Positions 1 through 37,143 of a DNA stretch of 37,143 nucleotides are shown in pieces. Position 1 is the first letter of the stretch; every line of letters begins with the position of its first letter. Both the position numbers and the translations under genes were made by a program. The stretch is from Muribaculaceae bacterium (GTDB taxonomy: Bacteria; Bacteroidota; Bacteroidia; Bacteroidales; Muribaculaceae). The notes under the pieces are model-generated. The model ran no database searches, had not been told where the DNA came from, and saw only the letters and a program-made list of their open reading frames with translations. Location of the stretch: assembly GCA_023667285.1 (NCBI GenBank), contig JAMPAK010000001.1:669106-706248 (forward strand). Reading direction: 5' to 3'.

Positions 1-51
1 AAACCTCACCACGTCGATGATACTGCGAAAGTGGGAAAGTAGATAACCGCC
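1..51 (+). rRNA. rrf: 5S ribosomal RNA, 3' end (partial)
   Basis: The first ~51 bases match the 3' half of a bacterial 5S rRNA: the CGATGATACTGCG segment, then GTGGGAAAGTAGATAACCGCC, corresponding to the usual gatgGTACTGC...GGGAGAGTAGG...gcc end. The last ten bases would pair with the missing 5' end. An intrinsic terminator follows 16 bases later, as expected at the end of an rRNA operon. The 5' part lies outside the window; the exact 3' end is uncertain by a few bases. Confidence 0.88.
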
Positions 52-66
52 CCTTTTTTCTGAATA

Positions 67-102
67 GCCGATACTTATTTAGCATAAGTGTCGGCTTTTT
101 TT
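67..102 (+). terminator. Rho-independent terminator of the rRNA operon
   Basis: A 12-bp stem (67-78 with 84-95, one G-U pair) with a 5-base loop is followed directly by a run of seven T. It sits between the 5S 3' end and the pectinase gene. Confidence 0.88.
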
Positions 103-104
103 AT

Positions 105-112
105 TATTTTTG
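105..112 (+). promoter_or_regulatory. Bacteroidetes -7 box upstream of pectinase gene
   Basis: TATTTTTG matches the TAnnTTTG -7 element, 25 bases before the ATG at 138. A clear -33 TTTG is not seen at the right distance because that area is the rRNA terminator, so the call is moderate. Confidence 0.45.
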
Positions 113-137
113 CATTATCAATATCAATCTGATTACC

Positions 138-3100
138 ATGAATATCCCTCTTCACCGTCTATGTGCTCTGGCTCTTGCTGCATTCGTTGTGGCAGGCGCT
201 TCAGCCGAGAAAAGACTCTATGATTTTGTCGTCCCCAGAGACGGCTCGTTCCGTGAGGCACTTGCTGCCGCAAACAATCGTAGCGACACCACTGCTCGCT
301 ACAGAATCTTCATCTGTCAGGGAGACTATAAAATCCCCACAGAGGGAACCACAAAAGGAGGCGATGGCCAGATGTATGGCGACGCACGTGCGTATCTCAC
401 CGCTCCCAATGTCTCGATTGTGGGCGAAGGACTCAACGTCACTACTCTCACAAATACAACCCCACCGGCCACATGGGACAATGGCTTCGGGCCTGCTTGC
501 CCCATCGAGGGTATAGGGCGTGGTGATGTCCTCATCATCCAGGCACCCGCTCACGACACTTACCTCTCAGGTGTCACACTCAAGAATGGAATGGCTGACA
601 GAACCGGACGCAATATTGTGCTGAATGACAAGTCAGACAAGACGATTGCCGACGACCTCTGCATCTGGGGCTACCAGGACACCTATGTTTCCAATAACAA
701 AGATGGCCGTTTTTATTTCAAGGACGGAGTGATCCGCGGCCGCACGGACTATATCTGTGGCAAAGGAGATGTGCTATATGACGGCGTCACCTTCCAGCAA
801 GTGGGTAAGGGCGGCTATCTGGCAGTGCCCTCTGTCCCCAGGAAGTATGGCTACGTCATGAAGGACTGCTATATCAAGAGCGAGACTCCAGATGTCACCT
901 ATTATCTTGGCCGTCCCTGGGGCAAGGGGACTCCCACAGCGATATTCATTGACACAAAGGTCGACACCGCCCCCATCACAAACGACAAGAATGGACATAA
1001 TGGATGGGCCGACATGAGTGGCGGCTATCCAGCTCGTTTTGCTGAGTATAACACATATCTCGCCGATGGCACCCCCGTGAGTCTTGAGGGTAGACGTGAT
1101 TCCTTCACAGACAAGCAAGGCAACACTCATCCCAACAACCCGGTGCTTACACCTGAGGAAGCTTCGACATACACCATGGCCACAGTCATTGACGGCTGGG
1201 ATCCAACTCCCATGACCGCCCAGGCTCCGCTCCCCAAGGATGTAAGGATGGAGGGTGGACGACTCGTATGGAAGGGGAGTGACGATGCGCTTCTCTATGC
1301 TGTGTGCCGCCACGGGAAGGTAGTCGACTTCACCACAGATGAATTCTATAAGGCAGGACGACTGAGCGACCCTGAGTGCTGGTCAGTCCGCGCTGCAAAC
1401 CAGATGGGTAAGCTCGGAGCGCCTGTCGCAGCAATGACACGCGAACAGGCCAGGATGAACCGCGGATATGGCAAGTGGGGCATCCGACGCACTGACCCAG
1501 AATTTTTCAAGACAGCGGAGGCCCGCAGGATTGGCGACCAGGTGCTGATGTGGCAGCGCGTCACCGGTGGTTGGCCCAAGAATGTCGACATGGTCACCCC
1601 CATGACCGATGAGCAGAAAGCACAGGTGCTTGCAGACAAGAACCGTCTCGATGACTCGACAACAGACAACGATGCCACAAACACCCAGCTCCGCTACCTT
1701 GCCCGCCTCTATAAAGCCACAGGGGACAAGAAATATCGCGATGCCTTTGAGAAGGGTGTCGACTATCTCCTGAGTGGTCAGTATGATAACGGCGGCTGGC
1801 CCCAGTTCTGGCCTGAGATGCGCGACTATCAGCCCCACATCACATATAATGACCACGCAATGGTCAACACCATGAGGCTCCTCCGCGACATCGCTGACGC
1901 AAACGAGCCCTTCGACACCGATCTCTGCGACAAGGCGCGCATCAAAAAGATGCGCCGCGCATTTGACAAGGGCGTCGAGTGCATCCTGGCAACCCAGATT
2001 GTGACTGACGGTGTCCCCACCGTGTGGTGTCAGCAGCACGACCATGTCACCCTCGAGCCTGCCTATGCCCGTGCCTACGAGCTCCCCTCATATTGCTCAA
2101 GCGAAAGCGCCGGAATCCTCGAGCTCCTCATGGAGATTCCCAATCCTGACAAGCGTGTCAAGAATGCCATTCACAATGGAATGGCCTGGATTGATAAATA
2201 CAAACTCACCGGACTTCGCTATGGCTCCGTGATGATCAACGGCAAGCCCGACCGTCTCCTCGTCGCTGACTCCCTGAGCCGCAAGCCCCTCTGGGCCCGC
2301 TTTTACGACCTTGACAATACTATCCCCTATGTATGTGACCGCGATGGGATCCCCGTGCGCCGCCTGGAGGAGATAGGCACTGAGCGCCGCAACGGCTATG
2401 GATGGTACAGCGACCGTCCAGCCGCCCTCTATCCCATGTATGAAGAGTGGGCAGACCGCTTTGACCCTGCAGGAAAGGTGAATATCAGCCTCGACACCAA
2501 AGGCGCAAACGAGAACGGAACCATCGAGATGTTTGCCACTCCCAAGATTGATGAGAGCCTCTTTGACGTGGTGGTAAACCGCGGAGAGAGCATCCAGGCA
2601 GCCATCGAGAAGGCCCCTGAGAATGGAACAGAGCCATTCAAAATACTTCTGAAGAACGGCCTCTACAATCAGAAGGTCATCATAGACCGTCCAAACATTG
2701 TGCTTGTGGGCGAGAACCGTGACAGCTGCATAATCGTTGGAGCTGAGGCCCGCGGCAATATGATGATGAGTGAGTATCGTGGTGAGAAAATGCATCCGGG
2801 AATAGTCTATATCACAGAGAAGGGTGACGACTGCCTCATCACAGGTGTCACCGTGATGAACAACTACGGCACAACCGTCACCAACACCACCACACACCAG
2901 TTTGCCGTCTATGGACGCGCCACAAGGACCATCATAGTCAACAGCAACATCATCTCTGACGGCAACGATGCCCTCTCCCTCTGGGGAAAGGGAGAGGACG
3001 GCAAGGGTGGGCTCTACTATCATGCCGACCTATTTGTCCGCTGTCCAGGCGTAGACTTCGTATGCCCCCGCGGCACATGCTATGCCACCCGCTGCCGCTT

Positions 3101-3530
3101 CCTCGGCGACACACGCGCCATCCTCTGGCATGACGGCCGCGGCGACATCAACAACAAGTTTGTCATCACCGACTCAGAGTTTGACGCATACAAGCCCACA
3201 CCTCTGGGACGCTATCACCACGACTCGCAGTTCATGCTTGTGAATTGCCGCATGTCTAAGAACATCCTCGATGAGAACATCGACCATGCCTATGCCAAGC
3301 GCAAACCAGGAGAGGGAGGCAAGCCCATGGATCCCTGTCCTTGGGGCAAGCGCATCTACTATCTGGGATGTGTCCGCGACGGCGGCAACAGTGGCTGGCT
3401 TGCTGACAATCTGAGCGATGCCCCCGGCAGTCCCCAGTACTACACGACAACCGCCACATGGACGTTCGACGGCAAGTGGGATCCTGAAAAGCGCATGCGC
3501 GACCTCTGGGCCGTGATTGCCTACAAATAA
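138..3530 (+). CDS. Secreted multimodular pectinase: pectinesterase (CE8) - pectate lyase (PL10) - pectinesterase-like
   Basis: A 1130-residue exported enzyme for pectin breakdown. Residues 1-23 are a signal peptide. Residues ~25-310 are a CE8 pectin methylesterase with GYQDTY (Asp181), TDYICGKGD (Asp204) and LGRPWG (Arg259), the canonical acid/base, nucleophile and arginine. Residues ~365-430 look like a fibronectin-III-type linker (LVW...YAVCRHGK...WSVRAAN). Residues ~440-775 are a PelA-type PL10 pectate lyase (WQRVTGGWPKN, NDATNTQLRYLA, NGGWPQFWPE, ITYNDHAM, VWCQQHD, YARAYELPS). Residues ~810-1130 are a second CE8-like beta-helix keeping GNDAL (Asp944) and GVDF (Asp973), but its YYLGCV end lacks the LGRPW arginine, so its activity is doubtful. 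Demethylation and lyase cleavage in one chain would act in sequence on homogalacturonan. No SusC/SusD genes adjoin it here; a putative lipoprotein follows after 13 bp. Confidence 0.93.
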   Translation: MNIPLHRLCALALAAFVVAGASAEKRLYDFVVPRDGSFREALAAANNRSDTTARYRIFICQGDYKIPTEGTTKGGDGQMYGDARAYLTAPNVSIVGEGLNVTTLTNTTPPATWDNGFGPACPIEGIGRGDVLIIQAPAHDTYLSGVTLKNGMADRTGRNIVLNDKSDKTIADDLCIWGYQDTYVSNNKDGRFYFKDGVIRGRTDYICGKGDVLYDGVTFQQVGKGGYLAVPSVPRKYGYVMKDCYIKSETPDVTYYLGRPWGKGTPTAIFIDTKVDTAPITNDKNGHNGWADMSGGYPARFAEYNTYLADGTPVSLEGRRDSFTDKQGNTHPNNPVLTPEEASTYTMATVIDGWDPTPMTAQAPLPKDVRMEGGRLVWKGSDDALLYAVCRHGKVVDFTTDEFYKAGRLSDPECWSVRAANQMGKLGAPVAAMTREQARMNRGYGKWGIRRTDPEFFKTAEARRIGDQVLMWQRVTGGWPKNVDMVTPMTDEQKAQVLADKNRLDDSTTDNDATNTQLRYLARLYKATGDKKYRDAFEKGVDYLLSGQYDNGGWPQFWPEMRDYQPHITYNDHAMVNTMRLLRDIADANEPFDTDLCDKARIKKMRRAFDKGVECILATQIVTDGVPTVWCQQHDHVTLEPAYARAYELPSYCSSESAGILELLMEIPNPDKRVKNAIHNGMAWIDKYKLTGLRYGSVMINGKPDRLLVADSLSRKPLWARFYDLDNTIPYVCDRDGIPVRRLEEIGTERRNGYGWYSDRPAALYPMYEEWADRFDPAGKVNISLDTKGANENGTIEMFATPKIDESLFDVVVNRGESIQAAIEKAPENGTEPFKILLKNGLYNQKVIIDRPNIVLVGENRDSCIIVGAEARGNMMMSEYRGEKMHPGIVYITEKGDDCLITGVTVMNNYGTTVTNTTTHQFAVYGRATRTIIVNSNIISDGNDALSLWGKGEDGKGGLYYHADLFVRCPGVDFVCPRGTCYATRCRFLGDTRAILWHDGRGDINNKFVITDSEFDAYKPTPLGRYHHDSQFMLVNCRMSKNILDENIDHAYAKRKPGEGGKPMDPCPWGKRIYYLGCVRDGGNSGWLADNLSDAPGSPQYYTTTATWTFDGKWDPEKRMRDLWAVIAYK

Positions 3531-3543
3531 TTTTCTAACATAT

Positions 3544-4707
3544 ATGAGATTCATTCAGCGTAGTCTGACCTTTTTATCCCTTCTGTCCCTGCTCATGCCC
3601 ATGGCATGCGGGGACAGCAAGGGCTATGTGATTGATTGTGATTTCGCCGGGCTTGGCGACCATGGCATCGAGATGGTGACCTCTGACGGGCGCAGTGTAG
3701 CCCGCCATGAGATACATCCGAAGGATGGCCGCTTCAAGGCCGAGGGTGAGAGCGCGGAGCCATCGCTCGTCGAGTTTTTCACGCTCGACGGCCGTCTGCT
3801 CTTCACCTGTGCCGTCAGCAACGGAGATCGTCTGGAAGTGTCGCTCAACATCGACAGTGTCCCGGCCACCCTCAGTGTCAAGGGACACGGGCCGAGTGAG
3901 CTCTTCGCACGATGGATTGTCGACAATGACTCACTCCTGACTTCGGGCACAGACGCTGAGGTGAACCGCCTCATCAGCCGCCTGGTGAGCGAGAACCCCA
4001 CCTCTACAGCCTCAACGCTCATGCTCGTCACACGATTCCGCACACGCGGCAATGAACTCTTGGCAGACTCCCTGCTGAATCTTATCACCACCCCGGCACG
4101 CCCCATGGGCCTCTCGGGCGCCTTCGTGGCTTCGCTCTCGCCTCAGACATCGGGTGATGTAAGCGCCACACTTGCAGGCTATACCATGTATGTGAGCCGC
4201 GACACCACCTCCACCACCTCTGTCTCTTTCTCCCCTCTGGGCCATTCCTATTCACTCATAGCCATCAATGGCGGCCGCAAGCCAGACTCAATCCGCAAGC
4301 GCATGCGTGCCCTCTACAAGGATCTTCCTTCTAGGCGGTTTGACCTCGTGGAGACCTCTGTGGCCGACGACTCTCTGACGTGGCGCTCCACCATCAGCGG
4401 CGACTCTGCCCGATGGAAGCAGGGGTGGATCTCTGGTGGCCCGGCCTCTCCCAGACTCGCGCGCCTGGCCATCCCCACCGTGCCCTTCTATATCCTCACT
4501 GACAGCCTCGGGACGCAGCTCTATCGCGGGACATCGCTCTATGAGGCTGACACACTCGTGCGCCGACTCCTCAATCATCCCCTGGCGACAAATGAATCCG
4601 AAGCCGGGGAAGAGCATACAGAAGAGGGCGCCGCATCGGCTGCATCGAAGCCTGCCCCTGTCCCCAACCTTGGCCCCGGGACGCTCCAGATCAAGAAGGC
4701 CGAGTGA
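3544..4707 (+). CDS. Putative lipoprotein, DUF4369-like plus degenerate thioredoxin-like domain
   Basis: 387 residues. I start at the ATG at 3544 because the upstream in-frame ATG (3517) would prepend nine residues ahead of a classic lipoprotein signal ending LLMPMAC (Cys22). Residues ~30-130 resemble the DUF4369 beta-domain that precedes TlpA-type thiol oxidoreductases in Bacteroidetes (GYVIDCDF..., then DGRFKAEG... and an LFTCAVSNGDRLEVSL strand). The C-terminal part has the late thioredoxin-fold pattern (IPTVPFYILTDSLGTQLYRG), with the cis-proline position, but I see no CXXC pair. A lost-redox thioredoxin-like scaffold is the best reading; substrate unknown. It follows the pectinase by 13 bp and is probably co-transcribed. 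Confidence 0.75.
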   Translation: MRFIQRSLTFLSLLSLLMPMACGDSKGYVIDCDFAGLGDHGIEMVTSDGRSVARHEIHPKDGRFKAEGESAEPSLVEFFTLDGRLLFTCAVSNGDRLEVSLNIDSVPATLSVKGHGPSELFARWIVDNDSLLTSGTDAEVNRLISRLVSENPTSTASTLMLVTRFRTRGNELLADSLLNLITTPARPMGLSGAFVASLSPQTSGDVSATLAGYTMYVSRDTTSTTSVSFSPLGHSYSLIAINGGRKPDSIRKRMRALYKDLPSRRFDLVETSVADDSLTWRSTISGDSARWKQGWISGGPASPRLARLAIPTVPFYILTDSLGTQLYRGTSLYEADTLVRRLLNHPLATNESEAGEEHTEEGAASAASKPAPVPNLGPGTLQIKKAE

Positions 4708-4716
4708 CACACTGCT

Positions 4717-4749
4717 GCCACACCGTTGCCACACCGTTGCTACACGGTT
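4717..4749. repeat. Three tandem 11-bp repeats
   Basis: GCCACACCGTT occurs exactly twice (4717-4727, 4728-4738), then once with two changes (4739-4749, GCTACACGGTT). The changed third copy lets it pair weakly with the second copy (accgt with acggt), so it may form part of a weak hairpin after the preceding gene. Confidence 0.7.
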
Positions 4750-4815
4750 GTGTGCAATACAATATCATGAACAATTTCACGTTGATATATAGATATCAAT
4801 CTTAATCATCCAAAC

Positions 4816-6219
4816 GTGAAATCAATCCTCTCCCTTATATCCCTGTTCATACTTTCAGCCGCTGTCCTGACATCGTGTATTGAGGACGGTTTTGACTCAT
4901 CCCCATCGGCCCAGCCTGTATTCTCGGTCGACACTCTCGACATGGGCACAACCTTCACCGGGCAGCCCACTCCGACCCATAGGTTCACCGTCCATAACCA
5001 CCGCTCTAAACTCATCTCCATAAGCCGTATAGCCCTGCGAGATGAGACAGCCGGATATTTCCGCATCAATGTCGACGGGATGGCCGGGACAGAGTTCAAC
5101 AATGTCGAGATTCGCCCCAACGACTCTATCTTTGTGTTTGTTGAGGCCACTCTTCCTCCTAACTCTACCCCTGTGCTGACAGATGTGACTACTCACCTTG
5201 ACTTCACCACCAATGGTGTCACCGGAAGTGTCGTACTTCTGGCGCGCGGGCAGGATGTAGAGCGCCGGCGCGGATATGTAGTGGAGACAGACGAGCGCTG
5301 GGACGCCACATTCCCTTATCAGATCTACGACTCTCTTGTGGTTGCTCAAGGAGCCACACTTACGCTCGACCCGGGAGTGTCGCTACATTTCCATGACAAG
5401 GCTGAGCTGCGTGTGCACGGGCGTCTAATCTCTGAGGGGACAAGCGAGGCTCCGGTCAACATGACCGGCGACCGCACGGACAACGTCGTGGGCGATATCT
5501 CCTTCGACCTCATGGCTTCGCAGTGGGAAGGGATATGGATCACACCAGGCAGCCGTGGCTCCCATCTCAGTCACACCATTGTGCGCAACACTGTCAACGG
5601 TGTGGTTGTCGATTCCATCGCCGAGGCCACGTTCCACAACTGCCGCCTGCGCAATGCTGCAGGCTATCCTCTCATGTCGCGCTATGCCGACGTCACTCTG
5701 ACAGGCACAGAGGTGGCTGAGGGTGGCTCGGGCCTCTTTGCCGCTATGGGAGGCACTGTCAAGGCAAACCATTGCACCTTTGCCAACTACTATCTCTTCT
5801 CCGCTCTCGGCGGCGCCGCTCTCCAATTCTATCACTTTGACACAGAGAGCGACAATGGCTCAGGGATGCCCTACCTTAAAGCAGAGATTACCAATTCCAT
5901 CATCTATGGCAACGGCATGGACCTGAATGTCTCTGACCTGGCCGGAAGCGACATATACGTCCGCTCCACGGTGATTAAAAGCGCCGGGTCAGATGACGAA
6001 AACTTCATCAATTGCATATGGGACACGGACCCCATGTATGGGACAGTCCGCGAGGATTATTTCTTTGATTATCGCCTCTATTCCGACTCACCCGTCATCG
6101 GCGCGGCTGACCCGTCGTTGACCCTACCTGAGTCATCCGTTGATTTCTATGGCATCTCGCGCCTGCCTCTCCCCACTCCCGGTGCGTATCAGGACATGAT
6201 ACAGAGGGAGAATCAGTAG
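4816..6219 (+). CDS. Putative outer-surface lipoprotein with right-handed beta-helix repeats
   Basis: 467 residues from a GTG start, chosen because it begins a lipoprotein signal peptide ending AAVLTSC (Cys21) and no ATG offers one. Residues ~35-145 look like an immunoglobulin-like beta domain. From ~165 the protein shows short repeating strands typical of a parallel beta-helix (LVVAQGATLTLDPGVSLHF, HDKAELRVHGRLISEGTSE, WEGIWITPGSRG, LSHTIVRNTVNGVVVD, ATFHNCRLRNA). The C-terminus (SPVIGAADPS...DFYGISR...PGAYQ) is the capping segment common in Bacteroidetes beta-helix lipoproteins. A carbohydrate-binding or surface role is likely given the pectinase upstream, but no catalytic residues are evident. 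Its stop lies only 3 bp from the convergent phoH stop. Confidence 0.8.
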   Translation: MKSILSLISLFILSAAVLTSCIEDGFDSSPSAQPVFSVDTLDMGTTFTGQPTPTHRFTVHNHRSKLISISRIALRDETAGYFRINVDGMAGTEFNNVEIRPNDSIFVFVEATLPPNSTPVLTDVTTHLDFTTNGVTGSVVLLARGQDVERRRGYVVETDERWDATFPYQIYDSLVVAQGATLTLDPGVSLHFHDKAELRVHGRLISEGTSEAPVNMTGDRTDNVVGDISFDLMASQWEGIWITPGSRGSHLSHTIVRNTVNGVVVDSIAEATFHNCRLRNAAGYPLMSRYADVTLTGTEVAEGGSGLFAAMGGTVKANHCTFANYYLFSALGGAALQFYHFDTESDNGSGMPYLKAEITNSIIYGNGMDLNVSDLAGSDIYVRSTVIKSAGSDDENFINCIWDTDPMYGTVREDYFFDYRLYSDSPVIGAADPSLTLPESSVDFYGISRLPLPTPGAYQDMIQRENQ

Positions 6220-6222
6220 ATT

Positions 6223-7188
6223 CTATAGGGTCTGTTGAGGTTCCTTCTCCTGATTGGCATCGAAGCGCTCATATGCCTCGACTATGCGCTGGACTAGCGA
6301 GTGGCGCACAATATCCTTCTTGCCAAACTCCACGCGCCCAATGCCGGGGACCTCGCGCAATACACGAAGAGCCTGGAGCAGTCCTGACTGGACGCTGCGT
6401 GGAAGGTCGATCTGTGTGGCATCTCCCGTGATGATCATCTTGGCGTTCATTCCCAGACGGGTCAGGAACATCTTGATCTGATGGACTGTGGTGTTCTGTG
6501 CCTCATCCAGCACAATCACCGCATCGTTGAGTGTGCGACCGCGCATGAAAGCCAGTGGCGCTATCTGTATGACGTTTGTCTCCATGTATTCCTTGAGCTT
6601 GACGGCCGGAATCATATCCTCAAGAGCATCATAGAGGGGCTGGAGATAGGGGTCAATCTTATCCTTCATGTCGCCCGGGAGAAATCCCAGTTTCTCGCCA
6701 GCCTCCACGGCCGGGCGCGAGAGGATGATCTTGCGCGCCTCACGGTTTTTCAGAGCCTTGACCGCCAGCGCTATCGCTATATATGTCTTGCCCGTGCCGG
6801 CAGGACCGAGAGCAAAGGTGAGGTCATTGTCGTTGAACTCTCGCACCAGTTTGGCCTGATTTGCATTGCGCGGAGAGATTGGCTTGCCATTGATGCCATA
6901 GATGATCACATCATCGTGGTGAGGCTCTGTTGGAGCCTTCCCCTTGACGATGTCAAGTATCACATCTTCAGACAGCTTGTTGAAGCGGGAGCAATAATCC
7001 TCAAGTTCCTTGATCTTGGCCTCAAACTCTGAGGTCTCCTCGTCGTCGCCTATCACTTTGATGACCGAGCCGCGGGCGGCCATGCGCAACTTGGGGTAGA
7101 GATTGCGGATGAGGTGCATGTTGCTGTTGTTGACTCCGTAGAAACTGACGGGGTCCACCTTGTCGATGATTACGATACGCTCTATCAT
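6223..7188 (-). CDS. phoH: PhoH-family ATPase
   Basis: 321 residues, the usual length for PhoH/YbeZ. Walker A GPAGTGKT is at 128-135 and Walker B VIVLDEAQ at 224-231, followed by the sensor segment ITGDATQIDLP. Residues 1-100 form the N-terminal RNA-binding-like region. PhoH/YbeZ proteins are cytoplasmic ATPases linked to RNA metabolism and rRNA maturation, often working with YbeY; no ybeY is seen here. It is the last gene of the minus-strand operon that starts at 10171, with a 59-bp gap to the preceding gene and no promoter or terminator visible in the gap. Confidence 0.93.
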   Translation of the reverse strand: MIERIVIIDKVDPVSFYGVNNSNMHLIRNLYPKLRMAARGSVIKVIGDDEETSEFEAKIKELEDYCSRFNKLSEDVILDIVKGKAPTEPHHDDVIIYGINGKPISPRNANQAKLVREFNDNDLTFALGPAGTGKTYIAIALAVKALKNREARKIILSRPAVEAGEKLGFLPGDMKDKIDPYLQPLYDALEDMIPAVKLKEYMETNVIQIAPLAFMRGRTLNDAVIVLDEAQNTTVHQIKMFLTRLGMNAKMIITGDATQIDLPRSVQSGLLQALRVLREVPGIGRVEFGKKDIVRHSLVQRIVEAYERFDANQEKEPQQTL

Positions 7189-7247
7189 TTGATGAATTGG
7201 GATGAGGTTGTCATGGCTGATGCAGAGAGTAGCATCGGCCCCTATGT

Positions 7248-8141
7248 CTATTCAACCTCCAGGATGTTCCTTTTGTTTATGGGTATGGTGTAGATAAACG
7301 AGAAATTTCCGGTGACAGCATGCGAGCGTTTGCCGTAGCCGGGGATATACATTGGCTCGCCATGAGCCGACTTGCTCTCATGCAGCACGGAGTGATACAC
7401 TATGTTCCATCCGGCTGAGATATTGCTCCAGATCTTCACCCTTATGCCGAAGACTACCTCTATCCATCCGGCGGTGTTGCCAAGGCCATTGAGAGTGAAG
7501 TGAGAGGGGTCGTTCCAATAGCCTTCATTGACAGTGACATCCGTCACGCTCCACTTGTAGGTCGAGAATCCATAGCGGAATCCTCCCAGCAGCTTGTAGT
7601 CAGGATTGGAGTTGTAGAGGAAATTATAGAGAGCGCCAAGTTTGAAGTAAGGGGCTACGGACGACTTGAAAGTATAATTCTTGTTGGCAGGAGTGTCATT
7701 GCAGTCGCTGAAACCGAGTGTGAACTGAGGGAGATAGCGGTTGTGGAGATTCAACTCCACCCATGCATCAAACAGGCCGTATTTCTGGCCGAAAGCTCTC
7801 ATAAGTGGATCCCAGACATTGACACCTAGCGACCCTTGATATATCAGAGGGTATTCCATGGGCGGAGGACCCTGCAGGAGCAGTGTGGAGTCGACAAACT
7901 CCTTGCCTGTGACGGTGTCGACGGTGATGGAATTCCCCTCAGCGTCGACGGTGGTGACAAGATGGGTGCGGTCTATGGGGCGCTCCTTCTCCGGAACCGC
8001 CACAGTGCCGGGCTCGACAGGCACCACAGGGGTCACCCTGCGCTGGGCAGCGGCTGTGACGGAGAGAAGCAGCATCACAACGATGGCTGCCAACGGCCTG
8101 AAGTCAAAGGTCTGTCTCATTGTTCTCATTGTCATCATCAT
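7248..8141 (-). CDS. DUF6048-family outer-membrane-associated protein
   Basis: About 297 residues with an N-terminal signal peptide (hydrophobic LAAIVVMLLLSVTAAAQ) and alternating beta strands with aromatic ends through to a C-terminal strand (FSFIYTIPINKRNILEVE), suggesting a small outer-membrane barrel. The N-terminus has several clustered methionines, so the start may be 8141 or up to about 20 bases later. Its 5' end overlaps the 3' end of the upstream DUF6452 gene, implying translational coupling. The DUF6452/DUF6048 pair is a recurrent Bacteroidetes neighbourhood (from memory). Molecular role unknown. Confidence 0.8.
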   Translation of the reverse strand: MMMTMRTMRQTFDFRPLAAIVVMLLLSVTAAAQRRVTPVVPVEPGTVAVPEKERPIDRTHLVTTVDAEGNSITVDTVTGKEFVDSTLLLQGPPPMEYPLIYQGSLGVNVWDPLMRAFGQKYGLFDAWVELNLHNRYLPQFTLGFSDCNDTPANKNYTFKSSVAPYFKLGALYNFLYNSNPDYKLLGGFRYGFSTYKWSVTDVTVNEGYWNDPSHFTLNGLGNTAGWIEVVFGIRVKIWSNISAGWNIVYHSVLHESKSAHGEPMYIPGYGKRSHAVTGNFSFIYTIPINKRNILEVE

Positions 8142-8634
8142 CGGGATTTGAGTCTGCCACCCTGAAAAATATCTTCACCGTCTCGCGCTCCACATTGGTT
8201 ATCGTCGAGTCAGACAGCCCCACGGAGTCGATGAGATGGCGTGTATAGGTCAGCGACGTCACCCTGTAGTGATACATGGCCCCACACTCAGACGAGGCGA
8301 AGTAAGGGATGGAAGTGTAGGTGAAGGTCAGTGTGTCGTTGAGCTCAGCGTAGTCAAGGGCTTGCTGCTTATAGGCGATGCAGAATTGTGTGCGGTCTGT
8401 GGTGGAGCGCAGCGGCAGATAGACTTGCTTCGCGCTCGACGATGGGGCGAGGAGCAGGGAGTCGTTGGGGGCGCCGACACCACCGATGGCGAGCGAGTCT
8501 AGCGTGATAGGCTCAAACGTAGACATGGCATAGAACCCAGCCAGTGGGATGGAGTTCTGATTGTCGGTGCAGAGCGATGCCCCGCATGCACTCATGAGCA
8601 GGGAGACAACGGCAAGAGGCAGAAATCTTCTCAT
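8104..8634 (-). CDS. DUF6452-family lipoprotein
   Basis: 176 residues. The N-terminus is a lipoprotein signal with lipobox LMSAC (Cys17). The body is a small beta-rich domain (GVGAPNDSLLL, KQVYLPLRSTTDRTQFCIAY, LTFTYTSIPYFASSECGAMYHYRV) and a charged acidic tail (DSNPDDDDNENNE). The start ATG abuts the TAG stop of the upstream glycosyltransferase gene, and the 3' end overlaps the DUF6048 gene by 38 bp. This tight packing suggests the pair acts together in the cell envelope. No enzymatic motif is visible. Confidence 0.8.
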   Translation of the reverse strand: MRRFLPLAVVSLLMSACGASLCTDNQNSIPLAGFYAMSTFEPITLDSLAIGGVGAPNDSLLLAPSSSAKQVYLPLRSTTDRTQFCIAYKQQALDYAELNDTLTFTYTSIPYFASSECGAMYHYRVTSLTYTRHLIDSVGLSDSTITNVERETVKIFFRVADSNPDDDDNENNETDL

Positions 8635-9594
8635 CTACAGTTTGTTGATGGTTTCCCGAATCTCATAATGGTTGCGCCCGGCAGAGTTGCGGACTATCAG
8701 CTCGCCCAGAAATCCGGTGAGGAAGAGCATGGATCCGAGAATCATAGTGGTGAGCGCCAGGAAGAAATATGGTGAGTCTGTCACAAGGGTGTAGTGATTG
8801 CCGGCATACATGTTGTAGAGCTTGCTGAAACCCACCACCATCACAGCGATGAAGCCTATGAGAAACATCAGCGATCCCAGCAGTCCGAAGAAGTGCATCG
8901 GCTTGGCACCGAACTTGCCTGTGAACCAGAGGGTGGCGAGATCGAGGTATCCGTTGACAAAGCGGTCGAGGCCAAACTTGGTGACACCATACTTGCGCGC
9001 CTGATGCTTCACCACCTTCTCGCCAATCTTGTCGAATCCGGCATTCTTGGCAAGATAAGGGATGTAGCGGTGCATGTCGCCATAGACCTCGATGTGTTTC
9101 ACCACCTCCAGCCTGTATGCCTTGAGGCCGCAGTTGAAATCGTGGAGATTGTTGATGCCGCTCACTTTGCGTGCGGTGGCGTTGAAGAGTTTGGTGGGGA
9201 TGGTCTTCGACAGCGGGTCGTAGCGCTTTTTCTTCCATCCTGACACGAGGTCGAAGCCGTCGCGCATAATCATCAGATAGAGCTCAGGAATCTCATCGGG
9301 AGAGTCCTGGAGGTCGGCATCCATGGTGATGACAACGTCGCCCTGAGCCATGGCAAATCCGGTGTTGAGCGCCGGCGACTTGCCGTAGTTGCGTCTGAAT
9401 GACACGCCGCGCATAGCGGGATTGGCGGCCGAGAGTGTGCGTATCACCTCCCATGAGTTGTCTGTCGACCCGTCGTCGACAAAAATCACCTCATAAGAGA
9501 AGTCGTGTTCCTTCATCACCCGCTCTATCCATGTGGCCAGTTCGGGGAGCGACTCAGCCTCGTTGTAGAGGGGGATTACTACTGATATATCCAT
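8635..9594 (-). CDS. GT2 family membrane glycosyltransferase (polyprenyl-phosphate glycosyltransferase-like)
   Basis: 319 residues. A GT-A nucleotide-sugar domain spans ~1-230 with the family start VVIPLYNE, VDDGSTDNSW (39-48) and the DxD-like metal site DADLQD (92-97). Two transmembrane helices follow (~234-257 and ~276-300), the layout of GtrB/ArnC/DPM-type enzymes that load a sugar from UDP- or GDP-sugar onto undecaprenyl phosphate at the inner membrane. The donor sugar cannot be read from sequence. Second gene of the minus-strand operon, 25 bp after the DUF4199 gene and directly abutting the DUF6452 gene. A GtrA-family protein, the usual partner class, is encoded elsewhere in the window (29876). 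Confidence 0.9.
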   Translation of the reverse strand: MDISVVIPLYNEAESLPELATWIERVMKEHDFSYEVIFVDDGSTDNSWEVIRTLSAANPAMRGVSFRRNYGKSPALNTGFAMAQGDVVITMDADLQDSPDEIPELYLMIMRDGFDLVSGWKKKRYDPLSKTIPTKLFNATARKVSGINNLHDFNCGLKAYRLEVVKHIEVYGDMHRYIPYLAKNAGFDKIGEKVVKHQARKYGVTKFGLDRFVNGYLDLATLWFTGKFGAKPMHFFGLLGSLMFLIGFIAVMVVGFSKLYNMYAGNHYTLVTDSPYFFLALTTMILGSMLFLTGFLGELIVRNSAGRNHYEIRETINKL

Positions 9595-9619
9595 GCGGAA
9601 ATAATAGTGTGATGAGTTT

Positions 9620-10171
9620 TTAGAGTGTTTCCAGATTTGTGTCTCTGCGGTGTCTCAGTGTGAGAAACGCGCTGAGGCAGAATGTGAGGGCTGAGCCGGT
9701 CACAATGGAGAGCATGATGAGCTCGGCGATGATGGAGATGGGGGTGGGGATGAACCGGGCGTCAATCATGGCGGAGGCCACGGAGGCTGCCTGGTCCACG
9801 ACGGTGTCGGGCATGACACCCTCAAGGCTGGCGAGGGCTTGGATTTGTCCGGCGATGAAGTCAGGCTCAATCCACTTCATATAGACAATCAGCGCCGTCC
9901 CTGCTATGAGCATGGAGCAGAAGAACAGCACCACCCCATACATCCACAGCATGGCGAATGTGGAGACACGGCCCAGCGAGCGCTGATAGCGGCTCATGAG
10001 TGGATAGACCACCCCGGGGACGGCCACCATCATCGCCAGCGACAGTAGCCCCAGCAGAGGAAGCGATGAGGAGAAGATGGAGGCAAAGAACATTACCCCC
10101 AGATATATCCCAAAGGCAAAGCCGTCTGAACCGCCCCTGGAATAAGGAGAAATCAAGTTGGTGGAACTCAC
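9620..10171 (-). CDS. DUF4199 membrane protein
   Basis: 183 residues with four hydrophobic segments: ~20-40, ~42-58, ~72-98 and ~145-170. The arrangement (short N-terminus, two close helices, long extracytoplasmic loop after helix three) fits the Bacteroidetes DUF4199 family, often found directly before a GT2 glycosyltransferase as here. Function unknown. It is the first gene of the five-gene minus-strand operon, with a good promoter 60-90 bases upstream and a leader of about 55 bases. Confidence 0.85.
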   Translation of the reverse strand: MSSTNLISPYSRGGSDGFAFGIYLGVMFFASIFSSSLPLLGLLSLAMMVAVPGVVYPLMSRYQRSLGRVSTFAMLWMYGVVLFFCSMLIAGTALIVYMKWIEPDFIAGQIQALASLEGVMPDTVVDQAASVASAMIDARFIPTPISIIAELIMLSIVTGSALTFCLSAFLTLRHRRDTNLETL

Positions 10172-10232
10172 TTGGTGTACAATGGTTAAAAAGTTATCAC
10201 GGCCCCGTGTGGACGCGAGCCGATTGAAATAG

Positions 10233-10263
10233 CAAAATTACAAAGAATTTGTCAGATTGTCAA
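10233..10263 (-). promoter_or_regulatory. Promoter of DUF4199-GT2-phoH operon
   Basis: On the minus strand TAATTTTG (10233-10240) is a perfect TAnnTTTG -7 box and TTG (10261-10263) lies exactly 20 bases upstream as the -33 element. Transcription would start near 10227. It interlocks with the opposite promoter of lptE. Confidence 0.75.
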
Positions 10264-10279
10264 GAATATATTAATTTTG
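10248..10279 (+). promoter_or_regulatory. Promoter of lptE operon
   Basis: TTTG (10248-10251) and TAATTTTG (10272-10279) are separated by exactly 20 bases, a full consensus Bacteroidetes promoter. The expected start of transcription falls at or within a few bases of the lptE ATG at 10285. Confidence 0.8.
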
Positions 10280-10284
10280 TGGTG

Positions 10285-10803
10285 ATGAAAGCCTCATTTC
10301 TCATCCGGACCGTCATTCTCACACTTCTGCTCACCCTCACCGGGTGCCGGATAAACTTCACCCTCAACGGCGCGGCCATAGACTACAATGTATACCGCAC
10401 CATTTATGTCTCGGAGTTCCCCATCCGAGCCTCTTTGGTGTATCCGCCGCTGCAGCAGATGTTTGAGAATAAACTCCTTGACTATATAGACTCCAACACG
10501 CGCCTGCGCACCGTCGACACCGGCAACTCTGACCTGCAGCTCGAGGGGGAGATAACGGGCTATGCGCTCTCACCCCAGGCCGTCACCGAGAATGCCTATG
10601 CCTCACGCACACGTCTGACCATCCAGGTGAGAGTCCACTATATCGACAACAGGCAGGAGGGGAAAGATATCGACCAGACCTTCAGCGCCTATCGCGACTT
10701 CGACTCCTCTGAGATGCTCACGGATGTCCAGGACCAGCTCTGCGAGGAGATCACCGCTGAGCTCATCGACCTAATCTTCAACGCAACCCTCGGAAACTGG
10801 TAA
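10285..10803 (+). CDS. lptE: LptE-family LPS-assembly lipoprotein
   Basis: 172 residues from the ATG at 10285; an earlier in-frame ATG (10249) lies upstream of the promoter -7 box and is excluded. The signal peptide ends LTLTGC (Cys21). The mature domain shows the Bacteroidetes LptE pattern: INFTLNGAAID, IYVSEFPIRASLVYPPLQQMFENKL, RLRTVD...SDLQLEGEITGYALSPQAV, and a C-terminal helix with ELIDLIFNATLGNW. LptE plugs the LptD barrel in the outer membrane and helps insert LPS. It leads an operon with a TPR-like gene, secG and possibly the MsbA-like exporter, all envelope biogenesis functions. Confidence 0.87.
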   Translation: MKASFLIRTVILTLLLTLTGCRINFTLNGAAIDYNVYRTIYVSEFPIRASLVYPPLQQMFENKLLDYIDSNTRLRTVDTGNSDLQLEGEITGYALSPQAVTENAYASRTRLTIQVRVHYIDNRQEGKDIDQTFSAYRDFDSSEMLTDVQDQLCEEITAELIDLIFNATLGNW

Positions 10804-10819
10804 TCACCACAACCTATCC

Positions 10820-11566
10820 ATGACCCCACTTCTGAGCCGTATATCTGCCGCCATCGCTGACAGCGAGTCCCCCCTCGAGCCCTCTGATATCGAGGAGGCA
10901 TCGCGGCTTTATCCCTACTTCACGCTCCCTGACGTGGCATGGCTGAGCCGTGCAGGCCACTCTGCCGACAAGACTCTACGGCAAAGAGCGCTCAACCGCG
11001 TCGCCCTAAATGCGCCTGACCCGGCGTCGCTCTTCATGCTGATCAACCCCGACACCTCCCATCTAAGGGGCTTCTATCCGGAGAAGCGCCATGAGATGGG
11101 TACTGACGACGCCATCACCAAGTTTCTTGAGACATACGGGTCCTCTGACCCGGCCCAGGACGCGCTGCTCGAGCGGCTCATATTCAATCCCGTTCCCCCT
11201 GACTACACCTCCCTGCTCGAGCATGAGGGGATAGAGGCCACACCTGCGCCACCCACCTCAGCCCAGGACTCACTCATAGATGCATTTCTCGCCTCGGCTC
11301 CCGAGGAGGATTTGGCCGTCCTCCCTGAGACACCCCTCAAGGAGCCGGAACCTGTGGTGAGGGAGGCACGCCACATCGCCCCGCCCGAGGACTCATCCCT
11401 CTCCGAGAGCCTGGCCAAAATCTACATCAGACAGAAGCGATATGACAAGGCTTTTGAAATTATTCACACTCTAAGTTTGAATAATCCAAAAAAAAGTGCT
11501 TACTTTGCAGACCAATTACGCTTCCTTGCGAAGCTTATGCTAATCCAGAAGCATCAAAATAACTAA
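10820..11566 (+). CDS. Hypothetical cytoplasmic protein with C-terminal TPR-like helices
   Basis: 248 residues, no signal peptide or membrane segment. The N-terminal ~90 residues are helical (DIEEASRLYPYFTLPDVAWLSRAG). A proline- and acid-rich stretch follows (~135-190). The C-terminus (SLAKIYIRQKRYDKAFEII, then NPKKSAYFADQLRFLAKLM) is a single TPR-like helical hairpin. Proteins of this architecture sit between lptE and secG in many Bacteroidetes (from memory), suggesting a conserved but unassigned envelope-related role. It follows lptE by 16 bp and precedes secG by 24 bp. The last ~130 bases are notably more AT-rich than the rest of the gene. Confidence 0.8.
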   Translation: MTPLLSRISAAIADSESPLEPSDIEEASRLYPYFTLPDVAWLSRAGHSADKTLRQRALNRVALNAPDPASLFMLINPDTSHLRGFYPEKRHEMGTDDAITKFLETYGSSDPAQDALLERLIFNPVPPDYTSLLEHEGIEATPAPPTSAQDSLIDAFLASAPEEDLAVLPETPLKEPEPVVREARHIAPPEDSSLSESLAKIYIRQKRYDKAFEIIHTLSLNNPKKSAYFADQLRFLAKLMLIQKHQNN

Positions 11567-11590
11567 TAATCAATCATCTAAACATAAATC

Positions 11591-11956
11591 ATGTATATTG
11601 CACTCATAATCCTGACCCTTCTCTGCGCCGTGCTTCTCATCTGCGTTGTGCTCGTGCAGAAGTCGAAGGGTGGTGGTCTCTCCTCAACATTTGCCGGCTC
11701 AAACCAGATCATGGGAGTGCGCCGCACAAACAGTTTCATCGAGAAACTCACATGGACACTTGCAGGAATCATCTGTGTGCTCGCCATCCTCTCGACATTC
11801 TGCATGCCCAAGGCCATCAACGTCGGCTCACGTGTGAAGACCACTGTCCCCACCGAGCAGACAGTCCCCGGCAACTTTGACACTCAGGCACCCGCCGCTC
11901 CCGCTGCCGAGGCACCCGCCGCTCCTGCTGCTCCCGCTGAGACACCTGCTGAATAA
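11591..11956 (+). CDS. secG: Preprotein translocase subunit SecG
   Basis: 121 residues. Two transmembrane helices (~1-21 and ~54-74) flank the SecG signature loop (VVLVQKSKGGGLSSTFAGSNQIMGVRRTN). SecG stimulates SecYEA-driven protein export. The last ~25 residues are an Ala/Pro-rich low-complexity tail (repeats of APAAPAAE type) absent from E. coli SecG. Third gene of the lptE operon; followed by a strong RNA hairpin. Confidence 0.93.
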   Translation: MYIALIILTLLCAVLLICVVLVQKSKGGGLSSTFAGSNQIMGVRRTNSFIEKLTWTLAGIICVLAILSTFCMPKAINVGSRVKTTVPTEQTVPGNFDTQAPAAPAAEAPAAPAAPAETPAE

Positions 11957-11989
11957 TCCGGCTGCATCAGCCACAAGAAATATCACTGA

Positions 11990-12021
11990 AGCCTGCGCCG
12001 GCCATAACCGGTGTGGGCTTT
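11990..12021 (+). terminator. Hairpin between secG and ABC exporter gene (possible terminator)
   Basis: A 12-bp fully paired stem (11990-12001 with 12008-12019, three G-U pairs) with a 6-base loop, followed by only TTTAAAA. The short T run suggests a weak terminator or an RNA-processing/stability element allowing partial read-through into the next gene. Confidence 0.5.
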
Positions 12022-12059
12022 AAAAGGTTATCTATTCTCCTAACCTCACCGAATATCCA

Positions 12060-13892
12060 TTGAAAGACCTATGGCTACTGCTGGCGAGATTTGTCCCTCC
12101 ATATAAGAAATATCTCGTCCTCAACATACTGTTCAACTTCCTCTCGGCATTCCTGACTCTCTTCTCGTTTGCCCTGATTATACCCATCCTTGAGATGCTT
12201 TTCAAGGTAAAAGAAGGTGTCTATTCATATATGCCGGTGGGAAGCGCATCGTTCAAGGATGTGTGTATCAATAATTTCTATTGGTATACGCAGCAGTGCA
12301 TCACTGACTGGGGGCCGGTGTGGACCCTCACCGCACTGGCAGGCGCATTGGTGGTGATGACCGCACTTAAGACCGGAGCCACCTTCCTGAGCAACTACTT
12401 CATCATCCCCATGAGGGCAGGCATCGTGCGCGACATCCGCAACTTTGTCTACGAGAAGATTGTCCGCCTCCCCATCTCTTACTTTACAAACGAGCGCAAA
12501 GGTGATGTTATGGCCCGCATGACGGGTGACGTGGCTGAGATTGAGAACTCCATCATGGCCTCGCTCGACATGCTCTTCAAGAATCCGGTCATGATAATCG
12601 TCTGCCTCGGCATGATGATTGTGATCTCATGGAAACTCACCCTATTCGTGCTGATTCTGCTCCCCGTGGCCGGGACTGTGATGGGCCGTGTGGGCAAGAA
12701 ACTCAAGCGCAAGTCGCTCACAGGCCAGGAACAGTGGGGCACACTTATGAGCCTCATAGAGGAGACCCTCGGAGGGCTGCGCATCATCAAGGCATTCAAT
12801 GCCGAGACCAAGGTGACAGACCGCTTCCACAGCGCTAACGGTGACTTCTTTCGCACCACGTGCTCTGTGCAGCGCCGTCAGGCCCTCGCACACCCCATGA
12901 GCGAGCTGCTCGGCACCACAACCATTGCCATAGTCCTCTCCTTTGGCGGCACACTCATCCTCTCAGGCACCTCAAGCATGAACGCGGCGTCCTTCATCTA
13001 TTATCTTGTGGTGTTCTACTCCATCATCAATCCGGCCAAGGACCTCTCAAAGGCGATGTATTCAATCCAGAAGGGCCTCGCTTCGATGGAGCGCGTCGAC
13101 GCCATCCTCTCGGCAGTCAATCCCATCAAGGATCCCGAGCATCCCCGCCGTCTCCCACAGCTGCGCGGAGAAATTGAGTATCAGGATGTGACGTTCGGCT
13201 ACAACTCCGAGCGCAGGGTGGTCAATGATGTGTCGCTCACCATCGAGCCGGGCGCCACAGTGGCCCTGGTGGGCCAGAGCGGCTCAGGAAAATCGACGCT
13301 TGCCGACCTCCTGCCACGATTCTATGACGTCGACAAAGGGCGCATCACAATCGACGGCATCGACATCCGCGACTTCAAGGTCAACGATCTCCGCTCCCTC
13401 ATGGGCAATGTCAACCAGGAGGCTATCCTCTTCAACGACACCATCTTCAACAACATAGCCTTCGGCGTGGAGAATCCTACCATCGAGGAGGTGACCGCAG
13501 CCGCCAGGATAGCAAACGCCCACGACTTCATCATCACCACTGAGCATGGATATGACACTGTGATTGGCGATCGCGGATGCCGTCTCTCCGGAGGACAGCG
13601 CCAGCGCATATCAATAGCCCGCGCCATCCTGAAGAATCCTCCTATCCTCATCCTCGACGAGGCCACCTCTGCCCTCGACTCCGAGAGCGAGAAGCTCGTG
13701 CAGGAGGCTCTCGAGTCGCTCATGAAAGATAGGACGACCCTCATCATAGCCCACAGGCTCTCCACCATCCGCAACGCTTCGCTCATCTGCGTGCTGCATG
13801 AAGGACGCATCGTTGAGCGCGGCACCCACGACGAGCTTCTGGCCCGCAATGGCTACTACACTCGTCTCGTCGAGATGCAGTCCATGGGCTAA
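12060..13892 (+). CDS. MsbA-like ABC exporter (fused permease and ATPase)
   Basis: 610 residues from a TTG start; no ATG occurs in frame until ~45 residues into the first helix. Residues ~1-340 are a type-IV exporter membrane domain with six helices; residues ~365-610 are the ATPase with Walker A GQSGSGKST (~404), the signature LSGGQRQR (~508), Walker B ILILDEATSALDSESE (~530) and the H-loop IIAHRLSTIR. This is the layout of MsbA lipid A flippases and related lipid or peptide exporters. Its place after lptE/secG favours lipid A/LPS export, but substrate cannot be proven. A perfect hairpin terminator follows. Confidence 0.9.
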   Translation: MKDLWLLLARFVPPYKKYLVLNILFNFLSAFLTLFSFALIIPILEMLFKVKEGVYSYMPVGSASFKDVCINNFYWYTQQCITDWGPVWTLTALAGALVVMTALKTGATFLSNYFIIPMRAGIVRDIRNFVYEKIVRLPISYFTNERKGDVMARMTGDVAEIENSIMASLDMLFKNPVMIIVCLGMMIVISWKLTLFVLILLPVAGTVMGRVGKKLKRKSLTGQEQWGTLMSLIEETLGGLRIIKAFNAETKVTDRFHSANGDFFRTTCSVQRRQALAHPMSELLGTTTIAIVLSFGGTLILSGTSSMNAASFIYYLVVFYSIINPAKDLSKAMYSIQKGLASMERVDAILSAVNPIKDPEHPRRLPQLRGEIEYQDVTFGYNSERRVVNDVSLTIEPGATVALVGQSGSGKSTLADLLPRFYDVDKGRITIDGIDIRDFKVNDLRSLMGNVNQEAILFNDTIFNNIAFGVENPTIEEVTAAARIANAHDFIITTEHGYDTVIGDRGCRLSGGQRQRISIARAILKNPPILILDEATSALDSESEKLVQEALESLMKDRTTLIIAHRLSTIRNASLICVLHEGRIVERGTHDELLARNGYYTRLVEMQSMG

Positions 13893-13912
13893 AGATGCAT
13901 ACGGAGAAATCA

Positions 13913-13952
13913 AAAGGTGCGGTGACCCCTGATGATGGATCACCGCACCTTT
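13913..13952. terminator. Bidirectional hairpin terminator
   Basis: A perfect 13-bp stem (13913-13925 with 13940-13952) with a 14-base loop lies between convergent genes. The stem itself starts with AAA and ends with TTT, and T-rich bases follow on both strands. Confidence 0.8.
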
Positions 13953-13979
13953 CGATTTTAGTTCTTAGTGACTGCCGGC

Positions 13980-14501
13980 TTAGAAACTTACTTTGAAACC
14001 GAGTTCAAAGCCATCGTTGATTGCAAAGCCCACTCTGTTCACTCCGTCATAATGGCTGTAGCTGAGCAGGGTCGTGCGGGCTACGAGAGCAAAAGTGTCG
14101 TTGAAGTTGATCTTCATGCCGGGACGGAGGGCTGACTCAAAGCCACCCACACCATCAAAGTCGCTCACTTTCTGATGTCCGTAGCCCAGTGCGAGCTCGC
14201 CGAAGAAATCGACTATGCTTGCATGTGCAAATGTGCCCCTGACATAGGGAAGGATTCCCACGTTGGTGATATTCACGCCCTCAGTGTGCTGGAAAGCAAC
14301 GGGAATTGAGACACCCACGGCCCATGTGCTGTTCAGGTCATATCCGAGTTCAGGAGCAACCGCAAACGCACTGGTTGTGGCTGAGCCGCCGTCCGTGCTG
14401 TAGTGAAGCACCTGTGCGCCGATTGTGCCACCGGCATAGAGCTGTGCACTGGCTGTCACGCTCATGCAGATGAGCGCCATGAGAAGAAACAGTTTTTTCA
14501 T
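13980..14501 (-). CDS. Small outer-membrane beta-barrel protein
   Basis: 173 residues. A signal peptide (MKKLFLLMALICMSVTASAQ) precedes alternating amphipathic strands (YAGGTIGAQVLHYS, AVAPELGYDLNSTWAVGVSIPV, VGILPYVRGTFAHASIVDFFGELALGYG) and a C-terminal strand ending in Phe (FELGFKVSF), the export signal for BamA. It resembles eight-stranded OmpX/OmpA-like or 'porin family' barrels of Bacteroidales. It follows the ferritin gene by 24 bp with no promoter visible between, so probably co-transcribed. A physiological link to iron storage is only inferred from position. Confidence 0.85.
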   Translation of the reverse strand: MKKLFLLMALICMSVTASAQLYAGGTIGAQVLHYSTDGGSATTSAFAVAPELGYDLNSTWAVGVSIPVAFQHTEGVNITNVGILPYVRGTFAHASIVDFFGELALGYGHQKVSDFDGVGGFESALRPGMKINFNDTFALVARTTLLSYSHYDGVNRVGFAINDGFELGFKVSF

Positions 14502-14525
14502 AATGTGATGAATTCAGAAGCCTGA

Positions 14526-15047
14526 TTACTCAGCTGTTGCCAGGGGTGAGGGGACTGAATAGGCCCTAGTGGCGAGTTCCTGGTCGAGCATGTAGAGACC
14601 CATGCCGTTGTCGCCGATGAGGCGGAGCTTGTCGATGAGGGTGCGGCAATTGTCCTCCTCCTCAACCTGCTCAGACACAAACCATGTCAGGCGGTCGCGT
14701 GTGGCATAGTCTTCCTCCTTGGCAGCCAGGGAGTAGAGGCCGTTGATGAGGGCTGTGACCTTCTGCTCATGCTCGAGGGTAGCCTTGAAGGCATCCATAG
14801 GTTTCTCCCACGATGTGGGGACAGCGTCAATAGCCTTGAGCGCCACGCGGCCGCCACGCTGGTTGATATAGTTCATGAAGATGCGGGCATGGTCCTGCTC
14901 CTCCTTGAACTGGACATCAAACCAATTTGCTATGCCGGTGAGGCCCTCTGACTGAAAGTGCATGCTCATTGAAAGATAGAGATACGCGCTGAAGAACTCA
15001 GCGTTGATCTGCTCGTTGAGAGCATCCTGGATTTTGGGATTTAGCAT
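14526..15047 (-). CDS. ftnA: Ferritin, non-haem iron storage protein
   Basis: 173 residues, a typical bacterial ferritin length. All ferroxidase residues known from E. coli FtnA fall at the same numbers: Glu17, Glu50, His53, Glu94, Gln127 and Glu130. The protein forms a cytosolic 24-mer that oxidises Fe(II) and stores it as mineral, limiting oxidative damage. A TAnnTTTG promoter box lies 30-40 bases upstream. Residues 150-173 extend slightly beyond the core (VPSPLATAE). Confidence 0.96.
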   Translation of the reverse strand: MLNPKIQDALNEQINAEFFSAYLYLSMSMHFQSEGLTGIANWFDVQFKEEQDHARIFMNYINQRGGRVALKAIDAVPTSWEKPMDAFKATLEHEQKVTALINGLYSLAAKEEDYATRDRLTWFVSEQVEEEDNCRTLIDKLRLIGDNGMGLYMLDQELATRAYSVPSPLATAE

Positions 15048-15078
15048 TGTGAATGTGTTTTGTTGATGATTACAGGTG

Positions 15079-15086
15079 CAAAATTA
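15079..15086 (-). promoter_or_regulatory. -7 box of the ferritin gene
   Basis: Minus-strand TAATTTTG matches TAnnTTTG, 32 bases upstream of the ferritin ATG. No convincing -33 TTTG is seen at 20 bases. Confidence 0.6.
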
Positions 15087-15112
15087 ACATTTTTCCCACA
15101 TATTAGGTTCGG

Positions 15113-15147
15113 TTTGGGAGAAAATCTCACTAAAATTACTACCTTTG
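15113..15147 (+). promoter_or_regulatory. Promoter of the GlcNAc-1-P transferase gene
   Basis: TTTG (15113-15116) and TACCTTTG (15140-15147) are spaced by 23 bases, slightly long for this promoter class. It indicates a leader of about 70 bases and rules out the upstream in-frame start at 15145, which lies inside the -7 box. Confidence 0.6.
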
Positions 15148-15225
15148 CAATGCGCAATAAAACCTGACACAACCCGTTTCTTGCGAGAAGTCAACGCGCT
15201 CCCTCATTCAATCCATTCATCGGAT

Positions 15226-16329
15226 ATGGCTTACTGGATAACAAATATCCTGATTGTATTCTTTCTATGTGTGCTTTTTGCGGGCGTACTGATACCGGAG
15301 ATTCTCCTAATCGCTTATCGCCGCAGCCTTTTCGATAAGGTCGACAGGCGCAAGACACACAAAGGCTCCATCCCACGGCTCGGCGGCATTGCCTTTGAGC
15401 CGGTGATTCTATTGAGCATCGCGCTGGTGCTGGGTGCAAACATCATGCTCGGCAACACCACATTCGGCGATGCATTCTCAACCGTCGGATTGCTGATAGT
15501 CACCGGATTCTGTTCGGTGCAGCTGCTGTATCTTGTGGGCATAGCCGACGACCTCATAGGCATAAAATACAGAGCCAAATTTGTGGTCCAGATCATATGC
15601 GCCATCCTCCTCATATGCAGCGGCTGCTGGTTCACCACGATGGGCGGAGTTCTGGGATTCGGACAGATAGCCCCATGGTTTGGCTATCCGTTCACCGCAG
15701 TGGTGATAGTCTTCCTCATCAACGCCATCAATCTCATCGACGGTATAGACGGTCTCGCATCAGGACTGAGCTCGGTAGCCGCAGGGATATATGGCGTCTC
15801 TTTTTTCTTCCTGGGCGACTATGCCCTGGCCATCATCTCGTTTGCCACACTCGGAGTGCTGTGTCCCTTCTTCTACTTCAATGTGTTTGGCGATGTCAAG
15901 AAACACTCTAAGATATTTATGGGCGACACCGGCTCACTCACAATAGGGCTGATTCTCAGCATCCTGGGCATCAAACTCTACACATCGCCCGCGTCCGCCC
16001 AACTGGGGTTTGCCCCGGCCATCCTGGCTTTCTCCCCCCTCATCATTCCATGCTTTGACGTCATCAGGGTCAGCATCATGCGTGTGCGCCAGCATCGTTC
16101 ACCCTTCCTGCCTGACAAGTGCCACATCCATCACAAGTTCCTGGCCTCTGGGATGCAGCCGCGCACAGCGATGGTCAGTCTCATCTCCATTTCGGCGCTC
16201 CTCTGCCTCATCAATCTGGGCTTGTCGATGCTTATCAATATCAACCTGATCATCCTTGTCGACATAGCGCTATGGATAGCGCTCAACTACTGGCTCGACA
16301 CACGGATAGAGAGTGTCGATGAGGATTGA
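15226..16329 (+). CDS. Polyprenyl-phosphate GlcNAc-1-phosphate transferase (WecA/MraY family)
   Basis: 367 residues from ATG 15226, where the first transmembrane helix begins (MAYWITNILIVFFL). About ten membrane helices. Family motifs are present in order: KTHKGSIPRLGG, GIADDLIGIKYRAKF (DD metal/catalytic pair), NAINLIDGIDGLASG, FMGDTGSLTIG and the C-terminal HIHHKFLASG loop that contacts the nucleotide sugar. These enzymes transfer a HexNAc-1-phosphate from UDP to undecaprenyl phosphate at the inner face of the membrane, starting O-antigen, capsule or teichoic-acid-like glycans. The HIHH loop fits WecA/TagO rather than MraY. It stands alone between a promoter and a strong terminator. Confidence 0.92.
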   Translation: MAYWITNILIVFFLCVLFAGVLIPEILLIAYRRSLFDKVDRRKTHKGSIPRLGGIAFEPVILLSIALVLGANIMLGNTTFGDAFSTVGLLIVTGFCSVQLLYLVGIADDLIGIKYRAKFVVQIICAILLICSGCWFTTMGGVLGFGQIAPWFGYPFTAVVIVFLINAINLIDGIDGLASGLSSVAAGIYGVSFFFLGDYALAIISFATLGVLCPFFYFNVFGDVKKHSKIFMGDTGSLTIGLILSILGIKLYTSPASAQLGFAPAILAFSPLIIPCFDVIRVSIMRVRQHRSPFLPDKCHIHHKFLASGMQPRTAMVSLISISALLCLINLGLSMLININLIILVDIALWIALNYWLDTRIESVDED

Positions 16330-16357
16330 CTCCGGCCGGCATATAAAAACAAGATAA

Positions 16358-16404
16358 AGAATCCGCATGGACTGAGGATGATGCCTCGAGGCCATGCGGA
16401 TTCT
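16358..16404. terminator. Bidirectional hairpin terminator
   Basis: A perfect 13-bp stem (16358-16370 with 16392-16404) followed by GATATTTTT lies between convergent genes; an inner GAGG/CCTC pairing can extend it. Confidence 0.8.
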
Positions 16405-16432
16405 GATATTTTTCCTTAGAGAACGGGAATGT

Positions 16433-17167
16433 TTACTTTATTGTCACGTCCATGCCCGGGCGGTCAAGGCAATAGCACTGGGTCTTCAACCCTTCCGGGA
16501 CATATCCCTCGAAGTCGCAAGCCTTCTGAGGCTCACCCCAGAAATGCATCGGGAAGAAGAACCCCACATTGACCTTCTGGAGGAATGTGCGCGCACCACG
16601 GGCAAACTCCTTGCCTAGACGGGCGTCCACGGGAAACATCACAATGTCTATCGACGGATTCTCCTCTGCCAGACGGTTGACAATCTTGTTGAACCTAGCC
16701 TCCTCCTCGGCAGCCTCGTGCGGAGTCGATTCCTCAGACCAGTGCCAGTCATTGAGATCTCCGGCATGGAAGATGGTCTTGCCGTCGGGGAGTGTGATGA
16801 GATATGACACACCGGCATCTGTAGAGCCATAGGCTCTCACCTCCTTAAGGCCGGGGATTGAGTCGATGGCATCTCCGGGACTCATCCAGGCCACAGACAG
16901 TCCCTTCTGTGGAACGAGTTTAGAGAAGATATCGTTTGAGAGGATATAGGTCCGCTTGCGGTTCTGCGCCAGCTCGAATATCGAAGTGTTGAAGTGATCC
17001 GTGTGATGGTGTGTCACAAAGAACAACACCGGCACCTCTGGATCAGGATGAGAGCGGAGCACCTTCTCCAGTTTCTTGTCAGGATCCTTGTAGTAGTCGA
17101 AGACCATAATGGCCGTTGGAGCGGTCACTGCAAATCCGCTATGGTCAAGATAAGTGACGGTAATCAT
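16433..17167 (-). CDS. MBL-fold metallo-hydrolase
   Basis: 244 residues from ATG 17167 (MITVTYLDHSGFAV), which matches the family start; an earlier ATG at 17194 adds nine charged residues. The metal motif HHHTDH is at 53-58, a further His/Asp pair is in FHAGDLNDWHW (His134, Asp137), and FPMHFWG near 215 supplies a late histidine. This layout fits UPF0173/UlaG-like beta-lactamase-fold hydrolases. Substrate unknown. No clear promoter in the 67-bp gap from the lipoprotein gene upstream, where only a weak stem is seen. Confidence 0.85.
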   Translation of the reverse strand: MITVTYLDHSGFAVTAPTAIMVFDYYKDPDKKLEKVLRSHPDPEVPVLFFVTHHHTDHFNTSIFELAQNRKRTYILSNDIFSKLVPQKGLSVAWMSPGDAIDSIPGLKEVRAYGSTDAGVSYLITLPDGKTIFHAGDLNDWHWSEESTPHEAAEEEARFNKIVNRLAEENPSIDIVMFPVDARLGKEFARGARTFLQKVNVGFFFPMHFWGEPQKACDFEGYVPEGLKTQCYCLDRPGMDVTIK

Positions 17168-17234
17168 ATTGTGTCTTGTTTTTGGTTTTCTCACAATATA
17201 ACACTCCCAACCCTCATAAAGTTGGTAGTCGCAT

Positions 17235-18164
17235 CTATCTTATCATTTTGAGCTCGCCGTCCTCAAACAGAAGGTAGTGGCCGTTCTCATAGCTCCATGT
17301 CTCGCGGAGATAGCTCTGGGAGGCGCCGCGGAGAATCTCCTTGGGAGCGCCGAGCGAGAGGCGGCACTCATCGAGAGTCATGCCGAGGACCACACGGCCA
17401 TGCACGATATTATCCCAGGTTGCGTCACTGATGGAGGGATACCGGCGGCGCGGGTCAGAGAAGCTGAAGACCGAGCCAAATGTGCGCGGTGCATCATCGC
17501 GGCCTCCGGGATAGATGAACAGGCGCCCGCTCACACCCTCTGTGTCTGATGTAAAAGACACTTTAAGAGGAAAAAGCGAATTGCCTGCAGAGACAGAGTC
17601 TATGGTGACAGGGATGAACTTCAGCCCCTTGACGGGGGTGTCGGCATCATCGCGCCATATCCCGGTGAGCGTGTAGACATGCTTTCCGCGCAGCGCCCTG
17701 TCAGCCTCCATAACCATATCTGCCTGAATTGTGAAAGGCACAGTCACTCCCCTGTCACCCTGCATCGAGGCGAGGGGGCGGTTGAGACGGTAGACGAGAC
17801 TCCTTCCTCCCTCCTCCCGGAAGACAAGGTCTGTCACCCCTGAGCCGGTCACTCCGACGCTTTCAGTGGCTCCCTCGAAATATAGGGTCTTCCCGTCGAG
17901 CGAATCCCCTGCAGCCTCGTCGAGGCCGAACACACGGGAGATTCTCCTGTCGGCCACCACAAAGCGCTTGCCAGGACGCCATGAGCGGAGCGGCTCATCG
18001 GCAACGTGGCTCAGGAAAGTGTCCTCGCGTGTCAGGGGCGTCTCCGCGCGGCGGACATCTCCGGCAGTGATCTTGGGGGTAGACTCAACGCCTGTGAAGA
18101 AGCACCCCTGCATCAGGAGCGCCCCTCCACAGGCCGCGAGAAGATATTTCAGATTTCTAATCAA
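17235..18164 (-). CDS. Putative lipoprotein with C-terminal OmlA/SmpA-like domain
   Basis: 309 residues. The signal ends LLMQGC (Cys21). The middle (~70-220) is beta-rich (RFVVADRRISRVFGLD, KTLYFEGATESVG, VPFTIQADMVMEADRALRGKHVYTL). The last ~65 residues (IVHGRVVLGMTLDECRLSLGAPKEI, then ETWSYENGHYLLFEDGELKMI) follow the SmpA/BamE-like pattern: GMT-x-x-x-v-x-x-x-LG-x-P, W-x-Y, and a glycine turn. This fold often binds proteins in the outer membrane periphery. It follows the prolyl oligopeptidase gene by 3 bp, so the two are co-transcribed. Specific role unknown. Confidence 0.75.
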   Translation of the reverse strand: MIRNLKYLLAACGGALLMQGCFFTGVESTPKITAGDVRRAETPLTREDTFLSHVADEPLRSWRPGKRFVVADRRISRVFGLDEAAGDSLDGKTLYFEGATESVGVTGSGVTDLVFREEGGRSLVYRLNRPLASMQGDRGVTVPFTIQADMVMEADRALRGKHVYTLTGIWRDDADTPVKGLKFIPVTIDSVSAGNSLFPLKVSFTSDTEGVSGRLFIYPGGRDDAPRTFGSVFSFSDPRRRYPSISDATWDNIVHGRVVLGMTLDECRLSLGAPKEILRGASQSYLRETWSYENGHYLLFEDGELKMIR

Positions 18165-18167
18165 TTC

Positions 18168-20300
18168 TCAGAATTTGGGTTCGATGTCTAGATTGTGGAA
18201 CATGAACGAATAGATGTCTGTGTACTCATCAATCACCTTCGAGACAGGCTTTCCGCCGCCATGTCCGGCCTTTGAGTCGATTCGGATCAGTTTGGGTGCG
18301 TCGCCGGTGTCAGCAGCCTGGAGCGCAGCAGCATACTTGAACGAGTGGGCAGGCACTACGCGGTCGTCATGGTCAGCTGTGGTCACCATGATGGCCGGAT
18401 AGGGTGTGCCGTCGTTGCGGATGGTGTGGAGCGGCGAATAGTCAAGCAGATAGCGGGCCATCTCAGGGGAGTCGGCCGATGTGCCATAGTCTGAGGCCCA
18501 GTTCCAGCCGATGGTGAAGAGATGATAGCGCATCATGTCCATCACGCCCACTCTTGGGAAAGCAACCTTGAACAGGTCAGGACGCATGTTGACTGTAGCG
18601 CCCACCAGGAGACCTCCATTGCTGCCGCCCTCTATCACGGTATATTCTGGCGATGTCCAGCCCTCCTTGTCAAGCCACTCGGCTGCAGCGATAAAGTCGT
18701 TGAACACATTGAGTTTATTCATCTTAGTCCCGGCCATGTGCCAGTCCTCGCCATATTCGGAGCCGCCGCGCAGGTTGGCCTGGGCATAGATAACGCCATT
18801 GTCGAGCATGAACATGCGGTAAGGTGAGAAGCCCGGGGTGAGCGATATGTTGAAGCCTCCGTAGCCATAGAGATACACGGGGTTCTTGCCGTTGCGCTCA
18901 AGGCCCTTCTTGTAGGTCAGGAACATCGGGATCTTTGTCCCGTCGGCCGACGGATAGAACACCTGCTCGGTGACATAGTCATCGAGATTTATCCCCTTCA
19001 CCTCAGGCTCGAAAATCTTGGTCGACTCTCCGGTGGAGGGATTGTAGGAATAGAGGGTTGAGGGAGAGGTGAATGAGGTGAACGCATAGAACACATCCTC
19101 GGGGTGCTTGCGTGAGAGCGATAGACCCACTGTGCCATAGCCGGGGAGGGCAAGGTCAGAGATTTTCTTGCCGTCGCGGCTCCAGATCTCCACATGTGAA
19201 GCCGCGTCGCGCTCATATGTAAGATAGAGGTTGTCGCCTGAGAAGGCTGCGCCTGTCAGCACACCCTCACCCTCAGGAATCAGTTCTGTCCATGCCTCAC
19301 GCGAGGGGTCTCCCTTGAGGTCAGCCACCATGATACGGTTCATGGGAGCGCCATAGGATGTGAGTATATAGGCTTTGCCGTCAATCACGTCGATGACACT
19401 GTTGAGATAGTCCTGGTCCTTCACCATATCCTTCCACACACCGTCGCGCCTCACCTTGAGAGCCTCGCCGATTCCCTGGCCACCTATAGAGATGAAGGCC
19501 ACTGGCTCACTCTCGGCAACCTGTGCGGAGTGGAAATGAAGCGGATTGGCCGGGTCGGTGAAGGCTATCACATCGGCCTCCTGCGGAGTCCCTATCTTGT
19601 GATAGTAGACTATATGGTTCTCATTTGCATTGGAATACTCTTTCCCCGCCTCAGGACGCGGATAAGCGCTGTAGTAGAATCCATCGCCGTCCCACTCGGC
19701 GCCGGTGAACTTAGCCCACTCTATATGGTCGTCGAGCAGAGCCTTTGTCTCAGTGTCCATGACATAGATCTCGTTCCAGTCAGATCCTGAACGGGAGACC
19801 ACATAGGCCGTGTAGCGGCCATCCTTCGACTGATATGTCCCGTTGAGGGCCACAGTGCCGTCATCGCTGAGTGTATTAGGGTCCAGGAACACCTCGCGGT
19901 CAGTCCCGGCGGCATCCTTCGAGCGATACAGCACCGACTGGTTCTTCAGGCCGTCGTTCTCATAGAAATACCATCTGCCGTCCTCGCCGCGCCAGGGGAG
20001 TCCGCGTTTCACATAGTCGCTCAGTCCGGTGAGGCGCTCGCGTATCTTGGAGCGGTATGGAATCTTTGAGAGATAACTCTCGGTGAGCTCATTCTCCGCC
20101 TCGACCCATCGGGCCGTCTCGGCAGATGTGTCGTTCTCGAGGGGGCGGTAGATGTCGCTGACGGCCATCCCGAAGATAGTGTCGACGGTGCCATCCTGAG
20201 GCGCCTCAGGATAAGTGAGTTTCTCCGAGTGCCGGCCACATCCGGCTAATGCTGCAGTCGTCATGATTGCTACAGGGACAATTAGGTGAGACGGTTTCAT
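18168..20300 (-). CDS. Prolyl oligopeptidase family serine peptidase (S9A), lipoprotein
   Basis: 710 residues from ATG 20300, which starts a lipoprotein signal ending AALAGC (Cys21); the longer in-frame start at 20372 lies upstream of the promoter box. Residues ~40-430 are the N-terminal beta-propeller domain that gates the active site (LTGLSDYVKRGLPWRGEDGRWYFYENDG). The alpha/beta-hydrolase domain holds the nucleophile GGSNGG (Ser560), the DHDDR segment (643-647) carrying the catalytic Asp, and His680 in KAGHGGGKP. It cleaves after proline in short peptides, probably in the periplasm or at the outer membrane. The signature YGYGGFNISLTPGFS is typical of the family. Confidence 0.94.
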   Translation of the reverse strand: MKPSHLIVPVAIMTTAALAGCGRHSEKLTYPEAPQDGTVDTIFGMAVSDIYRPLENDTSAETARWVEAENELTESYLSKIPYRSKIRERLTGLSDYVKRGLPWRGEDGRWYFYENDGLKNQSVLYRSKDAAGTDREVFLDPNTLSDDGTVALNGTYQSKDGRYTAYVVSRSGSDWNEIYVMDTETKALLDDHIEWAKFTGAEWDGDGFYYSAYPRPEAGKEYSNANENHIVYYHKIGTPQEADVIAFTDPANPLHFHSAQVAESEPVAFISIGGQGIGEALKVRRDGVWKDMVKDQDYLNSVIDVIDGKAYILTSYGAPMNRIMVADLKGDPSREAWTELIPEGEGVLTGAAFSGDNLYLTYERDAASHVEIWSRDGKKISDLALPGYGTVGLSLSRKHPEDVFYAFTSFTSPSTLYSYNPSTGESTKIFEPEVKGINLDDYVTEQVFYPSADGTKIPMFLTYKKGLERNGKNPVYLYGYGGFNISLTPGFSPYRMFMLDNGVIYAQANLRGGSEYGEDWHMAGTKMNKLNVFNDFIAAAEWLDKEGWTSPEYTVIEGGSNGGLLVGATVNMRPDLFKVAFPRVGVMDMMRYHLFTIGWNWASDYGTSADSPEMARYLLDYSPLHTIRNDGTPYPAIMVTTADHDDRVVPAHSFKYAAALQAADTGDAPKLIRIDSKAGHGGGKPVSKVIDEYTDIYSFMFHNLDIEPKF

Positions 20301-20338
20301 TCTGTAATGATTGTGATGTTGATTGGCGGTTATGGATG

Positions 20339-20346
20339 CAAAGTTA
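20339..20346 (-). promoter_or_regulatory. -7 box of the prolyl oligopeptidase operon
   Basis: Minus-strand TAACTTTG matches TAnnTTTG, 39 bases upstream of the ATG at 20300. A TTG 23 bases further upstream (20370-20372) may serve as a loose -33 element. Confidence 0.6.
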
Positions 20347-20410
20347 GTGAAAAAACGAAGCAAACATGTCAATTGGATGGTTGTTTTAAGTATATATTAA
20401 GGTTATTTAT

Positions 20411-20418
20411 TACTTTTG
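20411..20418 (+). promoter_or_regulatory. -7 box of the fused cytidylyltransferase/phosphotransferase gene
   Basis: TACTTTTG matches TAnnTTTG, ending 21 bases before the ATG at 20440; this places the in-frame ATG at 20416 inside the promoter and excludes it. The region diverges from the prolyl oligopeptidase promoter. Confidence 0.65.
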
Positions 20419-20439
20419 CATCCCTTTTGCATTCCTAAG

Positions 20440-22095
20440 ATGAACTACGTCATATTAGCCGCAGGCCTCGGCTCACGATTCACACTCGAGGGAGTCAATA
20501 CCCCGAAACCCCTTGTCCCCATCCTTGGCGAGCCAATGATAGGGCGCCTCATCAGGGTGCTTGCCTCTGCAGGAGACTGCGAGAGCATCCACATCGTGGC
20601 CAATCCGCGCATGGAGGGGCTGATAGAGTATCTTGAAGGGCTGAAGTCCCAGGGCGCGCCGCTGGAAGTCAAGCCATATGTCTCTGCTGACTCTTGGTCA
20701 TCGCTCCGTGTAGGAGCCGAGGGGATTGAGGGAAAGTTTATTGCAATGACCGTCGACGCCATCTTCCCCAACAGCGAGTTCGGAGAATTCAGAAAGTCTG
20801 TAGCTCGTATGGCTGAGGGTGAGGTGATGATGGCACTGACCCGCTTCATCGATGATGAGAGTCCCCTCTATGCCCGTCTCAGCCCTGACAGCCGTGAGGT
20901 GGTCGACTACCGCTATGGCGGAGAGCCGTTTGACGAGGGAGCCATCGTCTCAGCAGGGATTTACGGACTCACTTCAGATGCCATTCGGACAGTTGAGGCC
21001 CGGGAGTCGGCTCCTAAGTCGCTGAGTGACTTTCAGCGCATTCTCGCTGCTGAAACCCCTCAGAAAGTGAGGGTGTTTGAGATGTCGAAGGCTCTCGACG
21101 TGGACTGCTCCCACGACCGCGAGGGCGCTGAAACATTCCTACGCGAGGTCAACGGCGAGAAGCCCCGCCGCAAGAGTCTCAGGGATGAGTACAAGGACTC
21201 TCTCAAAAGCCTCGACACGGAGGAGCATATCGACCTGGCATTCTATCGTCCCATAGGGTTTGCATGGGCCTGCCTGTTCCGACGCCTTGGTGTCAGCCCC
21301 AATGCGGTCACAATAGCCTCCATATTCATCGGGGTGGCCGCCGGAATCTGCTTTTATCCCACGGCGTTATGGATAAATATCCTGGGAATGCTGCTGCTCA
21401 TATGGGCCAATTCGTTTGACAGTGCCGATGGCCAGCTGGCACGTCTCACCGGCCAGTATTCCCGGCTCGGCCGAATACTCGACGGCGTTTCGGGCGACTT
21501 CTGGTTCGCGTCCATCTACATAGCCATATGCCTGCGCACCGTGCATGGCGGACACTGGTGGGGTGACCATGCATGGGTCATATGGACCCTGGCCATCCTT
21601 GCCGGCATCTGTCATGGCAAGCAGGCAGCCTTGGCAGACTACTACCGTCAGCTCCACCTTCGATTCCTCAAGGGAAAGAGCGGAAGCGAGCTCGAGTCAT
21701 CGGCCCGTCTTGCTGAGGCAGATGCCCTCATCTCATGGCGCAAGGCACCTGTGCGCAAACTCATTTCCACCCTCTATCTGGCATATACCCGCAGTCAGGA
21801 GGCAGAGACTCCGGCCATGCAGCGGCTCAGGCGAGAGGTGGGCCGCAGGTGGCCCGACGGACATATCCCCGTCTGGTTCAGGGATGAGTTTCTCCGCCTC
21901 AGCCTCCCCCTCTGCAAGTGGGAAAACTTCATGACTTTCAACTGGCGTACTATTTTCTTGTTTCTCACGTTATTTATAGGAATGCCGTGGACATACTTCA
22001 TCATCGAGCTCACTCTGTTCAACATCGTGATGATTGCAACTAACCTCCGCCACGAGCACATCTGTAAATCGCTACTGAAACGCCTTGATGACTGA
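20440..22095 (+). CDS. Bifunctional nucleotidyltransferase / CDP-alcohol phosphotransferase
   Basis: 551 residues. Residues 1-235 are a MobA/GlmU-like nucleotidyltransferase (AAGLGSRF, TPKPLVPILGEPMI, TVDAIF for the metal Asp). Residues ~255-551 are a membrane CDP-alcohol phosphotransferase with DSADGQLAR (327-335), Gly344, Asp348 and Asp353. The canonical motif would put the last Asp at 352, so it is displaced by one residue. This pairing is the architecture of archaeal/thermophile enzymes that make CDP-inositol and then an inositol phosphodiester. Similar fusions sit near inositol-lipid genes in gut Bacteroides (from memory). A role in inositol-phosphate head-group supply or transfer is inferred, not proven. 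The stop overlaps the acyltransferase start (ATGACTGA). Confidence 0.82.
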   Translation: MNYVILAAGLGSRFTLEGVNTPKPLVPILGEPMIGRLIRVLASAGDCESIHIVANPRMEGLIEYLEGLKSQGAPLEVKPYVSADSWSSLRVGAEGIEGKFIAMTVDAIFPNSEFGEFRKSVARMAEGEVMMALTRFIDDESPLYARLSPDSREVVDYRYGGEPFDEGAIVSAGIYGLTSDAIRTVEARESAPKSLSDFQRILAAETPQKVRVFEMSKALDVDCSHDREGAETFLREVNGEKPRRKSLRDEYKDSLKSLDTEEHIDLAFYRPIGFAWACLFRRLGVSPNAVTIASIFIGVAAGICFYPTALWINILGMLLLIWANSFDSADGQLARLTGQYSRLGRILDGVSGDFWFASIYIAICLRTVHGGHWWGDHAWVIWTLAILAGICHGKQAALADYYRQLHLRFLKGKSGSELESSARLAEADALISWRKAPVRKLISTLYLAYTRSQEAETPAMQRLRREVGRRWPDGHIPVWFRDEFLRLSLPLCKWENFMTFNWRTIFLFLTLFIGMPWTYFIIELTLFNIVMIATNLRHEHICKSLLKRLDD

Positions 22096-23182
22096 CACAA
22101 GCCAACTCTTCTCAAAAGCCTTCAGCCTGCTGCGCCTCCCCTTGGCACTAATGGTTGTGGCCATCCACTCACGCCCGTTCTACTCAGCCCTCACCGGCGA
22201 CACCTGGGACACATACTCACTGCAGCTAGACGCTGTTCTGGCAGTGCTTAATGTGGCTGTCCCGGTGTTCTTCTTCATTTCAGGGTGGCTCTTCTTCCGT
22301 AATGGAGCCACTCTCACCACCTCCGACTGGCTCTCCAAACTGCGCCGCCGCTCCACGACCCTGCTCCTGCCTTACATCATGGGGAATCTCTTGTTCCTCA
22401 TGTTCGCCTTGCTCAAGAAGTTCTCTCCTTTGGCGGCGGAATATCCTCACTATGCAGACTTCAGCCTCCTATCATTTGAGACTCTCAAGGGGTTTATACA
22501 CACTGAGGGCACACCCTATCCCCACGTTGTCCCCCTCTGGTTCCTGCGCAATCTGATGTTTGCCGTCCTCCTCACCCCCGTCATCTCCCGTCTGCTGAGG
22601 GCCTGGGCGCCGCTCCCGCCGCTCATTTTCGCTGCGATGGCTGTGATATTTGCCCGTGAGGACACACTCACACTCTGCCAGACACTGTTGTGGTTCTCGC
22701 TAGGGGCGGCAGTGTGTGTCAGCCCCGGTGTCCACGGCCTCTTCCGCCATTGGGCAGTAATTCCCATCGGGCTGATACTGCTCACCGCAGGGGTTGCCAT
22801 GAACCTCAGTGTCATCGGCCCCATGTCAAAGGAGTCGTTTGTCCTTCTCTATACTTTCGGGGGGATAATCATGGCGATAGGCATAGCCCTTCACGCCGCC
22901 TCCGCCGGTCTGAAGGCCCCTGCCCTCAGTGGCGAGCTGTCATTCTTCATCTATGTTGTCCACGGACATTACTCATCCTATGCGCGCAAACTCATAGGCA
23001 CTTTCATGTTCCCGTCGACCATCAGCGGGATGTGGGTCACACACATAGCCGACACCCTCTTCATCGCTGCCTTCACCCTTGCCATCTTCCTGGTGATGAG
23101 GCGATGGTTTCCCGGCTGGTTCTGGATTCTCGGAGCCCGCAACATCGCGCCACGTCCCTCGGCCGCCACGCAGAGGGCATGA
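22088..23182 (+). CDS. Acyltransferase-3 family membrane protein
   Basis: 364 residues with about ten hydrophobic helices. The N-terminus has the acyltransferase-3 signature Arg...His pair (LRLPLALMVVAIHSRPF), followed by VPVFFFISGWLFF; FFIYVVHGHY lies near the end. These inner-membrane enzymes O-acylate sugars of LPS, capsule, peptidoglycan or lipids. I start at ATG 22088, which overlaps the upstream stop by 8 bp and implies translational coupling; an adjacent TTG gives one more residue. Coupling to the CDP-alcohol phosphotransferase suggests it modifies the same lipid or glycan. Confidence 0.85.
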   Translation: MTDTSQLFSKAFSLLRLPLALMVVAIHSRPFYSALTGDTWDTYSLQLDAVLAVLNVAVPVFFFISGWLFFRNGATLTTSDWLSKLRRRSTTLLLPYIMGNLLFLMFALLKKFSPLAAEYPHYADFSLLSFETLKGFIHTEGTPYPHVVPLWFLRNLMFAVLLTPVISRLLRAWAPLPPLIFAAMAVIFAREDTLTLCQTLLWFSLGAAVCVSPGVHGLFRHWAVIPIGLILLTAGVAMNLSVIGPMSKESFVLLYTFGGIIMAIGIALHAASAGLKAPALSGELSFFIYVVHGHYSSYARKLIGTFMFPSTISGMWVTHIADTLFIAAFTLAIFLVMRRWFPGWFWILGARNIAPRPSAATQRA

Positions 23183-23232
23183 CAGGACATAACTTTCCGC
23201 AAGTCAGATGGGAGGTATATTGATTTTTTTTG

Positions 23233-23240
23233 TAACTTTG
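23233..23240 (+). promoter_or_regulatory. -7 box of trpS
   Basis: TAACTTTG matches TAnnTTTG, giving a leader of about 50 bases before the trpS ATG. No -33 TTTG is seen at the ideal distance and no Trp-rich leader peptide is evident in the leader. Confidence 0.6.
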
Positions 23241-23296
23241 CACGTTAAAACTTATTATTCAATCGGTAAACCACCATATCACATATATCCACAGAT

Positions 23297-24358
23297 ATGA
23301 ACAAGGATAAAGAGATTGTGCTTTCCGGCATCCGTGCCACCGGCAATCTGCATCTGGGCAACTATTACGGCGCCCTTAGCAAGTTTGTCAAGATGCAGGA
23401 AGACTATGACTGCCTCTATTTCATCGCAGACCTTCACGCCCTCACAACCGCGCCTGACCCCAAGGCGCTCCATGAGAATGTGCGCAACATACTGGCCGAG
23501 TATCTCGCTGCGGGTGTAGACCCCGAGAAGGCTACTATCTTCGTGCAGAGCGACGTTCCCGAGATTCCGGAGATGTACCTGCTCCTCAACATGCATGTTG
23601 GCATCGGTGAGTTGATGCGCACCGCATCGTTCAAGGACAAGGCCCGCAAGGCCCTGGGCATCAAGAGCGACAGCGACGACATCGAGCGTGAGATTATCGG
23701 GACAGACTCAAACAAGCGCGTCAATGCCGGTCTTCTCACATATCCCACCCTCATGGCCGTGGATATACTCATCCAGAAAGCCCACAAGGTGCCGGTAGGC
23801 AAGGATCAAGAGCAGCACCTCGAGCTCACACGCCGCTTTGCCCGCAGGTTCAACTCGTTCTATGGTGTCGATCTGTTCCCCGAGCCTGAGAACTTCAACT
23901 TCGGCGGCGCTCCGGTAAAGGTGCCCGGTCTCGACGGCTCAGGCAAGATGGGCAAGAGCGAGGGAAACTGCATCTATCTCATCGACGATGAGAAGACCCT
24001 GCGCAAGAAGGTGATGCGCGCCGTCACCGACGAGGGCCCCAAGGAGCCGGGCCAGCCTGTCTCTCAGCCTGTCGAGAACCTGCTCACGCTAATGGCCCTG
24101 ACATCAGGCCCGGAGGTGGTGCAGCAGTATCGCGACGCATATGCCGACTGCTCAATCCGCTACGGCGACCTCAAGAAACAGCTCGCCGAGGACATCCTCA
24201 AGGTCACCACACCCATCAGGGAGCGCTACATGGACATACGCAATGACGATGAGTTCCTCGGACGCGTGGTGAAGCGCGGAGCCGAGCGCGCTCGCGAGCG
24301 CGCCGCCGCCACTCTGGCCGAGGTCCGCAAGGCAATGGGAATCATCAAGTTCTATTAA
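23297..24358 (+). CDS. trpS: Tryptophanyl-tRNA synthetase
   Basis: 353 residues, a class Ic synthetase. The HIGH-equivalent TGNLHLGN is at 15-22 and the KMSKS-equivalent KMGKS at 217-221. FIADLHALTT, the Trp-binding helix region MAVDILIQKAHKVPVGKDQEQHLE-type segment and the C-terminal anticodon-binding helices are present. It charges tRNA-Trp in the cytoplasm. It heads a long plus-strand gene run (gaps of 9, 23, 13, 45 and 64 bp, then an overlap) that continues to 32133. Confidence 0.97.
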   Translation: MNKDKEIVLSGIRATGNLHLGNYYGALSKFVKMQEDYDCLYFIADLHALTTAPDPKALHENVRNILAEYLAAGVDPEKATIFVQSDVPEIPEMYLLLNMHVGIGELMRTASFKDKARKALGIKSDSDDIEREIIGTDSNKRVNAGLLTYPTLMAVDILIQKAHKVPVGKDQEQHLELTRRFARRFNSFYGVDLFPEPENFNFGGAPVKVPGLDGSGKMGKSEGNCIYLIDDEKTLRKKVMRAVTDEGPKEPGQPVSQPVENLLTLMALTSGPEVVQQYRDAYADCSIRYGDLKKQLAEDILKVTTPIRERYMDIRNDDEFLGRVVKRGAERARERAAATLAEVRKAMGIIKFY

Positions 24359-24367
24359 CACCTGCCC

Positions 24368-27300
24368 ATGAAACGCTACAATCTATATAACAATCTCCTC
24401 GGCTGGCTCTGCTTTCTGGTCGCTGCCGTGACCTACCTGCTCACCGTAGAGCCCACGGCCAGTTTCTGGGACTGTCCGGAATTCATCTCGCAGGGCTACA
24501 AACTTGAGGTGGGCCACCCGCCGGGCAACCCCATCTTTATGCTGGCTGCCCGCTTCTTTGTCAACTTTGCCTTTGGCGACGTCACCAAGGTGGCCCTCAT
24601 GGTCAACTCCATGTCGGCCCTCCTCTCTGCGGCCACCATACTGCTGCTCTTCTGGACCATCACCCATCTTGTGAAGCGTCTCATTGTCAAGGACGACGCC
24701 GAGAGTGTCACCGTCCGTCAGATGGTGGCCATCTTCGGCTCAGGCATCTGTGGCGCGCTTGCCTACACCTGGAGCGACACCTTCTGGTTCTCAGCCGTCG
24801 AGGGCGAGGTCTATGCCTTCTCCTCGTTCTGCACAGCCCTGGTGTTCTGGCTGATACTCAAGTGGGAAAACCGCGTCTCAGAGCCTCACAGCGACAAGTA
24901 TCTCATACTCATCGCCTATGTCATAGGCATCTCCATCGCTGTCCACCTGCTCAACCTCCTCTGCATCCCCGCCATCGGGCTTGTCATCTACTACCGCCTG
25001 TCCAAGAACGCCACCGCCACAGGCTCACTCATAGCGCTCTGCATCGCGGCAGCAGTGGTGGGCTTGATTCTCTATGGCCTTGTCCCCGGGTTCATCGAGG
25101 TGGCACAGTATATAGAGCTCTTTGCCGTCAACACCCTCGGCCTCCCCTATAATGTGGGTGTGCTGGTCTACGCCATCCTGGCTGTGGCCATCTTCATCTG
25201 GGCCATCCGGTCGCTCTATCTCCAGCGGTCGCTCAAGGCAATCCGCTGGAGTGTGCTGTTCACCATCCTCTTCTCAGGCATCCCCTTCATCGGCGACAAC
25301 ATGCTGATTCCGGTGGTCATCCTCGTAGCCGTGGCAGCATACCTATGGATGGCACCCAAACTCCCCGTCAGGATTCTCAACATCATTGTCACAGGCATCC
25401 TCGTCATCTTCGCAGGCTACTCGAGCTACGCACTGCTGCTCATCCGCTCGAACGCCAATCCCCCCATGAATCAGAATGCTCCTGACAATGTCTTCTCGCT
25501 CGCCTCTTATCTGAACCGCGAGCAATATGGCGAGCGCCCCCTCTTCTATGGCCAGACCCACAACTCATCGGTGGTCTATGTGGCCGACACTCGCACCGGG
25601 CAGACCTCTCCGCTCTATGAGGAAGGCGCCCCCCAATATGCCAAGGTCGTCAAGACATCTCCCGACGAGAAGGACCGCTACATCCTCACAGGCTACAAGA
25701 AGGAGTACACCATGACCCCCGAGCTCGACATCCTCTTCCCGCGCATCTACAGCGGCGCACATGCCCAGGCATATTCCGACTGGATCGGTGGCCTACAGGG
25801 GCGCCCTGTCCAGGCCACACAGTATGTCGACGAGAACGGCAACGTCCTCCAGTATGCCAACCGCATAGTCCCCACCCAGAGCGAGAACATGAGATTCTTC
25901 CTCGCCTACCAGCTCAACCACATGTACTGGCGATACTTCATGTGGAACTTTGCCGGTCGACAGAATGACATACAGGGCAACGGCGAGGTCAACCATGGCA
26001 ACTGGATCTCCGGAATCCCATTCATCGACAATCCTCGTCTGGGCGACCAGAGTCTCCTCCCGGCCGACGAGGGTCGCGACAACCCCGGCCACAACGTCTT
26101 CTACATGATGCCCCTCATCCTCGGCATTATAGGCCTCCTCTGGCAGGCATTCGTCTCCAAGCGTGGCATAGAGCAGTTCTGGGTGGTGTTCTTCCTCTTC
26201 TTCATGACAGGAATAGCCATAGTCCTCTACCTTAACCAGACACCCTCACAGGTACGCGAGCGCGACTATGCCTTCGCAGGCTCATTCTATGCCTTTGCCA
26301 TATGGATCGGCATGGGAGTCGCAGCCATTGCAAACCTTCTCACTGTCTGGCTCTCAAAGCGTAAGAAGACCGAGACGACCGCCGACTCCATCCCCGCCCT
26401 TATTGTGGCCTCTGTGATAGGGCTCTTCGTGCCGCTGCAGATGGTGTCACAGACCTGGGATGACCACGACCGCTCCGGCCGATATGCCGCTCGAGACTTC
26501 GGCATGAACTACCTCAACTCCCTCGACGAGAACGCCATCATCTTCACCAACGGCGACAACGACACCTTCCCCCTCTGGTATGCACAGGAGGTTGAGGGCG
26601 AGCGCACGGACGTCCGCGTGGTCAACCTCAGCTACCTCACCACCGACTGGTATGCCAACCAGATGCGCCACCCCTCATATGAGGCCGCAGGCATACAGAC
26701 CCTCGGAAAGCCTGAGGACTACTCATATGACCGCATGAACTTCACATACTTCGCCGCGGACGCTGACACGGTCCCCACCAACGTCTTCGCATCCCTGCGT
26801 CAGGTCTACGATCCCTCTTCGAGCAACAACCGCTGGGGCGCACCCATGATGAAGCATCCCAACATGTTTATCCCCGTCGACCTCAGCGAGGCCGTCAAGT
26901 CCGGCCGCATCACAGCCGAAGAGGCCCAGACCCGCGCCGACGCTGTCATCGAGGCAAACATGGAGTATGACCCGGGCTCGATGAAACACGGCGGCATGAC
27001 CCTGAGCCAGATTCTCTCGCTCGACATGCTCGCCACAAGCATCAAGAACGGCTGGGACCGCCCCATCTACTTTGCCGGAACCGTCCCCTCCGAATATTAT
27101 CTCGGCCTGCAGCCCTACATGCGCTCCACAGGCATGGCCTATGAGATAGTGCCCATCTTCCACCCTGAAAACTCCGAGCGAGACATCGTGGCCGTCAACA
27201 CCGACAAGGCTTACCGCAACATCACCGAGCGTTTCCGCTGGGGTGGCCTCGACAAGGTCACAGAGCCGGGACAGATATATCTCGACGAGACAGTGCGCCG

Positions 27301-27835
27301 CATGGTCACCACCACCCGCTCCTATATCCTCGATACAGCCACAGCACTTGTCAACGAGGCCGTGGAGGTAGAGCGTATCAGCCCCGACAGCGTCGGCGCT
27401 ACGGAGTCCGCTGCCCTCGAGGCATTCAAGCAGGACCGCTACACCAAGGCAGCCAACCTCCTCTCGCTCATGGAGGAGAAACTCCCTGAGGCCGCCGCGC
27501 CCTACAACATCCAGATTCCTCAGAAGATGGCCCAGATATACGGCCGTCTTGGAGAGGTGCTGGGCCGCAAGGACTACTCACAGCGCGCCCTCGACATTAT
27601 GCACAAAGAAATCATGCGCTACGCCGAGAAGGTCCGCTACAGCCACAGTCTCTCCCCCGCCCAACACAACACCCTGCAGCAGACCGACCTCTACATCGAG
27701 GTCTACTACATCCCCGAGCTCCTTCAGGACTATCTTGACCTGGGCGGCAATGCTGACCAGATCACACGCGAGCTGCTCGACTTCGGCCTCGACCTGCAGC
27801 GTGTGCTCGAGGACCCTCGCAGAGCCTATAAATAA
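24368..27835 (+). CDS. DUF2723 large membrane protein (GT-C glycosyltransferase-like)
   Basis: 1155 residues. The N-terminus carries the DUF2723 signature: TVEPTASFWDCPEFI, then LEVGHPPGNPIFMLAARFF, with an acidic Trp-Asp loop after the first helix as in GT-C enzymes. About 13-15 helices follow to ~690, then a soluble extracytoplasmic region with GDNDTFPLWYAQEVEG and a C-terminal helical part (~980-1155). The eukaryotic relative TMEM260 is a protein O-mannosyltransferase, so a lipid-linked-sugar-dependent glycosyltransferase is plausible; substrate unknown. A copy of this family is common in Bacteroidetes. It starts 9 bp after trpS. Confidence 0.88.
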   Translation: MKRYNLYNNLLGWLCFLVAAVTYLLTVEPTASFWDCPEFISQGYKLEVGHPPGNPIFMLAARFFVNFAFGDVTKVALMVNSMSALLSAATILLLFWTITHLVKRLIVKDDAESVTVRQMVAIFGSGICGALAYTWSDTFWFSAVEGEVYAFSSFCTALVFWLILKWENRVSEPHSDKYLILIAYVIGISIAVHLLNLLCIPAIGLVIYYRLSKNATATGSLIALCIAAAVVGLILYGLVPGFIEVAQYIELFAVNTLGLPYNVGVLVYAILAVAIFIWAIRSLYLQRSLKAIRWSVLFTILFSGIPFIGDNMLIPVVILVAVAAYLWMAPKLPVRILNIIVTGILVIFAGYSSYALLLIRSNANPPMNQNAPDNVFSLASYLNREQYGERPLFYGQTHNSSVVYVADTRTGQTSPLYEEGAPQYAKVVKTSPDEKDRYILTGYKKEYTMTPELDILFPRIYSGAHAQAYSDWIGGLQGRPVQATQYVDENGNVLQYANRIVPTQSENMRFFLAYQLNHMYWRYFMWNFAGRQNDIQGNGEVNHGNWISGIPFIDNPRLGDQSLLPADEGRDNPGHNVFYMMPLILGIIGLLWQAFVSKRGIEQFWVVFFLFFMTGIAIVLYLNQTPSQVRERDYAFAGSFYAFAIWIGMGVAAIANLLTVWLSKRKKTETTADSIPALIVASVIGLFVPLQMVSQTWDDHDRSGRYAARDFGMNYLNSLDENAIIFTNGDNDTFPLWYAQEVEGERTDVRVVNLSYLTTDWYANQMRHPSYEAAGIQTLGKPEDYSYDRMNFTYFAADADTVPTNVFASLRQVYDPSSSNNRWGAPMMKHPNMFIPVDLSEAVKSGRITAEEAQTRADAVIEANMEYDPGSMKHGGMTLSQILSLDMLATSIKNGWDRPIYFAGTVPSEYYLGLQPYMRSTGMAYEIVPIFHPENSERDIVAVNTDKAYRNITERFRWGGLDKVTEPGQIYLDETVRRMVTTTRSYILDTATALVNEAVEVERISPDSVGATESAALEAFKQDRYTKAANLLSLMEEKLPEAAAPYNIQIPQKMAQIYGRLGEVLGRKDYSQRALDIMHKEIMRYAEKVRYSHSLSPAQHNTLQQTDLYIEVYYIPELLQDYLDLGGNADQITRELLDFGLDLQRVLEDPRRAYK

Positions 27836-27858
27836 CACCCAGCAACCACCATCCGCAA

Positions 27859-28980
27859 ATGGAAAACAGAAAACTCCGCGTGGGCATAACCCACGGCGAC
27901 ATCAACGGAATCTCATATGAGGTGCTTCTCAAAGCCCTCGAGAATCCAGGCATAGCCGAGATGTGTACCCCCGTGGTCTACGGCTCCGCCAAGGTGGCCT
28001 CCTTCTGGCGCAAGGCCATCAAGGACCTCCCGGAGGTGAAGTTCACCACCATCGAGAGCGCTGCCGACGTCGACCCGGCCCAGCCCCGCACATATATTAT
28101 AAACGTCATTCCTGAGGATACCCCCGTCAACCCCGGAGAACCCACCAAGAGCGCCGGCACCGCGGCTCTCGCAGCCCTCGACCGCGCCACGGCCGACCTG
28201 CGCGACGGCCTCATCGACGTCCTCGTAACCTGCCCCATCAACAAAGCCGCCATCCACGGGGAGGAATTCGCCTTCCCCGGCCACACCGAGTATCTCGAGG
28301 CGCGTCTCGGCGCCGACGGCGACAAGGCCATGATGATAATGGCCTCCGAGAATCTCCGAGTGGCCCTCGTCACCATCCACACCCCCCTGGCCGACGTTAA
28401 GGAGGGTGTCACAGTCGAGTCTGTCCGCTCATCCATCGAAGCCCTCAACCGCTCCCTTGTCAACGACTTCGGCGTCCATGCCCCGCGCATAGCCGTGCTC
28501 GGACTCAACCCCCATGCCGGCGACGGCGGCGTCATCGGCTCCGAGGAGACCGACATCATCGCCCCGGCCATCGCCGAGGCTTACAAGAAGAAGATTCTCG
28601 CCTTCGGCCCCTATCCAGCCGATGGATTCTTTGCCGGAGGAGGCTACAAGAAGTTTGACGGCATCCTGGCCATGTATCACGACCAGGGCCTCACCCCCTT
28701 CAAGCTCCTGGCCCTCGACGGCGGCATCAACTTCACATCCGGGCTCCCCTATGTCCGCACTTCTCCCGACCATGGGACCGCCTACGACATAGCCGGACGC
28801 GGCGACGCTGACCCACAGTCGCTCCGCGAGGCCATATATGCCGCCATCGACATCTATCACAACCGCATCCGCGAGGCACAGGCCACTGCCAACCCCCTGC
28901 GCAAGCAGAACTTCGACCGCGGCAGCGACCGTGTCCCCCGCGAGAAGAAAGAGAAAAAAGAGCCGGAAACAACCGCATAA
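27859..28980 (+). CDS. pdxA: 4-hydroxythreonine-4-phosphate dehydrogenase
   Basis: 373 residues. It oxidises 4-phosphohydroxy-L-threonine in pyridoxal-5'-phosphate synthesis (DXP-dependent route). Family motifs: ITHGDINGISYE at the N-terminus, TCPINKAAIHG, FPGHTEYLEARLG, GLNPHAGDGG, and the block from MYHDQGLTPFK to SPDHGTAYDIAG, which supply the metal-binding histidines. The C-terminal ~25 residues are a basic/acidic tail beyond the E. coli length. Its position ahead of lipid-head-group genes is not obviously functional and may only reflect a shared operon. Confidence 0.95.
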   Translation: MENRKLRVGITHGDINGISYEVLLKALENPGIAEMCTPVVYGSAKVASFWRKAIKDLPEVKFTTIESAADVDPAQPRTYIINVIPEDTPVNPGEPTKSAGTAALAALDRATADLRDGLIDVLVTCPINKAAIHGEEFAFPGHTEYLEARLGADGDKAMMIMASENLRVALVTIHTPLADVKEGVTVESVRSSIEALNRSLVNDFGVHAPRIAVLGLNPHAGDGGVIGSEETDIIAPAIAEAYKKKILAFGPYPADGFFAGGGYKKFDGILAMYHDQGLTPFKLLALDGGINFTSGLPYVRTSPDHGTAYDIAGRGDADPQSLREAIYAAIDIYHNRIREAQATANPLRKQNFDRGSDRVPREKKEKKEPETTA

Positions 28981-28993
28981 ATCCCTCAGCCAG

Positions 28994-29830
28994 ATGTCGT
29001 CCATAAAGATTGCAGCCATCCTCCGCGCCGCCGCCTACTCTCCAAACCACATAGGCAACGACGCCGCCATCCTCAACCTCACGTGCGAGCAGCTGCGCAA
29101 ACGCGGATGCGAGGTCAAGACCTATTCCGAGGAACAGCTCATAGCCGGCGCAGTCACTGAGACAAACATCATCCACATGTGTCGCGACCGCCGCTCATTC
29201 CCCATCCTTCAGGCCAAGGAAGACGCCGGCGCCCTTGTGGTCAACTCTGCTTATGGCGTCGAGAACTGTGTCCGCGAGCGCATGGCCCGCATCCTCATCG
29301 GCTCCGGCATCCCTTATCCCGAGAGCATCATGGTCGACACCAACCAGACCGTCGTTAGCCGCCTGGACGCCATGGGCATATCCCGCGCATGGATTAAGAA
29401 AGGGGAGATGTATGCCATGCACAAGGAAGACGTCACCTACGTGCGCCACTCCCGCGAGGCTCAGGAGATGCTTCAGGAATACTTCCTGCGTGGCATCCGC
29501 CGCGCTGTCATCAACCGCCACCTCGACGGTGTCAAACTGAAGTTCTATGGCGTGGCAGGCACTCCCTGGTTCTACCATTCCTTCCCGCTGATGACACCCC
29601 CCGAGGGCCCCGGCCCCGAGGGATTTGACCTCGACGAGTTCATGTCCACATGCAACCGCGCCGCAGACACCCTCGACATCATGGTCTATGGAGGGGACGC
29701 CATTGTCCACGATGACGGCTCCTTCACAATCATCGACATCAACGACTGGCCCACATTTGCCCCATGCCGGGCTGAGGCCTCGGCCGTCATAGCCCGCGCA
29801 GTGCTTGCCCTCATCAAGGCCCGCGGCTGA
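28994..29830 (+). CDS. ATP-grasp-like protein of unknown substrate
   Basis: 278 residues from ATG 28994, 13 bp after pdxA; the open frame extends further upstream but only inside pdxA. It reads as a compact ATP-grasp enzyme: N-terminal Rossmann-like domain (KIAAILRAAAYSPNHIGNDAAIL), central nucleotide-binding lysine strand (RAWIKKGEMYAMHKEDV), then VKLKFYGVAG and a metal-site end YGGDAIVHDDG...IIDINDWPTFAPCR, where Asp and Asn of DIND would bind Mg-ATP. The D-x-N-x-x-P ending recalls inositol polyphosphate (ITPK-like) kinases and RimK-type ligases. Given adjacent lipid head-group transferases, phosphorylation of, or ligation to, an inositol-like polar group is an inference. No close named family recognised. 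Confidence 0.75.
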   Translation: MSSIKIAAILRAAAYSPNHIGNDAAILNLTCEQLRKRGCEVKTYSEEQLIAGAVTETNIIHMCRDRRSFPILQAKEDAGALVVNSAYGVENCVRERMARILIGSGIPYPESIMVDTNQTVVSRLDAMGISRAWIKKGEMYAMHKEDVTYVRHSREAQEMLQEYFLRGIRRAVINRHLDGVKLKFYGVAGTPWFYHSFPLMTPPEGPGPEGFDLDEFMSTCNRAADTLDIMVYGGDAIVHDDGSFTIIDINDWPTFAPCRAEASAVIARAVLALIKARG

Positions 29831-29875
29831 GAGCCACATCCCTCAAGCGTAACTACACCCACCAACCACCATATC

Positions 29876-30418
29876 ATGAACATCAAATTCAGCAGACTCA
29901 AAGACCGGTTTGTCAATGGCGGCGACATTGTCACCACCTTCCTCCGCTCATCCGTGTCATCGCAGATTGCGTCATGGCTCGACATGGGCACCGGATTCCT
30001 CCTCTTTGCCTTCTGCCACCTTGCCCCATGGCTCTCCACCGGCATCGGCGCCGTGGTCGGAGGGGTCGTGAACTGCTGCATCAACTATCGCTTCACATTT
30101 CACGCCTCATCAGTCCCCGTAAAGGCCGTCGCCGTCAAGTATCTCATGATATGGCTTGGCTCCCTGGTGCTAAACGTCAACGGCACACAGGCAATCTACT
30201 ACCTTCTGCAGCATCTCCCCTTCCTGGAGGAGTTAGGATTCAGACCCAACGGCTACTATGCCGCTGCCCGTCTCAGCGTCTCACTCATAGTCTCACTCTT
30301 CTGGAACTTCCTGCTGCAGAAAAACTTCGTCTACCGCAACACCCGCTTCGACCCCTACGCCATCCGCCTGGTCAACGCCATCATCCGCACAAAAGACCCA
30401 AGGAAGTCAGAACTCTGA
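29876..30418 (+). CDS. GtrA-family membrane protein
   Basis: 180 residues with four predicted transmembrane helices (SQIASWLDMGTGFLLFAF, GIGAVVGGVVNCCINYRFTF, KYLMIWLGSLVLNVNGTQAIYYLL, AARLSVSLIVSLFWNFLLQ) and the family ending NFLLQKNFVYR. GtrA proteins move undecaprenyl-phosphate-linked sugars across the inner membrane or assist the polyprenyl-sugar synthases. Here it lies between the ATP-grasp gene and a CDP-alcohol phosphatidyltransferase, without an adjacent GtrB; the GT2 at 8635 is a possible distant partner. The charged N-terminus (KFSRLKDRFVNGGD) is cytoplasmic. Confidence 0.88.
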   Translation: MNIKFSRLKDRFVNGGDIVTTFLRSSVSSQIASWLDMGTGFLLFAFCHLAPWLSTGIGAVVGGVVNCCINYRFTFHASSVPVKAVAVKYLMIWLGSLVLNVNGTQAIYYLLQHLPFLEELGFRPNGYYAAARLSVSLIVSLFWNFLLQKNFVYRNTRFDPYAIRLVNAIIRTKDPRKSEL

Positions 30419-30482
30419 ACACACCCCCACCACATAATAAAAAACGTTAACCATTAACCCGACAAACGATACCTAAATAATT

Positions 30483-31202
30483 ATGCCCCAGTCAGACATG
30501 GCACTCAATAACGCCCCATCATCCACATTCAAGCGCATGCGCGACGCCCTCCAGCAGGCCATCTACTGCGTCATCAACCCCTTTGTGCGCCTCCTCATCA
30601 AGATAGGCGTTACCCCCAACATGGTCACAACCATTGGCCTCCTCGGCAACATCGCCGCCGCCGGCGTCTTCGTGTGGGCCGGCTACACAGGCTCTCCCCT
30701 CGACATGAACTACCCGCTCGTCACACTCGCTGGCGTCCTCATCATAGCCTTCTCTCTCTTCGACATGCTCGACGGCCAGGTGGCGCGCATCGGAGGGATG
30801 GTCTCCACATTCGGCGCGATGTATGACTCCGTCCTCGACCGCTACTGCGAGCTCTTCACCCTCGGGGGCATCTCATTCTACTTCATTCAGACCGGCCGCG
30901 TCGTGGCCGCCCTCATCACCTTCATAGCCCTCGTCGGCTCCATCATGGTAAGCTATGTCCGCGCCCGTGCCGAGGGTCTCGGACTCGAGTGCAAGATAGG
31001 GTTCATGCAGCGCCCTGAGCGAGTGGTGGTCACCGCCATCGGAGCCATCGCCACAGGCGTTGTGGGTCAGAACGTCAGCCCCGACACATTCGATGCCTCA
31101 TGGATTCTCATCTCAGCCATGACCATCATAGCCATCTTCGCCAACATCACCGCTTTTGCCCGCATCGGCCATGCTCGCAGACAACTCACAGGCCGCCGTT
31201 AA
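30483..31202 (+). CDS. CDP-alcohol phosphatidyltransferase (phosphatidylinositol-phosphate-synthase-like)
   Basis: 239 residues, about six membrane helices. The full canonical motif is present: D-M-L-DG-Q-V-AR, eight residues, G-AMY-D-SVL-D (all four aspartates). The enzyme displaces CMP from a CDP-alcohol such as CDP-diacylglycerol to form a phosphodiester head group. The adjacent PAP2/Aur1-like gene and the fused nucleotidyltransferase upstream favour inositol-1-phosphate as acceptor, as in the Bacteroides inositol-lipid locus (from memory); phosphatidylglycerophosphate or archaetidyl-type acceptors are not excluded. Its 3' end overlaps the next gene by 32 bp. Confidence 0.87.
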   Translation: MPQSDMALNNAPSSTFKRMRDALQQAIYCVINPFVRLLIKIGVTPNMVTTIGLLGNIAAAGVFVWAGYTGSPLDMNYPLVTLAGVLIIAFSLFDMLDGQVARIGGMVSTFGAMYDSVLDRYCELFTLGGISFYFIQTGRVVAALITFIALVGSIMVSYVRARAEGLGLECKIGFMQRPERVVVTAIGAIATGVVGQNVSPDTFDASWILISAMTIIAIFANITAFARIGHARRQLTGRR

Positions 31203-32133
31203 GCCCTGCCGCCTCCCCTCGCGCCGCGAGGGCACCGTCATCCTCATCTGCCTCCTGCTCTGGCTCGCAGTGACCGCCCTCTTCGTGGGGTTCCGCCCTG
31301 AGCACCTCTACATTGCCCTCTTCCTTGGGGTCATGCTCTTTGCCGCCTCAGCCACACGACGACTCGTGGTGGCTCTGCTCCCCTTCATTGTCTTCGGCAT
31401 CTCATACGACTGGATGAACATCCTCCCCAACTATGAGGTCAATCCCGTCGACATCCGCGGCCTCTATGAGGCTGAGAAAGCAGCGTTTGGAGTCACCGTC
31501 CAGGGCATCGTCCTCACCCCAAACGAGTGGTGGGCGCTTCATCAGTCGGCCATACTCGACTTCATGGCCGGATGCTTCTACCTCTGCTGGGTTCCCGTCC
31601 CCATCCTCTTCGGCCTGTGGCTTTATCTCGACCGCCAGTATGACGTCTATCTCCACTTCTCGCTAGTCTTCCTGCTGGTCAATCTCATAGGCTTCGCCCT
31701 CTACTATGTCCATCCCGCAGCCCCGCCGTGGTATGTCGACTCCTATGGCTTCGACTTCATCCCCGGGACTCATGGCGAGACCGCCGGCCTGAGCCGCTGG
31801 GACACCATGACCGGACTCACCATCTTCGACGGCCTCTACTCGCGCAACTCCAATGTCTTCGCCGCCTTTCCCTCACTCCATGCCGCCTATATGCTCGTGG
31901 CCACCATCTACTCCATGCGCGCCCGCTGCTCCTGGTGGCTGCGCGGTCTCTTCGCCTTCATTTGTCTGGGCATATGGTTCACGGCCGTCTACTCCTTCCA
32001 TCACTACATCATCGATGTCCTCGCAGGCATCAGCGTCACCATCATCGGCACCCTCCTCTTCGAGCAGGGCTTCATGCACATCACCCCGTTCCGCCGCTTT
32101 CTCAGCGCCTACAGCCGCTACATAGCCCGCTGA
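31171..32133 (+). CDS. PAP2/Aur1-like phosphotransferase (candidate inositol-phosphosphingolipid synthase)
   Basis: 320 residues, about seven transmembrane helices. The start ATG 31171 lies inside the upstream gene (an in-frame TTG at 31156 is the alternative). The PAP2_3 catalytic pattern is visible: FPSLHAAY (His237) and SFHHYIIDVLAG (His278, Asp282), the form found in Aur1 inositol-phosphorylceramide synthases rather than in ordinary PgpB phosphatases (PSGH). Such enzymes move phosphoinositol from phosphatidylinositol to ceramide on the periplasmic face. The neighbouring CDP-alcohol phosphatidyltransferase would supply the donor. Substrate remains an inference. Confidence 0.83.
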   Translation: MLADNSQAAVKPCRLPSRREGTVILICLLLWLAVTALFVGFRPEHLYIALFLGVMLFAASATRRLVVALLPFIVFGISYDWMNILPNYEVNPVDIRGLYEAEKAAFGVTVQGIVLTPNEWWALHQSAILDFMAGCFYLCWVPVPILFGLWLYLDRQYDVYLHFSLVFLLVNLIGFALYYVHPAAPPWYVDSYGFDFIPGTHGETAGLSRWDTMTGLTIFDGLYSRNSNVFAAFPSLHAAYMLVATIYSMRARCSWWLRGLFAFICLGIWFTAVYSFHHYIIDVLAGISVTIIGTLLFEQGFMHITPFRRFLSAYSRYIAR

Positions 32134-32165
32134 TTCTCTGCCCCCACTTTCTCCATATCTCATAA

Positions 32166-32197
32166 ACGGCGGTGACCTCTCAAAAGGCCACCGCCGT
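32166..32197. terminator. Hairpin between convergent genes
   Basis: A perfect 9-bp GC-rich stem (32166-32174 with 32189-32197), extendable by an inner CCT/AGG pairing, lies after the lipid gene cluster. T runs on either side are short, so strength is uncertain. Confidence 0.6.
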
Positions 32198-32225
32198 CCA
32201 TTCAGTTCACTTCATTTGACAAACC

Positions 32226-33059
32226 TCACTTCATAGAAATCTTCATTGTCGCGCCGCATCCTCTGAGGATATAGATTCCGGGAGCAGGAGCCTTGATTGT
32301 GGCCATGCCCGATTTGACTTTGGTCTCCGACACTAAAGAGCCGTCAATGGCATAGAGGCTCACAATCTGTCCCTCCTCAAGTCCGCTGGCACTCACAGTG
32401 CGATCAGCGACAACCACACTGGCTCCGGGCTTCTCAGTCTTGGCAATGCCCGACTCAGTTTTATAAACCGTCTTGCCATTGCTTATCACCTCGAGCAGTT
32501 TGCCTCCACCCCCGGCTTTGCCGAATCCTTCATTTTCCGTCACACCCATTACCGAGCCGATGCCCTTGATCCACACACCGCTGCCAAGAATCTCGTTGTT
32601 GTGGATAACATCCATCTTCATCGAGGGAAGACCCTGTTCCTCAGTAGGCCCTACATACACCATCTCGTTGGGATAGGATGACGCTGCTGACTTGTCGTTC
32701 CAGGGATAAGGGATGTTCCTTACTATGCACCGTTCATTTTCCTTAAGGCCGAAGTCATAGAGTAGCGCCCATGTGCCTGAGACATTGTCAGGAAGAAAAT
32801 ATACCTTCTCCCCATCAACTCGGATATATGTCGCAAGCCTCGTTGTCGTGGCATCATCATCGAGCATAATGTACATGGGTATGCATTTCATACCTGAGAA
32901 CTCAGTCTCAGCCTCAAGCCAAGTGGTCTCAATATGTTCATTTTTACCATCCCCCGTTCCATGTATCTCGGAAATCCACTTGGTCCCCGCCGTGAAATAG
33001 TTCTGTGCCCCCACACTCAGCGACACAGCAAGAAAAATCAAAATCGTAAATACTCTCAT
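32226..33059 (-). CDS. Secreted protein with T9SS-like C-terminal domain
   Basis: 277 residues. The signal peptide ends SVGAQ. The N-terminal domain (~20-185) carries a pattern seen in several Bacteroidales secreted proteins: a Trp-start strand (GTKWISEIHGTG), SGMKCIPMYIM, VDGEKVYFLPDN and LLYDFGLKENERC. The last ~70 residues (VSLYAIDGSLVSE, then GMATIKAPAPGIYILRG...MKISMK) match the Por secretion tail / T9SS type A sorting-domain pattern: a turn with Asp-Gly, a PGIYIL strand and a final basic strand. It lies 4 bp after the C10 protease gene and is surely co-transcribed. Function unknown; cargo protein or substrate-capture role possible. Confidence 0.75.
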   Translation of the reverse strand: MRVFTILIFLAVSLSVGAQNYFTAGTKWISEIHGTGDGKNEHIETTWLEAETEFSGMKCIPMYIMLDDDATTTRLATYIRVDGEKVYFLPDNVSGTWALLYDFGLKENERCIVRNIPYPWNDKSAASSYPNEMVYVGPTEEQGLPSMKMDVIHNNEILGSGVWIKGIGSVMGVTENEGFGKAGGGGKLLEVISNGKTVYKTESGIAKTEKPGASVVVADRTVSASGLEEGQIVSLYAIDGSLVSETKVKSGMATIKAPAPGIYILRGCGATMKISMK

Positions 33060-33063
33060 AATA

Positions 33064-34251
33064 TCAATAAGTTATTTTTGCTTTTACCGGATAGTAGTTT
33101 ATTGGCGAATAGTTGGAACTGTTATCAAGGGCAAATACTTCCCCCTTGAAGTAGCCGTTGCAATAGCCTCCCCATCCCCAATCGCAATGGAAATAATAGT
33201 CTAAATATTCGTCGGTGTCCAAATCTAATTTATAGTAGCCTCCGTCAATCACCCAGGCATGACCATCCTCATCATGTCCTTCGACATATACCAGATAATT
33301 ATCTCTAATAAAATCCATGAGTTCTTCCATAGTTTTTTTGTAAATGTGATTTGAACCAACTTCATAGCCCATGCTCTTCATTAAATCTATAGCCTTATAT
33401 GTGTATGCACTACTCTTGCCAGAAGTATATTTCATACCGACCTCTTTGCCTATGTCATAAAGTAACATGGCCATATCATCCTCAGCCTCCTCATATGTCT
33501 TACTGGGGAACATGCTATGGGTTCGGAGAATTCCTCCATCCGGTCTCTGTTTGTGATAGATGGCCTCAACAATGGAGGGGAACGGATAAACGACTCCGCG
33601 TAGATTAGCGGTTGCTTTGCAGTGTGACATTATCAGGCCTGTCGCGATTGCAACACATCCAACCGGACATCCGGGATTATCAATCTTGACGAATTTATCC
33701 CATGGGTCATAGTAATACAGCGTAATTTTGAGTTTGGGACCAACCCTTACACAGCCATCGTCTGCCCATAATCCTTCTGAAATGGACATAGTGTCTTTCC
33801 TGATGGGCTTGTCATCGATTATTATAGATGAGTAGTCTTGAATTTTATCTATAAAATTTTCTTTTGCACTCTCATTCTCAAATGAGAATGAACCTTCATC
33901 CGAGAAGGCCAGGATGGGATTGTCGCTCTCTACACCGGAGACCACTACGAATCCCTTGTCCATCGGATAGTTCAGGATGTAGGCGAGGGTGTCAGGCAGG
34001 ATGTCGGTCGAACGTGATTTGTCCGATTTGAACACATATTGAATTTCTGGATTGGAATAATCTCCGCTCCTTGACTTCTTCAGACCGGACATGAAGCGGT
34101 CTCCGATTCTCACGGCTCTTGACTGTGACATGTCTTGAACCAAACCCAATGAGGGCTTTTCGAGATTAACAATCTCCGGGTTCTCATCTGATGTGCATGC
34201 CGTTGCCAGCAATGCCATGATGAGCATGATGATGAATTTGAATTGATTCAT
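33064..34251 (-). CDS. C10-family (streptopain-like) cysteine protease, lipoprotein
   Basis: 395 residues from ATG 34251, which begins a lipoprotein signal (LLATAC, Cys19). An N-terminal propeptide resembling the Spi inhibitor domain spans ~45-150 (LAYILNYPMDKGFVVVSG). The catalytic part holds GCPVGCVAIATG with nucleophile Cys199, GHAWVIDGG with His331, and the family segment HCDWGWGG followed by NGYF. The usual W-x-Q-x-x-PYN stretch before the Cys, which provides the oxyanion-hole Gln, is replaced by YYYDPWDKF, so activity may be altered. Related secreted proteases occur in Bacteroides fragilis (Bfp) and Streptococcus (SpeB). The gene is AT-rich relative to neighbours. Confidence 0.88.
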   Translation of the reverse strand: MNQFKFIIMLIMALLATACTSDENPEIVNLEKPSLGLVQDMSQSRAVRIGDRFMSGLKKSRSGDYSNPEIQYVFKSDKSRSTDILPDTLAYILNYPMDKGFVVVSGVESDNPILAFSDEGSFSFENESAKENFIDKIQDYSSIIIDDKPIRKDTMSISEGLWADDGCVRVGPKLKITLYYYDPWDKFVKIDNPGCPVGCVAIATGLIMSHCKATANLRGVVYPFPSIVEAIYHKQRPDGGILRTHSMFPSKTYEEAEDDMAMLLYDIGKEVGMKYTSGKSSAYTYKAIDLMKSMGYEVGSNHIYKKTMEELMDFIRDNYLVYVEGHDEDGHAWVIDGGYYKLDLDTDEYLDYYFHCDWGWGGYCNGYFKGEVFALDNSSNYSPINYYPVKAKITY

Positions 34252-34443
34252 TTTTGTTGAATTTTTGGCGCAACACTCAGTTTTGCTTTGAAGTGTTGGC
34301 AAATTTGACGATTTTATTTGAAATATGAAAATTTTATTTCTTCTTTAACATACTAGGGGGGTGAATGTCTTTTCGAGGTGTTTACATTGCCGGGTGATGG
34401 CGGATGGGTGGGTGCTGATGAAGATTCATGATTTATAGTTGTT

Positions 34444-34830
34444 TTATAGGCTGCCCTCATACGTATGAGGAGCGGCGGTTGTGATGGTGATTTGATATGT
34501 GCATGTCGGGTCACTTACGGTTGTGACAAAGGGAACAGCGGTGTCAAAGGTTTCGACTACGTACTCTTCCCCACCTGCGATTGCGACCTCAGCCACCCCT
34601 TCGGGATAGCGGAACTCAATTGACAGGAGTCCGCACTCGTTAATGGCTGAGGTGACAACCTGCTTGGAGGGTGCATTTGGCCTCATTGACGTAGACCTTT
34701 CCACTTTCTTTAGTACAATCTCACGTTCGTTGTTATCACTATCATTAGGTTCATCAGCTAGGAGGTTCATTGACAAGCAACCCATCACTACTGCAGTAGA
34801 TAGGTGTTGTAGAAATCTTTTTTTACTCAT
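34444..34830 (-). CDS. Small secreted protein, DUF3244-like
   Basis: 128 residues from ATG 34830, which begins a signal peptide (KKRFLQHLSTAVVMGCLSMNLLA); the longer frame upstream crosses the promoter. After a charged linker (DEPNDSDNNEREIVLKKVERS), the C-terminal ~60 residues form a beta-sandwich-like repeat: CGLLSIEFRYPEG, VAEVAIAGGEEYVVE, then CTYQITITTAAPHTYEGSL, like DUF3244 proteins. It lies 192 bp upstream of the C10 protease. C10 proteases of Bacteroides are often encoded beside small inhibitors, so an inhibitor role is a testable guess. Its end contains a 16-bp perfect palindrome (34455-34470). Confidence 0.75.
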   Translation of the reverse strand: MSKKRFLQHLSTAVVMGCLSMNLLADEPNDSDNNEREIVLKKVERSTSMRPNAPSKQVVTSAINECGLLSIEFRYPEGVAEVAIAGGEEYVVETFDTAVPFVTTVSDPTCTYQITITTAAPHTYEGSL

Positions 34831-34863
34831 TTTGACTGGTGTTTTTGGGCGTGAATCATACTG

Positions 34864-34895
34864 CAAAATTAGAGCATTAATGGGCGGATAGCAAA
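34864..34895 (-). promoter_or_regulatory. Promoter of the small secreted protein gene
   Basis: On the minus strand TTTG (34892-34895), a 20-base spacer and TAATTTTG (34864-34871) form a full consensus promoter. Transcription would begin about 28 bases before the ATG at 34830. Confidence 0.78.
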
Positions 34896-35089
34896 CAAAT
34901 GGCTTAAAGTTCATTATGAAAAATCGACTTAAAACGCTTAAATACAACGAATTAAAAATCAAGAAATTATGAAACTGTAAGCATTTGAATATCAATTAGT
35001 TGCGCAATAGTCAAATAATCAATGCATTAAGTCTATTTTGTTTCTTTCTCTTGACAAATTCTGAAATATGGTCTTTGTGAAGATTTTCG

Positions 35090-35119
35090 TTGATGTGTGG
35101 AAAAAATTCACTACTTTTG
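35090..35119 (+). promoter_or_regulatory. Promoter of the TPR membrane protein gene
   Basis: TTG (35090-35092) and TACTTTTG (35112-35119) are 19 bases apart. The ATG at 35125 begins six bases after the last G of the -7 box, so the transcript would have almost no leader. Confidence 0.65.
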
Positions 35120-35124
35120 CCGCC

Positions 35125-36831
35125 ATGAAAAACCTAATCTTATCACTTGCGGCTCTTGTGGCCCTCCTTATCGCTTCCTCCTGCAATCGCTATAGAATAG
35201 ATTCCCGTCTCATTGATGTTGAAGCTGGAATGGACGTAGACCCTGATTCGGTCCGGTCACTTCTGCTCGCCATCAATCCGTCGGAATTGATTGACGACCA
35301 CTCACGTGCTCTATACGGGATGCTTCTTGCACGAGCTGGACACAAGATGCATATTGTCGACGTTGACGATTCGCTGATCAATGTCTCAGTCGAGTTTTTT
35401 AAAAAGAACGGTCCTCGTGACTTGCTGATGAAGTCGCTGTTTTATCAGGGCGTGATACGTTGGAATCGTGGGGATTACCGAGAGGCTATGTTTTCGGCTG
35501 AAAGGTCTAAAGAGATTTCAGAAGAGATGCAGGACTTCTACTGGATGGCCAAAAACTATGAATTGATTGCCGATATTTTTCATTCAACATATAATAATCC
35601 CGATCAACTTGAGGCAAGGGAAAAAGCGGCTATTTACTATGGGCTTGCAGGAAAGGAACTGAATCACCTGTTTGCAATGCTTGACTATGCCTCCATCCTT
35701 GGCGATGCTGGTAAGGTGCCTGAGCAATTGGATATTTTGGATAGTCTTTTGTCCTTACCTCAAACAAGAAAATATGACGGATTTTTAGGATGCTTATTCT
35801 GTGATTATTTTGATAGGCTTGTTGATTTGAAAGAGTTTGATTATGCTTCACAGATTGCTGATTCAGTCAGGTCACACTATCCATTTCCTCAGGCTCGGGC
35901 TGCCGATCTTGTTGCAATGGCAACCCTGGAGTTCCACAAAGGGAATACGGCAGAGATGCTTGACCTAATTGAGAAAGCTTCCCAAAGTACCCGTTTTGCC
36001 ACGGATTCACTGCGCATCTACTGGCTCCTCTTGCACCATTATGAGCGTGAGGGGGATTTAAAAAAAGCCATGGCCATGGAAGACAGCGTGCTGGCGGTGA
36101 ACAATCGGCAGATTGACAGTGCCATAAGCCAGTCCGGCATCACAGCCCAGCGCGACATGGCGCGAATAGACCTCCTCGAGGAGGAACTCCGCTCACAAAG
36201 GGCGCGATATGGAATGGTGATTATAGGATTGTTGGCTCTGGCGGTTATTATCGGAGGCATTGCGGCTCATCGCTTCAAGATGGCACGCAAGCAGCTCGAA
36301 CTCAGCGACAGCATCAACGCCTTTGAGGTCCTCTCAATCAAATACAAGGCTGCCACCGAGGAAAACGCATCCCTTTCGGCCAAAATGGACATCCTGGCTG
36401 AGCATCAGCGTACCCACGATTCCACCATGGCGATGATGGGAGGGATGTTCTCATCCCAGTGGCAGGCGCTCAACAATCTTTGTGCCGTCTATAATCGCAA
36501 AAAGGGGAGCGGTGTGGAGAAGACACTCGTCAAAGATATCCACGACATCGTGCAGGAACTCCTCAACAGACCAAACATCCTTAAAATCAAGGAATGTGTC
36601 AACGCCACAAAGGATGGCCTCATGGACCGCCTTGAGCGCGAGAGCGCAGGCCGCATCCCCCACGACGGCTTGAGGCTTGCCCTGCTCCTCTTTGCCGGAT
36701 TCCAGCCCGCCGCAATCGCCCTCATGACCGACACCCCCCAGCCCACCATATATTCCCGTCGCAACCTCCTGATAAAAACCATCCAGTCCCTCCATCTCCC
36801 CTCCGAATCCCAAATCCTCGCAAACATATAA
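35125..36831 (+). CDS. TPR-containing membrane protein, putative signalling regulator
   Basis: 568 residues from ATG 35125; the open frame from 35068 starts before the promoter and is rejected. A lipoprotein-like signal ends IASSC (Cys20). Residues ~30-345 are helical TPR-like repeats (QGVIRWNRGDYREAMFSAERS, AIYYGLAGKELNHLFAMLDYA). A transmembrane helix (~362-382) is followed by a coiled coil (~385-430) and a C-terminal helical domain whose end (GLRLALLLFAGFQPAAIALMTDTPQPTIY-type segment, ~510-550) looks like a helix-turn-helix. Bacteroidetes have many TPR-TM-HTH sensors of this type. The N-terminal two thirds is AT-rich, the rest GC-rich. It diverges from the protease genes and may control them (inference). 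Confidence 0.78.
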   Translation: MKNLILSLAALVALLIASSCNRYRIDSRLIDVEAGMDVDPDSVRSLLLAINPSELIDDHSRALYGMLLARAGHKMHIVDVDDSLINVSVEFFKKNGPRDLLMKSLFYQGVIRWNRGDYREAMFSAERSKEISEEMQDFYWMAKNYELIADIFHSTYNNPDQLEAREKAAIYYGLAGKELNHLFAMLDYASILGDAGKVPEQLDILDSLLSLPQTRKYDGFLGCLFCDYFDRLVDLKEFDYASQIADSVRSHYPFPQARAADLVAMATLEFHKGNTAEMLDLIEKASQSTRFATDSLRIYWLLLHHYEREGDLKKAMAMEDSVLAVNNRQIDSAISQSGITAQRDMARIDLLEEELRSQRARYGMVIIGLLALAVIIGGIAAHRFKMARKQLELSDSINAFEVLSIKYKAATEENASLSAKMDILAEHQRTHDSTMAMMGGMFSSQWQALNNLCAVYNRKKGSGVEKTLVKDIHDIVQELLNRPNILKIKECVNATKDGLMDRLERESAGRIPHDGLRLALLLFAGFQPAAIALMTDTPQPTIYSRRNLLIKTIQSLHLPSESQILANI

Positions 36832-37061
36832 TCCCACCATCTGGCAAAGCCCAAAAGCAGGTCGCTGAAATCTTAACCGCGGCCAAGGTAGGCGGTCTCC
36901 GCAGGAGTAGCCGAAAATGCCCGGAGCCTCACAACCGCAGGTAGCAAACAGCGTCCGTAGGCCGCCGATTACCACCCCGAAGGCTCTCATCCGCATTATC
37001 GCACTACCAAACACACATATCATTCTTACCTTTGCAACCTAACTGTTCTCGAAGCCAAACC
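36832..37061. other. GC-rich intergenic stretch without recognised gene
   Basis: 230 bases with no ORF of standing on either strand except antisense frames running into the TPR gene. It is rich in short complementary blocks (GCGG, CCGC, ACCGCAG, GGCCGCC), and may fold strongly, but I cannot match it to a known RNA. The last 35 bases carry the promoter of the next gene. Confidence 0.5.
37027..37034 (+). promoter_or_regulatory. -7 box of the gene starting at 37062
   Basis: TACCTTTG matches TAnnTTTG and lies 27 bases before an ATG, supporting a real gene start at the window edge. Confidence 0.6.
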
Positions 37062-37143
37062 ATGAAAAAACTCATCACCACCTCCCGGAAACAAACCTAC
37101 TCCCCCATCCTTGGGATACGTGGCTTCGAGACATATCTCAACC
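37062..37143 (+). CDS. Start of an unidentified gene (cut by window end)
   Basis: An open frame of 27 codons begins at ATG 37062 (MKKLITTSRKQTYSPILG...) and runs to the window end without a stop. A TAnnTTTG box precedes it at a normal distance. The basic, non-hydrophobic N-terminus does not look like a signal peptide. Too short to assign. Confidence 0.5.
   Translation, partial: MKKLITTSRKQTYSPILGIRGFETYLN

Follow-up and report, generated by a model that had tools for sequence, protein, structure and literature searches.

Inositol lipids are relatively uncommon among bacteria, and Bacteroides thetaiotaomicron loses fitness in gnotobiotic mice when it lacks them (PMC9246714). In B. thetaiotaomicron, the genes form the cluster BT_1522-BT_1526, in which BT_1524, BT_1523 and BT_1522 encode, in this order, a GtrA family membrane protein, phosphatidylinositol-phosphate synthase (PIPS) and phosphoinositol dihydroceramide synthase (IPCS) (PMC9246714, PMC8791184). 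In one study, mutation of BT1524 lowers inositol phosphoceramide and raises phosphatidylinositol (PI) (PMC8791184); in the other, the thin-layer chromatogram is unchanged (PMC9246714). In B. vulgatus and Prevotella, a putative alternative cluster comprises a nucleotidyltransferase (NTP, BVU_RS13095), a CDP-alcohol transferase (RS13105), a HAD hydrolase (RS13115) and myo-inositol-phosphate synthase (MIPS); this CDP-inositol cluster of Heaver et al. is unproven, and the main text describing it includes no ATP-grasp member (PMC9246714).

The locus described here lies in a window, the whole analysed stretch of 37,143 nucleotides, from the genome of a Muribaculaceae bacterium that is 93.8% complete. 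At the level of the locus, it is very likely a merger of these two inositol-lipid pathways. The best explanation as a whole, with a probability of about 0.6, adds that the ATP-grasp protein of the locus is an enzyme of inositol-lipid head-group metabolism, with a kinase as the favoured candidate. The genes named in the preliminary description are all present and run in one direction:

20416..22095, + strand: fused nucleotidyltransferase (NTP) and CDP-alcohol phosphotransferase (CDPAP); PF12804 (NTP_transf_3) and PF01066 (CDP-OH_P_transf)
27859..28980, + strand: pdxA, 4-hydroxythreonine-4-phosphate dehydrogenase; TIGR00557 at 365 bits, above the cut-off
28994..29830, + strand: ATP-grasp protein of 278 amino acids; AlphaFold2 model, Foldseek, PDB profile, neighbourhoods and co-occurrence
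29876..30418, + strand: GtrA family membrane protein, counterpart of BT_1524; PF04138 (E 9.7e-9) and gene order
30483..31202, + strand: PIPS, BT_1523-like; PF01066, NF052561 and motif
31171..32133, + strand: IPCS, BT_1522/Aur1-like, of the PAP2 type; NF052609 and motifs

The gene at 27859-28980, left unnamed before, is a frequent upstream neighbour and probably stands outside the lipid pathway.

GtrA, PIPS and IPCS reproduce the published B. thetaiotaomicron cassette in the same order (PMC9246714, PMC8791184). GtrA had been read as an extension of the pathway; this has to be dropped, since it is already BT_1524 of the published cluster. PIPS scores best with the NCBIfam model PIPSynBT1523 (NF052561), at 272.7 bits below the cut-off of 350; none of 119 genomes of the window's family reaches that value, so the cut-off is possibly narrow. 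Its DxxDGxxAR...GxxxDxxxD motif is intact at residue 94, and its profile matches PI synthases in the PDB (E 3.6e-21). IPCS exceeds the NF052609 cut-off (489 bits against 480) and carries the SLHA and HHYIID motifs. The reported overlap of 32 bp between the two genes holds when the IPCS start is the ATG at 31171; a longer reading frame with a TTG start begins at 31156.

As in B. thetaiotaomicron (PMC9246714, PMC8791184), the genome has MIPS and a PgpA-type gene; unlike BT_1522-BT_1526, it has both outside the cluster, an ATP-grasp gene before GtrA, and a fused NTP-CDPAP gene nearby. MIPS, expected to lie elsewhere, is indeed absent from the window, and its sole match in the genome (G000:C11:1150402) stands some 449 kb past the locus. 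PgpA likewise has a single match, located on a different contig (C19:18403); it shares 39% identity with the PgpA that a relative (L040) has in its cluster, and may be the ordinary PGP phosphatase. The NTP and CDPAP of the alternative cluster are shared too, in fused form, but here the genes are dispersed, and the HAD hydrolase has no match in this 93.8% complete genome; the same query found orthologues (E < 1e-60) in 6 of 20 genomes of one search.

The fused enzyme was placed about 8 kb upstream, and it lies 8.4 kb before PIPS. Its nucleotidyltransferase part spans about residues 1-240. The CDPAP half shares 53-63% identity, and the NTP half 33-38%, with the corresponding unfused genes of relatives; closer to the NTP half, at 66-68%, are the NTP genes of two further loci (L191, L193), each directly before a CDPAP gene. 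The fusion takes the place of the two genes, NTP and CDPAP, that are separate in the alternative cluster. In PDB searches, the CDPAP profile matches 4o6m, 4mnd and choline/ethanolaminephosphotransferases, including choline/ethanolaminephosphotransferase 1. The NTP profile matches glucose-1-phosphate thymidylyltransferase best (2.6e-12), ahead of the inositol-phosphate cytidylyltransferases 4jd0 (3.5e-11) and 2xme (1.5e-9), and thus does not fix the substrate. The domain order is that of the archaeal bifunctional inositol-phosphate cytidylyltransferase/CDP-inositol transferase (PDB 4mnd; NF041135), but the fusion reaches only 52 bits on NF041135 (cut-off 580), and its CDPAP half has Gly at the canonical fourth Asp. 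The aligned HAD proteins, for their part, lack the second of the Asp residues that HAD phosphatases normally have. With a transferase missing the fourth Asp and a HAD protein missing the second, a revision of the reaction scheme in the literature may be called for.

The ATP-grasp gene was followed through 119 genomes of the window's family, 159 Bacteroidales genomes and 395 Bacteroidota genomes, and most of the loci examined throughout Bacteroidota place it in a cluster with NTP and CDP-alcohol transferases. It recurs in the alternative CDP-inositol cluster. Loci L034-L036 of the window's genus read pdxA-NTP-ATPgrasp-GtrA-PIPS-IPCS-CDPAP; L041, L043, L044, L050 and L051 read pdxA-NTP-ATPgrasp-CDPAP-(gap)-MIPS, the gap gene in L043 being HAD; and L040 has both gene sets plus PgpA. 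Between the alternative-cluster genes of these relatives, the ATP-grasp gene occupies what, from the numbering, we take to be the position of locus tag RS13100.

Within the family, ATP-grasp occurs in 112 genomes and MIPS in 100, all 100 of which have ATP-grasp. Wherever ATP-grasp and CDPAP both occur (95 genomes), they are on a common contig, and in 93 genomes the distance is within 6 kb; only the window's genome and its closest sampled relative (G104) depart from this. Every family genome with a strong PIPS match (37/37) has ATP-grasp, within 6 kb in 33 and on another contig in 4. Among the 159 Bacteroidales genomes, MIPS occurs in 23, including all 18 with ATP-grasp (Fisher 1.4e-19, uncorrected for kinship), and four of the five MIPS genomes without ATP-grasp have the B. 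thetaiotaomicron-type set. In the 395 Bacteroidota genomes, 14 of 15 strong ATP-grasp matches are accompanied by MIPS; the 14 loci besides the window's all have NTP, joined in 13 by CDPAP and HAD within one stretch. There are departures, which weigh against the main reading: 12 family genomes, among them G058, G077 and G093 of one genus, have ATP-grasp without detected MIPS, and one genome (G464) has no MIPS match and a PfkB kinase near the cluster. If this PfkB supplies inositol-phosphate, ATP-grasp need not. The preliminary description is thus upheld in part: the locus is an inositol-lipid locus and ATP-grasp accompanies inositol-lipid genes far above chance, while its co-conservation with PIPS and IPCS holds in the family and fails outside it, where none of the four Bacteroidales genomes with MIPS and a B. 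thetaiotaomicron-type set has the gene.

That last count, together with the match of GtrA-PIPS-IPCS to the B. thetaiotaomicron cassette, would suit a plain cluster of that type in which ATP-grasp has no role. Such a reading is improbable, because 13 of the 119 genomes of the family combine MIPS, PIPS and ATP-grasp with the lack of any CDPAP match better than 2.3e-5, and so retain ATP-grasp with the cassette alone; the window's genome, moreover, also keeps its fused NTP-CDPAP gene. It is more improbable still that ATP-grasp belongs with pdxA, in vitamin B6 or another pathway, and that its link to lipids is inherited gene order. pdxA does adjoin ATP-grasp in many loci, though not all, and in G058, G077 and G093 it is the only gene seen next to ATP-grasp, none of the three having a detected MIPS or a strong CDPAP or PIPS match. 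Outside the family, however, the alternative-cluster CDP-alcohol transferase adjoins ATP-grasp in 15 of 15 Bacteroidales loci and NTP is present in 14 (the fifteenth is cut by a contig end), against 6 for pdxA; in the phylum-wide sample, pdxA is found at 1 of 14 loci against 14 of 14 for NTP.

By inference, the protein is an enzyme that uses ATP in the metabolism of inositol-lipid head groups, and its activity is a choice between kinase and ligase. An inositol-phosphate kinase is the favoured candidate, at slightly less than even odds. A RimK/Ddl-type ligase that would attach a carboxylate, such as an amino acid, to the inositol head group (as an ester, or as an amide if it is an inosamine) is rather unlikely. 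The whole fold ranks nearer to ligases: the AlphaFold2 model (pLDDT 90.9) matches ATP-grasp enzymes in Foldseek at E of about 1e-13, and the 50 listed of 687 matches (E up to 0.001) are all ligases, with Ddl, PsnB, ArgX, RimK and DcsG present and inositol phosphate kinases of the ITPK family absent among these 50. The NCBIfam model rimK_fam recognises 33 of the 35 ATP-grasp members (E down to 1.5e-11), the window protein itself reaching 22.3 bits against a cut-off of 143.4. In PDB profile searches, inositol-phosphate kinases rank first. A profile of 35 relatives matches the ITPK structures 1z2n (4.9e-7, a sum of short weak stretches), 7pup (3.7e-6) and 2odt (2e-4); the ligase 7drm is close behind (7.4e-7), and RimK-like 7qyr reaches only 0.026. 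The other search gives 8.7e-6 for 1z2n against 5.6e-5 for the ligase 3vpb. Pfam has no match for the window protein, unlike the ITPK family, to which this bacterial protein is otherwise linked by fold, profile similarity and metal site; in the 35 relatives, all Pfam matches are weak, to ITPK (PF05770) in 2 (best E 0.0048, 16.9 bits, below the cut-off of 23) and to RimK in 3. The metal site reads D-x-N, as in the aligned ITPKs (1z2n, 7pup), and the ligases 3vpb and 7drm have E-x-N. Its D is found in 33 of 35 sequences of alignment A2 and 21 of 26 of A1, its N in 35 of 35 (A2), and E at the D position in 0 of 35 and 0 of 26. Lys183 is invariant in both alignments, where the two ligases have Arg. 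An amine for a ligase could come from the class III aminotransferase and GFO/IDH/MocA dehydrogenase seen in both distant clusters checked (L222, L227), but L084 and L088 have their NTP-to-MIPS genes so closely packed that an aminotransferase would not fit.

In the merged-locus reading, the GtrA-PIPS-IPCS cassette would form PI-phosphate from CDP-diacylglycerol and inositol-phosphate, and a PgpA-type enzyme encoded elsewhere would dephosphorylate it, leading to PI and inositol-phosphoceramide. The cassette appears to have entered a Kennedy-like CDP-inositol cluster (NTP-ATPgrasp-CDPAP-HAD-MIPS), for it sits between ATP-grasp and the presumed former place of the CDP-alcohol transferase, where relatives have that gene; the NTP and CDPAP functions would survive in the fused enzyme. 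An ATP-grasp kinase would add a phosphate to inositol-phosphate, or to inositol, before cytidylyl transfer. Since relatives with only B. thetaiotaomicron-type genes keep ATP-grasp, its substrate should be common to both routes. Further phosphorylation of the head group is a possible outcome. As for glycosylation, an inspection not aimed at glycosyltransferases recognised none among the conserved neighbours.

In the distant clusters, an aminotransferase beside an inositol-dehydrogenase-like gene (the L227 dehydrogenase is closest to inositol 2-dehydrogenase, E 3.5e-22, below the cut-off) suggests amino-inositol lipids. A broader proposal, doubtful as it stands, is that bacterial ITPK-like ATP-grasp kinases are a constant, so far unnamed step of the Bacteroidota CDP-inositol lipid pathway, acting before or after cytidylyl transfer, and that distant classes make amino-inositol lipids and export them (Mla) with an inositol dehydrogenase, an aminotransferase of class III and, in some cases, an additional ATP-grasp copy in tandem.

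Of the two inositol-lipid routes of Bacteroidota, one is a prediction only. To this predicted route, the present analysis adds a recurrent ATP-grasp gene, for which activity as a bacterial inositol-phosphate kinase is a concrete hypothesis. A further possibility is a separate lipid class, amino-inositol lipids served by their own exporter.

The genes described for the locus are all present in the window (G000:C11:669106-706248; the genome, G000, is 2.19 Mb and 93.8% complete): pdxA, an ATP-grasp gene, GtrA, phosphatidylinositol-phosphate synthase (PIPS) and phosphoinositol dihydroceramide synthase (IPCS). GtrA, PIPS and IPCS follow in that order 3' of the ATP-grasp gene, all on the + strand, and the 32 bp overlap reported for PIPS and IPCS holds if ATG 31171 is the IPCS start. 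The features named by coordinate are:

from 27859, + strand: pdxA, first gene of the locus
from ATG 28994, + strand: ATP-grasp protein, 278 aa, between pdxA and GtrA
20416-22095: fused enzyme, a nucleotidyltransferase (NTP) half joined to a CDP-alcohol transferase (CDPAP) half

The placing of the fused enzyme about 8 kb away was also correct: in G000 and one other genome (G104) the locus lacks separate NTP and CDPAP genes, and the fused gene lies 7.9 to 8.6 kb off. IPCS scores above the NCBIfam cut-off for phosphoinositol dihydroceramide synthase. For PIPS, the best NCBIfam model is that of BT_1523, with a score below its cut-off, which is reached in none of the 119 Muribaculaceae genomes. Myo-inositol-phosphate synthase (MIPS), which the preliminary description found missing from the window and to be sought elsewhere, has its sole genome match about 449 kb beyond the locus. 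PgpA, a candidate PIP phosphatase, has one match in G000, on contig C19; it is 39% identical to a PgpA clustered with GtrA-PIPS-IPCS in a relative (L040), and the gene before it resembles mutS by eye. A megablast search of 29000-30500 against the plasmid collection gave no match. Outside the locus, the window encodes a cysteine peptidase of family C10 that carries an Inhibitor_I69 domain (33064-34302, - strand) and a large protein combining pectate lyase with pectinesterase domains (138-3530).

The observation of the locus is right; its core is already known. In B. thetaiotaomicron, BT_1522 is the IPC synthase, BT_1523 PIPS, BT_1524 GtrA, BT_1525 the PIP phosphatase and BT_1526 MIPS (PMC9246714). 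The window's GtrA-PIPS-IPCS run is the same cassette as BT_1524-1523-1522, so GtrA is no extension of it, as had been proposed, but the BT_1524 of a known set. A BT_1524 mutant had lower IPC and higher PI in one study (PMC8791184); in another its TLC pattern was unchanged (PMC9246714).

The ATP-grasp gene has a different context. Heaver et al. predicted an alternative, CDP-inositol route from a cluster with an NTP gene (BVU_RS13095), a transferase (RS13105) and a HAD hydrolase gene (RS13115) near MIPS (PMC9246714). Among the first 19 relatives' loci examined, 17 place an ATP-grasp gene between the NTP and CDPAP genes of this cluster, as in L043 (pdxA-NTP-ATPgrasp-CDPAP-HAD-MIPS). Three loci of the same genus, L034-L036, have the order pdxA-NTP-ATPgrasp-GtrA-PIPS-IPCS-CDPAP; L040 holds both gene sets, including PgpA; in L047 and L048, PIPS-IPCS stands outside the NTP-ATPgrasp-CDPAP run; and L046 has pdxA-ATPgrasp only. 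L045 carries one ATP-grasp gene between NTP and CDPAP and a second, diverged from it, after pdxA, at a distance of about 4 kb. Contig ends cut two loci (L085 and L097). The NTP half of the window's fused gene shares 66-68% identity with the NTP genes from L191 and L193 and 28-38% with the other 14 aligned (L092, with a stop within its range, was excluded); it thus belongs to a different lineage and, judging by these identities, was probably acquired. Close relatives of the ATP-grasp gene also occur in MAG records whose titles name Paenibacillus, Lachnospiraceae and Clostridium (L105, L163, L182); these labels are probably wrong.

Among the 119 family genomes, the ATP-grasp gene is found in 112, MIPS in 100, CDPAP in 96 and PIPS (E below 1e-70) in 37. 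PIPS is not near-universal: 112 genomes give some match, the best of those beyond the 37 being 2.3e-9 or weaker, and such matches were counted absent, as were CDPAP matches of 2.3e-5 or weaker. All 100 MIPS genomes have the ATP-grasp gene, and the seven genomes without it also lack MIPS (Fisher 9e-7, kinship uncorrected). In all 95 genomes that have both CDPAP and the ATP-grasp gene the two are on one contig, and in 93 they lie within 6 kb of each other. In 13 genomes the ATP-grasp gene, MIPS and PIPS occur together while any CDPAP match is 2.3e-5 or weaker. Twelve genomes run counter to the link, having the ATP-grasp gene and no detected MIPS: eight carry CDPAP and four neither CDPAP nor PIPS. 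One of these four, G049, was counted CDPAP-negative, its ATP-grasp and NTP matches adjoining at a contig end. The other three (G058, G077, G093; L102, L196, L197) belong to one genus and keep just pdxA-ATPgrasp, with MIPS undetected and strong matches to PIPS or CDPAP lacking. G052 has CDPAP without the ATP-grasp gene or MIPS.

Conservation of the ATP-grasp gene with PIPS and IPCS stands within the family, where all 37 PIPS genomes have it (within 6 kb in 33, on other contigs in 4), and fails in the wider order. Among 159 Bacteroidales genomes, all 18 with the ATP-grasp gene fall within the 23 with MIPS (Fisher 1.4e-19, kinship uncorrected). Of the five MIPS genomes without it, four carry a B. 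thetaiotaomicron-type set of MIPS, PgpA, GtrA, PIPS and IPCS (in L185 in a different order, with IPCS 7 kb off), and in the fifth MIPS alone was seen in 18 kb. In all 15 Bacteroidales ATP-grasp loci outside the family CDPAP was found beside the gene, with NTP in 14 and HAD in 13; in 12, the stretch held MIPS as well. L231 (G511) is an alternative cluster with the ATP-grasp gene, and L186 (G176), from another species of the same genus, is a B. thetaiotaomicron-type set without it, which suggests cluster exchange.

Across 395 Bacteroidota genomes, where at most six first-look candidates were scored per genome and misses are possible, there were 16 ATP-grasp matches, 15 of them strong; G456 (E 4.1e-4) was dropped as a probable chance match. 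MIPS is present in 14 of the strong genomes. All 14 strong genomes other than the window's have NTP, and in 13 the stretch also holds CDPAP and HAD. A further 49 have MIPS without an ATP-grasp match; MIPS therefore often serves other uses.

The structure model of the window's ATP-grasp protein is confident (pLDDT 90.9, pTM 0.87) and shows an ATP-grasp fold; such a protein might be a kinase or a ligase. A single-sequence search of the PDB gave no more than two weak hits; profiles were required. With 26 rows (A1), the matches were the inositol-phosphate kinase (ITPK) 1z2n (8.7e-6), the ArgX ligase 3vpb (5.6e-5) and ITPK1 chains near 1e-3; with 35 diverse rows (A2), they were 1z2n (4.9e-7), the peptide ligase PsnB 7drm (7.4e-7), ITPK4 7pup (3.7e-6), and lower down ITPK1 2odt (2e-4) and a RimK-like ligase (0.026). 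The sequence evidence on function is split. Pfam gave ITPK for two of the 35 members and RimK for three, all weakly. For a ligase speak the NCBIfam model rimK_fam, which matches 33 of the 35 (best 1.5e-11; the window protein has 22.3 bits vs a cut-off of 143.4), and Foldseek, where the matches listed (50 of 687) are all ligases; NCBIfam, a collection of prokaryote families, may offer no ITPK competitor. The residue comparison argues the other way. The metal site reads D-x-N, as in the ITPKs, with D in 33 of 35 rows of A2 and 21 of 26 of A1 and E in none; the aligned ligases 3vpb and 7drm have E-x-N, and place Arg opposite the invariant Lys183. A kinase is our tentative reading, at a probability of roughly 0.45; a ligase is rated somewhat less likely, and some other function a little less likely again. 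Simple salvage, in which free inositol is converted to inositol-phosphate, lost ground as a candidate role, since G464 has a PfkB-family kinase near its cluster and no MIPS match. That kinase adjoins HAD (L230) and is possibly an inositol kinase.

In the proposed pathway, MIPS would supply Ins-3-P, the NTP enzyme would form a CDP-inositol, and CDPAP would transfer the head group to lipid. An ATP-grasp kinase could phosphorylate the site that normally carries the linkage in PI, or give a PIP-like head group. Relatives with the B. thetaiotaomicron cassette alone keep the ATP-grasp gene, which suggests a substrate common to both routes. The best PDB matches of the NTP profile are sugar nucleotidyltransferases, with the inositol-phosphate cytidylyltransferases 4jd0 (so named in PMC12275187) and 2xme lower; the CDPAP profile matches 4o6m, 4mnd and choline/ethanolaminephosphotransferase 1. 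Two features do not fit smoothly into the published scheme. CDP-alcohol transferases usually have a fourth Asp in their motif, where all 15 aligned CDPAP proteins, including the fused one, have Gly, with Asp or Asn next. HAD phosphatases usually have an acid at D+2 of motif I, where all 12 aligned HAD proteins have Gly (D-[YF]-G-G-T in 39 of 42 loci, e.g. L043:10056-10763). For Heaver et al. the HAD protein is a candidate for the PI-ceramide synthase (PMC9246714); a genome search found no HAD orthologue in G000.

Distant Bacteroidota clusters (L220-L222, L225-L229) are alike in gene size and order; L222 and L227 were checked with Pfam and add to NTP-ATPgrasp-CDPAP-HAD-MIPS a class III aminotransferase, a GFO/IDH/MocA dehydrogenase and an LPG_synthase_TM protein. 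The best match of the L227 dehydrogenase is inositol 2-dehydrogenase (E 3.5e-22, with a score under the cut-off). An MlaE permease, an ABC ATPase and an MlaD protein were identified in L227, with putative counterparts, matching in size and order, in L220-L222, L225, L226 and L228. Four clusters (L220, L221, L227, L228) hold two tandem ATP-grasp genes. Together these genes look like a candidate pathway for amino-inositol lipids that includes a dedicated exporter.

No paper linking ATP-grasp or ITPK proteins with bacterial inositol lipids was among the matches listed, and "ATP-grasp" has zero occurrences in the main texts of PMC9246714, PMC12275187, PMC10865984 and PMC8791184; Fig. 6 of Heaver et al. 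(PMC9246714) may show the gene unlabelled. What makes the finding worthwhile is that the ATP-grasp gene recurs as a member of the alternative inositol-lipid route, and the kinase hypothesis for it is testable.
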